Of a stretch of 64,000 nucleotides of DNA, positions 1 through 64,000 are shown in pieces. This DNA comes from Chloroflexi bacterium bin125 (GTDB lineage Bacteria > Chloroflexota > Dehalococcoidia > Bin125): assembly GCA_002239025.1 (NCBI GenBank), contig MPNM01000011.1, positions 40,023-104,022 on the forward strand, read 5' to 3'. Made by a program: the position numbers and the translations under genes. The notes under the pieces are model-generated. The model saw only the letters and a program-made list of their open reading frames with translations. It searched no databases and had not been told where the DNA came from. Positions within the stretch are counted from its first letter, which is position 1. The number at the start of each line of letters is the position of its first letter.

Positions 1-2
1 CG

Positions 3-242
3 CCAACTCGGTCCAAGGACGCACCGGCGGATTCGCTGACCGCTCGTGAGCGAGATGTGCTCACGCACTTTGCCCGCGGCAACTCGTACGCTCAGGTATC
101 GGCAATCATCGGCAACAGCCCGATCACCGTGAGGAACACGATTTACCGCATCGAGCAGAAACTCGGCGTCACCACCAAGCAGGAAATCGTCGTCTGGGCG
201 GTTCGCAACGGTCTGCTCGATGAGGAAGAACATGCCAGCTGA
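3..242 (+). CDS. LuxR-family C-terminal HTH domain protein (5' truncated by window edge)
   Basis: Open frame from nt 3: PTRSKDAPADSLTARERDVLTHFARGNSYAQVSAIIGNSPITVRNTIYRIEQKLGVTTKQEIVVWAVRNGLL; LTxRExxVL...I...TV..H/Y..I..KLGV pattern of GerE/LuxR HTH. Confidence 0.8.
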   Translation, partial: PTRSKDAPADSLTARERDVLTHFARGNSYAQVSAIIGNSPITVRNTIYRIEQKLGVTTKQEIVVWAVRNGLLDEEEHAS

Positions 243-340
243 CCAGGCTGGTCTCTTGGCTGGTCTCTTGGCTGGCTCCGAGCTAAAGCGCGGGAATCGC
301 GGAGGAGGTATTGGCGCACAGCCCGCAAGGGGAAGAGGAG

Positions 341-664
341 CTAACCCTTGGACCAGTAGCTCTGGTCGGATGGGAAGACGGTTGCGGTTCGGGTGATCTC
401 GATGTCGCCTTCGAGGGTGTCTCGGGCGGCCGACCAGACGGCGTAGTGTGGCGCCGCGCGATGCGCGGCGAGGGCGTCTTCGTTTTCGTAGACCTCGTAG
501 AAGTAGTAGGTCAGGTCGTCGCTCGCGTCCTGCAGGACGTTGAAGCGCATGCAGCCTGGCTCGTCCTGCTCCGATCCCAGCGCATCGACCTCTATCGCGT
601 GGAGAAACTTCTCCAGCCCCTCCGGTTTGACCTTGACCTTGACCCAGATGGCGATGTTGCTCAT
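341..664 (-). CDS. Antibiotic biosynthesis monooxygenase (ABM)-domain protein
   Basis: MSNIAIWVKVKVKPEGLEKFLHAI...YYFYEVYENEDALAAHRAAPHY; start trimmed from ORF 341..799 to the ATG at 664. Confidence 0.8.
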   Translation of the reverse strand: MSNIAIWVKVKVKPEGLEKFLHAIEVDALGSEQDEPGCMRFNVLQDASDDLTYYFYEVYENEDALAAHRAAPHYAVWSAARDTLEGDIEITRTATVFPSDQSYWSKG

Positions 665-787
665 GCGGTTCGCTTCCGTTCCTGTTTGAGGGATCAGGCT
701 AGGGTGTGTTCGCGTGGGGTGCGAACAAATGGATGGGCGCCAAACCCCCTTGCTGGTGGAGAGTGGGACCCTCTCAGCCTTCGGCAG

Positions 788-990
788 CTCCCCCTGCAAG
801 AGATTGATGCATAACTCCCCTTCTCCCCCCTTGCGGGGGAGATGCCGAAGGCAGAGGGGGGTTCCTGCCTATTAGCCCTATCTGGTCGTCGCCAGCCGAC
901 CCCCCCCTCTGTCACTCCGTGACATCTCCCCCCGCAAGGGGGGGAGAGGGGAATCGGAGGATATGCATCAGTCTCTGCAAGGGGGAGCGT
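788..990. repeat. Modular palindromic (MITE-like) repeat, copy R1
   Basis: CTCCCCCTTGCGGGGGAGATGCCGAAGGCAGAGGGGG ... CCCCCCTCTGTCACTCCGTGACATCTCCCCCCGCAAGGGGGGAGAGG, flanked by inverted GCA(A)GAGATTGATGCAT / ATGCATCAGTCTCTGCAAG. Confidence 0.85.
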
Positions 991-1097
991 GGAAGACGGA
1001 TATGCCTCGCATGGTTTTTCGGCATACAAGTGATCATGCCCGAGCTGCCGGGTAGTAGCTTGATGTTCATCGCTACGGCAAGCGGAAGGTAGATATC

Positions 1098-2126
1098 GTG
1101 AGCAAGCTCTCAGAAGACCGGCGCATCGATCCGAGGATCAAGGCCCTGTTCGGCGCATTTGACCTACCGGCTGCTGCAGATGTGGCGAATCGCGAGGAGT
1201 TGAGTGAGCGAGCCAACAGCGAAGAGTCCCGCGCGCAGTTCGAGGGACTGCAGGCATTCCTGGCGATGTCCGACACGGAAGAGATCGCGCCCTCGGCCGG
1301 TCTGACGATCACGACCGAGACCTTTACCTCATCGCCCGACGGCAACACGGTCAACATCCAGTACATCCGGCCCGACTCGGACGAGCCGCTGCCATGCGTC
1401 TACTACATCCATGGCGGCGGGATGGCGCAGATGTCCTGCTTCGACCCCAACTACAAGGCCTGGGGCCGGATTATCGCGCAGAACGGTGTCGCGGTGGCGA
1501 TGGTTGACTTCCGCAACAGCGTGGTGGCCTCGTCGGCGCCCGAGGTCGAGCCGTATCCGGCGGGTTTGAACGACTGCGTGTCGGGGCTGAAGTGGGTGTC
1601 GGAGCACGCGGATGCTCTGGGCATTGACGCCTCGCGGATCGTGATCGCGGGCGAAAGCGGCGGCGGCAACCTGACACTGGCGACCGGGATGAAACTGCTG
1701 CGAGACGGCGATATCGGGCTGGTCCAGGGTCTGTACGCACTCTGCCCGTACATCGCGGGGAGCTGGCCTCGCGACGATCTGCCGTCAACCGTCGAGAACA
1801 ACGGCATCCTGCTCAGCCTGCATCACAACAACGGTGCGATGGGCTATGGGATTGATGCCTTCGAGGCGGAGGATCCGCTGGCTTGGCCGCTGTTCGCGTC
1901 GTCGGAGGACGTGATCGGCCTGCCGCCGACCACGATCTCGGTGAACGAGTGCGATCCGCTGCGCGATGAAGGCATTGCCTACTACCGGTTGCTGCTGGAC
2001 TCGGGTGTGCCCGCTCGGTGTCGTCAGGTGATGGGCACAATCCACGGGACCGAAGTGTTTCCGATGGCCTGCCCCGATGTGTCAAAGGACACGGCACGCG
2101 ATCTGGCCGCATTGGCGATTGGCTAG
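1098..2126 (+). CDS. Alpha/beta hydrolase (HSL-like esterase/lipase)
   Basis: YYIHGGGM oxyanion motif and GESGGG nucleophile elbow. Confidence 0.85.
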   Translation: MSKLSEDRRIDPRIKALFGAFDLPAAADVANREELSERANSEESRAQFEGLQAFLAMSDTEEIAPSAGLTITTETFTSSPDGNTVNIQYIRPDSDEPLPCVYYIHGGGMAQMSCFDPNYKAWGRIIAQNGVAVAMVDFRNSVVASSAPEVEPYPAGLNDCVSGLKWVSEHADALGIDASRIVIAGESGGGNLTLATGMKLLRDGDIGLVQGLYALCPYIAGSWPRDDLPSTVENNGILLSLHHNNGAMGYGIDAFEAEDPLAWPLFASSEDVIGLPPTTISVNECDPLRDEGIAYYRLLLDSGVPARCRQVMGTIHGTEVFPMACPDVSKDTARDLAALAIG

Positions 2127-2971
2127 CTGTCGCCGGTCCTGCTGCGCCAGATGCGGAGGGGATTCGGAATGAATATGGGCACCGCTTCCTGGTAGCGGGC
2201 ATAGGAGGGATATTTCTCGAGCGAGAGCTTCTCCCCGAATCGCGTTGAGGTCTGGAACATCAGGAACAAGACCACGCCACCGATGCCGGTCCAGTGCCAG
2301 ATCTCGCCAGCCGCCGAGATGGCGAACAGGTAAAACACCAGCCACATAGCAATCTCGCACGTGTGGCTGGGATGCCGGCAAAATCGAAAGAACCCGGTCG
2401 TGATGAACGGCTGCTCAACTTCGGCTCCCTCGCTGATGAGTCGCTTCTTGTTGTTCTGAAAGCGAAGCATCTGGATGTCGCCGATGGTTTCGATCGCCAG
2501 GAAGAGCAGGAACAACACGGCAGCCAGGTAGTCGAGCCAGCCCAACGACTGGCCAGCGTGTTGCCACGCCTGATGTACCGGCGCAGTGAACAACCACACG
2601 ATCGCCATCTGGCCGAAGCAGGTGAACGTCAGGTTGAGCACCTGGAATTTCAGCTGCCCGAGGTTCTCTCTGAGATACACCCATCGATAGTCCTCATGGC
2701 CGACCTTGTAGCCGCCTTTCACCATGAGGTTGAGTGTCAGCCGAATCGACCAGGCGAGCGCCACCGCCGTCATGAGGTTGACGCGCGCGGACTCAAAGTC
2801 CAGATCGATGGCCACGATCAGGCAGTAGACCGATGGCATGATCGACCACATGCGGTCGATCCAGGAATAGTCGCGGGTCAAGATCGAGAGCAGCCAACCG
2901 ACGGCCGTGACGATGATCGCCACGTCCAGGGCGAGTCCAAACGGCGTGTCAACTAACGCGATGTCGAACAT
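2123..2971 (-). CDS. DUF1295 / steroid-reductase-like integral membrane protein
   Basis: Multi-TM; RLTLNLMVKGGYKVGHEDYRWVYLREN and GFFRFCRHPSHTCEIAMWLVFYLF typical of DUF1295. Confidence 0.75.
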   Translation of the reverse strand: MFDIALVDTPFGLALDVAIIVTAVGWLLSILTRDYSWIDRMWSIMPSVYCLIVAIDLDFESARVNLMTAVALAWSIRLTLNLMVKGGYKVGHEDYRWVYLRENLGQLKFQVLNLTFTCFGQMAIVWLFTAPVHQAWQHAGQSLGWLDYLAAVLFLLFLAIETIGDIQMLRFQNNKKRLISEGAEVEQPFITTGFFRFCRHPSHTCEIAMWLVFYLFAISAAGEIWHWTGIGGVVLFLMFQTSTRFGEKLSLEKYPSYARYQEAVPIFIPNPLRIWRSRTGDS

Positions 2972-3090
2972 ACCGATGCCGCCTCAATCTCAAATTCATG
3001 GTCAACGGCTGGGGCTCCAATTTTCCGCTGCGGTGAAGCGGTCCCTCAGTAGTTCCGCGACGGCTCCCCCTCAGGGGGAGCTCATGGTGC

Positions 3091-3909
3091 CTAGAACGGC
3101 TTGTCGCCTTTGACCGTGACTCGGATGCCGCTTCTCGACTCGGGGTAGTAATCCCAGATGGCCATGTGCTGGGTACAACGGTTGTCCCAGAGGGCGACCG
3201 AATGGGCGTCCCACTTGAAGCGGCAATGGAAGTTGACGTTCTTGACGTGCTCGAAGAGGAAGTTGAGGATGGCGTTGCTCTCCTCGAGCGGCAAGCCGAC
3301 GATCCGTCGGGTGAAGCTCGAGTTGACGAAGAGCGCCTTGCGACCGGTCACAGGATGCGTGCGGGCGATCGGGTGCTCTGCGCGTGGAGACTCGCGCTGC
3401 GGTTTGTGGTCGCCGTACTGGCCCGAGTAGTCGGCAGCGTGCAGTGCGCTCAGCGGTTCGAGCAGCGCTTGCATCTGCGGCGAGAGACCATCCCAGGCGG
3501 CGTACATGTTGGACCAGCAGGTGTCGCCGCCTTGCGTGGGAATGCTGTGAATGTGCAGGATCGAGGCCATCGGCGGCTCTTCATCGGCTGAGACGTCGGA
3601 GTGCCAACGCTCGCCGTTGTTGCGGAAGGAGTCCTTGTCGGTGTGGATCTTCATCAGCTCAGGGTTGCCGTGTTCGTACGGCGCGGCCGGGTGAATGTGC
3701 AGGTCGCCAAACAGGCGTCCGAAGGCGAGGTGATGGTCGGGTTCCATCGGCTGGTCGCGGAAGAAGAGCACCAGGTGTTCCATCCAGGCGTCGTGGATGA
3801 ACTGAAATGTCTCCTGGTCGATCGGCTGGGTCAGGTCGACGCCGTGGACGGTCGCGCCGATCGAGGGAGTCAACGGTTCGATGGAGATGGCAGAAGTGGA
3901 CATGGTCAT
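3091..3909 (-). CDS. TauD/TfdA-family 2-oxoglutarate-dependent dioxygenase
   Basis: WHSDVSADEEPPMASILHIHSIP...GGDTCWSNMYAAWDGLS...HPVTGRKALFVN; HxD motif; start trimmed to MTMSTSAIS. Confidence 0.9.
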   Translation of the reverse strand: MTMSTSAISIEPLTPSIGATVHGVDLTQPIDQETFQFIHDAWMEHLVLFFRDQPMEPDHHLAFGRLFGDLHIHPAAPYEHGNPELMKIHTDKDSFRNNGERWHSDVSADEEPPMASILHIHSIPTQGGDTCWSNMYAAWDGLSPQMQALLEPLSALHAADYSGQYGDHKPQRESPRAEHPIARTHPVTGRKALFVNSSFTRRIVGLPLEESNAILNFLFEHVKNVNFHCRFKWDAHSVALWDNRCTQHMAIWDYYPESRSGIRVTVKGDKPF

Positions 3910-4003
3910 CCTTGAATGCGACTGATGGTCTTGGCACGAAGATAACGGGCTAAGGAAGCGTTGCGGACGTGAGCGATACTGAATCGAACGATGGGGGCAC
4001 ACG

Positions 4004-5671
4004 ATGGCAAACAAGAACGGGTCAAGCAGCAATAGGTCGAGCAGCAACAGGTCTAGCAGCAAGGGATCGCGAGAGCTGGTCTGGCAGCCGGAGATCGACC
4101 AGATCGCTCGGCGGCGGGAACTGGCACACGAAATGGGCGGCGCTGACCGAGTCCAGGAACAACACGACCGCGGCAACCTGACGGTCCGTGAGCGAATCGA
4201 GCTGCTCACCGACGATGGCTCGTTTCGCGAACGCGGCGTGCTGTCGGGCGCGGGCTACTACGACGAGTCGGGGGAGCTGGTTGGATTTCACCCGTCCGGA
4301 ACGGTGACGGGGACGGCGAAGATCGGCGGTCGGCCGGTGGCCGTGTCGGGTGGCGACTTCACCTCGCGTCCGCGCAGTGGGTCGGCGGCGGAGCGCAGCC
4401 ATGGCGGCAAGGCTCGGATTCACAGCGGCGGCGACAAGTCGGGACACATCGAGTCGCTGGCGATCGAGATGAAGATCCCGATGATCCGCCTGATCGACGG
4501 TTTCGGCGCCGACATCCGCGCGACCGCCGAGATGGGCCGCACCTACCTGCCCGAGCTGTTTTGGCCGCAGCGTTGGGGCAAGCTGATGGCCGAAGTGCCG
4601 GTCGTCTCGGCAGCGTTGGGATCGGTCGCGGGCTTGCCGGCTGCAGAAGTGCCGGCGTCGCACTTCTCGGTGATGGTGCGGGGTAGTTCGCAGGTGTTTG
4701 CCGGCGGACCGCCACTGGTTGCGCGGTCGATGGGCGAAAAGCTGACCAAGGAGGAGCTCGGCGGCTACGAGGTCCACGCGCGCAGCAGCGGGGTCGTCGA
4801 CAACGACGCCGCCGACGAAGCCGAAGCCATCGCTCAGATTCAGCGATTCCTCTCTTATCTGCCGACCAACGTGCACAAGCTGCCTCCGGTGATTGATAGC
4901 GACGATCCGGTCGACCGTCGCGACGACCGGCTAGCGTCTGTCGTGCCCAAGCATCGGAATCGTGGCTACAACGTGCGCCGCATGCTGGAGATGGTCGTCG
5001 ACCTTGGATCGTTCTTCGAAATCGGGCGCTACTGCGGTCGGTCGCAGGTGACCGGACTGGCGCGGATTGGTGGGATGCCGATCGGTGTGCTGGCCAACGA
5101 TCCAATGCATTACGGCGGAGCGATGGGCGCCAAGGAGGCTCGCAAGTTCGAGAAGTTCGTCGATCTCTGCGACGTGTTCCATCTGCCGATCGTCAACTTC
5201 GCCGACCAGCCGGGCTTCCTCATCGGTAGTCCGGGTGAAGGCGCGGGCACACTGCGAGCCGGAGTCAAGGCGGCGGCCGCGATCAACGATTCGCAGGTGC
5301 CATGGGCGACGGTCGTTGTGCGTCGGCTGTACGGAGTTGCAGGCGGCGCGCACCAGGACTTCAGCCGATTCTGCTTCCGCTTCGCCTGGCCCTCGGGAGA
5401 GTGGGGATCACTGCCGATTGAGGGTGGCGTTGCTGCTGCCTACCGTCGGGAGATTGAGGCTGCCGAGGATCCGATCGCGCATCGGACGGCGATCGAGGAG
5501 CGGTTGATTGCGCTGCGAGATCCGTTCGCAGCAGCCGAGGCATTCGCGGTTGAGGACATCGTCGATCCGCGGGAGACGAGGCCGATGCTCGCCGAGTGGT
5601 TGGAGACTGCGTATGAGACGGAGTTGCCGAGTCAGGTCGGATTGAGGATCAGATACGGGATGCGTCCGTAG
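4004..5671 (+). CDS. Acyl-CoA carboxylase carboxyltransferase-type protein
   Basis: Carboxyltransferase domain features (LTVRERIELLTDDGSFRERG, GGPPLVARSMGEKLTKEELGGYEVHARSSGVVD, VNFADQPGFLIG). Confidence 0.85.
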   Translation: MANKNGSSSNRSSSNRSSSKGSRELVWQPEIDQIARRRELAHEMGGADRVQEQHDRGNLTVRERIELLTDDGSFRERGVLSGAGYYDESGELVGFHPSGTVTGTAKIGGRPVAVSGGDFTSRPRSGSAAERSHGGKARIHSGGDKSGHIESLAIEMKIPMIRLIDGFGADIRATAEMGRTYLPELFWPQRWGKLMAEVPVVSAALGSVAGLPAAEVPASHFSVMVRGSSQVFAGGPPLVARSMGEKLTKEELGGYEVHARSSGVVDNDAADEAEAIAQIQRFLSYLPTNVHKLPPVIDSDDPVDRRDDRLASVVPKHRNRGYNVRRMLEMVVDLGSFFEIGRYCGRSQVTGLARIGGMPIGVLANDPMHYGGAMGAKEARKFEKFVDLCDVFHLPIVNFADQPGFLIGSPGEGAGTLRAGVKAAAAINDSQVPWATVVVRRLYGVAGGAHQDFSRFCFRFAWPSGEWGSLPIEGGVAAAYRREIEAAEDPIAHRTAIEERLIALRDPFAAAEAFAVEDIVDPRETRPMLAEWLETAYETELPSQVGLRIRYGMRP

Positions 5672-5676
5672 GACGA

Positions 5677-6150
5677 CTATTCGTTTTCGGGTCGGATCAG
5701 GGTGACCGTGCGGTTGACGTAGCTGAGCTCGAACTCTCCTGGTCTGATGGCGTCTCGACCGAAGAGCGAAGGAACGAGCCAGTTGCCTTCTTCTGATCGA
5801 TAGTCCGGCAGGGGCTCAGCAATCCAAATGCGCTGTGCTAACTCAATCGGACTGTCAGTGTCATCAGTGAGCACTAGGGTGGCTTCGAGTGGAGTCATGT
5901 AGATCTCTCGCTCCCCAATGCCCTGGAGAGGGACACTCTCCGGATGGGAACGAAAATCCATCTCGAAGTAGTGATCGTCAAACACCCAATGCGCATCTTC
6001 GGGCATCAGAATCGTCGCGTCCGAGCCAGTGTCGATCATGAAATCGACGCTGTACGACGCGGCATCGTAGGTTAGGCGCACTCCGACGAAGGGCGCGCCA
6101 TCATCGGGATCGTTCGACTCGGCTCCCAGCCAGCCATGAACTCGCCTCAT
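5677..6150 (-). CDS. Retropepsin-like aspartyl protease domain protein
   Basis: VDFMIDTGSDATIL active-site motif, GIGERE, IAEPLP...WLVPSLFGRD; ATG at 6150 overlaps upstream TGA (6147-6149). Confidence 0.75.
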   Translation of the reverse strand: MRRVHGWLGAESNDPDDGAPFVGVRLTYDAASYSVDFMIDTGSDATILMPEDAHWVFDDHYFEMDFRSHPESVPLQGIGEREIYMTPLEATLVLTDDTDSPIELAQRIWIAEPLPDYRSEEGNWLVPSLFGRDAIRPGEFELSYVNRTVTLIRPENE

Positions 6151-6488
6151 GTTGCGCGTCGGCGAAACGCGCTGGTAATGCGGTGGGTGTTGGGTTTGGG
6201 TGGCGGGGGCCACCTAAAGGCAGTTGACCTGTTGAGCCCATCGAGTTGAAACAAGTGGTTGAAGTGTGACTGTGCGTCCTCGTGCGCCACGACCGTCTGG
6301 CCGCCGTCGTAGATCGCGATCCAGTGTCTCGGATATTGATCGCGGATGCTCTTCCAATCACGCTGCCATCGCTCGCGATTACGCCGCCCTTCGGCGAGAG
6401 CCTCTTTGATGGCTGCCTCTTGGAGCTGATTTGGCTCTTCCGGCCTCGGTTTTGATTCAGTCGTCATCGTCTTCCTCCCGACCTCCAT
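6147..6488 (-). CDS. Small DUF5678-like protein, coupled to the retropepsin-like gene
   Basis: RDQYPRHWIAIYDGGQTVVAHEDAQSHFNHLFQLD; same-strand ATGA overlap with 5677..6150. Confidence 0.65.
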   Translation of the reverse strand: MEVGRKTMTTESKPRPEEPNQLQEAAIKEALAEGRRNRERWQRDWKSIRDQYPRHWIAIYDGGQTVVAHEDAQSHFNHLFQLDGLNRSTAFRWPPPPKPNTHRITSAFRRRAT

Positions 6489-6563
6489 TCTACCGAACCG
6501 ACTGCCCGTTCCTGGCTGACGATCCGCTATCTTTGACCTCGCACTGGATAGCTCGCGAGAGCG

Positions 6564-8444
6564 TTGATGAAGGGAACGATCATGGCACTTGGTGGATTTG
6601 CTGACCGCGTGGCGCGGATTAATCTGACCGACCGGACGGTCTCGTATGAGGGCGTCAATGAAGACGACGCGCGAAAGTACATCGGCGCTCGCGGGCTGGG
6701 TGTGAAGTACCTGCTCGATAACGGTCCGAATACCGACGCAATGTCTCCGGACAACATGCTGGCCCTGGTCAACGGGCCAATGACCGGTTCAGAGGTGACG
6801 ATGTCGGGACGCCTCGCGTTCGTGACCAAGTCGCCATTGACCGGCACAGTGACCGACTCGCACATGGGCGGTTGGTCAGCGGCTCGGCTACGTTGGGCCG
6901 GCTTTGATGCGCTGCTGATCACGGGCAAAGCCGACTCGCCCGTCTATCTCGAAGTCGAGAATGGTGAGGTCGCGATCAAGGATGCCTCCGACATCTGGGG
7001 AATGGGCATCCACGACACGGTCAAGCACTTCGGCTCGGACAGCGGCAACAAGACGAACACGTCGGTGATGAGCATTGGCCAGGCCGGCGAGAACGGTGTG
7101 CTGTTTGCCTCGTTCCTGAACGAGGACGACCGGGCCGCCGGACGTGGCGGCACCGGCGCAGTGGCCGGGATGAAGAATCTGAAGTGCGTGGTCGTGCACG
7201 GCACGCGCGACGGTCGCTGGCGACCCGAGCAGGGCGAAGCGCGGCAGAAGTTCCGCGCGGCACAGGGCGCTCACCTGAAGCTGATCATGGAGTCGCCGGT
7301 GACGGCGCCGTCCTCGGTCAACGACGATGGATCGCTCAAGGATGGTTCGGGCGCGCTCTCGGCATTCGGGACCAACGTGCTGATGAACGCGGTCAACTCG
7401 ATCGGCGGTCTGGGCACCAAGAACTCGCAGACGACGCAGACGACCCCTGAGGCGGCAGATGCGGTCTCGGGCGAGACGATGCGTTCGGACTACCTTACGG
7501 CCGAGCCCACCTGTCACGCCTGTCCGGTGGCTTGCAAGAAGGAAGTTGAGATCATCGAGGGCGTCCACGCCGGCCTGAAGATGGAATCGTTCGAGTACGA
7601 GCCGGCCTGGTCGCTGGGCGCGAACTGCGGCAACGACGATCCGGCCGTGATCGCCAAGGTCATTGACCAGTGCAACGACTTCGGCATGGACGCGATCGAG
7701 ATCGGCAACGCGATTTCGATGTACATGGAAGCGTCCGAGCGCGGCTACGTCGACACGCCGCTCGACTGGGGCGACGGCGCGGGCATGGTCCGCGTGGCAG
7801 AAGAGATGGCGATGGGTTCGACCGGGATTGGCCGGACGCTGGGCGAAGGTCCGGCGCGCGCAGCGGCTGCCTGGGGACACCCGGAGATTTCGATGACCGT
7901 CAAAGGCCAGGCCGTGCCTGCCTACGACCCGCGCGGCGTCAAGGGCGAGGGTCTGGGCTACGCGACTTCGAACCGCGGCGCTTGCCACCTGCGTGGATAC
8001 ACGCCGGCGTCTGAGCTGCTCGGTATCCCCGTCAAGACCGACCCACTGGAGTGGGACGGCAAGGGTCCACTGCTGAAGATCTTCCAGGATCTGCACGCGT
8101 TCTCGGACTCTCTCGACCTGTGCAAGTTCTCGGCATTCGCTGTTGGCGCTCCGGAGTACGCGGCGCTCTATGAGACGGTCGTCGGCCTGCCGATGTCCGA
8201 GGAAGATGTGATGACCGCCGGTGAGCGGATCTACAACCTCGAGCGTTTCTACAACAACCAGGCGGGGTTCGGCGGCGACGAGGACTCGCTGCCCGATCGC
8301 TTCCTCAACGAGCCGGCGACCGGTCCGGCCGAGGGTCACGTCTGCGAACTCGACCAGATGAAAGAGCAGTACTACGACGCTCGCGGCTGGGACAACGGCG
8401 TAGTGGGCGAGTCCAAGCTGCGCGAGCTCGAGATCATCTCGTAG
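6564..8444 (+). CDS. Aldehyde:ferredoxin oxidoreductase family protein
   Basis: RVARINLTDRTVSYE...YIGARGLGVKYLLDNG, GRLAFVTKSPLTGTVTDSHMGG, CHACPVACKKE and YATSNRGACHLRGYTP. Confidence 0.95.
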   Translation: MMKGTIMALGGFADRVARINLTDRTVSYEGVNEDDARKYIGARGLGVKYLLDNGPNTDAMSPDNMLALVNGPMTGSEVTMSGRLAFVTKSPLTGTVTDSHMGGWSAARLRWAGFDALLITGKADSPVYLEVENGEVAIKDASDIWGMGIHDTVKHFGSDSGNKTNTSVMSIGQAGENGVLFASFLNEDDRAAGRGGTGAVAGMKNLKCVVVHGTRDGRWRPEQGEARQKFRAAQGAHLKLIMESPVTAPSSVNDDGSLKDGSGALSAFGTNVLMNAVNSIGGLGTKNSQTTQTTPEAADAVSGETMRSDYLTAEPTCHACPVACKKEVEIIEGVHAGLKMESFEYEPAWSLGANCGNDDPAVIAKVIDQCNDFGMDAIEIGNAISMYMEASERGYVDTPLDWGDGAGMVRVAEEMAMGSTGIGRTLGEGPARAAAAWGHPEISMTVKGQAVPAYDPRGVKGEGLGYATSNRGACHLRGYTPASELLGIPVKTDPLEWDGKGPLLKIFQDLHAFSDSLDLCKFSAFAVGAPEYAALYETVVGLPMSEEDVMTAGERIYNLERFYNNQAGFGGDEDSLPDRFLNEPATGPAEGHVCELDQMKEQYYDARGWDNGVVGESKLRELEIIS

Positions 8445-8457
8445 CATCCCTCTGAGA

Positions 8458-8575
8458 AGGACCCTCACCCTCACCCTCTCCCAGAGGGAGAGGGGACCGA
8501 AACACTTCTTGCGAAGGGGATGGGCCCGTTCTTTGCACTCCCTCTCCCTCGGGGAGAGGGCTGGGGTGAGGGGTC
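8458..8575. repeat. Dispersed palindromic repeat CCTCTCCC..GGGAGAGG type
   Basis: CCCTCACCCTCACCCTCTCCCAGAGGGAGAGGGG ... CCCTCTCCCTCGGGGAGAGGGCTGGGGTGAGGGG. Confidence 0.75.
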
Positions 8576-8583
8576 GCACAGTT

Positions 8584-8856
8584 ATGCAGATCCGCTTCTA
8601 CGCAACGCTGCGACCGCTTGTTGGTGGTCGCAGCGTTGATTTGTCTGATCCGCCGGACACGATCAAGGGCATTCTTGAACGGCTCGCTTGCGAGTACGAG
8701 GGGTTGCACGATCAGCTCTTCGACGAGGATGGCACGGTGCGCCGGTTCGTCGCGATCATGGTCGACGGCCGCGACATCCGACATATCGACGGTCTCGATA
8801 GCCGGGTCAATCCCGAAAGCGAACTGGACATCTTCCCACCCGTCGCTGGCGGCTGA
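8584..8856 (+). CDS. MoaD/ThiS-family sulfur carrier protein
   Basis: MQIRFYATLRPLVGGRSVDL...ILERLACEYEGL...IMVDGRDIRHIDGLDSRVNPESELDIFPPVAGG; C-terminal GG; directly downstream of AFOR. Confidence 0.9.
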   Translation: MQIRFYATLRPLVGGRSVDLSDPPDTIKGILERLACEYEGLHDQLFDEDGTVRRFVAIMVDGRDIRHIDGLDSRVNPESELDIFPPVAGG

Positions 8857-8888
8857 GCGCTAGCAACCTGCATACCCTTGTAGGTGTA

Positions 8889-9299
8889 ATGAGGTTCAGA
8901 CGTTCGAGCGCCTTCTCCGTTCCATCGTGGCCTCAAAATCTCCACGTTGCCCTGTTGGGCTTCGTTGTTGCGGGCATGCTGGTTGCGATTGTTGGCGCTG
9001 TTTCCTTGCAGCTCCCAGATGCTATTCCTGAGGGCGTTCGCGAGGACGCTATTGCTGGTGGTGCTGCCCGCGGACGATACCTGGCCGAGCTGGAGGCACG
9101 ACAGTCCGCCGTGGAAGCGGCCCCTCGCCTGGCCGAGGATGAGCTCGAAGCTCAACTCTCCGGCGGCGACGCCGACGATGGCTACCGACGGGCGTACGAG
9201 TATGCCTGGAACGATGCGGTCAACACGCTCGCACGGGGCCTGCCCCGACAACTGCTCGCCGAGGAAGAGCACACGCAGTGGATTGAGCTGCTGCGATGA
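8889..9299 (+). CDS. Small single-TM protein, type A paralog (A1)
   Basis: One predicted N-terminal TM (LHVALLGFVVAGMLVAIVGAVSL) then DDGYRRAYEYAWNDAVNTLARG...TQWIELLR; TGA overlaps next ATG. Confidence 0.75.
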   Translation: MRFRRSSAFSVPSWPQNLHVALLGFVVAGMLVAIVGAVSLQLPDAIPEGVREDAIAGGAARGRYLAELEARQSAVEAAPRLAEDELEAQLSGGDADDGYRRAYEYAWNDAVNTLARGLPRQLLAEEEHTQWIELLR

Positions 9300-9781
9300 C
9301 CACAGAAACGTCGCAGCCTTCTCCTCCCTACGGACCTCGAGAACCCATGAGGCTGGGTCGGCGGCTGCCGCCGCCGGAACGCATTCGACCGAATCTGACC
9401 TGGTTCCTGATTGGCACGGTCATAGCCATCATCCTTGGCTGGCTCGTGATTGCGGTCATTGGAGAGACAGTTGTGTCCCAGGAACGGCAGATCGACGAGA
9501 TTCGCTACGAGGCACTGGAGTCGACCTTCAATGCGGCCATTGAAGATGCCGTTCGTGATGCCAGGGAAGAATTCATCACGCTCGAGATTGCGAGGATTCT
9601 GTCCGACCAACAAGTTGCCGCCGAGTCGGATTGGGCAAATGGGTTTCGCGCGGGGTGGTCGGATGGCTGGAATGATGCGCTCGACGCGATGCGTGCTGCT
9701 TCGATTGATGCCGGAGCCACCGAGGATTCATTGGAGTTGCAGACGCTCAACGCAGCCCCGGAGCGTCAGGCGAAGCCGTAA
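9296..9781 (+). CDS. Small single-TM protein, type B paralog (B1)
   Basis: TM LTWFLIGTVIAIILGWLVIAVIG then NGFRAGWSDGWNDALDAMRAAS; ATGA overlap with A1. Confidence 0.75.
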   Translation: MTTETSQPSPPYGPREPMRLGRRLPPPERIRPNLTWFLIGTVIAIILGWLVIAVIGETVVSQERQIDEIRYEALESTFNAAIEDAVRDAREEFITLEIARILSDQQVAAESDWANGFRAGWSDGWNDALDAMRAASIDAGATEDSLELQTLNAAPERQAKP

Positions 9782-9825
9782 AGAAACTCGTCGATTGAGA
9801 GGCCCCCGCTGGATACGCTGACTCA

Positions 9826-10221
9826 ATGTCTATCGTTCGGACCTGGTGGCGCTACGACTTGCCTCGTCAAGTCCTGCTTGCGTTTCTGGTCGCGCTGGCG
9901 GTGACGGCGGCGATTGGTTGGCTGATCTCGGTGCTTGACCAGGTCACCGCGGAAGAAATTGCCTCAGCGGAGGTGCGTGGGACGCGGGAGGGGCGAATCG
10001 ATGGCTATGAGGCAGCGTTTGAGCGAGGACGGCTCGACGGCGCTGGTCGTGCCGCGCTGGCGCTGCCGGAACTGCTCGCGTCAGGGGATCCTTTGGAGGG
10101 ACACCAAACCGCGTATGACTACTCCTGGAACGATGCCATCGACACGGCGCTGAACGAGGCCAAGCGCAACAAACTAGAGGTCGAGTCGGCGTTTGAGTCC
10201 TGGGAAGACCTCCGCCGATGA
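9826..10221 (+). CDS. Small single-TM protein, type A paralog (A2)
   Basis: TM VLLAFLVALAVTAAIGWLISVL then EGHQTAYDYSWNDAIDTALNEA. Confidence 0.75.
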   Translation: MSIVRTWWRYDLPRQVLLAFLVALAVTAAIGWLISVLDQVTAEEIASAEVRGTREGRIDGYEAAFERGRLDGAGRAALALPELLASGDPLEGHQTAYDYSWNDAIDTALNEAKRNKLEVESAFESWEDLRR

Positions 10222-10679
10222 CGGACCGACGTGGATCACTGGAAGGCTGGGGTAAGGGCGAGCGAGAGCGTGTCTGGTGGAAACGCGGCTACGACCCGAT
10301 TGGCCGGCACACGATGGTCGCGGTCGTGCTCGGCGTTGCGATGGCGGCGCTGATCGGTGCGACGCTTGATCCGATGAATCTGCGCACTTCAGATGATCTC
10401 AAGCGAGCCGAGCTGGCGGCCTATGAGGAGGCCTACGCGGCGGTCGAAGCGGAGGGCTATGCCGATGGGTTGCCCTACGGCGAAGTGCAGCATCTGGGAG
10501 CAGAGATCGTCAACGACGGAACAGAGGTTGATGACTCCGCCTACGCACAGCAATTCGCGACAGGTTGGATTCAGGGCTGGAACGACGCCCTGGATGCCAT
10601 GCGGGTTGCCGCCGAAGAACTGAGCCTGCCCGCCAACTACACTGAGTTCCGGGTTCTGGGGGAGATGACCCGGAGGTAG
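10218..10679 (+). CDS. Small single-TM protein, type B paralog (B2)
   Basis: TM MVAVVLGVAMAALIGATL then QQFATGWIQGWNDALDAMRVAA; ATGA overlap with A2. Confidence 0.75.
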   Translation: MTDRRGSLEGWGKGERERVWWKRGYDPIGRHTMVAVVLGVAMAALIGATLDPMNLRTSDDLKRAELAAYEEAYAAVEAEGYADGLPYGEVQHLGAEIVNDGTEVDDSAYAQQFATGWIQGWNDALDAMRVAAEELSLPANYTEFRVLGEMTRR

Positions 10680-10694
10680 GCGGTCAGAGAGCCG

Positions 10695-11102
10695 ATGAAG
10701 CGCTTCAGAAGGCTCTGGCGGATCGATCTGGTACGACACTCGGCGGTTGCGTTCCTCGTCGGTGCGGTGCTTTCGACGGTAGTAGTGGTCGGCGCGTTCG
10801 CACTGGATCAGGGATCGCGAGGGGAGCTGGCGTATCAGGGACTTGGCGAGTCGCCGTCCGAAAACGATGCTGGCAATCGAAGTGCAGCGATCACGGGAGG
10901 GACTAGACAGGGGAGATTGCTGGGGCGGATGGAGGCTGAACATGCGTTGGAAGAATTGCTCGCTAGCCGAAACGAGCGATCGGGCTATCAAACAGGATAT
11001 CTACAGGGCTGGAATCTGTTGATCCTCGATTCGTCGAATGAGGCGATTCTGCAGCTCCGGTCGGCGGCTGACGGCACTCAGTGGATCGAGTTGCTCAAAT
11101 GA
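10695..11102 (+). CDS. Small single-TM protein, type A paralog (A3)
   Basis: TM SAVAFLVGAVLSTVVVVGAFAL then SGYQTGYLQGWNLLILDSSNE...TQWIELLK. Confidence 0.75.
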   Translation: MKRFRRLWRIDLVRHSAVAFLVGAVLSTVVVVGAFALDQGSRGELAYQGLGESPSENDAGNRSAAITGGTRQGRLLGRMEAEHALEELLASRNERSGYQTGYLQGWNLLILDSSNEAILQLRSAADGTQWIELLK

Positions 11103-11569
11103 GCCGTCGCACGCCGCGGTTGAGCGGGTGGTCGCGTCCCGGTACCGCCGAGTCGGGCTGGCGTCGAAAGCGCGACTTGTCGGGTCCTCACACAATCGTG
11201 AGCGTGCTGCTGGGCGTAGCTGTTCCCGTCTTGATTGCCTTCCTGAGCGGAGCCATCAAGCTGAACGACCGGGTACCGGATCTGCGCAATGATCCCGTCA
11301 AGTTGGAGGAACGGTACAGCGACGTATGGGCTGAGGCGATGGAGCGCGAGAATTCGCGGGCGTATGCTGAGCGCCTGGGTGAACTGCTGATTGACGAAGG
11401 TTTGGGCGGCGAACAACCTTGGGCGGTCGGATTCCGCGCAGGTTGGGTCGCCGGACGGCAAGACGCAGCGACAGCGATGCGCGAAGCAGCGGTGGAACAG
11501 CAGTTAGGCGAACAGCGTATCGAATGGATCGTGCTAAACAGGATTGATCCTCTAGGAGCGCAGCGGTAA
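11099..11569 (+). CDS. Small single-TM protein, type B paralog (B3)
   Basis: TM TIVSVLLGVAVPVLIAFLSG then VGFRAGWVAGRQDAATAMREAA; start trimmed to ATG 11099, ATGA overlap with A3. Confidence 0.7.
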   Translation: MSRRTPRLSGWSRPGTAESGWRRKRDLSGPHTIVSVLLGVAVPVLIAFLSGAIKLNDRVPDLRNDPVKLEERYSDVWAEAMERENSRAYAERLGELLIDEGLGGEQPWAVGFRAGWVAGRQDAATAMREAAVEQQLGEQRIEWIVLNRIDPLGAQR

Positions 11570-11600
11570 CGCTCGACCAGTTGCGACATACTCTGAGATC

Positions 11601-13073
11601 ATGACTCGGATACTGATCCTTGGCGCGAGTGGATATGTAGGTGGGCACCTGGCTCCCAGGTTGGCCTCGGAGGGATTTGCAGTTCGCGCTGCCGCACGTC
11701 GCATTGATGCGCTGCGGGCTCGCGGCTGGGAAGGTGTTGAGACGGTCCGGGCCGATGCGTTGGATCCTGACTCAATGCGCGAGGTTCTGGAAGGCGTTGA
11801 CATCGCCTACTACCTCGTCCACTCGATGGCGTCGGCAGGCGACTTCACTGAGTTGGACCGCCGTGCGGCGACCAACTTTCGCGATGCTGCAGCAGAGGCC
11901 GGACTGAAGCGGATTGTCTACCTGGGCGGGATTCAACCGTCTAGCGGCGCATCGGTGCATCTCGCGTCCCGGCTTGAAACCGGCGACATCCTACGTAGCG
12001 GCTCGACACCGGTGACCGAGCTGCGCGCCGGGATCGTGGTCGGTCCCGGCTCGGCCGCGTTTGAGGTGATCCGCGACCTTGTCTATCACTTGCCGCTGAT
12101 GCTGGCGCCTCGCTGGGTGGGCTCTCGCAGCCAGCCGATCGCGCTCGATGACCTGCTTGACTATCTCGTGGGGTTGTTGCAGATAGACGGCGATGAAGCA
12201 TCGCATGTCTACGACGCGGTCGGGCCTGAGACGCTGAGTTATGGCGATCTGCTACGGCAGTTTGGCGAGGTGGTCGGCAGGAAGGTTCGGATTGTTCCGT
12301 TGCCGGTGCTCACTCCGAGGCTGTCGTCCTATTGGCTGGACTTCGTCACCGCGGTGCCGGCACGGATTGCTCGACCGCTGATCGATGGTCTCAAGCATGA
12401 CCTGATTTCGGAGCGCCCGGACGAACTGCGCGAACTCATTCCGATCAAGCAGCGTTCATACGCAGAGGCGGTGCGGCATGCGCTGGAGGAGGAACGATCG
12501 GCATCGCTGACTGTCCGCTGGACGGAGGGTGGGTTTCGCTACCGACGCCAGCGGCATGATGTGTCCTGGTACGACAAGTCCGTCCGTGTCGCGCTTCCCA
12601 CCGGCCGTTCCGCGACCGAGGTCTGGGGCGACATCAGTTCAATCGGTGGCGAGCGGGGCTGGTACTTCGCGACCTGGCTGTGGAAGGTGCGTGGGGCGAT
12701 TGATCGGTTGTTGGGTGGTGTCGGGATGCGCCGTGGGCGTCGCCATCCGACCGAACTGCGCGTCGGCGATGCGCTCGACTTCTGGCGTGTGGAGGCAGTC
12801 GAACCGGGACGCAGCCTGACGCTGGTCGCCGAGATGAAGTTGCCGGGCTCGGCGGTGCTGGAGTTGTCGGTGGCGCAGGCCGGCGACGGCGCAGTGGCCA
12901 AGCTCCAGGCGCACTTCCATCCGGCCGGTACCTGGGGACTGCTCTACTGGTACGTCCTCTGGCCGGTTCACATGGTCATGTTCAGGAGGCTCGCCGAGGC
13001 GCTGGCGAACGGTGTCAGGCACCGCGCAGGCGCGGGTCGAGGACATCGCGCAAGGCGTCGCCCAGCAGGTTGA
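11601..13073 (+). CDS. NAD(P)-binding (NmrA/SDR-like) protein with C-terminal DUF2867-like domain
   Basis: MTRILILGASGYVGGHLAPRLASEG Rossmann motif; C-terminal SVRVALPTGRSATEVWGDISSIGGERGWYFATWLWKVRGAIDRLLGG. Confidence 0.85.
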   Translation: MTRILILGASGYVGGHLAPRLASEGFAVRAAARRIDALRARGWEGVETVRADALDPDSMREVLEGVDIAYYLVHSMASAGDFTELDRRAATNFRDAAAEAGLKRIVYLGGIQPSSGASVHLASRLETGDILRSGSTPVTELRAGIVVGPGSAAFEVIRDLVYHLPLMLAPRWVGSRSQPIALDDLLDYLVGLLQIDGDEASHVYDAVGPETLSYGDLLRQFGEVVGRKVRIVPLPVLTPRLSSYWLDFVTAVPARIARPLIDGLKHDLISERPDELRELIPIKQRSYAEAVRHALEEERSASLTVRWTEGGFRYRRQRHDVSWYDKSVRVALPTGRSATEVWGDISSIGGERGWYFATWLWKVRGAIDRLLGGVGMRRGRRHPTELRVGDALDFWRVEAVEPGRSLTLVAEMKLPGSAVLELSVAQAGDGAVAKLQAHFHPAGTWGLLYWYVLWPVHMVMFRRLAEALANGVRHRAGAGRGHRARRRPAG

Positions 13074-13995
13074 AGCCCAGCACGATCATCATGATCGCGC
13101 CGCCGGCAAAGACGGTCTGCCAGGGATGCAGGTCGAGCGAGCCGCGACCAGCCTGGACCATCTTGCCCCAGCTCGCGACGCCCTGTGGTCCAGCGCCGAG
13201 GAATGAGATTGCCGCCTCGGCGAGGATGTAGGCTCCGATGCCGATGCTGAAGGCGATGATGAGCACCGCCACGACATTGGGCAGCACGTGTCGCACCATG
13301 ATCCTGAGATCGCTCGCGCCAACGACGCGGGCGGCGAGCACGAATTCGCTCTCGCGCACGGCGAAGACGGCTGATCGGATCAGTCGTGTGGTAATCGCAA
13401 GTCCGGCAATTCCGAGCCATAAGACGACATAACTCACTTTCGGCTCGGAGATCTGCGTAAAGACGAGCACCAGCACTAAGAAGGGGATCGCCTGGAGCAT
13501 GTCGACGATGCGCTGAATCAGGAGATCCAGGATCCCTGCGTAGTAGGCAGAGATCATCCCGATGACGAGTCCACCGATCACGGCGATCACCGACGCGCCG
13601 AGTCCCACAATCAGGCTGAGTCGTGCGCCATGGATGACCTGCGACCAGATGTCGCGGCCGAACTTGTCCGTGCCGAACCAGTGCTTGCCGGACGGCTCGG
13701 CGAACTGCTCGACAACCACAGGCGAACCGATGTCGGGATTGCGGGCGAGCTCGAGGGTTGTCGGATTGGCTTTGTAGTCGGGGTTCGGCGAGTCGAAAAT
13801 CTGGTCCTGGTCGTGGCGCTGAATCTGATTGGCGAAAATCGCGATCAGGATGAAAGCGACCGCAATGATCAGGCCGATGCCACCGAGCGGCTTGCCGCGG
13901 ATGAAACGAAGCACGCTACGCAGACCGGAACCAAGCCTGATTAGCAGGTTGGGGTCGCCCTCGGGAACGATGACCTCGCCGCGTGCTTCAGTCAC
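13015..13995 (-). CDS. Peptide/opine-type ABC transporter permease (DppC/OppC family)
   Basis: GTDKFGRDIWSQVIHGARLSLIVGLGASVIAVIGG; EAAISFLGAGPQGVASWGKMV; multi-TM. Confidence 0.9.
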   Translation of the reverse strand: MTEARGEVIVPEGDPNLLIRLGSGLRSVLRFIRGKPLGGIGLIIAVAFILIAIFANQIQRHDQDQIFDSPNPDYKANPTTLELARNPDIGSPVVVEQFAEPSGKHWFGTDKFGRDIWSQVIHGARLSLIVGLGASVIAVIGGLVIGMISAYYAGILDLLIQRIVDMLQAIPFLVLVLVFTQISEPKVSYVVLWLGIAGLAITTRLIRSAVFAVRESEFVLAARVVGASDLRIMVRHVLPNVVAVLIIAFSIGIGAYILAEAAISFLGAGPQGVASWGKMVQAGRGSLDLHPWQTVFAGGAIMMIVLGFNLLGDALRDVLDPRLRGA

Positions 13996-14004
13996 AGTGG
14001 TCTC

Positions 14005-14964
14005 CTATGACAATCGAATGCGCGGGTCGATGATGCCGTAGAGGATGTCGACGACAAGATTGGTGAAGACAACGAAGACGGCAATCAGGACGATGACGGA
14101 CTGGAAGACGGGATTGTCGCGCTCGAACAGTGAGCTGATGATCAAGTTGCCAATCCCGGGGATGTTGAACATGTTCTCGAGGATGACCTGCGAGCCAATG
14201 ATCGTTGCGACGGTCACGCCCATCACGGTCAGGACCGGCAGCAGCGCGTTGCGTAAGGCGTGACGAATGATCACGACCGACTCGCGCAGGCCCTTGGCTC
14301 GCGCGGTTCGGACGTAGTCCTGGCGCATCACCTCGAGCATCTGCGAACGCAGCAGCCGCATCGTCGCGGCGGTGCCGGCGAAGCCGCCGGCGAGCATCGG
14401 GATCAGGTACCAGGTGATCGCGTCTTTCGGGTTCTCCCAGATGTGTGGTTGTCCGATCACGTCGATCAGGAATAGTTCCCACTCGAGGACAAACAGCGAA
14501 GCAATGGCCGCCGTCCAGAAGACGGGCGCAGCCAGTGCCAGGATGGCCAGCGAGCGCAGGGTGTAGTCGATCCAACGGTCCTGGAAGATCGCCGACAATA
14601 ATCCCACCGGGAACGCGACGGCAAAGCCGACGATGACGATCAGGACGCCAAGTTCGATCGAGTAGGGCAGCGACCGACCGATTTCGTACCAGACGGAGTT
14701 GGCGCGATTGGTGAAGGAGTTCCCCAGGTCGAGCCGGATCGTGTCCCAGAGCCAGTTTCCGTACTGGGTCGCGAGCGGTTTGTCCAGGCCGTACTCGGCG
14801 CGTCGCTCGGCGATCTGCTCAGCGGAGGCCGATCCGGCGTCGAGGCCCAATGCCGCCGACGCGGCGTCGCCCGGCAAGATGCGGATGGCGAAGAATGAGA
14901 AGGTACCGGCCAGAAACACGACGAAGATCGCGCCGATGATTCTGCGGATGATGTAGCCCTGCAT
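14005..14964 (-). CDS. Peptide/opine-type ABC transporter permease (DppB/OppB family)
   Basis: MQGYIIRRIIGAIFVVFLAGTFSFFAIRILPGD; RSQMLEVMRQDYVRTARAKGLRESVVIIRHALRNALLPVLTVMG. Confidence 0.92.
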   Translation of the reverse strand: MQGYIIRRIIGAIFVVFLAGTFSFFAIRILPGDAASAALGLDAGSASAEQIAERRAEYGLDKPLATQYGNWLWDTIRLDLGNSFTNRANSVWYEIGRSLPYSIELGVLIVIVGFAVAFPVGLLSAIFQDRWIDYTLRSLAILALAAPVFWTAAIASLFVLEWELFLIDVIGQPHIWENPKDAITWYLIPMLAGGFAGTAATMRLLRSQMLEVMRQDYVRTARAKGLRESVVIIRHALRNALLPVLTVMGVTVATIIGSQVILENMFNIPGIGNLIISSLFERDNPVFQSVIVLIAVFVVFTNLVVDILYGIIDPRIRLS

Positions 14965-15087
14965 CCTGCAGCCCGGTTATCCGTTGATGCTTCAGGCAGA
15001 GGCTACAGTCCGCCGCCGATACGCCGGAGGGGCGAATCGGCGACGGACGAATGGCAACCTATGCCGTCGTCCTTGAGCTTCAGTCGA

Positions 15088-17085
15088 TCAGAGCGGCACC
15101 GGAGCCGTCGGCTGGCGACCTTCGGCTGACGGATCGTCGAGGTCGACCCACTGCTCAACAGAGTTCAGGCTGTAGGGCAGGAAGTTCCAACCCTCTTCGG
15201 GACTGGACAACTGCGGATGGTTGTAGTTGTAGCGGATGGCCGGGTAGATGTAGTTGTAACAGATGCTGCGCCCGAACTGGCCGCGCTCCATCACGTACTC
15301 CTGGACTTCCCGAACCATCTGGTAGGCGGTCTCGTAGTCGAGTTCCTGCTTGGCCGCATTCAACGTGTCGTCGATGTACGGATCCGAGATCTCCCAGTAG
15401 TTCGAGCCGGCGTCGGTAGTGAATGCACCGATCATGTCGGCCCGCGCATCGGGGATTTCGATGTTCGGAATCCAACTGAAGAACGGATCGAAGTCCTTGG
15501 CGATCCAGGACGGGATGATTTCCAGGTACGGCTTGGTGATTCCGTTGAACTGGTCGGTGTCGAATGCCTGGTTGAACATCTCGGCAACGATGCCTGGCGT
15601 TGCCGACCAGGCGGAGCGAGAAGCCCAGAGCTCGGACGTGACCCAGTCGATCTGGCCGAGCTCGGGGCCGCCGGCGGCGTTCCACAGTGCTCGCGCTTCC
15701 TCGATGTCCTGTTCTTTATCGATCCGGTAGCCGGGGAACGTCTCGAGGTCTTCCTGTGGAATGGCCCAGGCTTCCTGCATCCAGGTGACCGGACCGGAGA
15801 CTTTGCCCAGACCGTTGTGCAGCTGCTGGATCAACTGGCGCCGGTTGATGGCCAGGTCGATGGCTCGCGTCAGGCGCAAGTCGTTCCACGGCGCCTTGTT
15901 CGACGGTGTGAAGATCGCCACGGTGTTGGCGACGCCCTGGAAGGTGAGATATGTCTCATCCTGCAGGCTGTCGTGGATCGCGAGGGTCGTGTTCGGGTCC
16001 GGGTCGCTCATGAAGTCGACCTGCTTCTGCTCGAACGCGATCCGGTACGCATTGGGATCCTGGAATGTCTGCACCCAGACCCTGGCGTCGAGATACGGCT
16101 TGTCGGGCAGCGCGTAGAAGTTCGGGTTCTTGACTGCCGAGATGCCCTCGCCCGGATCCCACCGGGTGAGAATGTACGGGCCGGTGCCGATGACCTTGGA
16201 GGCGTCGACTTCCGTGTACTGGTCCTCGGTGCCGCCGACGAGCTCCGGCTGGTTCATCAGGTTGAACTCGTTGGCTAGACCCTGGACAAAGGTTGCGTCC
16301 GCCTCGGTCAGATTCAACGTGAGGCTGACGTCGTCATAGTCCATCGAGCCGACGCCGCCCCAGTAGGCGCTGCGGCCGAAGTTGCTGGCTTCCTCGCCGT
16401 TCTCGAGTACCTTGTTGCGCTGTCGATCGATGTTCCAGGCGATGTCGGCAGGCGTCAACGCGCGACCGGGCGCGGCCGACGGATGGTCGGCGCCGGGGCC
16501 GGCGTCGTGCCAGTTCACACCGCCACGCAAGTGCAAGACGATCGTGGTCGCGTCGGGCAGTTCCCATCCTTCTGCGAGGTCGCCGGTGAGGACACCGGTG
16601 TTGGGGTTCTCGAAGCGCAGCAGCTTCGACTGCACGTTGGCAAGGACCTGGAGTACCGGCGATGCGACTGTCCGCTGCGCGTCGTAGGTCTCGTAGACGT
16701 TGGCCGACTGCTCGATGATCGAGCCACCGTACTTCTTGCCCTCGGAGACCATGGCCTGCTGTTGCGCAGCCTGTTGCTCGGCCTGTTCCTGGGTCGACTG
16801 TTCCTGGGCCTGCTGCTGCATCGCCTGCTGCTGGGCCTGCTGATGCTGGTCCTGCTGCATGGCCTGCTGCTGCTGTTGCTGCATGGCCTGGTCTTGGGCC
16901 TGCTGCTGCATGGCCTGTTGCTGCTGCTGAACCTGAGCGACCGACTGACCGTCGTCATCGTCGTCGCCACAACCCACCAGGGCCAAACCGGCTGCGCCAA
17001 CTCCGGCGCGAGCCGAGGCGCTCAGAATGCCGCGCCGGCTCATCCGTTTCCGACTCATCCGTTGCCAATAGGAACGCTCGCTCAT
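15088..17085 (-). CDS. ABC transporter substrate-binding lipoprotein (peptide type) with Gln-rich N-terminal linker
   Basis: SRRGILSASARAGVGAAGLALVGCGDDDD lipobox/Tat-like leader; SBP_bac_5 features (ADDLAEGWELPDATTIVLHLRGGVNWHD; LTRAIDLAINRRQLIQQ); start trimmed to MSERSYW. Confidence 0.9.
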   Translation of the reverse strand: MSERSYWQRMSRKRMSRRGILSASARAGVGAAGLALVGCGDDDDDGQSVAQVQQQQQAMQQQAQDQAMQQQQQQAMQQDQHQQAQQQAMQQQAQEQSTQEQAEQQAAQQQAMVSEGKKYGGSIIEQSANVYETYDAQRTVASPVLQVLANVQSKLLRFENPNTGVLTGDLAEGWELPDATTIVLHLRGGVNWHDAGPGADHPSAAPGRALTPADIAWNIDRQRNKVLENGEEASNFGRSAYWGGVGSMDYDDVSLTLNLTEADATFVQGLANEFNLMNQPELVGGTEDQYTEVDASKVIGTGPYILTRWDPGEGISAVKNPNFYALPDKPYLDARVWVQTFQDPNAYRIAFEQKQVDFMSDPDPNTTLAIHDSLQDETYLTFQGVANTVAIFTPSNKAPWNDLRLTRAIDLAINRRQLIQQLHNGLGKVSGPVTWMQEAWAIPQEDLETFPGYRIDKEQDIEEARALWNAAGGPELGQIDWVTSELWASRSAWSATPGIVAEMFNQAFDTDQFNGITKPYLEIIPSWIAKDFDPFFSWIPNIEIPDARADMIGAFTTDAGSNYWEISDPYIDDTLNAAKQELDYETAYQMVREVQEYVMERGQFGRSICYNYIYPAIRYNYNHPQLSSPEEGWNFLPYSLNSVEQWVDLDDPSAEGRQPTAPVPL
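16751..16936 (-). repeat. CAG/CAA-rich low-complexity tract encoding about 62-aa Gln/Ala/Met linker
   Basis: Translated QVQQQQQAMQQQAQDQAMQQQQQQAMQQDQHQQAQQQAMQQQAQEQSTQEQAEQQAAQQQAM. Confidence 0.9.
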
Positions 17086-17182
17086 GCTTTCCTCCAGAAC
17101 TGTGGCCCCGCGACCGCGGGTGGTGTTGCCCATGAAGCGCAACGATACAGCAAAACGAGATAATGTAACGCAGTTATCACGG

Positions 17183-17521
17183 ATGTCCGAAGGGATTCTT
17201 CCAATGTCGCGAGCAGTCAGGGAGCTCACGCTGCGCGCCATGCCTATCTGGTTGCTGCGCCAGTACCTGGAACAGCTCGGAGCGTCGGACGTGGAGCCGC
17301 CGTCGCCTGGCGCGACCGATCCCGACGGTGTGGTGCAGCCCGACGGCTCAATGTCGGGCGACGGCTGGTCGGTGCTCTGGCGGACCGAGCAGCGCTCGAT
17401 GCACCCGCAACTGCCGACCAAGATGGACGAGCACTACTTCGTCTTTACGGCAGGATCGGAGGAGGCGATGGAGTCGCTGATCGAACGCTTCATGATGAAA
17501 GCCCATCGCGGCGGGGGCTGA
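17183..17521 (+). CDS. Hypothetical protein (112 aa)
   Basis: MSEGILPMSRAVRELTLRAMPIWLLRQYLEQLGASDVEP...DGWSVLWRTEQR...ESLIERFMMKAH; upstream ATG region overlaps the divergent SBP start. Confidence 0.55.
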   Translation: MSEGILPMSRAVRELTLRAMPIWLLRQYLEQLGASDVEPPSPGATDPDGVVQPDGSMSGDGWSVLWRTEQRSMHPQLPTKMDEHYFVFTAGSEEAMESLIERFMMKAHRGGG

Positions 17522-17572
17522 GCACGGTCGACCGTGCCTCGCTAGTGTGAAAGAACAGATCGAGAGCAGACA

Positions 17573-17797
17573 ATGAGCAATGGCACGGATGACCAGGCGG
17601 TAGTCGACCAAGCAGCTCCGGCGGAAGTGGAGCGCGGTCGTGACGAAGTTGGCCCGTATGTCATCGTCAATGGTCTAAAGATTCATATCGCCGTCGTCGA
17701 CCGGGGACTGATACCGCCTTGGGACGGATTCAGCATCAGCAAGTGGTGGTCCACTTCTCGATTCAATCCGCTTACTCGACTTAGCTCACCGAAGTGA
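17573..17797 (+). CDS. Small hypothetical protein (74 aa), convergent with a membrane protein gene
   Basis: MSNGTDDQAVVDQAAPAEVERGRDEVGPYVIVNGLKIHIAVVDRGLIPPWDGFSISKWW; 3' end overlaps 17781..18242. Confidence 0.45.
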   Translation: MSNGTDDQAVVDQAAPAEVERGRDEVGPYVIVNGLKIHIAVVDRGLIPPWDGFSISKWWSTSRFNPLTRLSSPK

Positions 17798-18242
17798 GTG
17801 CGGCGGCGAGCAATAGGATCGCGTCCAACGCCCAGAACGACAATGTGGCGAACACGAGCTGCGACTTCCTCCTGATCAGTCCTTCATTCGCTCCGACTGA
17901 GTCAAAGATTGAAATGGCCACTGCCAACTGAAGGTCGCTCTCAGATCTGTTGAGGCCATGCAATCGAGTCAGTGAGGGTCCTTCCAGCAGGTCAGCGTCT
18001 CGATATCCGATCAACGCCGTGATAAGCAGACCGACGTAAACACCTATCGACGCCGAGGCGAAGCCAACGGCCAACCCACTTGCTCGGAGCCCTTCAAGGT
18101 CTTGCAGGGCGCCGAACAGCACTAACAGAGCGGTTGCGCCTGCGAACACGCCCATCAATCGGCCGTTCAGTTCACGGATCTGAGCAAGCTGTTCGTCCAG
18201 CCGCCAACGCGCGATCTCATAGAAGACTTGTTCCGCCATCAC
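17781..18242 (-). CDS. Small multi-TM protein (SLATT/Pycsar-TM-like architecture suspected)
   Basis: FYEIARWRLDEQLAQIRELNGRLMGVFAGATALLVLFGAL + second and C-terminal TM segments. Confidence 0.6.
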   Translation of the reverse strand: MMAEQVFYEIARWRLDEQLAQIRELNGRLMGVFAGATALLVLFGALQDLEGLRASGLAVGFASASIGVYVGLLITALIGYRDADLLEGPSLTRLHGLNRSESDLQLAVAISIFDSVGANEGLIRRKSQLVFATLSFWALDAILLLAAALTSVS

Positions 18243-18297
18243 AACTCCGACCGACAGCCTATGCCAGACCTATCATGGCGGCGGGTGAAGATCTTGG

Positions 18298-19527
18298 ATG
18301 GAGGGCGATATGCCGGGACCGCTTGATGGGGTTCGCGTCTTCGATTTGACGTTGTGGATGGTGGGTCCCTGGGCATCGATGCACCTCGGCGCTCTGGGCG
18401 CCGATGTGATTCACATTGAGCAACCCGGCGTCGATCCTCGGACCCTTGGCGCTGGCGTTCCGCCGGCGATCAATGGCACATCCGTGGGCTACATCACCTG
18501 GAACATGAACAAGCGCGGACTGTTTCTTGACCTGAAATCACAGGCCGATCGACAGACCGCGTACGAACTGCTCCAGACCTGCGATGTCTTCCTGATCAAC
18601 ATGCGTCCCGGAGCAGCCGAGCGCATGGGCGTTGGCTATGAGCAGGTCGTGGCGGCCAATCCCAACATCGTCTACACAGCGATTACGGGTTGGGGTGAGA
18701 TCGGGCCGATGCGCGATAAGCCCGGCGCCGATGTGCAGTGTCAGTACTTCACCGGATTCTGGTCGGTGAACGGCAAGCGCGACGGCAAGCCCGAGGTCTA
18801 CCGACACTTCACACAGATGGATGCGAGCACTGGCAATGTCGCGGCGCAAGCGGTGCTGATGGGTCTGTTGGCGCGCAAGCGCACCGGCAGAGGACAGCGA
18901 ATACACGTCGGCATGCTTAGAGCTGGCATGGCTCTGCAGAGCGGCCGAATCGCCGAGTACCTCGCGACAGGTGCGCAACATCAACCGCTGGGCTCGGCCG
19001 GATTCGCGGCCGCGCCCGATCAGGCGTTCCAGTGCCAGGGAGGCGATTGGATCGGTGTCGCAGCAACGAGCGAGGATGAATGGAGCCGCCTGTGCCAGGC
19101 TCTGAATGCGTCGGAAGCGCAGGTCGATGGTCTGAGCGACCTTGTGGTTGACCCTCGATTTGCCACAAACCTCGACCGGGTCGCGCATCGCGACGCACTG
19201 GCGTCTTTGCTTCAGCAGGCAATCCTACAGCGTCCACGCCGCTATTGGATGCTGCGGCTCGCCGACGCAGGTGTGCCGTGTGGCTATCCGATTTCGTTCG
19301 AGTCGCTGCAGCACCATGCCCAGACAATCGAGAATGGCTACTTGCGAGAGATCACAACATCCGGCTGGGGAGATGTGTGGACCGGTGGTCCGCCCTGGGA
19401 ACTGTCTCGAACGCCGGCCCGCTGGTTCGGCACGCCGATGCCAGGCGAGCACACCGGCGACATCCTCGACGATCTCACCAAGCGCCGAGCGTCGACCGCC
19501 GAGCCGACGCCAGTGATCGGCGATTAG
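18298..19527 (+). CDS. CaiB/BaiF CoA-transferase family protein
   Basis: PLDGVRVFDLTLWMVGPWASMHLGALGADVIHIEQPGVDPR; MNKRGLFLDLKS; GPMRDKPGADVQCQYFTG. Confidence 0.92.
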   Translation: MEGDMPGPLDGVRVFDLTLWMVGPWASMHLGALGADVIHIEQPGVDPRTLGAGVPPAINGTSVGYITWNMNKRGLFLDLKSQADRQTAYELLQTCDVFLINMRPGAAERMGVGYEQVVAANPNIVYTAITGWGEIGPMRDKPGADVQCQYFTGFWSVNGKRDGKPEVYRHFTQMDASTGNVAAQAVLMGLLARKRTGRGQRIHVGMLRAGMALQSGRIAEYLATGAQHQPLGSAGFAAAPDQAFQCQGGDWIGVAATSEDEWSRLCQALNASEAQVDGLSDLVVDPRFATNLDRVAHRDALASLLQQAILQRPRRYWMLRLADAGVPCGYPISFESLQHHAQTIENGYLREITTSGWGDVWTGGPPWELSRTPARWFGTPMPGEHTGDILDDLTKRRASTAEPTPVIGD

Positions 19528-19528
19528 G

Positions 19529-20692
19529 GTGGCTGGTCCGCTCGATGGATATCGCGTCGTTGAGATCGCAGAGGGCGTAGCCGGGCCGTACACAGCGATG
19601 TCGCTCGGCGACGCCGGCGCAGATGTGATCAAGATTGAGCAGCCAGCCGGAGACCGTGCGCGGGGATGGTCGCCACAGACGGACAGCGGCACTTCGGCAC
19701 TGTTTCAAGCGCTGAATCGCAACAAGCGTGGCATATCGCTCGACTGGTCGTCCGAGAGCGACCTGGAGACTGCCAGGCAGTTGTTGGCCGACGCGGATGT
19801 CGCAATCGTCGATAAGGCCGGCTTGTCTGGCGAGTTGAGCTGGGAGTCGCTGGACGCTCCTGGGCTCGTCTATTGCGCGATCTCGGGCTTCGGTCCTCAC
19901 GGTCCGTGGAGCGACAATCCGATGTCGGAACTTGCCGCGCAACTGGCCAGTGAGGCCACGGCATCTCTGGGCACAATTGGTGAGGAACCGGTTCGCCATG
20001 GCGGCGATATCGGTTCGATGTATGCGGCGAACTATGCAATTCAGGCGATCTGCGCCGGATTGTACGCTCGCGACGATTCAGATCCGTCCGCGCCGACCGG
20101 CGGCCAACGGATTGAGGTGTCACTCTTCGGCAGTCTGTTGGCGATGCGGTCGACGTTGTGGGTGGCGCTTTCGAATCCAGACGAATGGTGGGGGTTCCAT
20201 CTCGACTCCTACGTGAAACCGCCCGATCACGGCTATCAGTGTCGTGACTTGCCGATCTACTTCTCGTTGGCCAGAATCCGCGGAGACGCGTTTGACTCGT
20301 TGATCGACGAGCTCGGCATGGATTGGGCGCGGACGCATCCGGACTTCGATCAGCTCCGGACCGACGGAGCGGGAGGCGCCGGACGGTACGCCGCTGAGTT
20401 GAAGCCGCTCTGGGAGCGCGGGTTCTCGAACTTCGACGCGGAGCGAGTGATCGAAATCGTCGAGCGTCACGGCGGCTGGGCCTTCCCGATGCACGACTAC
20501 GAACGGCTCAGTCGAGATCCGCAGGTTGCGGCTGTGGGAGCGATCATTGACGTGGAACAGGGAGACGGTTCAATGCTGCAACAGGTCGCACCGCCCTGGG
20601 ACTTTGAAGGCACGCCGGTCTCAATGAACATGCGCGCAGCCCCGAGTCTCGGGGAGCATCAGGACGAGGTGCTAGCTGAACTGCATTCATAA
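19529..20692 (+). CDS. CaiB/BaiF CoA-transferase family protein (tandem paralog)
   Basis: PLDGYRVVEIAEGVAGPYTAMSLGDAGADVIKIEQPAGDRARGW; NRNKRGISLDW. Confidence 0.92.
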   Translation: MAGPLDGYRVVEIAEGVAGPYTAMSLGDAGADVIKIEQPAGDRARGWSPQTDSGTSALFQALNRNKRGISLDWSSESDLETARQLLADADVAIVDKAGLSGELSWESLDAPGLVYCAISGFGPHGPWSDNPMSELAAQLASEATASLGTIGEEPVRHGGDIGSMYAANYAIQAICAGLYARDDSDPSAPTGGQRIEVSLFGSLLAMRSTLWVALSNPDEWWGFHLDSYVKPPDHGYQCRDLPIYFSLARIRGDAFDSLIDELGMDWARTHPDFDQLRTDGAGGAGRYAAELKPLWERGFSNFDAERVIEIVERHGGWAFPMHDYERLSRDPQVAAVGAIIDVEQGDGSMLQQVAPPWDFEGTPVSMNMRAAPSLGEHQDEVLAELHS

Positions 20693-20730
20693 GGTGCCGA
20701 CGAAGGACGATATGATTGAGCGGTGAGAGC

Positions 20731-20886
20731 GTGGCAACGAATCGAGATGGCGTGATGGATGCGACAGAGCAAGGGACAGACGCCAAAGTTTCAGCTCCGG
20801 ATACGAACAAGGATGATTCAAAGTCCACCGGCGAGCAACGGACGGGTCGGCCATTGCCGCTAAAGCTTCACAAGCGAGGTCTCTAG
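20731..20886 (+). CDS. Small hypothetical ORF (about 51 aa), convergent with a membrane protein gene
   Basis: GTG/ATG-start frame: VATNRDGVMDATEQGTDAKVSAPDTNKDDSKSTGEQRTGRPLPLKLHKRGL; ends 3 nt before 20890. Confidence 0.35.
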   Translation: MATNRDGVMDATEQGTDAKVSAPDTNKDDSKSTGEQRTGRPLPLKLHKRGL

Positions 20887-20889
20887 CAG

Positions 20890-21420
20890 TCAGGACCCCA
20901 AGGCCGTACCAGTTGGCGCACCAGCAATGGTTGTCGCCGCAAGAATCGCCAATTGGATGCCCAGGCCGACTATCGCATATTGCAGCCACTTCCGTTGCGA
21001 AGAGATTGTCTCGCTGTTCTGTTCAAATCCTGCGACAAGGGCCTCCAACGTGGCGTCCCGCATTTCCTCGGTGCTGGCATCTCGATAGCTGCGGGCCAGA
21101 ATGTCGATTTCGACGCTAAAAGCAACTTTCCTCGTGTAGTAGGAAGCCCAACAGCAAAGCCAGACTACGACCGAGACCGCCAACGCCGACAATGTGAGGA
21201 CCGAAACCAGCTCACCCGATAGGCGAATTTCGCCAACAATCCCCGTTGCAGAGACGAGCAACAGGCTGATGGTGAATGTTGCAACAACGCGCACATCTTG
21301 CGAAGAAAGAAAGCGCATCTGAGCATCTATTGCATGGTGCGCCTCATCAAGTAGGAAGTCGCGAGCGTCGACAGAGCGCTCAGAATCCGTGCGGGCGTGG
21401 GATTCGGCTCCTCTGCTCAT
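20890..21420 (-). CDS. Small multi-TM protein with long cytosolic helical segment (similar architecture to 17781..18242)
   Basis: DAQMRFLSSQDVRVVATFTISLLLVSATGIVG; TLSALAVSVVVWLCCWASYY; FEQNSETISSQRKWLQYAIVGLGIQLAILAATT; start trimmed to MSRGAES. Confidence 0.6.
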   Translation of the reverse strand: MSRGAESHARTDSERSVDARDFLLDEAHHAIDAQMRFLSSQDVRVVATFTISLLLVSATGIVGEIRLSGELVSVLTLSALAVSVVVWLCCWASYYTRKVAFSVEIDILARSYRDASTEEMRDATLEALVAGFEQNSETISSQRKWLQYAIVGLGIQLAILAATTIAGAPTGTALGS

Positions 21421-21440
21421 AGAAGTCTTGTGTTCGGCAT

Positions 21441-21878
21441 TCAGCGCGACGGCCGAAACACTGGCAGCGTGATTTCGTCGTTGACTTTGCGGAAATCGAC
21501 TTCGACGTTGAGGTCGCAACTGACGTCTTTGTCCTCGATGGCGACGAGGGTTGAGTACATGTACGGGCCCTCTTCGAGTTTGATCAAAGCGACCGTATAG
21601 GGGTACTCGTCGGGTTCCCAGCCGGGGAAGTACTTCTGCCACATGCGGATCCAGGACCAGACGGTGCCGTGACCCGAGATTGGCCGCCATTCCCAGTCGT
21701 CCTGTAGGCATCGGGGGCAGGCTTCGGCCGGCGGGAACCAGGGCTGATCGCAGATGTTGCAGAACTGGATTTGGAGGATGCCTTCGCGGCAGCCGTCCCA
21801 GAATGGCTTGGTCAGTTCGAGGACCGGTGGCAGGGGCTTTTCGTAGCTGAGTTCCGCAGATTGCGATTCAGTCGTCAT
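21441..21878 (-). CDS. Zn-ribbon/OB-fold protein (DUF35 family), thiolase partner
   Basis: FWDGCREGILQIQFCNICDQPWFPPAEACPRCLQDDWEWRPISGHGTVWSW; ATGA overlap with thiolase gene. Confidence 0.9.
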   Translation of the reverse strand: MTTESQSAELSYEKPLPPVLELTKPFWDGCREGILQIQFCNICDQPWFPPAEACPRCLQDDWEWRPISGHGTVWSWIRMWQKYFPGWEPDEYPYTVALIKLEEGPYMYSTLVAIEDKDVSCDLNVEVDFRKVNDEITLPVFRPSR

Positions 21879-23053
21879 GAGTTGTCTCGCTTCAGGATGT
21901 GCCCCGTGGCCAGTGGAGCGGCGCAGGCATACAGGCCGTACTGTGCATCGTCGACCTGGCGATCACCGCATTTTTGACGCAGTTGCCTGACCGCCTCGAC
22001 ATGGAGCGCCCAGCCCTGCATGTATGACTCGCTCGTATGCCCGCCGCCGGTGTTGAGCGGCAGTTCACCGCGCAGTCCGATGCGTTCGGGCGTGATCCAG
22101 TCGCCGCCTTCGCCGGGCTCGCAGAAGCCCATGCCTTCGAGCGTAAACAGCATGGTCGGCGTGAAGTTGTCGTAGAGCTGGGCGAAGGCGAGGTCGTCGC
22201 GTTGGACATCTGAGTGTGTGAAGAGATCGTCTGCGATCTGCGACATTGGCTCGTGCCAGAAGTCGTCGGCAACATATACGGGTGTGATATCTGACGCCTG
22301 TGACGTGGCATGGATGAGGACCGGCGTGTGCTTGAGGTCGCGGGCACGCTCGGCGGAAGTCACGATGAAGCAAACGCCGCCGTCGTTGATCAGGCAGTAG
22401 TCGAACAGGCAAAGCGGCTCGGCGATGTAGCGGGCGCCGTGGTAGTCGTCCATCGTGATTGGACGCTGCATGACGGCGTTCGGATTGAGCGCGGCATTGG
22501 CGCGGTTGGAGATGGCCAGGTGGCCGAGCGGCTCTGTCGTCGTGCCGTAGCGGTACTGGTGGCGGCGGAACATCATCGAGGTGACCGCGCCGGGCGAGGT
22601 CATTCCGTAGGGCGCTTCGAACATGGCCTGGGTGGAGATGCCGCGATTCTCGCCGCCATAGCGCGCGCCGGCTGAACGCCCGTTGTTGCCGTAGATGCAG
22701 GCGACCACGTCGGCCATGCCATTAGCGACAGCCAGCGCCGCGTATTGCAAGGCGATGCCGGATTGGCGACCTTCGCCCGGTAGCACGTTGACGAATCGGG
22801 GATGACGCAGTCCGATCATCTCGCACATGCGGCCGTAGTGGGGCAGTCGTGAGACGATCACGCCGTCGACGTCTGTTCGTCGAAGGCCAGCGTCCTTCAA
22901 GGCTTCGCGGAAGGCGATGAGTCCGAGTTCATAGGCTGAACGTTCGGGGTCGAGGTCGCGGTAGATCGAGCCAAACTCGGTCGTGCCGACGCCGACGATG
23001 GCCGTCTTGTCCTGGAGATTGCGCAGCGCACTGCGGTCGGGTTGGTTGGTCAT
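21875..23053 (-). CDS. Thiolase / lipid-transfer-protein-like acyltransferase
   Basis: TAIVGVGTTEFGSIYRDLDPERSAYELGLIAFREALKDAGL; NTGGGHTSESYMQGW. Confidence 0.88.
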   Translation of the reverse strand: MTNQPDRSALRNLQDKTAIVGVGTTEFGSIYRDLDPERSAYELGLIAFREALKDAGLRRTDVDGVIVSRLPHYGRMCEMIGLRHPRFVNVLPGEGRQSGIALQYAALAVANGMADVVACIYGNNGRSAGARYGGENRGISTQAMFEAPYGMTSPGAVTSMMFRRHQYRYGTTTEPLGHLAISNRANAALNPNAVMQRPITMDDYHGARYIAEPLCLFDYCLINDGGVCFIVTSAERARDLKHTPVLIHATSQASDITPVYVADDFWHEPMSQIADDLFTHSDVQRDDLAFAQLYDNFTPTMLFTLEGMGFCEPGEGGDWITPERIGLRGELPLNTGGGHTSESYMQGWALHVEAVRQLRQKCGDRQVDDAQYGLYACAAPLATGHILKRDNS

Positions 23054-23108
23054 GCGGCGAGTCTAGGGCGTGCTTCGTACTGAAGGCGCGGGAGCCACAA
23101 CCCTACAG

Positions 23109-23181
23109 TCGTTCCCGCGTAGGCGGGAATCCATGCAACATCGAGACGCCGTATGGGTCCCCGCTTTCGCGGGGATGACGG
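23109..23181. repeat. Dispersed facing palindromes (CCCGCGTAGGCGGG ... CCCCGCTTTCGCGGGG), dRS3-like
   Basis: CGTTCCCGCGTAGGCGGGAATCCATG ... GGTCCCCGCTTTCGCGGGGATGACGG. Confidence 0.8.
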
Positions 23182-23187
23182 TCTCTC

Positions 23188-24102
23188 CTAGTTAAGACCG
23201 AGAACGGGGCGGGCATTCTCGACGAGTACCCTGCCCAACTCAGCGTCGCTGAGACCGCTGCGCAGGAGTTGCAGGATCTGAGGTTGTTGATCAGCTCCTG
23301 GTGCATCTGAGCCGAACAGCACTCGTTCTGTACCGAGTGTTCGTATGAGTCGGGCTGCGTCTTCGAGCGCGCAGGCTCGGCGGCCGTCTCGACAGGTGAA
23401 GTGGCCGTCGTTGAAGCCACCGGCGGTGTCAAAGAGGACTTGCGGGAATCGCTTGGCGATGTCGATTCTCTGATCCCAGTATGCGCCGGGCATGTGGGCC
23501 ATGATGAACTGCAGCCTGGGGAATCTCTCGAAGACGGGGATGAAGTGATCGGGCATGCCGTACACGTCGTCGCCAGGACCGCCTCGCAGCGCGCCGGTGT
23601 CGCTGAGGATGGGCAGGCCGAGCTCTTCCAGTCGGGCGTAGAGCGGCATCATGCGTTCGTCGGCAGGGAAGTAGCGGCCCAGGCCCGGATGCATCTTCAC
23701 GCCTCGTGCACCCATCGCGACGCCGCGCTCCAGCTCTTCCATTAGCAGGTCCGAATCGACCCAGGTGCCGATGTCGCAGCAGAGAAAGGTGCGAATCCTC
23801 GGGTCTTCGGCCTGCCGTTCGAGTGTCCACGTGTTGAAGCTGCGTACTCGCTCGTGGAGCATCGCCAGTATGTCTTCAGCTTGAGCGTCGAGCTTGCGTT
23901 CTCTTTGCTGTTCGAACATCTCCGGGATGACCATGTAGTTGAGGCCGACAATCGCTTCAACGTCGTTTCGAGTCATGTACTCGCCACAGGTGTCGCCGTT
24001 GGCCCAGCGCCATTCGAGCGGTAGTCCGCGACGCGGAAAGACGACCGCCTCCTGCTCCGGCGTTCGACAGAGGTGGACGTGGACATCGATGACGTTCGGC
24101 AT
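23188..24102 (-). CDS. Amidohydrolase-family protein
   Basis: MPNVIDVHVHLCRTPEQE; GVKMHPGLGRYFPADERMMPLY; LQFIMAHMPG; RVLFGSDAPGA. Confidence 0.9.
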   Translation of the reverse strand: MPNVIDVHVHLCRTPEQEAVVFPRRGLPLEWRWANGDTCGEYMTRNDVEAIVGLNYMVIPEMFEQQRERKLDAQAEDILAMLHERVRSFNTWTLERQAEDPRIRTFLCCDIGTWVDSDLLMEELERGVAMGARGVKMHPGLGRYFPADERMMPLYARLEELGLPILSDTGALRGGPGDDVYGMPDHFIPVFERFPRLQFIMAHMPGAYWDQRIDIAKRFPQVLFDTAGGFNDGHFTCRDGRRACALEDAARLIRTLGTERVLFGSDAPGADQQPQILQLLRSGLSDAELGRVLVENARPVLGLN

Positions 24103-24111
24103 CTGGCTCCT

Positions 24112-26277
24112 CTATGGGTTCTGTGGCAGGCGTTCGGCGAGGAACTCGGCGTAGTGCATGGTTTCGTGCGTTGCTCCGCTGGCGACGGCGCCGGCGCGCA
24201 GGTGCAGGGCGCAGCCGGGGTTGTTGGTGATCAAGGTGTCACAGCCGCTCTCGGCGACGCAGGCGAGCTTGCGCTCGAGGATTCCCTGCCCGACTTCCGG
24301 CGCGGCCATTGACGTGAGGCCGCCGAAGCCGCAGCAGACCTCGGGCTCTTCGAGCGGCAACCCAGACTCGCCGGTCAGGCGCTCGACGAGTTGGTCGATT
24401 CGGGCGAAGGGATCGCCTCGGTTGGAAGCCTGGCAAAATCGATGCGCGGTCCACGATCCATTTTCGGCCTCCTCGAGGCAGCCGTCGGGGAGTCGTCCGG
24501 GGCCGTCTAGCCAGGCGGCGAGGTCGTGGACGCGACGGCTGACAGCCGATGCTCGTTGCTGCATTTCAGGGTCGTCGTGGAAGAGCTCGGGCCAGTGTTC
24601 CTGCATGGCGATCACGCAGCTTGGCGCTGGAGTAACGATCTGGTTGGAGCCGCCTTCTAATGCCTCGATAGTTTGTCGTGCCATTGTTCGCGCCGACTCC
24701 CAGTCTCCGGCGTCGAATGCCGGCAGACCGCAGCAGTGCTGCGATTGCGGGATTCTGACCGATGCGCCGCCGGCCTCGATCAAGCGTGCCGCGGCGTCCA
24801 CGGCGGTGGGCAGCATACGGTCGGCGAGGCATTGGGCGAACAGATCGACTGCTTGTCCGGTCGCGGGCGACTCGGCGATCGGCGGCTGTGGTTTGCGGCT
24901 TCTGACCAGCGTTCGACCATTGCGAAGCGGCAGCGCCGGTACGGAACGCCAGCGCAGGCGCCTGGGCAGTGGAAGTCGAAGGTGGTCGCGACGGACGAGG
25001 CCGAACAGTCTCGCGCCCCCTGAAGCGAGCGCGCCCAGGCCCATCAGATGGTGAAACAGACTCGGTTTGGCCCAGAACCGAAGCGCGGCGCGTTCCCAGC
25101 GCGGCGCATGGCCCGCCTCGTGAGCGCGGTGGCGGACGTCGAGAATCTGCTTGGGCAGCGGAATGGCCACCGGACAGACGGTCTCGCAGGCGCCGCAGGA
25201 GACGCACAGACCCTGGGGACCAGCCGCCTCCTCAATGCCGTGGTGGAAGGTCGTGTTGACCAGCCCGACCGCGCCTGTGTAAATGTGGCCGAAGGTGTGT
25301 CCACCGACGACCTGGTACGGCGGGCAGACGTTGGCGCAGGCGCCGCAGCGGATACAGCGCAGGGCGTCCCCGATGCTGTCCGATTCGCGCATTTGGCGAC
25401 GGCCGTTGTCGAGCAGGATGATGTGCATCTCTTTGCCCGGCTGGGCTCCGGTGATGCAAGTGGTGTAGGTGCTCAGCGTCTGTGCAGTGGCGGAGCGCGG
25501 CAGGAGCTGGAGTTGGCGCTCAGCGTCGGCCCAGGAGGGGATCAGCTTTTCGATTCCGGCAGTGACGAAATGGACATCGGGCAGCGATGTGGCCAGCCGC
25601 ATGTTGCCTTCGTTGGTGACGACCATGATGCTGCCGGTCTCGGCGATCAGCGCGTTGGCGCCGGTCAGCCCTGCGCCGGCGGAGAGGTAATGTCCGCGCA
25701 GGCCGTCGCGAGCGCTGGCGACCATGGCCGGGATGTCGTCGGGATCGAACTCGCGATCGAGCTCCTTGCCCAGGATTTCTGCGACATACTGTCGCTTCTG
25801 ATGGATTGCGGGCATGACCAGATGTGAGGGCCGCTCCTCGGCGAGCTGCAACAGCCACTCACCCAGGTCGGTCTCGATGGCGATGATGCCTCGTTGTTCG
25901 AGCTCGTGATTGAGCTCGATCTCCTCAGAGACCATCGATTTGCTCTTGACAATCAGTTCGATGCCGCGAGACTTGCAGACGCTCGAGATGTAGTTGACTG
26001 CGTCCTCGGCGGTGCTCAGCTCGACGACGGTTGCGCCGGCCGCCTCGGCGTTGGCTCGGAATTGGGCAATGTGGTCGTCCCAGTGCTCGAGAGTGAGGTC
26101 CTTGACCGCGGCGAACTCCTGGCGCAGGTCGTCAAAGGAGCGTTCGGTGCGCTGCTCGAGACGTTTGACCTGTGCGTCGCGGCTTTCTCGCCACGAGCGC
26201 TGGAAGGTCAGCAGTCGCGGTTTCAGATCGGGATCGCCGACCGAGCGTCGATAGCGTTGTTTGAATGTTGTGCTCAT
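24112..26277 (-). CDS. Fused LutB-LutA-like protein (LUD domain + 2x[4Fe-4S] + CCG domains)
   Basis: GIELIVKSKSMVSEEIELNHELE and NALIAETGSIMVVTNEGN (LUD); CIRCGACANVCPPYQVVGG and CVSCGACETVCPVAIPL (Fe-S); FAQCLADRMLP, CCGLPAFDAGD, EVCCGFGG (LutA-like). Confidence 0.88.
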   Translation of the reverse strand: MSTTFKQRYRRSVGDPDLKPRLLTFQRSWRESRDAQVKRLEQRTERSFDDLRQEFAAVKDLTLEHWDDHIAQFRANAEAAGATVVELSTAEDAVNYISSVCKSRGIELIVKSKSMVSEEIELNHELEQRGIIAIETDLGEWLLQLAEERPSHLVMPAIHQKRQYVAEILGKELDREFDPDDIPAMVASARDGLRGHYLSAGAGLTGANALIAETGSIMVVTNEGNMRLATSLPDVHFVTAGIEKLIPSWADAERQLQLLPRSATAQTLSTYTTCITGAQPGKEMHIILLDNGRRQMRESDSIGDALRCIRCGACANVCPPYQVVGGHTFGHIYTGAVGLVNTTFHHGIEEAAGPQGLCVSCGACETVCPVAIPLPKQILDVRHRAHEAGHAPRWERAALRFWAKPSLFHHLMGLGALASGGARLFGLVRRDHLRLPLPRRLRWRSVPALPLRNGRTLVRSRKPQPPIAESPATGQAVDLFAQCLADRMLPTAVDAAARLIEAGGASVRIPQSQHCCGLPAFDAGDWESARTMARQTIEALEGGSNQIVTPAPSCVIAMQEHWPELFHDDPEMQQRASAVSRRVHDLAAWLDGPGRLPDGCLEEAENGSWTAHRFCQASNRGDPFARIDQLVERLTGESGLPLEEPEVCCGFGGLTSMAAPEVGQGILERKLACVAESGCDTLITNNPGCALHLRAGAVASGATHETMHYAEFLAERLPQNP

Positions 26278-26783
26278 GGCAGCACCGCCACGGTCAACCG
26301 ACTTGGTCCCTGAACTCCGATAGTCAGCGAGCGCTCGATATCGGCGGTTCTTGAGGGGCCAGTGACGAATGTTGCGTAGGCGGCAGCGCGGGGTTGTTGC
26401 GCGAGCCAGGCGAAGCCTTCGGCGAGCTCGTCGAGGATGTCAGTTTCCTGCACGGCCACGATGAGATGCCTGGTCAGCAGTGAGACGGCGCGATCGATCG
26501 TTGATGGTTCGATCAGTAGTACCGAGCCGGTTTCGGCGATCGCCAGTTGGGCCACGGCGATTCCGACCGGGCGGTCGGCGATGGAGCGTAGTGGATCGCT
26601 ATCGTCGGGCAGTTGCCCTCGTTGTAACTGTTCATATGCTGCAGGCGAGACGACGGGTGAGTCATCGCCCAGCGACGTTGCAAATGCCCAGAGGTCGTCC
26701 CAGGAATCGCAACGTCGGAACTCGCCCTGGGCGGCGTGCAAGCCCTCGGCGAACTGTGCGGCGCGCTGGTTGGTCGTGACCAT
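26274..26783 (-). CDS. LutC-like LUD-domain protein
   Basis: VAQLAIAETGSVLLIEPSTIDRAVSLLTRHLIVAV...TFVTGPSRTADIERSLTIGVQGP; ATGA overlap with the LutB-A fusion. Confidence 0.88.
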   Translation of the reverse strand: MVTTNQRAAQFAEGLHAAQGEFRRCDSWDDLWAFATSLGDDSPVVSPAAYEQLQRGQLPDDSDPLRSIADRPVGIAVAQLAIAETGSVLLIEPSTIDRAVSLLTRHLIVAVQETDILDELAEGFAWLAQQPRAAAYATFVTGPSRTADIERSLTIGVQGPSRLTVAVLP

Positions 26784-26860
26784 GCCGGGAGTCTAGCAGC
26801 CGCGCCGATGTATGCTCGTGAGGATGCTCGGTTGGCAGAGCTATGTACGGAGTACGCGTG

Positions 26861-28015
26861 ATGATTGAACTCAACGAATCGCAACGACTGATACAACAAA
26901 CAGTACGTGACTTTGCGCGCGCCGAGATTGATCCGATCGCAGATGATATTGATCGCGAAGATCGGTTTGCATCACACTTATGGCCGATGCTTGGAGATCT
27001 AGGACTGCTCGGAGTTACAATTGAAGAACAGTATGGAGGATCGAACGCTGGCCTATTGGCCGGTGTGATTGCTACTGAAGAGATCGCCAGGGCCAGCGCC
27101 TCAATCGCGTTGTCCTACGGCGCCCACGCGAACCTGTGCGCGAACAACATTGCCTCGAACGGTAGTGAGGCTCAGAAGGAACAGTACCTTCCCGGTCTGT
27201 GCGACGGCAGCGCCATTGGCGCATTGGCGTTGACTGAACCAGAGGCTGGATCGGATGCGATGGGGATTCGCACGACTGCCGTGCGCGACGGCGATGTCTA
27301 CCGGCTCAACGGCAGCAAAATGTTCATCACGAATGGCTCGGTCGCCGACACGCTGGTGCTTTATGCGAAGACGAACCCTGAGGCGGGGTCTCAGGGGGTG
27401 ACGGCGTTCATTGTCGAGTCGGGATTTGAAGGGTTCAGCGTCGGACAGGTGCTGGACAAGGTTGGGCATCGTGGCTCGCCGACGGCGGAGCTGATTCTCG
27501 AAGACTGCATCGTGCCGGTGTCCAATGTGATGCGTGGTGAAGGCTCAGGAGCCTCAGTGATGATGCAGGGGCTCGCGGTGGAGCGAGCATTTCTCGCCGG
27601 CGAGCCGCTGGGCATCGCGCAGGCGGCGCTGGATGAGGCGGTGGAGTACGCGCGCAATCGAAGGCAGTTCGGGCAGCGAATCGGCGACTTCCAACTGATC
27701 CAGGCAATGCTCGCGGATATGTACACAGAGCTGGAGGCAGCCCGCTGGCTGGTCTATCGGACGGCGCACGTGGTTGAAGAGGCGGCGGCGCGGGGGATCC
27801 GCAGCAACAAGGAGGCTGCGGCCGCCATTCTCTACTCGGCAGAGATGTCGAGTCGGGTGGCGGACAAGGCCGTGCAGATTCACGGTGGGTATGGATACAT
27901 GAGTGAGAGTCGGGTGGCGCGCTATGTCAGGGACGCGAAGCTGTTGGAGATCGGGGCGGGGACCTCGGAGATTCGTCGGATGTTGATTGGTCGGGAGTTG
28001 GTGGGTCCGGAGTGA
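26861..28015 (+). CDS. Acyl-CoA dehydrogenase
   Basis: LTEPEAGSDAMGIRTTA; GSKMFITNGSVADTLVLYAKT; QIHGGYGYMSESRVARYVRDAKLLEIGAGTSEIRRMLIGREL; alternative start 26843. Confidence 0.95.
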   Translation: MIELNESQRLIQQTVRDFARAEIDPIADDIDREDRFASHLWPMLGDLGLLGVTIEEQYGGSNAGLLAGVIATEEIARASASIALSYGAHANLCANNIASNGSEAQKEQYLPGLCDGSAIGALALTEPEAGSDAMGIRTTAVRDGDVYRLNGSKMFITNGSVADTLVLYAKTNPEAGSQGVTAFIVESGFEGFSVGQVLDKVGHRGSPTAELILEDCIVPVSNVMRGEGSGASVMMQGLAVERAFLAGEPLGIAQAALDEAVEYARNRRQFGQRIGDFQLIQAMLADMYTELEAARWLVYRTAHVVEEAAARGIRSNKEAAAAILYSAEMSSRVADKAVQIHGGYGYMSESRVARYVRDAKLLEIGAGTSEIRRMLIGRELVGPE

Positions 28016-28052
28016 TCTAAGATCGCCCCGAACGACAACGGGGCTATCGACT

Positions 28053-28258
28053 TTCCTCCCTCTGCGAGAGACCGATGTACGACTCCCCTTCTCCCCCCTT
28101 GCGGGGGAGATGCCGAAGGCAGAGGGGGGTCCTGTCCGCAGCTTCTATCTGTTACGCACCGACCGACCCCCCCTCTGTCACTCCGTGACATCTCCCCCCG
28201 CAAGGGGGGGAGAGCGGAATCGGAGGTTACGCACCGGTCTCTGCGAGGGGGAGCAAAG
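28053..28258. repeat. Modular palindromic (MITE-like) repeat, copy R2
   Basis: CTCCCTCTGCGAGAGACCGATGTACGACTCCCC left end and inverted GCACCGGTCTCTGCGAGGGGGAGC right end around the same hairpin core as R1. Confidence 0.85.
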
Positions 28259-28303
28259 GGATCCACGCTCTCCGAGATATGGCCTGAAAGCCATGCGCCA
28301 AAA

Positions 28304-28831
28304 CTACGAACCAAGCAGAATCAACTTCCCCTGTTCATAGGCATCCAGAGCGCGGGCCTGAAGCCCTTCGATTCCGGCGCTTCCGATTGGGTGATCGACG
28401 AGGGCGTAGCGGAAGTCGGGCATTCCCAGGGTCTTGGCGATCATGCGGCCGGTGGGGTCGAATGGGTGGGTGCAGAGGACCAGGCCGGGCTTGCCGTACT
28501 GCTCGAAGGTGATGCCGTCGTGCACACTGCACGTTGAGCAGGAGCCTCAATCACCCACCGCGGTGATCAGGAAATCAACATCGTTGGCGATTCGCTCCAG
28601 CACCTGTGGCTCGGCGATCCGGCTGGCGTTGCGCTTGCCGGAGTCGATCACGATGTTGCAGTTTGCCTGCTGCTCGAAGACCTCGGCGGTGTAGCGCAAC
28701 AGTTTGTCGGCGTTGACTTTGCCGTTGGAGAAGAGGCCGATGCGCAGGCCCTCGACTGAGGTCAGCCGGGGGGCGGAGCAAAAGCCGGTTGGCGTGGGTT
28801 CGCCAGTGGGGTCGAAGAGTTCGAGCGACAT
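28304..28831 (-). CDS. UGSC-motif selenoprotein (in-frame TGA at 28547-28549 read as Sec)
   Basis: Single frame MSLELFDPTGEPTPTGF...RIANDVDFLITAVGD-U-GSC-STCSVHDGITFEQYGKPGLVLCTHPFDPTGRMIAKTLGMPDFRYALVDHPI...; the ORF track splits it at the TGA into 28547..29056 and 28304..28525. Confidence 0.85.
28519..28533 (-). promoter_or_regulatory. Putative bacterial SECIS hairpin
   Basis: CGTGCA-GTG-TGCACG perfect 6-bp stem with 3-nt G/U loop, starting 13 nt after the UGA (minus strand). Confidence 0.65.
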
Positions 28832-28851
28832 GATGGACTCCGAGTCTGAGG

Positions 28852-29904
28852 TCAGCAGTCGAGGCAGACGCCGATGGCTTTGGTCTGATAGATGGAGTTG
28901 CGTCCGCGACTCCAGGAGGGCAGGAAGGCTGAGTGTCCGCCGGCCTCGCCGCCGGCGACGACGAGCAGGATGTCGTCGGGGGTGCGACCTCGGCGGAACG
29001 CGCCATTGCCTCGCTCGCCCTCGGCAAGTCCGTCGCCTGGGTGCCCGGCAGGCCACTTGCCCTTGCTCAGCATTTCTTCGGGATCACGGCTGGCGTGCTC
29101 GAAGAGGTATGCCTGGACATCCTGTTTGGTCATCCCACCTGACGCGGCGATCTCTGCGTGTTCAGGCGACATCACGACCAGTGACTGGCCATCAGTCAGC
29201 GCGCCCAGCGAGGCCATGGCGTCGGCAAAGGTGTCGAGCAGGAGTTTTGGGTCGCTGGTGTAGTGATTCTCGACGTTGTAGAAGCCGGAGGCTGCGAAGA
29301 CGGTGGCGGTCGACACCTCGGGCGGGAAGTCGAGCGAGACGTGCAATGGCTCCCATGGGCTATTGAGGATGTTCTCGGCGATGCAACAGCCGTACTTCCC
29401 GGGCCAGCCGGTGGTCGAGCGATCGGAGATGCCCGGGATCATCTGGAAGATGTTCATGATCACCAGGCGCATCGCCCGTCCGATGGTCGCGTTGGCGCGG
29501 TTGCCCGGGCCGAAGACGTTGACGCTGGCGTTCATCCCGATTTCGTCGCGGATATCTCCCGAGATGATCACCACAGGTGCTGAGCCTCCGGTGCTGGCGG
29601 TCGAACCGTGGAAGTTGTAGGCGTCTTCGTTCAGACCCTCGAGCGCAGCCAGCACGGTAGGGAAGTACTGCGGCTGGCAGCCCGCCATGACGGCGTTGAT
29701 GGCAGCCGATTGAACGCTGCATTCGCGTCCAGTGGCGGGATGCCGGGCGACGATTTCCTCAGGAGGGCGTCCGGCGGCCATGAGGAATCGTTCGACCCGC
29801 TCACGAGCCGGAGGGACGACCGGAAGCCCGTCGGTCCAGCCCTGCTCGTAGCACCAGTCGATAGCGGAGAGTTCGTCGGTGAGAGTGTGGGTCTTGGTGG
29901 TCAT
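28852..29904 (-). CDS. Conserved hypothetical protein with C-terminal CLDC, directly upstream of the UGSC selenoprotein
   Basis: MTTKTHTLTDELSAIDWCYEQGWTDGLPVVPPARERVERFL...GVCLDC; start trimmed from 30147 because the upstream part is repeat-derived. Confidence 0.7.
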   Translation of the reverse strand: MTTKTHTLTDELSAIDWCYEQGWTDGLPVVPPARERVERFLMAAGRPPEEIVARHPATGRECSVQSAAINAVMAGCQPQYFPTVLAALEGLNEDAYNFHGSTASTGGSAPVVIISGDIRDEIGMNASVNVFGPGNRANATIGRAMRLVIMNIFQMIPGISDRSTTGWPGKYGCCIAENILNSPWEPLHVSLDFPPEVSTATVFAASGFYNVENHYTSDPKLLLDTFADAMASLGALTDGQSLVVMSPEHAEIAASGGMTKQDVQAYLFEHASRDPEEMLSKGKWPAGHPGDGLAEGERGNGAFRRGRTPDDILLVVAGGEAGGHSAFLPSWSRGRNSIYQTKAIGVCLDC

Positions 29905-29996
29905 GTGGGTGAGTCTAGAGCGTTGGGCTGAAGCGCTTCGGACAACGGTCACCGGACCAATACCAACCCCACTACCACGCGATTTACCAGCGATCT

Positions 29997-30126
29997 TTCC
30001 TCCCCCTCGCAGGGGGAGGTGCCGAAGGCGGAGGGGGTCCCTTTGCCGGAGAGCAGCATTCAGTTTCGTAACGACCGGCGGGACCCCCTCAGTCACTTCG
30101 TGACAGCTCCCCTTGCAAGGGGGAGC
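29997..30126. repeat. Modular palindromic repeat, copy R7 (shorter arms)
   Basis: CTCCCCCTCGCAGGGGGAGGTGCCGAAGGCGGAGGGGG ... CCCCCTCAGTCACTTCGTGACAGCTCCCCTTGCAAGGGGGAG. Confidence 0.8.
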
Positions 30127-30279
30127 AAACTCGTCCCTGCGCGGCAAGAGCCAGTGCTGTGGTTTGACAGCTTCAGGTCCCTATACGTTCTCAGTTAGTT
30201 CGTCCAGCCGAACTGACCATCTAAACTGAGCCTGCGGCGCGTCTGGAACGGCTCCTGACGTGTCTGTGAAGAGGCGGCG

Positions 30280-31935
30280 ATGGTGCAGAGGAATGGCGCC
30301 GGAGGCCAGCAGGTTGAGGATGATCGTCCGCTGGTCAGCGGGCCGTCGCTTGGGCCGATTCCTTACTACTGGGTCGCGGCGATTGTTGTTTGTGTCGGCA
30401 CATTCCTGGGCGTGGTTGACAACTCGATCACGAACATTGCGCTGCCCACGCTGAGCAACGAGTTCGGCCGACCGGCGGACGACGTGGTCTGGGTCGCGCT
30501 GTCATTCATCGTCGTCAGCACTGGCTTGTCCTTGACCATGGGTCGGTTGGGCGACATCTACGGCCGCAAGATGCTCTACGTGGTCGGATTCATCGTGCTG
30601 ACAATCGCCACGGGATTGTCGGCGATATCGGGGTCGCTGGAAGAACTGATTGGCACCCGAGTCCTGCAGGCGGTCGGTTCCGCGATGACGATGGCAAACG
30701 GAGCGGCCATCATCACTGCCGCATTTCCGCCGTCGAAGCGTGGCACCGGATTGGGACTGATGGTCTCGACCGTTGGCGCGGGCGCGATGGCGGGTCCAGC
30801 GCTTGGCGGTGTCTTGCTTGATCTGATCGATTGGCGCGCGATCTTCTGGACGCGTGTCCCATTGGGCGTCGTCGGCACGTTCCTGGCCTGGCGGCTGCTG
30901 GTTGATGGTTCTCCCGACAACCGGCCGCGGGGACTCGACATTCCCGGCGCGCTGCTGCTCTTCGGGATGCTGGGCTGCCTGACATTCGGGATCAACCGCG
31001 GCGGCAGTATCGGCTGGACGTCGCCGTTCATGATCACGACGTTTGCCCTGAGCGCGATCTTCCTCGTTGGATTCATCGTGGTCGAACGGCGAACGTTCTC
31101 TCCGATCGTGGACCTGGGACTGTTCAAGGGTCGCGGGTTCAGTTTCGGCATCTCGGCAGCGATCTTGCAGTTCATGGGGATGAGCGCCTCGCTCTATCTG
31201 ACGCCCTGGTTGTGGCAATTCGGGCGCGGGTTCTCGCCGATTGAGATTGCGGCGGTGATGCTCCCGATGCCGATGGCGATGATGCTCTGGTCGCCGATTT
31301 CAGGGCGTATCTCGGATCGCCTGAGTTCGAGGCCGCTGACCACAGCCGGCATGATCATGGTCTGCGCCGCACTCTTCTTGCTCTCCAGAACGACGATAGA
31401 TACGTCGCCTGTCGACTTTGGCCTGCGGATGCTGCTATTGGGTATCGGCACGTCGACCTTCAGCACCCCGAACACGGCGGTGATCATGTCCGCAGTTCCG
31501 CCTCAACGTCTGGGCACGGCTTCGGCAGCGCAGACCACGGCGCGCACGATCGGCAATGCGATCGGAGCCGCGATCTGGGTCGCGATCTTTGTATCCGTCG
31601 CCGGCGCGGTTGGTGAGTCGGTGAGTTCGCCGGCGCTGATCATCGACGGATTCCGCACGGCGCTGTTGGTCGCTGCCATCTGCACCGCTCCGGCGATCCT
31701 GTTCTCATTGGTTGGTGGTCAGCGCGGCGTGCGTAAGGTGGCGGAGAAGGCGGCGGTTGGGGCTCAGGCCGTGCGCGAAGCAATCGAGTTCGAGATATCG
31801 CTCATGGTGCCCCTGTTCCGCGGCCAAAAGTCGATATCACATAGTGAAATTGGTTTGCGCCGGGAGAACGGACTCAACGGCGTCAGTGAGCCACGACCGG
31901 TGAACACCGCTCAGGTGGAGGAGGAGTCGAAGTGA
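30280..31935 (+). CDS. MFS transporter, DHA2/EmrB-like drug efflux family
   Basis: VDNSITNIALPTLSNEFG; LTMGRLGDIYGRKMLYVVGF; about 14 hydrophobic segments. Confidence 0.92.
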   Translation: MVQRNGAGGQQVEDDRPLVSGPSLGPIPYYWVAAIVVCVGTFLGVVDNSITNIALPTLSNEFGRPADDVVWVALSFIVVSTGLSLTMGRLGDIYGRKMLYVVGFIVLTIATGLSAISGSLEELIGTRVLQAVGSAMTMANGAAIITAAFPPSKRGTGLGLMVSTVGAGAMAGPALGGVLLDLIDWRAIFWTRVPLGVVGTFLAWRLLVDGSPDNRPRGLDIPGALLLFGMLGCLTFGINRGGSIGWTSPFMITTFALSAIFLVGFIVVERRTFSPIVDLGLFKGRGFSFGISAAILQFMGMSASLYLTPWLWQFGRGFSPIEIAAVMLPMPMAMMLWSPISGRISDRLSSRPLTTAGMIMVCAALFLLSRTTIDTSPVDFGLRMLLLGIGTSTFSTPNTAVIMSAVPPQRLGTASAAQTTARTIGNAIGAAIWVAIFVSVAGAVGESVSSPALIIDGFRTALLVAAICTAPAILFSLVGGQRGVRKVAEKAAVGAQAVREAIEFEISLMVPLFRGQKSISHSEIGLRRENGLNGVSEPRPVNTAQVEEESK

Positions 31936-33410
31936 CCCATGTCATCGTCGTTGGGGCTGGCAATGCGGCGTTGTGCGCCGCGTTGGCTGCGAGGGAGCGC
32001 GGGGCTGACGTGACGGTGCTGGAGAAGGCGCCGGAAGGCGAGCGCGGCGGCAACACATACTTCACCGGTGGTGGCTTTCGCTTTCCCTACGAAGGGATGG
32101 ACGACATCCGGCGCGTCATCCCCGACCTGAGCGAGGCAGAGATCGAGCGAGTTGATGTCGGTTCCTATACGACCGCGAAGTTTCGCGATGACCTCGCGCG
32201 GGTCACCGATGGGTTGATTGACGATGGCATGGCCTCGTCGTTAGTGCGTGAGGCAGCGCCGACGATGGAATGGCTGCATGGACAGGGCGTCAAGTTCACG
32301 TTGATGACCGGTCGGCAGGCGAACGAGGTCGGTGGGAAGCTGGTCTTCTATGGCGGTCTGACGGTGGAGGCTGTGGGGGCAGGGAAGGGGCTGTCGGACC
32401 AGGAGTTTGAGGCGGCTGAACGGGTCGGTGTGAATGTGCGCTACGGCTGCAAGGTGGTCAATCTGTTGCGCGAGGGTCGGCGAATCCGTGGCGTCGAGCT
32501 CTGGACTGATGATGCGGTGGAGGAGCTGGAAGCGGACGCTGTGGTGCTGGCTGCGGGTGGCTTTGAAGCGAACATCGAGATGCGGACTCGCTACCTGGGT
32601 CCCGGCTGGGACATGGCCAAGGTGCGCGGCTCGCGGTTCAACACGGGCGATGCGATTCAGGCTGCCATCGATGCCGGCGCGCAGCCGTTCGGTAACTGGT
32701 CGGGCGCTCATGCGGTCGCCTGGGATCTGAACGCTCCGCCAACAGGGAATCGGATTGTTGCCGATTTGTACCAGAAGCACTCGTATCCGTATGGGCTGAT
32801 CGTGAATGTCGATGGCGAGCGGTTCGTCGATGAGGGTGCAGATATTCGCAACTACACCTATGCGAAGTACGGTCGAGCGATCCTGGCACAGCCGGAGCGG
32901 GCGGCGTTCCAACTGTTCGATCAGCGCACGGCACGTCTGTTGCGCGATGAGTATCACGTACGCCAAGTGACGATGGCGCAGGCTGACACGATTCATGAGT
33001 TGGCTGATGCCCTCGGTGTAGATCCCGAAGGACTTGAGCGCACGATCGACGCGTACAACGCGTCCTGTTCAGAAAATGGGCTTGCGCAGTTCAATCCTTC
33101 GGAACTCGACGGTGTTGGCACGTCAGGAATTCGTCCGCCGAAATCGAACTGGGCGCTGCCGTTTGATTCTCCGCCTTACCAGGGTTACGCGGTGACCTGC
33201 GGGATCACGTTCACCTTCGGCGGCCTCAAGATCGATCCGCGCAGCGGTCAGGTATTGGACACGGAAGATCGGCCGATGTCTGGCCTGTATGCCGCCGGCG
33301 AGCTGGTCGGTGGCCTGTTCTACAACAACTACGCGGGAGGGTCGGGTCTGATGGCGGGCAGCGTGTTTGGTCGGATCGCTGGGAGGAGCGCGGCTGGTGT
33401 CGATATCTGA
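31932..33410 (+). CDS. FAD-dependent tricarballylate dehydrogenase/fumarate reductase-like flavoprotein
   Basis: VIVVGAGNAALCAALAARERGADVTVLEKAPEGERGGNTYFTGGGFRFPY; NYAGGSGLMAGSVFGRIAG; ATGA overlap with MFS gene. Confidence 0.9.
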   Translation: MTHVIVVGAGNAALCAALAARERGADVTVLEKAPEGERGGNTYFTGGGFRFPYEGMDDIRRVIPDLSEAEIERVDVGSYTTAKFRDDLARVTDGLIDDGMASSLVREAAPTMEWLHGQGVKFTLMTGRQANEVGGKLVFYGGLTVEAVGAGKGLSDQEFEAAERVGVNVRYGCKVVNLLREGRRIRGVELWTDDAVEELEADAVVLAAGGFEANIEMRTRYLGPGWDMAKVRGSRFNTGDAIQAAIDAGAQPFGNWSGAHAVAWDLNAPPTGNRIVADLYQKHSYPYGLIVNVDGERFVDEGADIRNYTYAKYGRAILAQPERAAFQLFDQRTARLLRDEYHVRQVTMAQADTIHELADALGVDPEGLERTIDAYNASCSENGLAQFNPSELDGVGTSGIRPPKSNWALPFDSPPYQGYAVTCGITFTFGGLKIDPRSGQVLDTEDRPMSGLYAAGELVGGLFYNNYAGGSGLMAGSVFGRIAGRSAAGVDI

Positions 33411-34137
33411 GCGCGGTGCGGCGCTACTGCACGAGATCATCGACTCGCCAGAGGTGCTGATGACCCCTCAACTGCGCAAGATTGCTCGACGGGAAGCACG
33501 GGAGCTTAAGGCGTCGCCGGGCGAGGACGTGCTGGCGTTGTGCAACATCCTGATCGAGCACGGCGGCAGCGGCAAGGTGCGTCGGGAGGAGCACGGACCG
33601 GCGTACGAGTCGCGGTTGGTTGCGTTTGAGATCGTGTCGATGCACAGAGGTGCGTTGGCCATGCTGGACTGGCGGGAGCTGGAGCGACTCGGGCGGACGC
33701 TGGATGGCTGGGCGAGCGTCGACCAGTTTGCGCGCAAGCTGAGCGGTCCCGCCTGGCAACGTGGCCAGATCAGCGACGCGCGGATTCGAAAGTGGGCGAC
33801 GTCGTCCGACTTCTGGTGGCGACGGGCGGGACTGGTCTCGACGATCGCGCTGAACGAGCGACACCTGGGCAGCGGCGACGCAGCCCGGACGCTGACGATC
33901 TGCGAGTTCTTCCTGGACGACCGGTCGGATCTGCACGTGAAAGCCCTGAGCTGGGCGTTAAGGGAACTGGCGCTCCGCGATCCTGATGCCGTGATCGAGT
34001 ACATCGTTGATCGTGAGGAACGGCTGGCGCCAAGGATCCTGCGCGAGGTGCGCAACAAGCTCGAGACGGGACATAAGGATGCCAAGCCATCGGAGGCGAT
34101 GGTACGTCGGATGCGGGAGCGTAGAGTCAGTCGTTGA
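33397..34137 (+). CDS. AlkD-like DNA alkylation repair protein (HEAT-like)
   Basis: DFWWRRAGLVSTIALNERHLG...HVKALSWALRELALRDPDAVIEYIVDREERLAPRILREVRNKL. Confidence 0.8.
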   Translation: MSISERGAALLHEIIDSPEVLMTPQLRKIARREARELKASPGEDVLALCNILIEHGGSGKVRREEHGPAYESRLVAFEIVSMHRGALAMLDWRELERLGRTLDGWASVDQFARKLSGPAWQRGQISDARIRKWATSSDFWWRRAGLVSTIALNERHLGSGDAARTLTICEFFLDDRSDLHVKALSWALRELALRDPDAVIEYIVDREERLAPRILREVRNKLETGHKDAKPSEAMVRRMRERRVSR

Positions 34138-34609
34138 GGGTGAGACTGACAGCGGGAGGGTCGTAGGAGAGGTTGAAGTCGAATCTGGAAAGCAGGTCTC
34201 GTCCAAGAAGGGACGGAAGCTTCCAGAGCGAGCCCTGAGTGCTGCTCGTCGGTGGCGGCTCAGCGATGGCCACTGACTGCGTGATGGTGAGCGGTGTTCC
34301 CGCCGAGTCACGAAGGCGCAGTCCCAACTGTTGAATCCGACAGCGGGCTGAGGCATGGCCGATTCCACTGACGGAAATCATGTCAGGCCCACGCCCAAAG
34401 CTGATGTCACGACCCTCCAACCTGAACATGCTGGCAATGTCGTGGTACTGGAGAATCGTAAAGTCCGCGCCGGAGTCAATCATGAACGGCACACGCTTGG
34501 CTTGCCCGCCGAAGAGTACGGTCAACGTGATGCGCGGCGCCGGGGTACTCGACAGCGAGCGATGCGCCGGCCGTGCGACCTGGCCAAAGTGTCCAGGAAA
34601 CCGGCGCAC
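34127..34609 (-). CDS. Retropepsin-like aspartyl protease domain protein (second copy)
   Basis: VPFMIDSGADFTIL; GIGHAS; IAEPPP...LWKLPSLLGRDLLSRFDFNLSY; GTG at 34609 shares 1 nt with upstream TAG. Confidence 0.7.
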   Translation of the reverse strand: MRRFPGHFGQVARPAHRSLSSTPAPRITLTVLFGGQAKRVPFMIDSGADFTILQYHDIASMFRLEGRDISFGRGPDMISVSGIGHASARCRIQQLGLRLRDSAGTPLTITQSVAIAEPPPTSSTQGSLWKLPSLLGRDLLSRFDFNLSYDPPAVSLTLND

Positions 34610-34926
34610 TACAGGGCCCACGCAGTACCTTCTTCGGGCCAGGTGAAGTGCATGGCCGACGAACAAGTGATGCGGTCCAGCGAGAGTAGGAAGTCCATCA
34701 TCTCATCTGGGCTGGCACACGGCTGGATCTTGCCGCCGTTGTAGACGACGACAATCTGATCTCGGTACTGCTCCATCAGCACGGCTTCGTGCTCGATAAA
34801 ATAGTCGAGATTGCGCTGCGCTTCCAGGTCGATCGCTTCCACTTCCGCATACTCCGGCGTGCCGGGCGTGACCATGCGGATGTCGAACGGGAGCGTGTCT
34901 TCATCGGTGACCATGCCTGTCTCCAA
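34609..34926 (-). CDS. Small DUF5678-like protein (second copy), coupled to retropepsin-like gene
   Basis: NLDYFIEHEAVLMEQYRDQIVVVYNGGKIQPCASPDEMMDFLLSLDRI. Confidence 0.65.
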   Translation of the reverse strand: METGMVTDEDTLPFDIRMVTPGTPEYAEVEAIDLEAQRNLDYFIEHEAVLMEQYRDQIVVVYNGGKIQPCASPDEMMDFLLSLDRITCSSAMHFTWPEEGTAWAL

Positions 34927-34945
34927 TGCCCTCAGCCTACCGAGA

Positions 34946-36508
34946 TTAGACGCAGGTCGGCCAACTAGCGAGTTCTTTGACTTCTCCTCGGCGGGGGATG
35001 CTGACAGGGAAGCGCTGGAGTGATTCGAGCAGCCAGCGACGGGTGTCGGCCGGATCGATGATCTCGTCGAGATTCATCAGGCCGGCAGCTCCCCAGGGCT
35101 CGTGGCCGAGCGTCCACTCGTCGATCAGGCGCTGTCGCTCGGCGTCGGGGTCAGTAGCGTTGGCGATGTCTTTCGCGTGGACGACGTTGACGCCGACGCC
35201 GGGGTCCATGAACGAGATTTCGGCGCCCGGCCAGGCGGTGATCAGCGAGTTGTCCATGCTGTTGCCGGATAGTGAGAAATAGGCGAGCCCGAACGCCTTG
35301 CGCATCACGACGGTCATGCGTGGGACAGTCATCAGCGAGAGCGCCTCGAGGAACATGATTGCTTTGTGCAGCAGCCGGGCGTGCTCGGGCTGCGAACCGA
35401 CGATGAAACCGGGTACATCCTGGAGCCAGACCGTGGGGATGTTGAAGGCCTCGCACATGCAAATGAATTGCGTGGCTTTGTCGCATGTGTTGGGGTCGAG
35501 CGCGCCGGCATTGAACATGGGATTGCTGGCCAGGATGCCCACCGACTGGCCGCCGATTCGTGCCAGCGTGGTAATCAGCGAACGGCCGAATCGGGGTTTG
35601 AGTTCGAGCATCTCTCCGTCGTCGACGATTCGCTCGATGACGCGGTGCATGTCGTAGGCCCGCTGCCGACGGGTGGGGACGATATTAGCGATCCTGGGGT
35701 CCGGATCGGACTCGTCATAGCCATCGAGAGTTGGCGGCGCTTCCCAGCAATTGGAGGGCAGGTAGGAGAGGAATGACTTGATCTGCTCGATCGCTTCCTC
35801 TTCGCTTTCGGCAGATTGGTCGATCTGACCTGTGAGGTCGAGGTGGATATCGACGCCGCCCAGGTCCTGGAGTGAGATCAGCTCACCCGTGGCGATCTCG
35901 ATGACACGCGGTGAAGAGACATTGAGCGCCGAGCCTCGGACCTGGGTGGTGAAGTCGGAGAAGGCGCTGTGGAAGCTGGAGCCGCCGAAGGATTCGCCGA
36001 CGATGGCCGTGGCCATGGGAATGCGCCGCCGCCTGCGTCCAGATTCGAGACTGGGCGAGATCTTGCTGAAGCCCTCGGAGCCAAGAGCGTCGGGCAAGCG
36101 AGCGCCGCCGGTCTCGCCGAAGTAGACGTAAGGCACACCCTGTTCCATAGCGTGTTCGTAGATGCGCTTCTGTCGCTTGCCACCGACAACCGAGGAGGAA
36201 CCGTGGAGCACGGTGACATCGTCGCCGGCGACGGTTGCCGGCCGGCCGTCGATCTTGCCCCAGCCGCCGATCTTGCCGTCGCCGGGAGTGCGGTCCCTGA
36301 CCTCGTGCATCTCGGACACAGCGAAGGTGCCGATTTCGCGGAAGCTGCCGGGATCGAGCAGCTTGTCGATGCGTTCGCGAATGGTCAGGCGTCCCCGGTC
36401 ATGCTGTCGGGCGATGCGATCGGCTGATCCCATCTCGGAGACGATTTTCTGTCGCCGGAGGAGGAGATCTTCGCGGACCTGCTGAGGTGTGGGTGGGTTG
36501 GCGACCAT
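34946..36508 (-). CDS. Acyl-CoA carboxylase carboxyltransferase (biotin-dependent type)
   Basis: MGSADRIARQHDRGRLTIRERIDKLLDPGSF; GSSSVVGGKRQKRIYEHAMEQGVPYVYFGETGGARL; VWLQDVPGFIVGSQPE; start trimmed to MVANPPTPQQ. Confidence 0.93.
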   Translation of the reverse strand: MVANPPTPQQVREDLLLRRQKIVSEMGSADRIARQHDRGRLTIRERIDKLLDPGSFREIGTFAVSEMHEVRDRTPGDGKIGGWGKIDGRPATVAGDDVTVLHGSSSVVGGKRQKRIYEHAMEQGVPYVYFGETGGARLPDALGSEGFSKISPSLESGRRRRRIPMATAIVGESFGGSSFHSAFSDFTTQVRGSALNVSSPRVIEIATGELISLQDLGGVDIHLDLTGQIDQSAESEEEAIEQIKSFLSYLPSNCWEAPPTLDGYDESDPDPRIANIVPTRRQRAYDMHRVIERIVDDGEMLELKPRFGRSLITTLARIGGQSVGILASNPMFNAGALDPNTCDKATQFICMCEAFNIPTVWLQDVPGFIVGSQPEHARLLHKAIMFLEALSLMTVPRMTVVMRKAFGLAYFSLSGNSMDNSLITAWPGAEISFMDPGVGVNVVHAKDIANATDPDAERQRLIDEWTLGHEPWGAAGLMNLDEIIDPADTRRWLLESLQRFPVSIPRRGEVKELASWPTCV

Positions 36509-36584
36509 TCGGGACTCCTCCGACGAATTGCTGCGTGATTGTCGTACGGACTGACGATATCGGGTGATCGGGTTTGGGCCTGCT

Positions 36585-36785
36585 CGCGTGGGGAGACCTT
36601 CGAAAACTCCCCTTCTCCCCCCTTTGCGGGGGAGATGCCGAAGGCAGAGGGGGGGGCTGTCCACAGCTTGTACCTGGTACTCATCGACCAACCCCCCCTC
36701 TGTCACTCTGTGACATCTCCCCCCGCAAGGGGGGGAGAGGGGATTCGGGAGTGTTTCAAAGGCCTCCGTGAAGCGGGGACTGGGA
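36585..36785. repeat. Modular palindromic (MITE-like) repeat, copy R3
   Basis: GGGGAGACCTTCGAAAACTCCCC ... GTTTCAAAGGCCTCCGTGAAGCGGGGACTGGGA inverted ends around the shared core. Confidence 0.85.
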
Positions 36786-36842
36786 CTCAACCTACCGAGG
36801 CGATTTCTTAGTCAGCCTCGGGCAACGGCGGCGATTGAGAGG

Positions 36843-39800
36843 TTACGTTTCGATCTCCACTTGCAGAGCCTCGCCCGTTGCTGTCCTGAGGATGTATGCC
36901 TCTGCGACTTCTATTCCGGCAGCGTTCAGCATTGATACGTATTCATGCAACTGGGCGTTGTATGTAGCCAGGCGAACAGGTGGGATGTCATCGTCAGACT
37001 TGTAATCGACGAGGATCCACTGTTCTCCATCTCGGAAGACGAGGTCGGCGACGCCTTCGGTGATGACGGTGTTTTCATCCTTCGTCTGGATTGTGGCAAG
37101 GGGCAACTCTCGATGGATGACGTCTGACCTTGATGCTCGCTGGATCAGTTCGGAGTTGAGTGCCCGTTCGATGTGTTGGAGTACCTGGTCAACTGGAACG
37201 TGGAACTTGTGGCAGATGCGCTCTGTTCTTCTGCGTGTGATCTCGTGGTTGGTGAAGTCTGCCGTTTCGAGCGCTTCGTGGACGGCCTTGCCGAAGTCGA
37301 GCGGATTGATGTTGGAGTCGTCTCGTTCGCTCTCATCGACTCCGACATCGGCGCTCTCCGCTGGCGTGTGTGGATTGAGGCTGGTTGGCGTTACGGCCTC
37401 AATGGTTCGTGAGCCATTGGAGATCGCCTCCTGGTGGCGTTCTTGCCAGAGAGGACGCAGCTCTTCATGTGGTGGCGTGTGGAGCGTCGGCGTGGGCGAA
37501 GGTGCTGCATCGAAGGTTCTTGGTCCGACGACGAGCGTGTTTGGATCGGCGTCGCGGGCGAGCCAATGCGGCGCCGCGTCATCGAGGTAGGTATGGAACG
37601 AGTCTCGGCGCGAAGTGCTGTCGGCGGGGAATGAGGGCAGGATGAGCCAATCGCGAGCTCGGGTGGCGGCGACGTAGAGCATGCGCCTCGCTTCAGCGTC
37701 GGCGTAGGTGCGGTCTCTTCGTTCGGCGATGGCGTAACCGGGCGTGCGGAAGGGTGTACGGTCGTCGCCGAGCTTGAATTCGATGCGCTGGTTCGGCCGA
37801 TCGACAATGAACTGATTGCCAGAGGCTGGCTGGTCCTGGAGCTTGGGCACGATCACGATGGGAAACTCGAGCCCCTTGGCCTGGTGGATGGTGAGAAAGC
37901 GAACTGCGTCGTCGTCGGCTTCGGTGGTCGGCGATTCCGACTCGGGCAGGTTGCGGACTCCACGTTGCGAGAGCCAACGCACGAAGGGCCGCAGGCTGTC
38001 GTCGTTGTTGTCGGCGAAGTGGGCGGCTCGCTGGACGAGCATGCGCAGGTTGGCCTGGCGCTGGCGCATCTGGCTGTGCTGGACTCCGACGGCCTGGGCG
38101 AGCAACAGTCCCGAGGCGCGAATGACGTGATCAATCAGCTCGGGCAATCCAAAGCGGCTCAGATCGTCTCGTAGTGCGCCAAGGAATTCAATCGGGGCTC
38201 GAAGCCTGCCCTCGTAGGCTTCAGGCACCGAGCCGGGTTGCAATCGGATCGCCTGTGATCCGAGCGACGAGCGGAGTTCGAGGAGCTCGGTGTCGGAGGC
38301 GGCGACGAGCGGCGATTTGAGCGTTGCGAGGGCAGCGACTTCGTCGGTTGGGTCATCCAGCGCCTGCAATAGGTGGGCGATCGCCCGGATTTCGGGCTTC
38401 TGATAGAAGCCCTGTCCGCTATCGAAGTGATAGGGAATGCCCGCACGATCGAGAGCTGTGGTGTAGAGGTCTGCTCCGGTCCTGGTGCGGACGAGTACGG
38501 CGATGTCGCGGAATTCGGGGATTCGCGGACCCGCCGGTGTCGGTATGTGGCCGAGTGTTGCGTCGTCCTGTTGCATGTGCGCGATCAAGTTGGCGATTAG
38601 CTTCGCTTCGGCGCCGCGAGCCTCAGGCGCTCGGTCGAACTGCCGATTAGAGGGAATCACGGCCACGCCGGGTCCTCGGTCAGTTCGATATGGCACGGTC
38701 GCTTCCCAGCGCGCCTGAGCTCGCGGATAGTCCTGATCTGGTTTGATGACGCCCGGCAACACTGCGTTGTGCCAGTCGCAGAGCTGTGGACGGGCGCGGA
38801 AGTTGACGGTCAGATTGGCGATGGCCGAGGTCTCCGGCGCGGCGAGAAAGATATCCCGCACCTGCTCGTAGATATCGATGTCGGCGCGGCGGAAGCGGTA
38901 GATTGACTGCTTGGGGTCGCCAGCCAGGACGAGACGCCCGGGCCCGGGCGCGACCTGCGTCCAGTCGTCGGCGTCCGGATCGGCGGCCAGCAACAGGGCG
39001 ATCTGGGCTTGCAAGGGATCGGTGTCCTGGAACTCGTCGACGAGGATGGTTCGGAATCTGCTTCGCAGATCCTCGCGGGCTTGTTTCGAGCGAACCAGGA
39101 GATTGCGCGCTTCGAGCAGGAGGTCGTCGTAGGTGAGCAGGCCGTCGATCCGGCGCTGGTTGGAGTCCTGTTCGATGAACTCACGTAGCGCCGCGGTCAA
39201 TTCTGCCAGTGCGGTGTCGCGCTCGCGTTGGTCTTTAGGGACCTCCTCTGACGGTAGGTCGTCGCTCAATGGGCCCGTGAGATCGCGGTTTCGGGCGAGT
39301 TGTTCGGCGGCGAGCTGGAGGTCTCGCAACTCGAGACCCAGGTCGAAGGCTCGCTGCAACGGTTCCTGGGGCGCGTCGCTGCTCCATAGCCAGGAGCGCC
39401 AGGACTGGGCGAAGCGCAGGTCGGCCTGGAGTTGGTCGAGGACGTTGAAATCGGGGTCTAGCCCAGCATCGAGCGAGCGCTCACGCAGGATGTTGGCGGC
39501 GAAGGCATGGATCGTCTGGATTTGCGCGGCGTCGACATCGCGGAGTGCGTCGTGCAGGCCTGCGACGGATAGCTCGGCGCGGATCCGCTCACGGAGTTCT
39601 CCGGCGGCTTTCTCGGTGAAGGTGATGGCGACGATCTCGTCGAGCGAGCGGCCATTGCGGACCAGGTTGACGACACGCGCGACAATCACCGATGTCTTGC
39701 CCGAGCCGGCGCCAGCCTCGAGGAAGAACGAAGTGTCGAGGTCGTTGATGATGCGCTGGCGGACATCGTCGTCGACGGGTGGTGGCTGTTGGTCGGTCAT
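36843..39800 (-). CDS. addA: UvrD-family helicase with C-terminal RecB-like nuclease (AddA-like)
   Basis: FLEAGAGSGKTSVIVARVVNLVRNG Walker A; ILVDEFQDTDPLQ; LTIHQAKGLEFPIVIVPKL; C-terminal WILVDYKSDD nuclease motif. Confidence 0.9.
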   Translation of the reverse strand: MTDQQPPPVDDDVRQRIINDLDTSFFLEAGAGSGKTSVIVARVVNLVRNGRSLDEIVAITFTEKAAGELRERIRAELSVAGLHDALRDVDAAQIQTIHAFAANILRERSLDAGLDPDFNVLDQLQADLRFAQSWRSWLWSSDAPQEPLQRAFDLGLELRDLQLAAEQLARNRDLTGPLSDDLPSEEVPKDQRERDTALAELTAALREFIEQDSNQRRIDGLLTYDDLLLEARNLLVRSKQAREDLRSRFRTILVDEFQDTDPLQAQIALLLAADPDADDWTQVAPGPGRLVLAGDPKQSIYRFRRADIDIYEQVRDIFLAAPETSAIANLTVNFRARPQLCDWHNAVLPGVIKPDQDYPRAQARWEATVPYRTDRGPGVAVIPSNRQFDRAPEARGAEAKLIANLIAHMQQDDATLGHIPTPAGPRIPEFRDIAVLVRTRTGADLYTTALDRAGIPYHFDSGQGFYQKPEIRAIAHLLQALDDPTDEVAALATLKSPLVAASDTELLELRSSLGSQAIRLQPGSVPEAYEGRLRAPIEFLGALRDDLSRFGLPELIDHVIRASGLLLAQAVGVQHSQMRQRQANLRMLVQRAAHFADNNDDSLRPFVRWLSQRGVRNLPESESPTTEADDDAVRFLTIHQAKGLEFPIVIVPKLQDQPASGNQFIVDRPNQRIEFKLGDDRTPFRTPGYAIAERRDRTYADAEARRMLYVAATRARDWLILPSFPADSTSRRDSFHTYLDDAAPHWLARDADPNTLVVGPRTFDAAPSPTPTLHTPPHEELRPLWQERHQEAISNGSRTIEAVTPTSLNPHTPAESADVGVDESERDDSNINPLDFGKAVHEALETADFTNHEITRRRTERICHKFHVPVDQVLQHIERALNSELIQRASRSDVIHRELPLATIQTKDENTVITEGVADLVFRDGEQWILVDYKSDDDIPPVRLATYNAQLHEYVSMLNAAGIEVAEAYILRTATGEALQVEIET

Positions 39801-39875
39801 ACATTCACTTCATGCCCGCGCTCCGTCGCGGGAATCTCGCTGAGTGGGGTCAACAATCCGAATCCATGTGCGACC

Positions 39876-39981
39876 TCCCAGTCCCCGCTTTACGCGGGGA
39901 CCTGCCCCTCTCCCGTCCGCTCTATGGCCGTCTGTTGGGCGGCTGGATGGAGCAGGTCCCCGCGTAAAGCGGGGACTGGGA
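39876..39981. repeat. Perfect 30-bp inverted repeat (each arm also a hairpin) between addB-like and addA-like genes
   Basis: TCCCAGTCCCCGCTTTACGCGGGGACCTGC (39876-39905) and GCAGGTCCCCGCGTAAAGCGGGGACTGGGA (39952-39981). Confidence 0.95.
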
Positions 39982-40071
39982 AGGTTTGCGCCTGCGACAC
40001 CGTCTGTGCTCAGGGATAGGTGTTTGTGCATTGCATTCAACATCTGTGGCATCGGTCTATCGGCGTCCCAA

Positions 40072-43000
40072 TCAAACACGTTGCCGTCTCAGGATTTCCA
40101 GCTGGCGGACAGCGTCCTGGTCTTGCCTCGACTTCTTCTGATAGCGCTCGGCGATGTCGGCGGTGCAGGTGGATTCGTAGGGGCAATGGCGGCAGTTTGG
40201 CCGATCTCTCGGTGGGTTGCCGGGGTAGGGGATGAAGTTGGCCGATTCCAGCTGGTCGGCGATCAGCGCGAGGGTGTCTCGTAGTCGTTCACCATCGCTG
40301 GGCGCGGAACGGCCTCCCCGGGTCGTGAGTGATTCACCTAGCAGAGTTTGCGAGACAAAGTCTCCCGGTCGGGTAGCTGACCGCAGTTCCACTTCCGCTT
40401 GACGGATTGGAACGCCTCGCTGCGTCAGGGCGGTGAGGTTGGCGATGGCAAGAAACGAAGAACCGTTGACGAAGCCTCGAACGTCGGGCAGCGATTTGCC
40501 GGTGAAGTAAGAACGTGCGCGCTGGCGGCCGTCGGCGTGTACGTCGATCCGGTCGATGCGGCCGCTGAAGTGGATGTTCCTGCCTCCAGTGACGCGGATG
40601 GGAGCGTCCTCGAACTGGGCGTCCACTGCCACGGGACTCCAGCCGTCGCGCGCGTCGGATGCCTCAAGCCGGCGCGCGCGCTCAAGGTCTTCGGACACCT
40701 CGTCTCGCAATGCCGGGACTGATGCTGGCGGCCCGAGCGCGCCGGCCTCGGCCGCAGAGTCCAGGAGTTGGTGAGCGACATCGCTGAGGGAGGCCTCGGT
40801 GCTGGTGTAATCGACCCAGGTCTGGTCGGAGTTGTCGCCTACCCAGGTTTGCGCCCAGGTCGAGAGGATCTGGCGGAACAGACGACCGAGGACGTCGCGT
40901 CGAGGCTGATCCGGCCGGGCGGGTTCGGCGTCGGCTCGGGCGTCGACGATGTAGCGCAGGTAGAAGCGATACGGGCAGGTGACGAAGGTTTCGATGGCCC
41001 TGGCGGACCAGGTTCGATCGAGTGGTTGCCAGTCGTCTCCGAGCAGATTGGGAGTCTGAGCGGAGTCGAGTTGGCCGTCGAAGTCGGTGAAGACGGGTGC
41101 GTTGCGTTGGAGTCGGGCGTGTTCGGCGGCTTCTGCCTCGGGCCAGAGCTCGGCCAGGGCTGCGCGCGTTTCGGAGTCGGGCGATGCGAGCAGGGCGAGA
41201 TTGAAGGACTGTTCGTCGGGTGCAGCGACTGTGGCCGTCCAGTCGTCCGATTCGATCTCGGCAGGGGTCGGCAGCCGAGTGACTGGGCCGGATTCGATCC
41301 GTTGGATGCGTCCGGCTTCGTAGAGCGAGGACTCGGTGCGCGGTTGATCGGCATCTTCGGACGAGGCGGCCGCTGTTTCGAGGATGAGCGAGGATGGCCG
41401 GGCCGGACCTCCGACGGCACTGCTTCGCCGACTCCAGCTTGCGCTGAACTGTCGTCGTGCGGCGCGACGCATGAGCTGCCATGCATGGCGGTCGCTGTCG
41501 CCGCGATCACGCTGCAGAGCGAGCGCGTCGGGGATTTGCTCATTGATCGCCGCCCGGTCGGCGTCGGTGAGCAGTGGGTCCTGCCGACCGACGGCCGGGA
41601 AGATGCGTTCGGCGACTCCGGCGGCGAAGATGGCGTCGTAACGGATACCTCGAGCAGGCCCCGTCGCTGCGCCAATGTTGACACCGCCGATGAGGCGACG
41701 CGGGTCCCGAACTACTCGTGAACTCATTGCGCGTCCCAGCGCGGTGAGTCCGTCCTGAGCTGACCAATCGGAACCGAGTCTGTCGTGACTGCGAAGTTGG
41801 TCGAGGATCTCGCGAGCGGCAAGTCGGAGGGCCTGGTCGGCTGAGTCGGCGTCGAAGTATTGATCGAACGCTTCGAGCAGGAGATCGGATGCGTTGGCCC
41901 AGGAATCGGCATCTTGCAGTTTGCGGCTGCGGGTGCTGAGGTCGCGGGCGATGGCGACTAGGTCTTTGGCCAAGTCTTCGGCCAGGTCTCCGGCGTCGCG
42001 GCTCTGCGTCGTTTCACTCCACAAATCCAGTCGATGTTCCATGGCGAAGAGATTGCGGGTGAGTCCGGCGTCGACCGAGACGCGCTCCCACTGCGCCGGA
42101 TGTCGGTGGTGATCGAGCAGTCGTTGGCGCAGAGACCGATGCGAAAGCCAATCGAGCAACTCGGCGCGTTCGACAGTCTCAGGGCTGAGCAGGACGCGGG
42201 CGAGCCGCTGGGCGGCGTGGCCGATCGGCGTCCGTGTCAGTTGGCGTCCACCGATTCTCCAGGTTGGGATATCGGCTCGTTCCAGCGCGGCGGAGAGCCG
42301 ATCATCGGTCGGCGCTCCCTGCTGATGCAGGATTGCGATGTGGTGAAAGGCGGTGCCGCCGGTTGCGAGCTCGAGGATGCGAGCGGCGATTTCGTCGGCT
42401 TCCGCCGTCGGGTCGCCGACGCTGAAGTAGCGGTCGGCCGCGACGTTGGCCGGAGCGATCTGGGAGTGGATCACGCGGACATTAAGTTCTCGTCGGATTG
42501 CGGACACGGTCCTCCGTGGCGGCGACGCCGGATCATTGGATGGTGCGACCAGCAGCATGCGGACGTCTGTCGCTTCGGCGAGGCGCTTGAACAGGAGTCG
42601 TTGGATGCGTGTGAGGTCGTAGATGCCCGAGACGATCAACGGCGCGCCACCCAGGGCCTTGATGAATGCACTGTCGGGAGTCGACGCGCTAGTGGCGTCC
42701 TCGTATCGGGACGTGCGGTCGGCGATGTCTGCAGTCGTTTCGCGCCAGGCGTTGAAGACGAGCTTGAGGTCGCCGTCGGCCAAGTCGTCCGAAGTGAGCG
42801 CGGCCTCTCTCAGGTCGGTGAGGCTGCGGAGCAGCGCGGCGGCCACTCCGGGCGCTTGCGGGTCGAGCGCCTCCAGCTTCAGGTCTCGCAGCACGTGTCG
42901 AAGGGCGGTCAGATCTGCGCCGGCGGGCCAGGCATGACGCGCAGGAGCGTGGCCGAAGCTTGCTGCGGCCTGTGCGAGGTCGACCGGAGTGAATCCATAG

Positions 43001-43179
43001 ACGCCGGCGAGAGCGCCGCCAGTGGCCTCGGCGAGCATTCGCTGAGTGGAGAGTCGTTGCAGCGCGGAGCCGTGGAGGATGTTGAGTCGGGAGAGCAGTG
43101 AGGGTCGTTGGGCCGCGAGTTGGGTCAGTCGGAGGTCGTTGGCGGCGGGGTCGGGGAGGATTTCGATCGTGAGGGTCAT
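40072..43179 (-). CDS. addB: AddB-like protein with Fe-S RecB-family nuclease domain
   Basis: ETFVTCPYRFYLRYIVDA ... CRHCPYESTC Fe-S nuclease signature; adjacent to addA-like gene; 1035 aa. Confidence 0.8.
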   Translation of the reverse strand: MTLTIEILPDPAANDLRLTQLAAQRPSLLSRLNILHGSALQRLSTQRMLAEATGGALAGVYGFTPVDLAQAAASFGHAPARHAWPAGADLTALRHVLRDLKLEALDPQAPGVAAALLRSLTDLREAALTSDDLADGDLKLVFNAWRETTADIADRTSRYEDATSASTPDSAFIKALGGAPLIVSGIYDLTRIQRLLFKRLAEATDVRMLLVAPSNDPASPPRRTVSAIRRELNVRVIHSQIAPANVAADRYFSVGDPTAEADEIAARILELATGGTAFHHIAILHQQGAPTDDRLSAALERADIPTWRIGGRQLTRTPIGHAAQRLARVLLSPETVERAELLDWLSHRSLRQRLLDHHRHPAQWERVSVDAGLTRNLFAMEHRLDLWSETTQSRDAGDLAEDLAKDLVAIARDLSTRSRKLQDADSWANASDLLLEAFDQYFDADSADQALRLAAREILDQLRSHDRLGSDWSAQDGLTALGRAMSSRVVRDPRRLIGGVNIGAATGPARGIRYDAIFAAGVAERIFPAVGRQDPLLTDADRAAINEQIPDALALQRDRGDSDRHAWQLMRRAARRQFSASWSRRSSAVGGPARPSSLILETAAASSEDADQPRTESSLYEAGRIQRIESGPVTRLPTPAEIESDDWTATVAAPDEQSFNLALLASPDSETRAALAELWPEAEAAEHARLQRNAPVFTDFDGQLDSAQTPNLLGDDWQPLDRTWSARAIETFVTCPYRFYLRYIVDARADAEPARPDQPRRDVLGRLFRQILSTWAQTWVGDNSDQTWVDYTSTEASLSDVAHQLLDSAAEAGALGPPASVPALRDEVSEDLERARRLEASDARDGWSPVAVDAQFEDAPIRVTGGRNIHFSGRIDRIDVHADGRQRARSYFTGKSLPDVRGFVNGSSFLAIANLTALTQRGVPIRQAEVELRSATRPGDFVSQTLLGESLTTRGGRSAPSDGERLRDTLALIADQLESANFIPYPGNPPRDRPNCRHCPYESTCTADIAERYQKKSRQDQDAVRQLEILRRQRV

Positions 43180-43241
43180 GGGGAGGTCAGGGTAGACCTG
43201 CTTCTGAAGGGATGAAGGAGATGCCTAATGGCCAAATCCTA

Positions 43242-43399
43242 TCTCCCACCCTTGCAGGGGGAGATGTCACAAAGTGCCAGAAAGGGTGGTCGGCAGGTGA
43301 CGACCAAGTCGGTCTGCCAAGCAGGGAACCCCCTCTGCCCCCGGGTCAAGCCCGGGGCAGGCTTTCGGCATCTCCCCCGCAAGGGGGGAGAAGGGGAAG
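43242..43399. repeat. Modular palindromic repeat, copy R8, with embedded CCCCGGGTCAAGCCCGGGG palindrome
   Basis: CCCCCTCTGCCCCCGGGTCAAGCCCGGGGCAGGCTTTCGGCATCTCCCCCGCAAGGGGGGAG. Confidence 0.8.
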
Positions 43400-43546
43400 T
43401 TGAGCATCTGTCTCCCCGGGGGGAGAGGGCAATTGCGACTTAAACGCATGAAGCGGGGGCTGCTCCGGAGAGCTGCCCCCGCCCCAACCGGTCCCCGCGG
43501 AGGGGGATGGGCCGTCGGTCGCCACGGCCTGAGCGGTGTCAGGCTG

Positions 43547-43885
43547 CTAGACGGCGGCCGGGCCCCGTTCACGGGTGCGGACTCGCACGGCATCTTCGAC
43601 ATCGAGGACGAAGATTTTGCCGTCGCCGATGTTGCCGGATGCCGCGTTCTCGACAATCGCGTCAATCACGTCGTCAAGCGGCGTGGTGTTGATCACGATT
43701 TCGATCTTGATTTTGGGCAGGTAGTCGACCTGCACCTGCTGGCCGCGGAACTCCTGGACGACACCCTTCTGAGCGCCGCGTCCGCGGACTTCGGAGATGG
43801 TCATCGAGACGATGCCGATGGCCTCGAGCGCCGTGCGAACGACGGAGAGTCGTTCCGGGCGGATGATGGCGATCACCATTTTCAT
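43547..43885 (-). CDS. P-II family nitrogen regulator
   Basis: MKMVIAIIRPERLSVVRTALEAIGIVSMTISEVRGRGAQKGVVQEFRGQQVQVDYLPKIKIEIV...ASGNIGDGKIFVLDVEDAVRVRTRERG. Confidence 0.95.
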   Translation of the reverse strand: MKMVIAIIRPERLSVVRTALEAIGIVSMTISEVRGRGAQKGVVQEFRGQQVQVDYLPKIKIEIVINTTPLDDVIDAIVENAASGNIGDGKIFVLDVEDAVRVRTRERGPAAV

Positions 43886-43910
43886 GATCGTGTGCCTTTC
43901 CTGTTTCTGT

Positions 43911-44024
43911 TCCCTCTCTCCCTGAGGGAGAGCGTGAGGGTGAGCGCCCCTCTATTGTGCCGGTTCGTGTTCTCCCCCCGCCGGAGCGGGGGGAGATGTC
44001 ACGGAGTGACAGAGGGGGGCTCTC
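43911..44024. repeat. Dispersed palindromic repeats (CCTCTCTCCCTGAGGGAGAG and CTCCCCCCGCCGGAGCGGGGGGAGATGTCACGGAGTGACAGAGGGGGG)
   Basis: Same half-module as R1-R6 plus the type seen at 8458..8575. Confidence 0.75.
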
Positions 44025-44035
44025 CGGCTTCTTGC

Positions 44036-45517
44036 TCAGTCGCCGCCTCCGGCAGCGCCGCCGCCGCCGCCACTGCCAGGCGAGCCGGCTGCGGGCAGCT
44101 CCTCCATCGCCGAGACTTCCACGGCCACGCCTGGGGCGACGGTCGGGAACTCGGGGTAGGCGCCGATGCCGTGCTCTTGCACGTCGAGTCCGGCGAGCTC
44201 TTCGTTCTCCGGGACGCGGAGTCCGATGGTGTTCTTGATGATGAAGAACAGGATGCCGGCAGTCACGGTGACCCAGGCGAGGATGGCGAGGACGCCGATG
44301 AGCTGCTCGAGCAGGGCTCGGAAGCCGCCGCCCATGAACAGGCCGTGTCCGGGTGCTCCCCATGCCTCGGCTGCGCCGGCGGTGGCAAAGAGACCAACCG
44401 CGAGTGTGCCCCAGACACCGCAGGTGCCGTGGACGGAGATTGCGCCGACTGGGTCGTCGACCCTGACCTTGTCGAGGAACTCGACCGAGAGGACGACCAG
44501 TCCACCGCCGATGGAGCCGATGATTACTGCGGCCCAGGGCTCAACGAAGCCACAGCCTGCGGTGATCGAGACGAGTCCGGCGAGCGCGCCGTTGAGCGTG
44601 AGACCGAGGTCGGCCTTGCCGTAGCGGACCTTCGCGACGGCGACGGCGACGATTGCGCCTGCGCCGGCGGAGAGGGTGGTGTTGATGGCGATCCAGGCAG
44701 CCTCAGTCGCAAGTCCGCCGGAGAGTCCGAGGGTCGAACCGGGGTTGAATCCGTACCAGCCGAACCAGAGGATGAACATGCCCAGCGTCGCGAGGGTCAT
44801 GTTGTGGCCGGGGATGGCGCGGATTTCCGTGCCGACGTACTTGCCGATGCGCGGTCCGACGAGGATGGCGCCCATCAGTCCGGCCCATGCGCCAACGGAG
44901 TGGACGAGGGTGGAACCGGCGTAGTCCATGAAGCCACGGTCGCCGAGCCAGCCGCCGCCCCAGCCCCAGTGAATCACGATGGGGTAGATGATGCCGGTGA
45001 CGAACACCGTGTAGAAGAGGTAGGCGCTGAACTTGGTGCGTTCGGCCAGGGCGCCGGAGACGATGGTCGCGGCGGTCGCGGCGAATGCCCACTGGAAGAA
45101 GAAGACGGCTGCCTCAGAGACGCCGCCAGACGTGTCTGTCAGTCCGCCGAGCGCGGGGAAGAACGAGTCTCCGCCGATAAATCCGCCCGTCGAGCCGCCG
45201 AAGGCGAAGCCGAATCCGACCGCCCACCAGACGACCGCGCCGAGCGAGGCGTCAAGCACGTTCTTCATCAGGATGTTGGCAGTGTTCTTGACACGCACAA
45301 AACCGGCTTCGAGCAATCCGAAGCCAGCCTGCATGAAGAACACCAGGATGCCGGCGATGACGAACCAGATCGTATCGACGGCGAGGATGATGTCGGCGAG
45401 CGCCTCAGCGTTTTCCTCAACGGTCTGCCCATAGGCAATGCCAAATGTGGCCAACAGGCCAGTGAGGATACCGAGGAACAACCCCAGTCCTGGTTTGCGG
45501 ACGGCGCCTACCGACAT
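44036..45517 (-). CDS. amt: Ammonium transporter (Amt/Rh family)
   Basis: DTIWFVIAGILVFFMQAGFGLLEAGFVRVKNTANILMKNVLDASLGAVVWWAVGFGFAFG; DYAGSTLVHSVGAWAGLMGAILVGPRIG; Gly-rich C-terminal tail; start trimmed to MSVGAVRKPGLG. Confidence 0.95.
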   Translation of the reverse strand: MSVGAVRKPGLGLFLGILTGLLATFGIAYGQTVEENAEALADIILAVDTIWFVIAGILVFFMQAGFGLLEAGFVRVKNTANILMKNVLDASLGAVVWWAVGFGFAFGGSTGGFIGGDSFFPALGGLTDTSGGVSEAAVFFFQWAFAATAATIVSGALAERTKFSAYLFYTVFVTGIIYPIVIHWGWGGGWLGDRGFMDYAGSTLVHSVGAWAGLMGAILVGPRIGKYVGTEIRAIPGHNMTLATLGMFILWFGWYGFNPGSTLGLSGGLATEAAWIAINTTLSAGAGAIVAVAVAKVRYGKADLGLTLNGALAGLVSITAGCGFVEPWAAVIIGSIGGGLVVLSVEFLDKVRVDDPVGAISVHGTCGVWGTLAVGLFATAGAAEAWGAPGHGLFMGGGFRALLEQLIGVLAILAWVTVTAGILFFIIKNTIGLRVPENEELAGLDVQEHGIGAYPEFPTVAPGVAVEVSAMEELPAAGSPGSGGGGGAAGGGD

Positions 45518-45771
45518 AAATGTCCAAGCAGGCGAAGTCCTGACGTTACCGGCTAACGTGCGGGCTATTGTCACAGAAGCCTCCCTTCCCGAGTTCCGGT
45601 CTGAGGGCAAATTATGGAAGGTCGAGGCTGTGATGGTTTCGTCAGAGTTGCGCCCACATTTCAGTTCGGTTGCGCGTACATTTCGGCGATGTGTCGGATG
45701 TTTCGGACGTGTTTCGTCAGTGTGGCTTCCCCTTGTCCCCCTTCCTTTAGGACCGGCGAGATACTTGCTCA

Positions 45772-45885
45772 CCCTTGCAGAGATTGATGCGTGACCCTTC
45801 AACCGTCCCCGCCTCCGAGCGGGGGCCTGCTCGGAGGCGGGGACGGGAAATGGGGTTGTGTATCGGTCTCTCGCTGGGGAAGCGG
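45772..45885. repeat. Composite element with perfect 18-bp hairpin core
   Basis: CCGTCCCCGCCTCCGAGC (45803-45820), 8-nt loop, GCTCGGAGGCGGGGACGG (45829-45846); flanked by TTGCAGAGATTGATGCGTGACCC / GGGTTGTGTATCGGTCTCTCGC. Confidence 0.9.
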
Positions 45886-45995
45886 GACCCCCTCCGCCTT
45901 CGGCACCTCCCCCTGCAAGGGGGAGGAAAGGGAATCCTGTTCGGCTATTGCGGCGCAGGAAGACTGGTCAGGAAGGGTTCATCTTCTCTGCTACC

Positions 45996-46199
45996 CGGAG
46001 ACCGTTGGCCTACTCCCCTACTCTTCTTCTCCCCCCTTGCGGGGGAGATGCCGGAGGCAGAGGGGGGGCGCTGTTCGGGAGCCTTATCTGGTCATCATCC
46101 GTCGCCCCCCTCTGTCACTCCGTGACATCTCCCCCCGCAAGGGGGGGAGAGGGGATTCGGGAGTTATTCAAAGGTCTCCGTCAAGCGGGGACTGGGAGT
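45996..46199. repeat. Modular palindromic (MITE-like) repeat, copy R4
   Basis: Shared core; right end GGGATTCGGGAGTTATTCAAAGGTCTCCGTCAAGCGGGGACTGGGA nearly identical to R3. Confidence 0.85.
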
Positions 46200-46252
46200 T
46201 GGGGTATGCGAGGGCATCCTTCTCGAAGTCTTGAAACCGCTAGCATTTGGCA

Positions 46253-46672
46253 ATGGGACCACGACTGATTCGGGCTCTGACCCGGTTTCAACAACCAATC
46301 TTTACGTTGATGCGCGGGCGGCTGCAGGGGCCTCCGACGCTTCGGCTCTGGACGGTGGGGCGGAAGTCGGGGCGAGAGCGATCGGTGTTGCTGCTGTATC
46401 TGGATGATGGGTCTCGAGTGATCGTGGTGGCTTCCTACGGCGGACACTCTGAGGATCCCGAGTGGTGGAAGAATCTCAAGGCGGAGGCGAACTGCCGGAT
46501 CTGGTCGGCGGCGCGAGGATCGGAGTCGATGGTGGCGTCGGAGTTGGAGGGTGAGGAGCGCGAAGCGGTCTGGGAACGGTTGCTCGGGATGTACTCGAAC
46601 TATGCCGACTACCAGAAGAAAACGTCGCGCCGGATACCACTAGTCGCGCTGTCGCCGGCATCGTCGGACTGA
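46253..46672 (+). CDS. Deazaflavin (F420)-dependent nitroreductase-family protein (Ddn/DUF385-like)
   Basis: LRLWTVGRKSGRERSVLLLYLDDGSRVIVVASYGGHSEDPEWWKNLKAEANCRI. Confidence 0.85.
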   Translation: MGPRLIRALTRFQQPIFTLMRGRLQGPPTLRLWTVGRKSGRERSVLLLYLDDGSRVIVVASYGGHSEDPEWWKNLKAEANCRIWSAARGSESMVASELEGEEREAVWERLLGMYSNYADYQKKTSRRIPLVALSPASSD

Positions 46673-46746
46673 AACGACTGTGCGGCTGGTAGGCTGAATT
46701 CAACTGTTGAAGTGAATCGCGCGAGCTGCGTATCGCTCGCATAGCT

Positions 46747-48312
46747 GTGGTGGAACGTTTGAGTATTCTTCGGCGCCTGTTTGCAAAACCCTCCTCTGAC
46801 TCCTCTCCAAGTCCTGCTCCCAGCCCTCCATCGCCTCCGCCGGCCCCTCCGTCACCTCCCTCGCGGTCCAACGCCGAGAACGGTGCTGCGCCGTCGGAGC
46901 CGCGGCCACGTCGGCGACGGCGCAAGCGCAAGCCTCGTCCGGTCACTGCCGATCGGCAGCCTTCGACCCGAGCGTCAGGTGGTGCAGCGGATCCGCCTCG
47001 CCAGGCTCGCCAGGATGGCTCGGACGCTCCGAAGCCTCGGCGACGCAACCGGCGACGTTCTCGCGATGGAGGTGGCAGGTCTGCGGGCCCGCCGAGTGGT
47101 GCACAGACCGCGACGCAGAAAGCGTTGCTCTCCGGCGGCTACCATCTGCCACCGCTTGACGAGTTAGACGCGATTTCGCCCGAGAGTTGGCCAGCGTCAT
47201 TTGCCGCTCTGGGCCTGTCCGAGCGGATGCTCTCGGCACTGACGGCACTGAAGTTTGAGGCACCGACACCAATCCAGGAGCAGTCAGTTCCGTTGCTGAT
47301 GAATGGACACGATGTCGTCGGCCAGGCGCAGACTGGCACCGGCAAAACGGTGGCCTTTGGACTGCCTGCGGTTGAGTGCTGCGACCCCGATCTGGGTGAG
47401 TGCCAGTCGATCGTGCTGACGCCAACTCGCGAACTGGCGCAGCAGGTCGGCTCGGTGTTGGACTACTTTGCTCGGGCAGCCGGCCTGGAGGCGACAGTGC
47501 TCATGGGCGGTCGCCGGTTGACAGATGACTTTGCCAACCTGGAGCGCCGACCGCAGATTGTCGTCGGCACGCCGGGCCGGGTGATTGATCACCTGGAACG
47601 GCGCACCCTGCGTCTCGGCAATGTGCGGATGGCCGTGCTCGACGAGGCCGACCGGATGCTCGACATTGGCTTCTATCCCGACATGCGACGAATCCTGCGT
47701 CGTTGTCCCGACGATCGGCAGACAGCGCTGTTCTCGGCCACGATCCCCACGCCGATCAAGTCGCTGATTCACCAGTTCATGCACGAACCTGAGCATGTGC
47801 ACATTGCGCCCGAAGTCGCGACGGCGGAGGGGATCAAGCAGCGCTACTTCGAGGTCGCCGATCGCGACAAGATCCGTGCGGTGGAAGAGTTGCTGCCCGA
47901 GCTGACTGGTCGCACGCTGGTCTTCTGCAACATGAAGGTGACGGTCGACCGGCTGGTCAAGCGTCTGCTGGGTCGCGGGCTCAACGCCGACGCGATTCAC
48001 GGCGACCGCGATCAACGCAAACGCGACCGTGTGATGGGCCAGTTCCGCTCCGGCGAACTGCAGTTCCTGGTCGCCACTGATGTCGCAGCGCGCGGACTCG
48101 ACATTCCCGATGTGCAGCACGTGGTCAACTTTGATCTGCCGCAGACTGCTGAGGACTACGTGCATCGAGTCGGCCGGACAGGTCGAGCGGGGGCCGAGGG
48201 GTTAGCGATTTCGTTTGTCGGTGAGTGGGACTTCGATCAGCTGGAGAAGATTCTGAAGCTGGTCGGGGATGATCTGCAGCGGAGTGAGTTGGGGTTGTAC
48301 GCGTCGGAGTAG
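46747..48312 (+). CDS. DEAD-box ATP-dependent RNA helicase
   Basis: APTPIQEQSVPLLMNGHDVVGQAQTGTGKTVAFGLPAVE; VLDEADRMLDIGF; SATI; FLVATDVAARGLDIPDVQHVVNFDLP; HRVGRTGRAG; Pro/Ser- and Arg-rich N-terminal extension. Confidence 0.97.
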   Translation: MVERLSILRRLFAKPSSDSSPSPAPSPPSPPPAPPSPPSRSNAENGAAPSEPRPRRRRRKRKPRPVTADRQPSTRASGGAADPPRQARQDGSDAPKPRRRNRRRSRDGGGRSAGPPSGAQTATQKALLSGGYHLPPLDELDAISPESWPASFAALGLSERMLSALTALKFEAPTPIQEQSVPLLMNGHDVVGQAQTGTGKTVAFGLPAVECCDPDLGECQSIVLTPTRELAQQVGSVLDYFARAAGLEATVLMGGRRLTDDFANLERRPQIVVGTPGRVIDHLERRTLRLGNVRMAVLDEADRMLDIGFYPDMRRILRRCPDDRQTALFSATIPTPIKSLIHQFMHEPEHVHIAPEVATAEGIKQRYFEVADRDKIRAVEELLPELTGRTLVFCNMKVTVDRLVKRLLGRGLNADAIHGDRDQRKRDRVMGQFRSGELQFLVATDVAARGLDIPDVQHVVNFDLPQTAEDYVHRVGRTGRAGAEGLAISFVGEWDFDQLEKILKLVGDDLQRSELGLYASE

Positions 48313-48327
48313 GGCATATTGTGCCGA

Positions 48328-48492
48328 TTCCCCGTCCCCGCCTTACGCGGTGCCTTTGAGATTCTCCCCTTCTCCCCCCTTGCGGGGGAGATGCCGAAGG
48401 CAGAGGGGGGGTCCGCTGTTCGGGAGCTCTATCTGGTCATCATCCGCCGACCCCTCTGTCACTCCGTGACATCTCCCCCAAAGGGGGAGGAC
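48328..48492. repeat. Modular palindromic repeat, copy R5 (right end truncated)
   Basis: CCCCGCCTTACGCGGTGCCTTTGAGATTCTCCCC + shared core with CTCTATCTGGTCATCATCCGCCGA centre. Confidence 0.8.
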
Positions 48493-48522
48493 TTCTTTTG
48501 GCGTTTGGCCCTGCCCGTTGGA

Positions 48523-49326
48523 CTAGTGGATGAACCAACCCGAGTTCTGCCACATCCGGCGCGCTTCTCCATGAATGTTGGGACTGGCGGCGATTAGGCC
48601 TTTGACTGACGGCTTGGCTTGATTGAATTGGAGTGGGTCGCCGTCGATGTCTGTGACGGTGGCTCCGGAGGCGGCGAGCAAGGCAGCTCCGGCGGCGATG
48701 TCCCATTCGCTTCGGCGTCCCGCGGTGAAGACGAGACAGCCCTTGCCCGTGGCGAGTAGCGCCATTCGATAGGCGATGGATCCAACCGGCATGACCTTGG
48801 TGCCGTCGGGGACTGGCGGGAGGTCACCGTATTGCCACTCGCCGCGGCCGACGAGCATGTAGCTGTCGGTCAGGGTTTGAACCGCTTCCAGTTCGAACCG
48901 CTCGTCCTGGGACTCTGTGGTGGCGCTGTACATCTCGTCGGCTGCCGGGTTGTAGATCGTGCCGAGGACGGCCTCCCCGTTGAAGGCGAGAGCAATCGAG
49001 ACTGAGTACTCAGGCACGCCCTGGAGAAACTCACGTGTGCCGTCGAGCGGGTCAACGATCCAGACGCGACGTTTGGTCAAACGTTGGTGGTCATCGTCGC
49101 CCTCTTCGGAGAGCCAGCCGTCGTCGGGGAAGGCTCCCAGCAGGGTTTCGCGGAGGGCGGCGTCAACCTCTACGTCAGCTTCGGAGACTACTTCGTAGCT
49201 GAAGCCCTGGCTGCGTCCGCTTTCTTTCCAGCCGTAACGCGCGCCAGATTTCTGGAATCGCTGGAGGATGTCGCCAGCTCGGTGGGCGGCTTCCTCGGCT
49301 GCTTCAAGTTCGGCCTCGTAGGCCAC
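48523..49326 (-). CDS. Inositol monophosphatase / 3'(2'),5'-bisphosphate nucleotidase family protein
   Basis: VWIVDPLDGTREFLQGVPEYSVSIALAFNGEAVLGTIYNPAADE; EWDIAAGAALLAASGATVTDIDGDP; GTG start at 49326 (upstream ORF part is repeat sequence). Confidence 0.9.
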   Translation of the reverse strand: MAYEAELEAAEEAAHRAGDILQRFQKSGARYGWKESGRSQGFSYEVVSEADVEVDAALRETLLGAFPDDGWLSEEGDDDHQRLTKRRVWIVDPLDGTREFLQGVPEYSVSIALAFNGEAVLGTIYNPAADEMYSATTESQDERFELEAVQTLTDSYMLVGRGEWQYGDLPPVPDGTKVMPVGSIAYRMALLATGKGCLVFTAGRRSEWDIAAGAALLAASGATVTDIDGDPLQFNQAKPSVKGLIAASPNIHGEARRMWQNSGWFIH

Positions 49327-49328
49327 GG

Positions 49329-49378
49329 GCGGCCCCCTCTGTCGCTTCGCGACATCTCCCCCATTGGGGGAGATCTTG
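49329..49378. repeat. Half-module of the palindromic repeat filling an intercistronic gap
   Basis: GGCCCCCTCTGTCGCTTCGCGACATCTCCCCCATTGGGGGAGATC. Confidence 0.8.
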
Positions 49379-49381
49379 GGA

Positions 49382-50350
49382 CTAGAACCCGGCTTGTTTG
49401 TCGACTTCTCCGACGAGTTCTCGGCTGCCTCGGTAGCGGCGGAGATTTTCGCAGAAGCGCTCGACGTTTCGTCCGGCACGGAGCTGGGATGCGCCGGCGG
49501 TATGTGGGGTCATGACGATGTTGTCGATGTCGAAGACGCGGTGGTCCGGCGGGAGTGGTTCGCCTTCGACGACGTCGAGTGCGGCTCCACGCAGGTGGCC
49601 CGATTCCACTGCTTCGATCAGAGCTTCCAGTTCGATGATCTCTCCGCGCGTGACATTGACCAGGACCGAGCCGGGTTTCATCTTGGCGATAGTCTCGCGG
49701 TTGAACAGATGGTGCGTCTCGGCGGTCAGGGGTGTGCAGACGGCGACGACGTCGGATTTCGCCAACAGGGTGTCGAGCTGGCTCATATGACCGACGACCG
49801 GAGCGATCGGCGTGCCGCGGACGGCGAGTGCGTCGACGGCGCGCAGGCTCATGCCGAACCCGTTGGCACGCTCGGAGATGGCTCGGCCGGTGCCGCCGAA
49901 TCCGACGATGCCCATGGTCAGGCCGGAGAGTTCGAAGGCGGCGCGGCGCATCGGGACGCGACCGCCCCAGGCCTCACCCTTGAGTTGCATGGCCGGCTTC
50001 AGCGAACGGGCCAGTGCGAGCAGAAGTGCGAAGGCGTGGTCGGCCAGGTGTGGTCCGACGAGGCCTTTTTCGCCGGTTAGCGGAATATCGGCGTTCTTGA
50101 ATTCGTCGAACAGGTAGCCGTCGACACCAGATGCGGTGGCGTGGACCCACTTGAGTTCCTTGGCCTCGGCGAAGAGTTCGGGGGTGAGGTAGCCGAGTAG
50201 GACTTCGGCGTCGGCGATCATCTCCATGGCGTCTTCGCGGTTGTTGGCAACGACGACATCGGCCTCGGGCCCGGCGGCGGCTCGGATCGCCTCGAGTTGG
50301 GCGTCGGAGACTTCAGGCAGTGTGAGTCCGGGCATCACGAGTACGCGCAT
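49382..50350 (-). CDS. D-2-hydroxyacid dehydrogenase (NAD-binding)
   Basis: GLTMGIVGFGGTGRAISERANGFGM; CTPLTAETHHLFNRETIAKMKPGSVLVNVTRGEIIELEALIEAVESGHLRGAALDVVEGEPLP. Confidence 0.93.
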   Translation of the reverse strand: MRVLVMPGLTLPEVSDAQLEAIRAAAGPEADVVVANNREDAMEMIADAEVLLGYLTPELFAEAKELKWVHATASGVDGYLFDEFKNADIPLTGEKGLVGPHLADHAFALLLALARSLKPAMQLKGEAWGGRVPMRRAAFELSGLTMGIVGFGGTGRAISERANGFGMSLRAVDALAVRGTPIAPVVGHMSQLDTLLAKSDVVAVCTPLTAETHHLFNRETIAKMKPGSVLVNVTRGEIIELEALIEAVESGHLRGAALDVVEGEPLPPDHRVFDIDNIVMTPHTAGASQLRAGRNVERFCENLRRYRGSRELVGEVDKQAGF

Positions 50351-50482
50351 GGTTCGTAGGCTCCTGAGATTCTTAGAGGCGCGACCGGTGGGCGCCAGCG
50401 GTCAGAGTACCACCGGTAGTGCAGGCCGAAACCGCGCGTAGAATGGCGCTGAAGTCCAACCGCAACGAAGCGAGGTGTAGGA

Positions 50483-51415
50483 ATGGCAGACGTGCAGTTT
50501 GGAGCCCAGGTTTCGGCGTATCTGACCTCCTGGGATGAGATTCGCGAAGTGGCGCAGACGATGGACGCGGGGCGCTACGACTCGATCTGGTTCGCCGATC
50601 ACTTTGTCCCACCAAATCGGGGGAAAGAGGTTGAGGGTCGTGAGGCATTCGAGGCGTTCTCCTTGGCGGCGGCCGTCGGGGCGTGTACGGAGACCCTGCG
50701 GATTGGGCACCTGGTGCTGGGCAACACGTACCGCAATCCGGGCCTGGTGGCGAAGATCGCGGGATCGGTCGATCACATCTCGCACGGGCGCTTCACGCTG
50801 GGCATCGGGGCGTCGTGGTTCCTGCGTGAGCATCAGGCATACGGCTGGGACTTTCCTAGCATGAAGGAGCGTCAGGATCGGTTTGAGGAAGCATGCAAGA
50901 TGCTGCGCAGCATCATTCATAGCGATGGTGGCAGAGTCACATTCGACGGTCAGTACTATTCACTTGACGACGCGCCGTTGTCGCCGGGCAGCTACGATCA
51001 TCCGATTCCGATTCTGGTCGGTGGGACGGGTCCGAAGCGGACGTTAAGAACGCTGGCCATGTACGGCGACATCATGAATCTGGATGGCTGGGCTGGTCGT
51101 GGGATGTCGGTGGAACTACTAAAGGAGAAGGTTGACATTCTCCATGCGCACTGTGAAGACATCGGACGTGATCCGTCGGAGATTAAGATTACGGCGTTGA
51201 TGCCGTGCCTCTTAACTGATGATGAGACGGAAGCGAAGGCGTGGGAGGATCGTATTGGTCCTGGTACGTTGAATGGTACGGCTGACCAGATTGCAGAGCG
51301 GATTGGCGAGTTCCTTGAGTATGGGATCGACGAGATCATGTTTGGTCGTCGTGGAGACAACGATCCCGAGTATTTCCAGCGTCTGGACGACGCGGTGATC
51401 TCGCAGTTCCGGTAG
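50483..51415 (+). CDS. LLM-class F420-dependent (luciferase-like) oxidoreductase
   Basis: YDSIWFADHFVPPN; VDHISHGRFTLGIGASWFLREHQAYGWDFPSMKERQDRFEEACKMLRS. Confidence 0.93.
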   Translation: MADVQFGAQVSAYLTSWDEIREVAQTMDAGRYDSIWFADHFVPPNRGKEVEGREAFEAFSLAAAVGACTETLRIGHLVLGNTYRNPGLVAKIAGSVDHISHGRFTLGIGASWFLREHQAYGWDFPSMKERQDRFEEACKMLRSIIHSDGGRVTFDGQYYSLDDAPLSPGSYDHPIPILVGGTGPKRTLRTLAMYGDIMNLDGWAGRGMSVELLKEKVDILHAHCEDIGRDPSEIKITALMPCLLTDDETEAKAWEDRIGPGTLNGTADQIAERIGEFLEYGIDEIMFGRRGDNDPEYFQRLDDAVISQFR

Positions 51416-51444
51416 ACTGGGAGGAACTGGAAGGGTGGCGAGCA

Positions 51445-51732
51445 ATGGACGCGAAGGAAGCCGTGTCGGTGGCCAAGCTGTTTGTCGGCGAACTGTTCGC
51501 AGACGAGGACATCACGGATGTCTTGCTCGAGGAGATCATCTTTGATGAATTGCCGGAAGAATGGCGAATCACAATCGGTTTCGACCGACCAACGCCAGGA
51601 GCCCGATCAGAACATCCCGTGCTTGGCGTCTTGACACCACCGAAGGGGCGCGTCTACAAGGTGGTAACAATTCTTGATGAGAGCAGGCAAGTGCGTTCCG
51701 TGACGGATCGAGCGCTTCCCGAGTTGGCTTAG
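51445..51732 (+). CDS. Small hypothetical protein (95 aa), possible antitoxin/partner of the PIN-like gene
   Basis: MDAKEAVSVAKLFVGELFADEDITDVLLEEIIFDELPEEWRITIGFDRP...YKVVTILDESRQVRSVTDRALPEL; 4 nt before 51737. Confidence 0.65.
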   Translation: MDAKEAVSVAKLFVGELFADEDITDVLLEEIIFDELPEEWRITIGFDRPTPGARSEHPVLGVLTPPKGRVYKVVTILDESRQVRSVTDRALPELA

Positions 51733-51736
51733 CACG

Positions 51737-52201
51737 GTGGTTCAAGATGTAACGTTCGATACGAATCTGTTGATGCTGCTAATCGTTGGTAGTGTCGGTC
51801 GCGAGCAGATTGCGACTCACCGTCGGCTGAAGTCCTTCAGTAGTGTTGACTATGATCGTTTACTCGTGTTGCTAGAGGGCGTGCAATCGATATGGGTCAC
51901 GCCAAATGTTCTGACTGAGACTTCTAATCTGCTGCGGATCGATGGCAGCGACCAGTCACGGCCGTATGCCGTAGCGTTACACAATCTGATTGGCCGCGGC
52001 CTTGAAGTGTATGTGCCAAGCGACGTGGCTGCTGCTCGGAGTGAGTATCAGTATCTTGGTCTGACGGATGCAAGCTTGCTGGAGGTGGCGACTCCGAGTC
52101 GTCCGCTGCTCACTGTTGATCGGCGTCTGTTCGCAGCAGGAGCCGCAATCGACCCGTCGATCGTGGTCAATGTGGTTTCCTTGTTCGAGGATCGTCAATA
52201 G
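51737..52201 (+). CDS. PIN-domain-like protein
   Basis: VTFDTNLLMLLIVG...WVTPNVLTETSNLL...YLGLTDASLLEVATPSRPLLTVDRRLFAA: DTN / E / TDA / TVD acidic pattern. Confidence 0.7.
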   Translation: MVQDVTFDTNLLMLLIVGSVGREQIATHRRLKSFSSVDYDRLLVLLEGVQSIWVTPNVLTETSNLLRIDGSDQSRPYAVALHNLIGRGLEVYVPSDVAAARSEYQYLGLTDASLLEVATPSRPLLTVDRRLFAAGAAIDPSIVVNVVSLFEDRQ

Positions 52202-52231
52202 CGAGGCAATGCAACGAAACAGGAGTGAGTA

Positions 52232-53233
52232 ATGCGATTTCGACGAATGGGACGGACTGGGCTTCGGGTTTCGGAGATTTGTCTGGGGACGATGACGTTT
52301 GGTTTCCAGACGGAGTCTGAAGTGGCCTTTCGGATCATGGACGAGGCGTTTGACGGTGGTGTCAACTTCATCGACACGGCCAACGTCTACCCGCTGGGCA
52401 CGAACGAGGCCGGCGCGACCGAGTCCATCGTCGGACGTTGGCTGGCCGGCAGGCCGCGCGACCAGGTCGTGCTGGCGACCAAGTGCTCGGCCCCGATGGG
52501 TCCGTCGCCCAACCAGCGCGGCACCTCGCGGCAGCACATTCTCTCGGCCGTCGACGAGTCGCTGCGGCGTCTGGGCACCGATTACATCGACCTTTACCAG
52601 CTGCACGGGCCGGACCCGAACACGCCCATTGAGGAAACGATGCGCGCGCTGGATGATCTGGTGCGCTGGGGCAAGGTGCGCTACGTGGGCGCATCCAACT
52701 ATCGGGCCTGGCAGTTGGCGCTGGCCCTGGGTGCGTCGGACCAGGCCGGAATTGCGCGATTTGATTGCGATCAGCCGCGCTACAACATCCTCTGGCGAGA
52801 CATCGAGTCCGACCTACTCCCGCTCTGTCGCGACCAGGGTGTCGGGATCATCGCTTACAACCCGCTGGCCGGCGGGTTCCTGACGGGCAAGTACCGCAAC
52901 ACAGAGGATTTGCAGGACGACACCCGCTTCACGCTGGGCAACGCGGGTCCTCGATACCGGGCGCGCTACTGGGACGAGATCCAGTTTGAGCAGGTCGCCC
53001 GATTGCAGCGCTATTTCGCCGAGCGCGAGATGAGCATCACCCATGCGGCGATTGCATGGGTCCTCGCCCAGGACGGGATCACGTCGGCGATCGTCGGTGC
53101 CTCGCGGCCGGAGCAGATTGTGGATTCGCTGGGTTACTCGGAGATCGAGTTGACGCAAGAGGATTTGGAGTTCTGTGATCAGGCGTGGTACGAGATTCCC
53201 CGCCCGACGGATCCCGAAGTGGCGCAGAGGTAA
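52232..53233 (+). CDS. Aldo/keto reductase
   Basis: MRFRRMGRTGLRVSEICLGTMTFGFQTE...FIDTANVYPLGTNEAGATESIVGRWL; YIDLYQLHGPDPNTPIEETMRALDDLVRWGKVRYVGASNY. Confidence 0.96.
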   Translation: MRFRRMGRTGLRVSEICLGTMTFGFQTESEVAFRIMDEAFDGGVNFIDTANVYPLGTNEAGATESIVGRWLAGRPRDQVVLATKCSAPMGPSPNQRGTSRQHILSAVDESLRRLGTDYIDLYQLHGPDPNTPIEETMRALDDLVRWGKVRYVGASNYRAWQLALALGASDQAGIARFDCDQPRYNILWRDIESDLLPLCRDQGVGIIAYNPLAGGFLTGKYRNTEDLQDDTRFTLGNAGPRYRARYWDEIQFEQVARLQRYFAEREMSITHAAIAWVLAQDGITSAIVGASRPEQIVDSLGYSEIELTQEDLEFCDQAWYEIPRPTDPEVAQR

Positions 53234-53237
53234 TTCG

Positions 53238-54278
53238 ATGACAAACACTGAGGGCGGTTCAAACCCGACAGTTTGGCTAGTAGCGCACGGTTCCGACGGT
53301 GAGTACGAAAGCGCGGCATTGGACCTAGGCATTGTGTTACTAGGATTCCAAGATGTACCGGACTTGACAGGTTTAGACGAAGACAAGATTGGCAGCTTAG
53401 TCTCAACGCTTCCGTCCATCGAATCAAAGTCGCGCCCAAACGTTGTGGGCCAGATGCGAGACTTTGCAGTTCGGATGAAGCCTGGGGACTTCGTTGCCTC
53501 ACCGCTCAAGAATCAGCCAGGACAGATCGCCCTTGGTCGGATTGTCGGTGATTACCAGTTCCTGGCGCTTGATGGCGCGGGGCGCCATACACGCAGCACT
53601 GAGTGGTCCAGCGAGACTATTCCGCGGTCAGCTTACGGTCCGGGGGCATTTCATTACCTCGTCACGAAGAGGACGATAAGCCGAATCGTCAACGAAGAAG
53701 TAGCGGCCAAGGTACGGGACAGCATCCAAGGTCACCCGGTTCCGATTGCTGTGTCTGAAAAGGAAGAGTCTTCTGAAGAGGCATCGCCGCTGTCGGTCGA
53801 AGAGTTGGCGCGCGATCAGATTTCGCGACGAATCAGGGAGCGATTTCCAGCCGAGAAGCTGGAGCACCTTGTTGCTGCACTCCTCGAAGCGCAAGGGTTT
53901 GTGGTCGATGAATCTGTACCTGGAAAGGATCAAGGCGTTGACGTGCTCGCTGGTCATGGCCCACTCGGATTCGATCCTCCTCGGATTTGCGTACAGGTGA
54001 AGCACACTTCATCACGAGTAGGGCAACCTGACGTGCAACAGCTGCACGGCGCCATGCAGCAGTTCGATGCAGACCAAGGGCTGTTCGTAAGCTGGAGCGA
54101 CTACACCGATGATGCCAAGAGGATGGCGCGGCTCAGCTTCTTTTCCATGCGTCTCTGGAACGCAAACGACCTATTGGAAGCGATCTACCAGCGTTACAAC
54201 GAGCTACCTGAGGACATCCGAGCAGAGATCCCGCTCAAGCAGGTGTGGACGCTTGTGGCTGAGCCAAGCGAAAGTTAA
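53238..54278 (+). CDS. Mrr-like restriction endonuclease domain protein
   Basis: LEHLVAALLEAQGFVVDESVPGKDQGVDVLAGHGPLGFDPPRICVQVKHTSSRVGQPDVQQLHGAMQQFDADQGLFVSWSDYTDDAKRMA (E..D..QxK pattern). Confidence 0.85.
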   Translation: MTNTEGGSNPTVWLVAHGSDGEYESAALDLGIVLLGFQDVPDLTGLDEDKIGSLVSTLPSIESKSRPNVVGQMRDFAVRMKPGDFVASPLKNQPGQIALGRIVGDYQFLALDGAGRHTRSTEWSSETIPRSAYGPGAFHYLVTKRTISRIVNEEVAAKVRDSIQGHPVPIAVSEKEESSEEASPLSVEELARDQISRRIRERFPAEKLEHLVAALLEAQGFVVDESVPGKDQGVDVLAGHGPLGFDPPRICVQVKHTSSRVGQPDVQQLHGAMQQFDADQGLFVSWSDYTDDAKRMARLSFFSMRLWNANDLLEAIYQRYNELPEDIRAEIPLKQVWTLVAEPSES

Positions 54279-54313
54279 GGCGTGCGGCTGATTCAGTCTG
54301 AAGTGAGCGTTCG

Positions 54314-55726
54314 CTACTGCCACACCGCCTCATGCGAGCCGGGCTTCACTGTTCGGCCCCACTTGGGGGTGATGTCGCTGAAGTGGATGGGGAAGCTGAG
54401 GCGGGTCAGGGTTCCGTAGTCGGAGTCGACATCTTCGCTGTACTTGTCGGCTAGTCGGTAGCCCTCGTCGGGGTCGGCGTCTTCGATGCTGTGTGGGGTT
54501 CCCAGGCGGAGGAACCAGGCGGCGGTTTGGCCGAGGGCGACCTTGACGTGCCAGCTTCCTCCCTCGATTGAACGGCGGCGAAGGGCTTCGAGGGCTCCGT
54601 AGGCTCCCCAGTAGCCGGTGCCGTAGTCGTTGAGCGCGATGGCTGGTCCGGTGCCCATCATGTTGGTCAGGTCCTTTTGTTGGACGTGGTGGATGCCGGT
54701 CGCGGCCTGGACATTGCCGTCGAAGCCTCGCTTTTCCTGCCAGGGTCCGAACTGCCCGTAGGCGTTCTCTGAGATGTAGATAATCCCCGGTCGGCGCTCG
54801 GCCAACGCTTCCGGACTGAGGCCGCGGCGAGCCAACGACCTGGCGCGATAGGACTGGCTGAAGATGTCGGCTTCATCGATCAGATTCCATATCGTGTCCT
54901 TGCCTTCGTCGGTATCGAAGTCGACGTGTGCGCGTCGCTTGCCGTGTCCGGTGTCGGCCTGGGCGGCTTGCATGTCGGCGACGCCGGGCGCGCCGATGTG
55001 CAGGGCGTCTGCGCCGAGCGCGGCGAGGGTGCGTGAGATTGTTGGTCCGGCGAGCACTTTGGTGTTGTCGATCACGCGGACGCCGTTGAGCGGCAGGTCG
55101 CCGCCGGGAATTGGTTTGGCCGGGGCATCGCCAATGCGCTCGATGATCACAGCAGGCGAATCGGCTAGCAGCTTGCCCTGTGGGTGGGCGAGCCATTCCT
55201 CGGGCGACTTAACGACCACGCCGGGTAGCTGCGCGTCAATCAACTTGGCCTCAAGATCTGCGGAGTCGCGGGAGGCGACGTGTTCCGTGACGTTGCCGTA
55301 CGTACAGCCGAGGACCTCGAAGGTGCGCTCGACGATGTGCGGGAAGCCGCCGAGCAGATAGAGATAGCGGCCGTCGCGAGTGGGGAAAATGCCCTGTCCG
55401 GGGGCGAGTGAGTCGGGCATGGACTCGAGCGCGTTGACGCCATTGACCTTGAGCACCCACATCGAGGAGATACCGACGGCGGCCTGTCCCATGTGAATCT
55501 GCGCGGTCTGTCGTTGGCCGGTCTGTTTGTGACGGATGTCATCGACGACGCCGGCGATGTTGCCGAGGAGGGTCGAGACTCCTGAAGCGAGACGGAGCGG
55601 GGATGGGTAGATCGGGTCGCCGTCGCCGACGAATTGGATGTCGGATTGGCTCGGGGTGATGCCGGCGGCGTGGCTGATGGCGTTGAAGTCGTCTCGGTCG
55701 AGGGTCATCGGTTGCACTTCCTGCAT
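54314..55726 (-). CDS. CaiB/BaiF CoA-transferase family III protein (long form)
   Basis: LPLNGVRVIDNTKVLAGPTISRTLAALGADALHIGAPG; KRRAHVDFDTDEGKDTIWNLI; FGPWQEKRGFDGNVQAATG. Confidence 0.88.
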   Translation of the reverse strand: MQEVQPMTLDRDDFNAISHAAGITPSQSDIQFVGDGDPIYPSPLRLASGVSTLLGNIAGVVDDIRHKQTGQRQTAQIHMGQAAVGISSMWVLKVNGVNALESMPDSLAPGQGIFPTRDGRYLYLLGGFPHIVERTFEVLGCTYGNVTEHVASRDSADLEAKLIDAQLPGVVVKSPEEWLAHPQGKLLADSPAVIIERIGDAPAKPIPGGDLPLNGVRVIDNTKVLAGPTISRTLAALGADALHIGAPGVADMQAAQADTGHGKRRAHVDFDTDEGKDTIWNLIDEADIFSQSYRARSLARRGLSPEALAERRPGIIYISENAYGQFGPWQEKRGFDGNVQAATGIHHVQQKDLTNMMGTGPAIALNDYGTGYWGAYGALEALRRRSIEGGSWHVKVALGQTAAWFLRLGTPHSIEDADPDEGYRLADKYSEDVDSDYGTLTRLSFPIHFSDITPKWGRTVKPGSHEAVWQ

Positions 55727-55900
55727 GAGCGGGTGGATGGTGGCTCTCGGCGGTCAGGCTAAGGGTTACTGGAGTTGTTGGTTTCTTTCGACTCTTCCTG
55801 GTTGGGAGACTTCAGTTCGACCTGAATCCCTTGGCTTTCGGAGATTGACGCATCATCGCTCAACCGTCTCTTCCTGGGATGGTGTCCCGAAGGTCAACAT

Positions 55901-56085
55901 TCCCAGTTCACGCCTTACGGAGACCTTTGAAAAAATTCCTCTTCTCCCCCCTTGCGGGGGAGATGCCGGAGGCAGAGGGGGGTCCGCTTTTCGGGAGCCC
56001 TATCTGGTCATCATCCGCCGACCCCCCCTCTGTCACTCCGTGACATCTCTCCCCGCAAGGGGGGGAGAGGGGATTCGGGAGTTTC
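55901..56085. repeat. Modular palindromic (MITE-like) repeat, copy R6
   Basis: TCCCAGTTCACGCCTTACGGAGACCTTTGAAAAAATTCC left end + shared core with GCCCTATCTGGTCATCATCCGCCGA centre. Confidence 0.85.
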
Positions 56086-56177
56086 CTTCCGTCTCACCTT
56101 CTTGTCGCGCTAGCCCCCATGAATTGCAGCCGGGGCCGGGGTATCTCGCCAAAGTCACCACGGTTGTTGGGCGAGCG

Positions 56178-56212
56178 TCAAGATTGCCGCGTCGGAGCGC
56201 GGCAATGACGGA
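56178..56212. repeat. Palindrome ATTGCCGCG-TCGGAG-CGCGGCAATGACGG
   Basis: Perfect 9-bp inverted repeat, 6-nt loop. Confidence 0.75.
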
Positions 56213-56316
56213 AATGGTTGTAGTGGGTCAGGCTGAGCGAAGAAGTGGAATGCCTGATGCGAGGAAGCGTTGGGGCATATTCTGGTGCTCCGACCAGATG
56301 GATGGATGTCGGCGCG

Positions 56317-57561
56317 ATGCATATGCAGGTTCAGGAGTCGGAAGGTGACGCACTTTGGCGTTTGGCTGACCGTCGGGGGCTTTCTCGTCGCCGGTTCCTG
56401 TCGTTGTTGCTGGCTGGTGGGACGGCTGCCGTGCTGGCTGCTTGCGGCGATGAGATTCCGGCTGTAGGCGACGGCTTGCGTGATCAAACGGAGGTGGGTG
56501 AGATGAAGACCGTGTTCAAAGATCCCACGCCGTTTATCCGGCAAGGGCGGTCGGGACTTGAGGCTCGACTTGAATTGATGCCTGGTCTGATCACGCCGTC
56601 TGAGCTGTTCTTTGTCAGGAACAACTCGAACAGCGTGGATCTGTCGATTGATGACTGGTCGCTGACGATCGAAGGCGACGCGGTCGAGCGGTCGCTGCGA
56701 TTGAGCTATGAAGAGATCATGGAGCTTCCTGGTCGAGCGATGGTCTCGTATCTCGAATGTGCCGGCAACCAACGGGTCATGTTTGATCGTTTGCAGGGGC
56801 GTCCCGCTCCCGGAGAGCAGTGGGGTCGCGGTGCAATCAGCAACGGTGAGTGGCAGGGTGTGTCGTTGGCGGATGTGCTGACCTTGGCTGGGCTATCGGA
56901 CGGCGCGCAGAGTGTGCTGCTGGTTGGGCTGGATCGAGAGTCGCCGGAGCGCGGATTTCGTCGCGTGTTGCCCATCGAACGGGCGATGCACCCCGACACG
57001 CTGCTCGCCTACGGGCTGAATGGCAAGCCGCTGCCGAAAGATCACGGATTCCCGCTTCGGGCGATTGTGCCTGGCTGGGTCGGTAGTTCGCAGATCAAGT
57101 GGTTGGGGCGTATCGAGGTGTCGTCGGGGCAGCTGTGGACTAGGAACAACACGACATCCTACGTCTTGCTGGGCGACGACTACGAGTCGGAGGGCGAAGC
57201 GGCTGGAAGGGTGATCACTCAGCAGTCAATCAAGAGCGCGCTGGCGCTGCCCTGGCCGGCTGAGATTGAGGCGGGTCAACACAATCTGATTGGATTTGCT
57301 CACTCTCCACATGGTGAGATTGCAAAGGTGGAGTGGAGCGAGGACGGCGGGGTGGTATGGCACGAGGCAATGGTTGGGCCATCGCAGGATCGATACTCGT
57401 GGGCAGCATTTGACTTTGATTGGGACGCGCCTTCTGGCGAGCACACGGTGATGACGCGTGCGACGGATGTTCATGGGAATACGCAGCCGGATCGGGTGCC
57501 GTTCAATCAGAAGGGGTACCTGTTTAATCAACCGCTGCCTCATCCAATTCTTGTTGGCTGA
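56317..57561 (+). CDS. Tat-exported molybdopterin-dependent oxidoreductase (sulfite-oxidase/YedY-like)
   Basis: RRGLSRRRFLSLLLAGGTAAVLAACGDE leader; VSYLECAGNQRVMF; LLAYGLNGKPLPKDHGFPLRAIVPGWVGSSQIKWLGRIEV; IGFAHSPHGEIAKVEWSEDGGVVW. Confidence 0.93.
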   Translation: MHMQVQESEGDALWRLADRRGLSRRRFLSLLLAGGTAAVLAACGDEIPAVGDGLRDQTEVGEMKTVFKDPTPFIRQGRSGLEARLELMPGLITPSELFFVRNNSNSVDLSIDDWSLTIEGDAVERSLRLSYEEIMELPGRAMVSYLECAGNQRVMFDRLQGRPAPGEQWGRGAISNGEWQGVSLADVLTLAGLSDGAQSVLLVGLDRESPERGFRRVLPIERAMHPDTLLAYGLNGKPLPKDHGFPLRAIVPGWVGSSQIKWLGRIEVSSGQLWTRNNTTSYVLLGDDYESEGEAAGRVITQQSIKSALALPWPAEIEAGQHNLIGFAHSPHGEIAKVEWSEDGGVVWHEAMVGPSQDRYSWAAFDFDWDAPSGEHTVMTRATDVHGNTQPDRVPFNQKGYLFNQPLPHPILVG

Positions 57562-57627
57562 TTGGGTTCTGTCCCTAGGCAAGCTGGAAATGTCGCGCTA
57601 GGACGGAGGGGGTCCGGGCACGCGACT

Positions 57628-57735
57628 GGCGGTTGTGAGGGGACCCCCCTCTGCCCCCGGGTCAAGCCCGGGGCAGGCTTTCGGCATCTCCCCCCGCGTA
57701 GCAGGGGGAGAGCGAAACTGGGGATCACGCTCTGG
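57628..57735. repeat. Modular palindromic repeat with CCCCGGGTCAAGCCCGGGG insert
   Basis: ACCCCCCTCTGCCCCCGGGTCAAGCCCGGGGCAGGCTTTCGGCATCTCCCCCCGCGTAGCAGGGGGAGAG. Confidence 0.8.
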
Positions 57736-57829
57736 ACTCCGCGAGGGAGAGCGGAAGACGAACGCGGCCAGCGGTGTCTGTGGCGCTGCACTACCCTGAC
57801 GCGAACTGTGATTTCTGGGAGGGACTGCC

Positions 57830-58924
57830 ATGCGTGCTGCCGTACTTGAAGCTCCGAACACTCCGTTGACGATCAAGGATCTGGTCCAGGACGAGCCGCA
57901 ATACGGCGAGGTGCGAGTGAGGATGGGTGCGGCGGGAATCTGCGCCTCGGACCATCACATCATGGATGGCACTGCGGCGTTTCCGTTGCCGTCGGTGCTG
58001 GGACATGAGGGCGCAGGCACGATCGAGGAAGTCGGACCGGGCGTGACGAGTCTGAAGCCCGGCGACCGCTGCATCCTTTCGTTCGTGACCCCTTGTGGTC
58101 AGTGCCCGACCTGTCGTCGCGGTGAGCCGCAACTGTGCGACCTGCATCAGGCCACGGGATCGCGGTTGCTCGACGGTACGGTGCGTCTGCACGACGACGC
58201 CGGGCGCGAGATCTTCCAGATGGGCAAGCTCGGTGTCTTTGGCGAGCATGTCGTCACGGCGCAGCAGGCCTGCTTCCCCATTCCCGATGCGGTGCCAATG
58301 GAAGTGGCGGCGCTGATTGGCTGCTCGGTGACGACCGGTGTGGGCGCGGTGATCAACCAGCCGACAGCGCGTGCCGGGATGACGGTCGCCGTGATTGGGG
58401 CCGGCGGGGTCGGTCTGAACGCGATCCAGGGCGCGAAGATGCTCAACGCGAGCAAGATCATCGCGGTCGATATCCATGACCACAAGCTTGAGTTCGCCCG
58501 GAAGTTTGGCGCGACTGACACGGTCAACGCAAACAACGTCAATGCCGCGGCGGCAGTCGTGGAGCTTTCAAACGGCGGCGTTGATTTCGCCTTCGACACG
58601 TTCGGCTCGGATGTGACGGCGAACCAGGTGTTTGCGTCGTTGGGCAAGGGCGGCACGGGCGTGATCGTCGGTCTGGCGCCGACTGAGTCTGTGGGGTCGT
58701 TCGACCTTGTGGACATGGTGCGCAAGCAGAAGACGATGGTCGGCTCGTACTACGGTTCGGCCTCGCCGCATCGGACGTTCGAGACGCTGGTCGACGCCTA
58801 CGTCAACGGCCGGATCGAGGTCGATCACATCGTCCAGCGCAAGTACCCACTGGACGAGATCAACGAGGCATTCGAGGCCCTCGAGCGAGGCGAAGATGGC
58901 CGCGGCGTGATTGTCTACGATTGA
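57830..58924 (+). CDS. Zn-dependent alcohol dehydrogenase (medium-chain)
   Basis: GICASDHHIMDGTAAFPLPSVLGHEGAGTIEEVGPGVTSLKPGDRCILSFVTPCGQCPTCRRGEPQLC; VAVIGAGGVGLNAIQGAKMLNASKIIAVD. Confidence 0.95.
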   Translation: MRAAVLEAPNTPLTIKDLVQDEPQYGEVRVRMGAAGICASDHHIMDGTAAFPLPSVLGHEGAGTIEEVGPGVTSLKPGDRCILSFVTPCGQCPTCRRGEPQLCDLHQATGSRLLDGTVRLHDDAGREIFQMGKLGVFGEHVVTAQQACFPIPDAVPMEVAALIGCSVTTGVGAVINQPTARAGMTVAVIGAGGVGLNAIQGAKMLNASKIIAVDIHDHKLEFARKFGATDTVNANNVNAAAAVVELSNGGVDFAFDTFGSDVTANQVFASLGKGGTGVIVGLAPTESVGSFDLVDMVRKQKTMVGSYYGSASPHRTFETLVDAYVNGRIEVDHIVQRKYPLDEINEAFEALERGEDGRGVIVYD

Positions 58925-58943
58925 TAACTGTAGGAGAGAGTGA

Positions 58944-59549
58944 TTGGCTGAGATCGTGAGCATTCTACGGGTCACGGATGTCAAGCCTCTTGACGGACAA
59001 CGAATTTGGTTGCGCTTCGAAGATGGGTGCGCCGGCGAAGTTGATCTCGCCGCGGGCAACTTTCTGGATGATCAACCGGAACTTCTAGACCTACTCAAAG
59101 ACCGTAAGTTCTTTGAGCAGATTGCTTGGCGCGAAGACTCCTATCTCGGTTGGAGTTCGCAACACTGGGTGGAGGGCATTGAGCTGTACGCCTTCCTCAA
59201 CGGTCGCACTCTGAGAGAACAACTGGGCCTGCTCGATGCTGAGCGCGACCCATTGGACCGCCCCCTTCGTTTGGTCGAGGTGGAGGCATTGAGTGACTAT
59301 CGACTGCGCCTGCAATACTCAAACGGAGTGAGTGGGGTCGTTGACATGTCTCACCTCGTCGGCAGCGGAGTGTTTGAACTCTGGAATGATCCCGCAGAGT
59401 TCGAGAAGGTGCGGATAGGCAAGTTCGGTGACTATCTGTACTGGAACGAACAGATAGACTCGTGCGCGCTGCACTTGTACGAGCGAATCACCGGAGTTGA
59501 CGCTCACGGGTTCGGCACTTCAGACCCAGTAGCGATGAGCGCCGACTAG
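58944..59549 (+). CDS. Two-domain DUF2442-like protein
   Basis: ILRVTDVKPLDGQRIWLRFEDGCAGEVDL... and LVEVEALSDYRLRLQYSNGVSGVVDMSHL...FEKVRIGKFGDYLYWNEQIDSCALHLYERITG: two tandem copies. Confidence 0.75.
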   Translation: MAEIVSILRVTDVKPLDGQRIWLRFEDGCAGEVDLAAGNFLDDQPELLDLLKDRKFFEQIAWREDSYLGWSSQHWVEGIELYAFLNGRTLREQLGLLDAERDPLDRPLRLVEVEALSDYRLRLQYSNGVSGVVDMSHLVGSGVFELWNDPAEFEKVRIGKFGDYLYWNEQIDSCALHLYERITGVDAHGFGTSDPVAMSAD

Positions 59550-59552
59550 CAG

Positions 59553-59810
59553 GTGCCGGAGATCTGCCGCTTCGATGGGATTGTGATCTCAATGATCTAC
59601 GACGATCACAACTGGCCTCATGTTCATGTTCGATTTGCCGGAGATGAAGCGTCATACGACCTCAGGAAGATGGCGATTACGGACGGTGGCCTGCCTAGCG
59701 CCAAGCAGAAGGACTTCCTGGCCTGGGCTCGGCTCAGGGAGAGAGAATTGCTCGAGGCATGGTCGCGCGCGGAACGGCACCTCCCAATCGGCAGGATCGC
59801 ACGCCCCTGA
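59553..59810 (+). CDS. DUF4160 protein
   Basis: PEICRFDGIVISMIYDDHNWPHVHVRFAGDEASYDL; GTG start 3 nt after 58944..59549. Confidence 0.85.
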   Translation: MPEICRFDGIVISMIYDDHNWPHVHVRFAGDEASYDLRKMAITDGGLPSAKQKDFLAWARLRERELLEAWSRAERHLPIGRIARP

Positions 59811-59821
59811 GACCGAGAGCC

Positions 59822-60916
59822 TTACTCAAGCGTCGCGATGTGCTGGGACTTGATCAGATCCCAGTCGATCTCGAAGCCGAGGCCTGGGTTGGTTGGGGCG
59901 GAAACCATGCCGCCCGACATGTCGATGTCCTCGACGAGGCCGTAGACGAAGCCTCCGGTGCTGGGGAAGTACTCGTAGAACTCGCAGTTTGGCACGGCCA
60001 TGATCACGTGCAGGTTGGCGACGTTGTTGAGGCTGTTGCCACCGTGGTGGATCTCGCATTTCATCTGGAAGCCCTCAGCCAGGTGGCAGAGGCGGACGAG
60101 CGGCGTGATCCCCCCGGTCACAGCGACGTCGCCGCGCAGGATGTCGGTCGCGTACTGCGTGATCCACTGGGTCATGCCGTAGTAGCGGCCGGGCGCGTAC
60201 TCGGTTGACATGATCGGGATGTCGAGCTTCTGGTGCAGCTTGACGTAGTTGTAGATGTCTTCCTCGACCAGCGGATCCTCGTACCAGTAGTAGTTGAGCT
60301 CCTCGATCGCACGGCCGACGCGCATGGCGTCTTCGTATTGATAGCTCCACATGCTGTCGAGCATCAGGATCATGTCGTCGCCGACGGCCTCGCGAACCGC
60401 TCTGCAGATTTCGATGTCTGGCTTGGCGACGCCGTGCGGGTGGATCTTGTGCGCGATCCAGCCGTCGTTCTGGAACTGGAGCGCTTCCTCGGCGTATTCC
60501 TCGGGGGTTTCCCACCAGGCGGTCGAGGAGTAGACCGGGACCTCGTCCTTGCACGTGCCGAGCAGGCGGTGGATGGGCTGGTTGGCGATTTTGCCATTGA
60601 TGTCCCACAGGGCGATGTCGATCGCTCCGATGGCGGCGGTCGAGACGGCTCGGTTTTGCTTGTAGAGGTCGTGCCAGATGCGGCCGATGTCCTGCGCGTT
60701 CTTGCCGATCACGCGCGGCTTGAGCACGTCGATCAGGACCTGCGCGTGATGCTGCGGCCTTGAGAGAAAGGCGTTGCCGGTGACGCCGACGTCGGTCTCG
60801 ACGCTGACGACGGAGAGCTGGTTGGCTCCGCCGAAGCGCATGCCGGAACCGACACGCCAGTTGGGGGTTTCCCAGTTGAAGACTTCGACTTTGACGTCGG
60901 TGATGGTGATGGTCAT
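59822..60916 (-). CDS. Mandelate racemase/muconate lactonizing enzyme (enolase superfamily)
   Basis: DIGRIWHDLYKQNRAVSTAAIGAIDIALWDINGKIANQPIHRLLG; WIAHKIHPHG; ILMLDSMWSY; YWYEDPLVEED; MSTEYAPG. Confidence 0.93.
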   Translation of the reverse strand: MTITITDVKVEVFNWETPNWRVGSGMRFGGANQLSVVSVETDVGVTGNAFLSRPQHHAQVLIDVLKPRVIGKNAQDIGRIWHDLYKQNRAVSTAAIGAIDIALWDINGKIANQPIHRLLGTCKDEVPVYSSTAWWETPEEYAEEALQFQNDGWIAHKIHPHGVAKPDIEICRAVREAVGDDMILMLDSMWSYQYEDAMRVGRAIEELNYYWYEDPLVEEDIYNYVKLHQKLDIPIMSTEYAPGRYYGMTQWITQYATDILRGDVAVTGGITPLVRLCHLAEGFQMKCEIHHGGNSLNNVANLHVIMAVPNCEFYEYFPSTGGFVYGLVEDIDMSGGMVSAPTNPGLGFEIDWDLIKSQHIATLE

Positions 60917-60924
60917 GGGATTCC

Positions 60925-61737
60925 CTATCGACCCTGGAACTGCGCTGCGCGCTTCTCGAGGAAGCTGTCGATTCCCTCTTGCCGATCCTCGGAGGCTCCG
61001 GTCACTCCGAGGCCCCAGGCTTCTCTCTCGACCTGCATGTCGAAGCTCGGCGCCTGGTTGTTGACGAGGCGCTTGGTCAGCTCGATGGCCAGCGACGGAC
61101 CTCGGGCGATCTTCTCGGCCAGGGCGATGGCTTCTTCGACGAGCGTCTCGGGGTCCAGGGTTCGGTTGGTCAGACCGTAGCGCTCGGCGTCGGCGGCGTT
61201 GAGCGGTTCTCCCGTGTACATCAGCTCGAGCGCTCGGCCTTTGCCCAGCATTTGCGGCAGGTAGAAGGTGCTGCCCGTGTCGGGGACGATGGCGCGGTGG
61301 ACGAAGGCGCTGATGAATCGCGCGTTGGTCGAGGCCAGGCGGATGTCGCAGGCCAGCGCCAACGACATACCCGCTCCGGCGGCGGCGCCATTGACGGCCG
61401 CGACGATCGGCTTCGGATAGTCATTGAGCGTCGAGAACAGCACGCCGTAATGGCCGATCGGCGCTTCCTTGTGTCGGCGATAGCCGGTCGCTTCGTCGAG
61501 CTCCTGCGTGAGCTGGCGCGCGGCCTCGCCGCCGGAGACGTCTGCGCCGGCGCAAAAGCCTCGACCGGCGCCGGTCACGACCATCGCCTTGACCGAGTCG
61601 TCGTGGCGGGTCGATTCGAGCACATCCAGCAGCTCATGCACGAGACGCGGGCCCATCGCGTTCATCTTCTCGGGTCGGTTGAGCGTGACGATGGCGACGT
61701 TGTTCAGATGTTCGAGGGTGAGGTCCTGGTAGGTCAT
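60925..61737 (-). CDS. Enoyl-CoA hydratase/isomerase family protein
   Basis: VAIVTLNRPEKMNAMGPRLVHELLDVLE; VVTGAGRGFCAGADVSGGEA; PIVAAVNGAAAGAGMSLALACDIRLAS; start trimmed to MTYQDLTLE. Confidence 0.96.
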   Translation of the reverse strand: MTYQDLTLEHLNNVAIVTLNRPEKMNAMGPRLVHELLDVLESTRHDDSVKAMVVTGAGRGFCAGADVSGGEAARQLTQELDEATGYRRHKEAPIGHYGVLFSTLNDYPKPIVAAVNGAAAGAGMSLALACDIRLASTNARFISAFVHRAIVPDTGSTFYLPQMLGKGRALELMYTGEPLNAADAERYGLTNRTLDPETLVEEAIALAEKIARGPSLAIELTKRLVNNQAPSFDMQVEREAWGLGVTGASEDRQEGIDSFLEKRAAQFQGR

Positions 61738-61835
61738 GGCGGGTAATGCCCTTCGGTGTTGCTTCACAGCGGTGTTGCATCACATTATTGCTGGTCGGAT
61801 CAAGAGGTCTCGTTTTGGGAGCGCTGTACCTGATC

Positions 61836-61962
61836 AAGAGCTCCCCCTTTGGGGGAGCTGCCGAAGGCTGAGGGGGCTCCCTGTCTGAAGGGTTGACTGA
61901 CGACAATGGCGCCGCGGGCCCCCTCCGCCCCTTCGGGGCACCTCCCCCAAGGGGGGAGGTCT
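61836..61962. repeat. Modular palindromic repeat, variant arms
   Basis: CTCCCCCTTTGGGGGAGCTGCCGAAGGCTGAGGGGG ... CCCCCTCCGCCCCTTCGGGGCACCTCCCCCAAGGGGGGAGG. Confidence 0.8.
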
Positions 61963-61974
61963 TTGGGAATCCGA

Positions 61975-62754
61975 TCACACCTTGTAGCCACCATCCACCG
62001 AGATCACCTGACCCGTAATCCCGTGCGACTCCGGCGCGGCCAGCAGCGCCGCCATCGGACCCAACTCCTCCGGCTCCAACACACGATTCTGCAGATTCTC
62101 CGACGCCCGCCAGGCGTGGGCTTCCTCGGCGGTGATTCCGGCGGCTTTGCCCATGGCTTCCCAATCGACGAGCGCCGTATTCGTCCAGCCTGGACACAGA
62201 CAGTTGACGGTGATTCCGTGCGCCGCGACGTCGTGCGCGAGGGCTCGGGTGAAGCCGATGAGACCGTGCTTGGCCGCCGTGTACGCCAGCGCCCCGCCCG
62301 ACCGCTTGGCAAATCCCGATCCAATCGTCAAAATCCGGCCGTAGCCGGCTTCTCTCATGTGCGGCAGGGCTTCTCGCGTTGTCCAGTAGGCCGAGGTCAG
62401 GTTGAGGGCGAGATTCGCCTCGAAGACATCGTCGTCGTGCGTGAAGGGATTCTGCGATCCCCGCACCGGCGCGCCGCCGCCGACGTTGTTGACCAGGATG
62501 TCGCAACTGCCGAACTCGGCCATCGCCCGGCGGACCGGCTCCTTGGACTGATCGCGATCCAGCGCATCGGCGATCACGGCCAGTCCGCGTGTGCCGATCT
62601 GCTCGACCTCGGCGACGACCTCGTCGAGCTGCGCCTGGGTGCGCGAGGAGACGACGATGTTGGCGCCGTGACGCGCCAGTTCCAGCGCAATCGCCCGGCC
62701 GATGCCGCGTCCGCCACCGGTAACTATTGCGGTCTTGCCATCCAAACTGCCCAT
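61975..62754 (-). CDS. SDR-family oxidoreductase (FabG-like)
   Basis: MGSLDGKTAIVTGGGRGIGRAIALELARHGANIVVSSR; ILVNNVGGG; YTAAKHGLIGFTRALAHDVAAHGITVNCLCPGW. Confidence 0.96.
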   Translation of the reverse strand: MGSLDGKTAIVTGGGRGIGRAIALELARHGANIVVSSRTQAQLDEVVAEVEQIGTRGLAVIADALDRDQSKEPVRRAMAEFGSCDILVNNVGGGAPVRGSQNPFTHDDDVFEANLALNLTSAYWTTREALPHMREAGYGRILTIGSGFAKRSGGALAYTAAKHGLIGFTRALAHDVAAHGITVNCLCPGWTNTALVDWEAMGKAAGITAEEAHAWRASENLQNRVLEPEELGPMAALLAAPESHGITGQVISVDGGYKV

Positions 62755-62800
62755 AATCGATTCGCTTTCATCCACTAAGACTGGCGTGAGGGTAAGGGAT

Positions 62801-63066
62801 GCGCTCCCCTTCCCCTCTCCCCCCCTTGCAGTGGGAGATGCCGAATCCCTGTTCCCTTTTTCTCCCCCCTCTGGGGGGAGATGCCGCAGCCTGCCCCGGG
62901 CTCCGACCCGGGGGCAGAGGGGGGCAGCCCCAGCACGACACCCAATCTCCGGCATCGGCAGGTCGCGCGAGGAGCCCCCTCCGCCCCTGCGGGGCACCTC
63001 CCCCAGGGGGGAGGAAAGTGGAAGGCGCAAGGCGACATCTTCCCCCGCAAGGGGGGGAGAGGGGAA
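62801..63066. repeat. Cluster of at least three modular palindromic repeat units
   Basis: CTCTCCCCCCCTTGCAGTGGGAGATGCCGAAT; CTCCCCCCTCTGGGGGGAGATGCCGCAGCCTGCCCCGGGCTCCGACCCGGGGGCAGAGGGGGG; CCCCCTCCGCCCCTGCGGGGCACCTCCCCCAGGGGGGAGG; CCCCCGCAAGGGGGGGAGAGGGG. Confidence 0.8.
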
Positions 63067-63306
63067 GAGGGGAGAGTAGAAAGAGAACACACGTTCGTAT
63101 ACCATCACCGATCCACAGCAAATCGAGTGGAGGTGTTTGATGGTTTGGACTGGTGACGGCGCAGTAGGACTCATCCGGACTCAGCGGCGGACGGCTCGGC
63201 CGGTTCGGCGGCGGGTGTGGCCGGGGGATCCGGGCTGCCGAGCGGTGCCTCGGCCTCAGCCTCCGATCTCGCGGGCGGCGTATCATGGCATTCCGAGGGG
63301 GATGTG

Positions 63307-63615
63307 ATGGTCACGACGCGAGATCTGGAGCAGGAAGTCGAGAGCGCGCTGCTGGACGCTGGCGCGTCGGACGAGCGTGCGCGGGCGGCGGCAAGCGCGC
63401 TGGGCGACGAAATCGTTCAATTGGCAACCAAAAGCGACCTGGACCAGGGTCTGAAGGATCTCAAGAGCGAACTGCGCGCTGAGATGCGTGAGATGCGCCA
63501 GGACCTGCATGATCGGATGGACCAGATCGAGCGCACGATGTGGCGGCTGGCGATGCTGGGCTTTGCGATGTGGTCGGCGACGTTTGGCGCGTTGATGTAT
63601 GCGGTCTTCGGCTAG
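63307..63615 (+). CDS. Coiled-coil, C-terminal-TM small protein (DUF1640/CCDC90-like)
   Basis: LATKSDLDQGLKDLKSELRAEMREMRQDLHDRMDQIERTMWRLAMLGFAMWSATFGALMYAVFG. Confidence 0.65.
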   Translation: MVTTRDLEQEVESALLDAGASDERARAAASALGDEIVQLATKSDLDQGLKDLKSELRAEMREMRQDLHDRMDQIERTMWRLAMLGFAMWSATFGALMYAVFG

Positions 63616-63626
63616 GCCGGGCGAAT

Positions 63627-63702
63627 CCCCCTTCCCCTTTCTCCCCCCTTCCCCTCTCTCCCCCCCTTGCGGGGGGAGATGTCACGGAGTGACAGAGGGG
63701 GG
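63627..63702. repeat. Modular palindromic repeat half-module
   Basis: CTCTCCCCCCCTTGCGGGGGGAGATGTCACGGAGTGACAGAGGGGGGG. Confidence 0.8.
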
Positions 63703-64000
63703 GTCGGCCTGGGCAATGTTGCGGCAGTGTAATTTTGATTGCCGCGACACCCATAATCGGTTGCGTAGCGCGGGTTGGATCGGCGATGATCACCACGTGG
63801 AAAGTAGATACCCAGGGGAAACCATGCGCGGGCGGGACCCTCGCAGGCCCCGGCGCATGGATTCAATGCTAGAAGGGGAGGCGCCAACGGCGACATGCAG
63901 CAAGCAGACGGAAAGCGTCCGGAAACAGGCTTCGGGCGCGGATTCAGCCCAGGGAAAGGGCAAACAATGATTGGAACTCTTGCGCGAAAGCGCACGAATC

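Follow-up and report, generated by a model that had tools for sequence, protein, structure and literature searches.

Six consecutive genes downstream of a tungsten aldehyde ferredoxin oxidoreductase (AFOR) gene encode an undescribed family of small membrane proteins, laid out as three A-B pairs, in a genome from a poorly studied Dehalococcoidia lineage. The window, i.e., the whole stretch of DNA analyzed, spans 64,000 nucleotides (G000:C29:40023-104022) of a 3.68-Mb assembly in 66 contigs. We read the pairs as lineage-specific, membrane-anchored structural units with a scaffold role, in which A2B2 would be the core and the remaining pairs accessory, and we give this account as a whole a probability of about 50%. 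Conserved residues stand out clearly in the family, its pairing rule is strict, and its co-inherited natural duplicates are well suited to testing how a single gene gives rise to a two-gene complex and how partner specificity diverges.

Table 1. The A/B array, its neighbors, and predicted promoter elements (window coordinates)
Feature	Position	Strand	Remarks
AFOR, tungsten aldehyde ferredoxin oxidoreductase, upstream neighbor	6582..8444	+	Pfam AFOR_N/AFOR_C
MoaD/ThiS-family sulfur carrier, GG end	8584..8856	+	Pfam ThiS E 1.3e-13; adjoins AFOR in relatives
A1, 136 aa, bitopic membrane protein, type 1	8889..9299	+	Orthologues in 5 further same-genus genomes, plus type-1 A of G017
B1, 161 aa, bitopic membrane protein, type 1	9296..9781	+	Start overlaps A1 stop
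Predicted leaderless-promoter -10 element TACGCT	9814..9819	+	6 nt 5' of A2 start
A2, 131 aa, core type	9826..10221	+	Within-genus orthologues 73-80% identical
B2, 153 aa, core type	10218..10679	+	Start overlaps A2 stop
A3, 135 aa, type 3	10695..11102	+	Type 3 elsewhere in G005 and, diverged, in G011
B3, 156 aa, type 3, without WN motif	11099..11569	+	Start overlaps A3 stop
Predicted leaderless-promoter -10 element TACTCT	11589..11594	+	6 nt 5' of SDR start
SDR (NAD(P)-binding) + DUF2867 protein, downstream neighbor	11601..13073	+	Pfam; presence variable

The positions that a first-pass annotation of this DNA had given for the six same-strand open reading frames (ORFs) matched ours exactly, and the ATGA overlaps at the A-B junctions (9296, 10218, and 11099) and the short B-to-A gaps (44 and 15 nt) were confirmed. 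B3 is 156 aa long when read from the ATGA start; a length of 162 aa is obtained only with an upstream GTG. The closest solved relative of the window AFOR was WOR83 of Haloferax volcanii (9q1t, E 9.6e-200). The SDR gene was not found in G007, G008, G012, and G017, all of which carry A/B genes, and an Rfam scan of positions 6000-13500 returned no RNA family. Near the array, DTG[SA]D-motif proteins, like retropepsin-type aspartic proteases, are encoded at 5677-6213 of the window (without a Pfam match at E 0.01) and at L055:4068-5018. The gene at 15088-17421 codes for a solute-binding protein of the oligopeptide type (SBP_bac_5), in which a long poly-Q-rich stretch follows the N-terminal region.

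The six ORFs are real genes under purifying selection. Protein searches detected orthologues in all 14 other genomes of the genus and in one of the five other family genomes searched, that of a sister genus (G017), bringing the carriers to 16 genomes with 29 pairs. The genomes that carry names are MAGs, and several bin names look like those of sponge metagenomes. Surveying the neighborhoods, we found A ahead of B in 29/29 pairs and the 4-base stop/start overlap at 28 of the 29 junctions (only the first pair of G010 departs from it), so the coupled unit in fixed A-B order proposed earlier is borne out. Three pairs were present in G000, G004, G010, and G014, two in G006, G009, G011, G013, and G017, and one in the remaining seven genomes, including G012, whose contig starts just 5' of A and whose number is therefore a minimum. 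The copy number is not fixed at three, since relatives carry one to three pairs and scars of loss. Median dN/dS values (Nei-Gojobori) were 0.11 for A2, 0.17 for B2, 0.23 for A1, 0.28 for B1, 0.22 to 0.24 for A4 and B4, and 0.25 to 0.27 for type 3 (one comparison); these ratios are approximate because the synonymous distances are high (medians of about 1.0 to 1.9). Chance ORFs, which would be absent from relatives or show dN/dS near 1, are excluded by the orthologues, the conserved overlap, and medians below 0.3 throughout.

Although the first-pass annotation had treated A and B as two separate protein types, profiles built from the 29 A and the 29 B sequences matched each other in hhalign (97%, E 4e-11) over the membrane segment, the hairpin, and the motif, which rules out that the two are unrelated. 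In the genome searches, the A profile also picked up B genes and vice versa (best E 5e-10). A and B are thus distant homologues that go back to an ancient duplication of one protein. The A and B distance matrices correlated at r=0.97 (5000 permutations reached 0.42 at most), a value to which the kinship of linked genes contributes, and the A tree and the B tree resolved the same types 1, 2, 3, and 4; both observations support the suggested duplication of the pair as a unit. The three pairs, described earlier as a tandem triplication, are old and diverged types. Within the window, identity to A2 was 24% for A1 and 31% for A3, and identity to B2 was 21% for B1 and 31% for B3. Alongside its type-2 pair, the sister-genus genome G017 has a type-1 A, which dates at least the split between types 1 and 2 to before the genus. 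With this split and with 21-31% identity between types, a recent triplication is ruled out. At least five pair types occur across the genus. Pair 2 is the core. Type 2 is nearly universal and conserved, whereas types 1, 3, and 4 are patchy and evolve faster.

The WNDA motif described as common to all six proteins was found in four of them only; A3 has WNLL and B3 has RQDA (GRQDA). Among the 29 A sequences, W101, N102, W126, and L129 (A2 numbering) are invariant, while in the 29 B sequences the invariant residues besides M1 are G116, G120, A124, E143, and L147 (B2 numbering) and do not include WN. The TQWIELL tail noted for A1 and A3 held, as TQW[IV]EL, in all type-1 and type-3 A proteins but did not extend to types 2 and 4, which end in W-E/D-x-L (e.g., AWEALRR and YWESLRR), so that the A tail is best described in general as W-x-x-L. 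No Cys or His is conserved among the 29 A and 29 B sequences; most members have no Cys at all, and none has more than one.

One dominant hydrophobic segment was present in 58/58 proteins, in agreement with the single segment seen earlier in each of the six, and the flank on its N-terminal side was more positive than the following 30 residues in every case (means of +2.5 versus -3.8). From this hydropathy and charge pattern, the N-terminus is predicted to lie in the cytoplasm and the C-terminus outside. Past this segment, small residues (G, A, S) recur at every fourth position. Their longest run at a spacing of 4 averaged 7.4 in A against 3.2 in shuffled sequences and 4.2 against 3.4 in B (mean z of 3.3 and 2.0, respectively), the stripes being weaker in B. 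In separate AF2 runs, A2 (helices 3-37, 42-86, 89-114, and 119-130; pLDDT 70.8, pTM 0.30) and B2 (helices 27-49, 58-99, 108-134, and 142-149; pLDDT 73.6, pTM 0.39) gave the same order of membrane helix, long helix, second long helix, and short C-terminal helix; model confidence is moderate and pTM low, so these models can be trusted for secondary structure but not for helix packing. In both models the second long helix carries the WN or GWxxGWN motif. Fold searches of the PDB and BFVD gave no significant match.

Positions -12 to -7 of A2 read TACGCT or TAGGCT in 13/13 orthologues, with five of the six bases invariant, while the upstream columns -40 to -17 were just 21 to 50% identical in pairwise comparisons. 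A TANNNT element about 12 bp 5' of the start codon is a signature of leaderless genes, which make up a few percent of genes in some Chloroflexi (PMC3160421). Its background frequency in the window was 0.0017 per position. The element was absent from 29/29 B starts and from every MoaD start tested, and it was found 5' of seven of the nine placeable SDR starts (spacing 6) and four of the seven type-1 A starts (spacing 7). A2B2 is thus probably a leaderless transcription unit of its own, and the same is predicted for SDR; for the type 3 pair we infer reliance on read-through, and read-through from AFOR into the array is possible. Of the single-strand setting described earlier, the neighbors AFOR, MoaD, and SDR-DUF2867 were confirmed, but the stretch is not simply one operon, given the predicted promoters at A2 and SDR and the existence of AFOR-MoaD without A/B elsewhere.

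From these features we infer that A contacts B and that the pair acts as a scaffold. Each protein would be anchored by its N-terminal membrane helix with the N-terminus in the cytoplasm, placing a two-helix hairpin and a short C-terminal helix outside the cytoplasmic membrane. The small-residue stripes would pack the A hairpin on the B hairpin, giving a four-helix bundle or a larger assembly, although they could instead pack within one hairpin or serve homomeric assembly. The products would be membrane-tethered scaffolds of 1:1 composition; the lack of any conserved Cys or His, together with an invariant set made up of G, A, W, N, L, and E, speaks against enzymes or electron carriers. Such a scaffold may serve the cell envelope, transport, or the adjacent aldehyde-oxidizing enzyme. 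The core complex would be A2B2, under its own leaderless promoter, and pairs 1, 3, 4, and 5 would be divergent accessory pairs that recombination next to AFOR-MoaD has added and removed. A bolder form of this account, fairly unlikely in our judgment, has one duplicated ancestor giving rise to a genus-specific repertoire of orthogonal membrane-anchored A:B heterodimers on the membrane's outer face, each protein assembling with its own partner only; a constant core pair with the leaderless promoter would combine with exchangeable accessory pairs into strain-specific outward complexes.

The insertion site bears on the link to AFOR. Sister lineages show the gene order AFOR-MoaD-P90; the last of these encodes a protein of about 90 residues with a GGG end and no Pfam match (L106:1380-1649, L107:8871-9143, and L108:1652-2206). 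P90 is fused to MoaD in G015 and, judged by ORF length, probably also in G339 and G211. The window has a P90 homologue at 17204-17521, 8.3 kb from MoaD, with the A/B array, SDR, and an opposite-strand ABC transporter in between, and in G001 the homologue lies immediately after SDR. The array thus splits genes that are adjacent elsewhere. No A/B genes were found at the orthologous AFOR-MoaD loci of G015, G018, and G019 or at 20 further AFOR loci examined in class members, some of which end at contig ends. AFOR-MoaD thus exists in sister lineages without A/B, which makes the array an insertion specific to this lineage and not a required AFOR subunit.

A and B might still be a membrane anchor or accessory module of AFOR, holding the enzyme or its ferredoxin traffic at the membrane through conserved cytoplasmic N-tails, which we regard as unlikely, though better placed than the other rivals. 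The pairs follow AFOR-MoaD in all 15 genomes with an assembled junction and, within the family, occur only in genomes that have this AFOR; the membrane-adjacent RGxDPIGRHTMVA tail is among the best-conserved parts of B2. The enzyme nonetheless works without A/B, as the loci lacking the pairs indicate, A2 has its own predicted promoter, and the bulk of A/B is predicted outside, whereas AFOR is inside. Moreover, clade-83 WORs, among which WOR83 falls by its name, are described as single-subunit Class I enzymes, a characterized member being monomeric (PMC13328260). The link to AFOR is weakened both by this description and by the AFOR orthologues that occur without A/B. Were A/B to act with AFOR, a tungsten enzyme type described as single-subunit would gain a membrane partner.

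Traces of turnover were seen in two arrays. In G003 (L050:727-1233), A4 carries an in-frame TAG and its 3' part runs directly into the B4 end, the junction being a shared CTGG-ACG-GGCG stretch that codes for the W-x-x-A motif, while A4B4 is intact in G004; the scar reads as a deletion between the motif copies of A and B. In G010 (L057:8797-8973), a 144-bp MoaD fragment, 92% identical, lies between the first and second pairs and reads as a mark left by an insertion or duplication that took in the MoaD end. These being draft genomes, there is room for an assembly error behind both scars. G010 also has a 407-aa AIPR-family gene (Pfam PF10592, E 1.5e-17; L057:5664-6887) between B2 and SDR. Copies of a dispersed intergenic repeat, 75% identical over 97 bp and oppositely oriented, lie in a 913-bp gap inside the G014 array (L061:6979-7892) and downstream of SDR in G001 (L048:8514-8965), and the repeat is possibly a mobile or REP-like element.

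Such turnover would suit a variable outward-facing repertoire for recognition, exclusion, or compatibility, in which each pair has one specificity and variety itself is selected. The presence of one to three pairs of at least five types in one genus, the patchy and faster-evolving types 1, 3, and 4, both scars, and the predicted outward topology all fit. They are set against a type 2 that is nearly universal and conserved, dN/dS within types well below 1, and the lack of matches to PADLOC models (A proteins), phages, viral contigs, and plasmids, and we rate selection for variety as improbable, next in order after the AFOR module. More doubtful again is an ordinary envelope structural pair that was inserted by chance beside AFOR-MoaD and has no functional link to its neighbors. 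The promoter motif of A2, the parting of MoaD from a P90 that is adjacent or fused elsewhere, and an SDR that can be missing agree with such an accident, yet wherever the junction is assembled the position is the same, in both genera and although pairs have been gained and lost.

Searches for relatives outside the carriers and in reference collections returned little. Profile searches of 396 class genomes and 399 phylum genomes yielded marginal matches only and no further credible homologue; in the collections searched, A/B is restricted to two genera. Once translated, the class-level matches proved to be AhpD-like proteins, low-complexity frames, or generic transmembrane (TM) proteins, and those at the phylum level covered the N-terminal/TM part only. 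One match in G019 (L127, E 2e-4) combines a TM segment, a GX3 helix, and a GxxxGxxDA tail, and it is near chance given the roughly 400 genomes searched. Weak A-profile matches carrying stop codons were found in G006, G013, and G001. The earlier remark that no described family was recognized for the six proteins stands: nothing exceeded the cut-off in Pfam or NCBIfam, and the PDB gave neither a family nor a fold match. Against Pfam, the 29 A and 29 B relatives produced scattered weak matches only, and B members matched PHROGs weakly. A members matched no PADLOC model, and the phage, viral contig, and plasmid searches found nothing, so an origin from such elements was rejected for the sets searched. 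A toxin-antitoxin or bacteriocin-immunity type of pair with one membrane-active partner, to which small overlapping two-gene units with a membrane segment and in variable number would point, appears very improbable, because A and B are homologues of the same architecture, the pair occupies a fixed site and belongs to the core of the genus, and neither a defense library (for A) nor mobile elements gave a match.

We favor, then, the reading of A/B as membrane-anchored structural pairs, and we compared them with four known systems. FliH/YscL proteins have long AxxxG(xxxG)mxxxA-like runs, with a small residue at every fourth position, in predicted helices that are likely to dimerize (PMC2674601). 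A proteins likewise have runs of five to nine small residues at a spacing of 4 in predicted helices, but the FliH profile scored E 0.053 and 12.6 bits against a cut-off of 293, so they fall outside the FliH family; A/B also has a membrane helix and is predicted to face outward. The resemblance is one of packing motif and not of homology. GX3 repeats recall the deca-GX3 family Yae1_N (PF09811; best E 0.0014), which only two of the 29 A members match, below the curated level. Yae1_N proteins are known as soluble and eukaryotic, whereas A/B has a TM helix. The WXG100/ESX proteins (e.g., EsxR, 3h6p) comprise two homologous small helical-hairpin proteins that pair and are encoded in tandem; A and B are likewise homologues with tandem genes, and a profile match to EsxR was weak (E 0.056). 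WXG100 proteins are secreted and have no TM helix; A/B has one in every member, lacks WXG in the turn, and has no PDB fold match. The Class V membrane-associated tungsten oxidoreductases, too, have a tungsten-type enzyme gene adjoining membrane-protein genes, but this class is limited to clade 41 and is defined by a WorS subunit with a Tat signal or TM segments (PMC13328260). With neither a conserved Cys nor a match to any family, A/B does not qualify as a redox subunit (Fe-S, flavin, or other) of the WorS, WorN, or WorA-C kind. A/B is a new protein family of a familiar sort, that of lineage-specific, tandemly duplicated small membrane proteins.

Follow-up and report, generated by a model that had tools for sequence, protein, structure and literature searches.

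The selenocysteine (Sec) of PrdB and of GrdB, from D-proline and glycine reductase respectively, acts as a nucleophile. A UxxCxxC motif has been stated for GrdB, together with a model of the bacterial SECIS (bSECIS), in PMC13188914. Another selenoprotein family, UGSC, was described as a major marine family in the GOS data, comprising 255 forms with Sec and 21 with Cys (PMC2398784). The published account of UGSC gives no function and no partner, suggests a thioredoxin-like fold, and reports a fusion of UGSC to an unnamed domain, 'Unknown_1' (PMC2398784).

Here we analyzed a stretch of 64,000 nucleotides from Chloroflexi bacterium bin125 (the window), which carries a gene of this family. The motif, the length, the domain and the in-frame TGA all match those of the UGSC family (PF24696, NF041046) with no difference in kind, and the protein belongs to this selenoprotein family, which was known by 2008, and does not represent a new kind. 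Compared with the published account (PMC2398784), the genome here holds four paralogues, of which the window protein is one. What is new here is the evidence for a pairing with an unnamed partner and for a distant tie to the active-site domain of glycine and proline reductases.

A UGSC selenoprotein gene split by ORF calling

On the minus strand of the window, an ORF at 28547..29056 stops at a TGA (28549-28547) and an ORF at 28304..28525 resumes in the same frame. The sequence-only reading had taken the two for one gene split at an in-frame TGA and had recognized the motif of the UGSC selenoprotein family. Both proposals were borne out when the 175-aa read-through product was compared with the family. 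The Pfam UGSC model (PF24696) matched residues 5-167 of 175, covering both sides of the TGA in that one frame, with 152.6 bits against a gathering cut-off of 25 (E=1.5e-44). With Cys substituted for Sec, the NCBIfam UGSC model (NF041046) gave 119.1 bits against a curated cut-off of 125 (E 1.5e-34). The features of the gene are:

28304..28831, minus strand: UGSC selenoprotein gene, 175 codons, ATG start at 28831, TAG stop at 28306-28304
28547..28549, minus strand: in-frame TGA, Sec95, in the motif D-U-G-S-C-S-T-C
28838..28841, minus strand: GGAG, Shine-Dalgarno-like, 6 nt 5' of the UGSC ATG, read from the sequence

Read through from 28831 to 28304 with TGA as Sec, the product is 175 aa long, MSLELFDPT...DVDFLITAVGD-U-GSCSTCSVHDGITFEQYGKP...LLGS, and is followed by TAG. 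The ATG at 28831, preceded by the GGAG, is the true start. A GTG start at 29056 was rejected as spurious because the stretch of ORF 28547..29056 that lies 5' of 28831 runs across the 3' end of the upstream gene in a different frame. Ordinary gene calling cuts the gene in two because its UGA codon stands for selenocysteine.

We scanned 84,980 species genomes for homologues with a pattern that starts 3' of the Sec codon and leaves the Sec codon itself out. The scan returned 80 loci from several phyla, all 80 with TGA at the Sec codon. Across 20 genomes belonging to the same order, every UGSC match except one fragment contained exactly one TGA, and in the phylum UGSC was found in 42 of 400 genomes, nearly always with one TGA. 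Three divergent members that had no TGA were inspected: one had Cys at this column and two had neither Sec nor Cys. The expectation of Sec or Cys at this column in homologues was thus confirmed, with Sec almost without exception. The second Cys of UxxC was invariant in an alignment of diverse UGSC sequences, and the third Cys of the motif was absent from some homologues. The nearest named relatives were metagenome bins of Chloroflexota and Dehalococcoidia, and they point to a Dehalococcoidia bacterium as the host. UGSC was also carried by Alpha- and Gammaproteobacteria, by SAR202 and by one acidimicrobiian; the proteobacterial carriers include cultured Reyranella, with the same TGA in Reyranella soli (L107) and Reyranella massiliensis (L100). 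The window's own genome contained four UGSC genes with one in-frame TGA apiece. These four copies (window 28304-28831 and L022-L024) sit in four unrelated surroundings, and in the copy at L024 the motif is UGGC in place of UGSC.

The nonsynonymous/synonymous ratio 3' of the TGA was 0.04-0.20 against five close relatives and 0.32-0.35 against two remoter relatives. Judged by these ratios, the UGSC codons past the TGA are under purifying selection.

Selenocysteine machinery of the genome

The genome from which the window derives is a draft of 3.68 Mb in 66 contigs, with 96.7% completeness and 2.4% contamination. A search for the Sec machinery, which had been suggested on first reading, found tRNA-Sec (66.4 bits; anticodon TCA, ARAGORN) as well as selA (515.7 bits), selB (328.3 bits) and selD (350.8 bits), each above its curated cut-off. 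By these matches, the predicted Sec machinery of the genome (selA, selB, selC, selD) is complete. The selD gene (L019) carries an in-frame TGA of its own, in CGG-U-GSKF, which makes SelD itself a selenoprotein. The in-frame TGA and the Sec machinery are common to SelD and UGSC, whereas SelD is selenophosphate synthetase, an enzyme unrelated to UGSC. The window gene is a genuine selenoprotein gene of the known UGSC family, and Sec insertion at codon 95 is predicted from conservation and the machinery.

A SECIS hairpin downstream of the UGA

A local hairpin was found 3' of the UGA:

28519..28533, minus strand: SECIS hairpin CGTGCA-GTG-TGCACG, 6-bp stem and 3-nt loop starting with G

The loop, GTG, lies 19 nt 3' of the UGA, and the geometry of the hairpin fits the bSECIS model of PMC13188914. 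In 81 out of 81 UGSC genes the hairpin was more stable than in codon-shuffled controls. Across 24 diverse sequences, 99.3% of the stem cells were paired, compared with 92.3% in shuffles, and both sides had changed in 6 cells, compared with 0.4 in shuffles. These both-side changes occurred in three of the six stem pairs, and no shuffle reached the covariation score. Simple folding of the 53-nt RNA stretch 3' of the TGA yielded an energy that was not significant (z -0.12); the case for a SECIS was built on the local hairpin, the codon-shuffle controls and the covariation, not on the global fold.

The stem (28519-28533) overlaps the codons for Cys-Ser-Val-His, and compensatory changes in the RNA swap amino acids. 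The stem was still paired where Cys-x-x-His was replaced by Ala-x-x-Ala (L061), Tyr-x-x-Tyr (L085) or Trp-x-x-His (L023). Because compensatory stem changes alter the amino acids, RNA structure may impose part of the protein conservation 3' of the UGSC motif.

An upstream partner gene

A second gene lies directly upstream of UGSC:

28852..29904, minus strand: partner gene, 350 aa, 20 nt upstream of UGSC, ending GVCLDC-stop

Pfam and NCBIfam searches with the partner protein matched no family, and we built a partner profile from the five copies in the window's genome. At nearly every locus with enough flanking sequence the partner adjoined UGSC, usually just upstream and in the same orientation. 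Of the 400 genomes of the phylum surveyed above, 42 had UGSC, 42 had the partner and 41 had both, so that 41 out of the 43 genomes having either had both. The two were fused into a single protein at two loci (L085 and L086). The linkage, the co-occurrence and the natural fusions indicate that UGSC works as a pair with its upstream partner, and the two proteins probably form a complex. The domain 'Unknown_1' of PMC2398784 may be the same as this partner.

Partner homologues at seven loci (L025, L047, L075, L079, L082, L083, L084) had an extra N-terminal domain. Most of these fused domains contained a CxxC-type motif, and their thioredoxin-like match was weak (best E 0.006, below the Pfam cut-offs). 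At L025 (6222-9755), two partner paralogues flank UGSC, and the first of them is fused to an N-terminal thioredoxin-like domain with CxxC (CDTC). Partners of the window's subfamily have a C-terminal tail GVC-x-DC, which was present in 21 of 38 partner rows. Invariant residues of the partner are D25, N70, R143, K170 and E177.

Within the window, the neighbors of the pair were genes for an acyl-CoA dehydrogenase, LutB/LutC-like proteins, an amidohydrolase, a thiolase-like protein, a TcuA-like flavoprotein and a carboxyltransferase. Gene order beyond the pair was kept only in close relatives. The conserved unit is the UGSC-partner pair, not the surrounding cluster. The LutB-like protein (24112-26783, minus strand) is extended to 721 aa and lies beside a LutC-like LUD protein; it is LdhH-like, at 627 bits against a cut-off of 800. 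The TcuA-like protein (31932-33410, plus strand) resembles FAD-dependent tricarballylate dehydrogenase, with 561 bits, above the cut-off.

A structure model of the partner had a pLDDT of 88.6, and its comparison with the PDB returned no convincing solved relative and no known fold. A PDB sequence search found no chain related to UGSC or to the partner, and a profile comparison of the partner with UGSC found no relation. A fumarase-like assignment was also considered, the top PDB matches being Fe-S class I fumarases (E 1.1e-3), and was rejected on TM values of 0.18-0.31 (near 0.25).

Predicted fold and distant kinship with GrdB and PrdB

The AF2 model of UGSC (pLDDT 88.5) was an alternating beta/alpha domain of Rossmann-like appearance, with Sec95 placed after the strand at 87-91 and just before the helix at 96-110. 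In a Foldseek search with this model, flavodoxin-like and TIR structures matched weakly (TM 0.4-0.5), and the top 50 contained no thioredoxin. The predicted fold is Rossmann-like, and the published suggestion of a thioredoxin-like fold is not supported by the model.

For a profile comparison with UGSC, we extended GrdB/PrdB-like proteins past their own Sec. In hhalign, run as a pairwise comparison and not as a database search, UGSC and the extended GrdB/PrdB-like profile gave a probability of 94.6% and a score of 55.2. The maximum score from 150 column shuffles was 22.4 and that of the reversed profile 15.1. Masking the motif lowered the score to 35.1 and left the register unchanged. The similarity spanned approximately 90-115 columns and aligned the Sec of UGSC to the Sec of UGTC. 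Common to UGSC and the GrdB/PrdB-like proteins were UxxC, then E-x-x-G-x-P, and an H-P/G element; the UxxCxxC motif is common to GrdB and UGSC, and both families are Sec-rich. These profile comparisons indicate a distant homology between UGSC and the C-terminal domain that carries the Sec in GrdB/PrdB, the selenoproteins of glycine and D-proline reductase. To the extent of the literature searched, this link has not been stated before.

A PF07355 (GRDB) search with UGSC gave no match even at E<=1, and UGSC was not assigned as a member of that family. The plain search misses the link because the PF07355 model stops short of the Sec. A PDB sequence search with GRDB found no convincing relative; the single low-E match, a de novo design, was dismissed, as no single stretch matches alone. 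GRDB-like proteins with U-x-x-C (UPLC, UGLC, UPFC) were common in Chloroflexota (L172, L174, L177, L181 and others), and the window's own genome had five GRDB matches.

There were also differences from GrdB/PrdB. UGSC is a protein of 175 aa, and its partner had no detectable similarity to GrdE, which like PrdA is a pyruvoyl-type partner, in a comparison of the partner profile with one GrdE-like sequence (0.2%). The analogy to glycine reductase is incomplete because the partner is unrelated to this one GrdE-like sequence and has no known fold.

Proposed mechanism and alternative explanations

Overall, it is very probable that the window encodes a genuine UGSC selenoprotein with a GrdB/PrdB-related, Rossmann-like domain that acts with its partner, most likely as a Sec-dependent reductase. 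In the proposed mechanism, tRNA-Sec would be charged via SelA and SelD, and SelB, bound to the hairpin 3' of the UGA, would deliver Sec-tRNA and so place Sec at codon 95, as conservation and the machinery suggest. UGSC would form a compact Rossmann-like alpha/beta domain with the Sec at the N-terminus of a helix. The partner would then bind the substrate, which the Sec selenolate would attack. The motif cysteines would resolve the resulting selenosulfide or Se-adduct, and a thioredoxin-like dithiol, as the presumed electron supply, would reset the enzyme. That UGSC and its partner form a two-subunit Sec-dependent reductase working in this way is a proposal we hold at close to, but just under, even chances.

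The 2008 marine survey points to another explanation, in which UGSC is a thioredoxin-fold thiol oxidoreductase that uses U-x-x-C in general antioxidant defence (PMC2398784). The resemblance of UxxC to CxxC redox motifs and the thioredoxin-like domains fused to partner homologues are consistent with it. We consider it unlikely, as the Rossmann-like beta-alpha sandwich of the AF2 model and the Foldseek result both run counter to it, the profile homology leads to GrdB/PrdB, and an enzyme acting on a substrate better suits both a partner that is always present and a location within catabolic clusters.

The pair could also be a non-reductive Sec enzyme in which the partner would carry out the main chemistry, for example as a lyase, and the Sec would serve as a nucleophile or metal ligand. 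The invariant second Cys of UxxC and the CxDC tail in 21 of 38 partners, which are typical of thiol redox chemistry, make this improbable. It would agree with the nucleophilic role of the Sec in PrdB and GrdB and with the absence of the third Cys from some homologues; the Fe-S class I fumarases, the best but weak PDB matches of the partner model, would also suggest it, but their TM of approximately 0.25 amounts to no fold match.

The idea that the TGA is a real stop, in a pseudogene, a truncated protein or through a sequencing error, is hardly credible: automatic ORF calling does break the gene there and the window does come from a 66-contig draft, but the TGA in 80 out of 80 homologues with both flanks conserved, the ratio of 0.04-0.35 past it and the covarying SECIS hairpin rule out pseudogene and sequencing error, in agreement with the sequence-only reading, which had doubted a pseudogene from the coherent flanks.

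Implications for the UGSC family

The reductase reading may extend beyond this locus. The UGSC-partner pair may represent a new and widespread class of two-subunit Sec reductases, in which the Sec domain would share ancestry with that of glycine and proline reductases, a partner of possibly new fold would replace the pyruvoyl subunit, and the enzymes would catabolize environmental organic compounds in Chloroflexota and Proteobacteria. We offer this broader proposal tentatively, at somewhat less than an even chance. The window gene is an ordinary member of its family, and its correct annotation is worthwhile because standard gene callers break UGSC genes. Since 2008 UGSC has been counted among the most common selenoprotein families of the sea, with no function assigned to it. 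The strict co-occurrence with a partner, the natural fusions, the predicted fold at odds with the published suggestion and the distant link to glycine and proline reductases now make the question of UGSC function testable.
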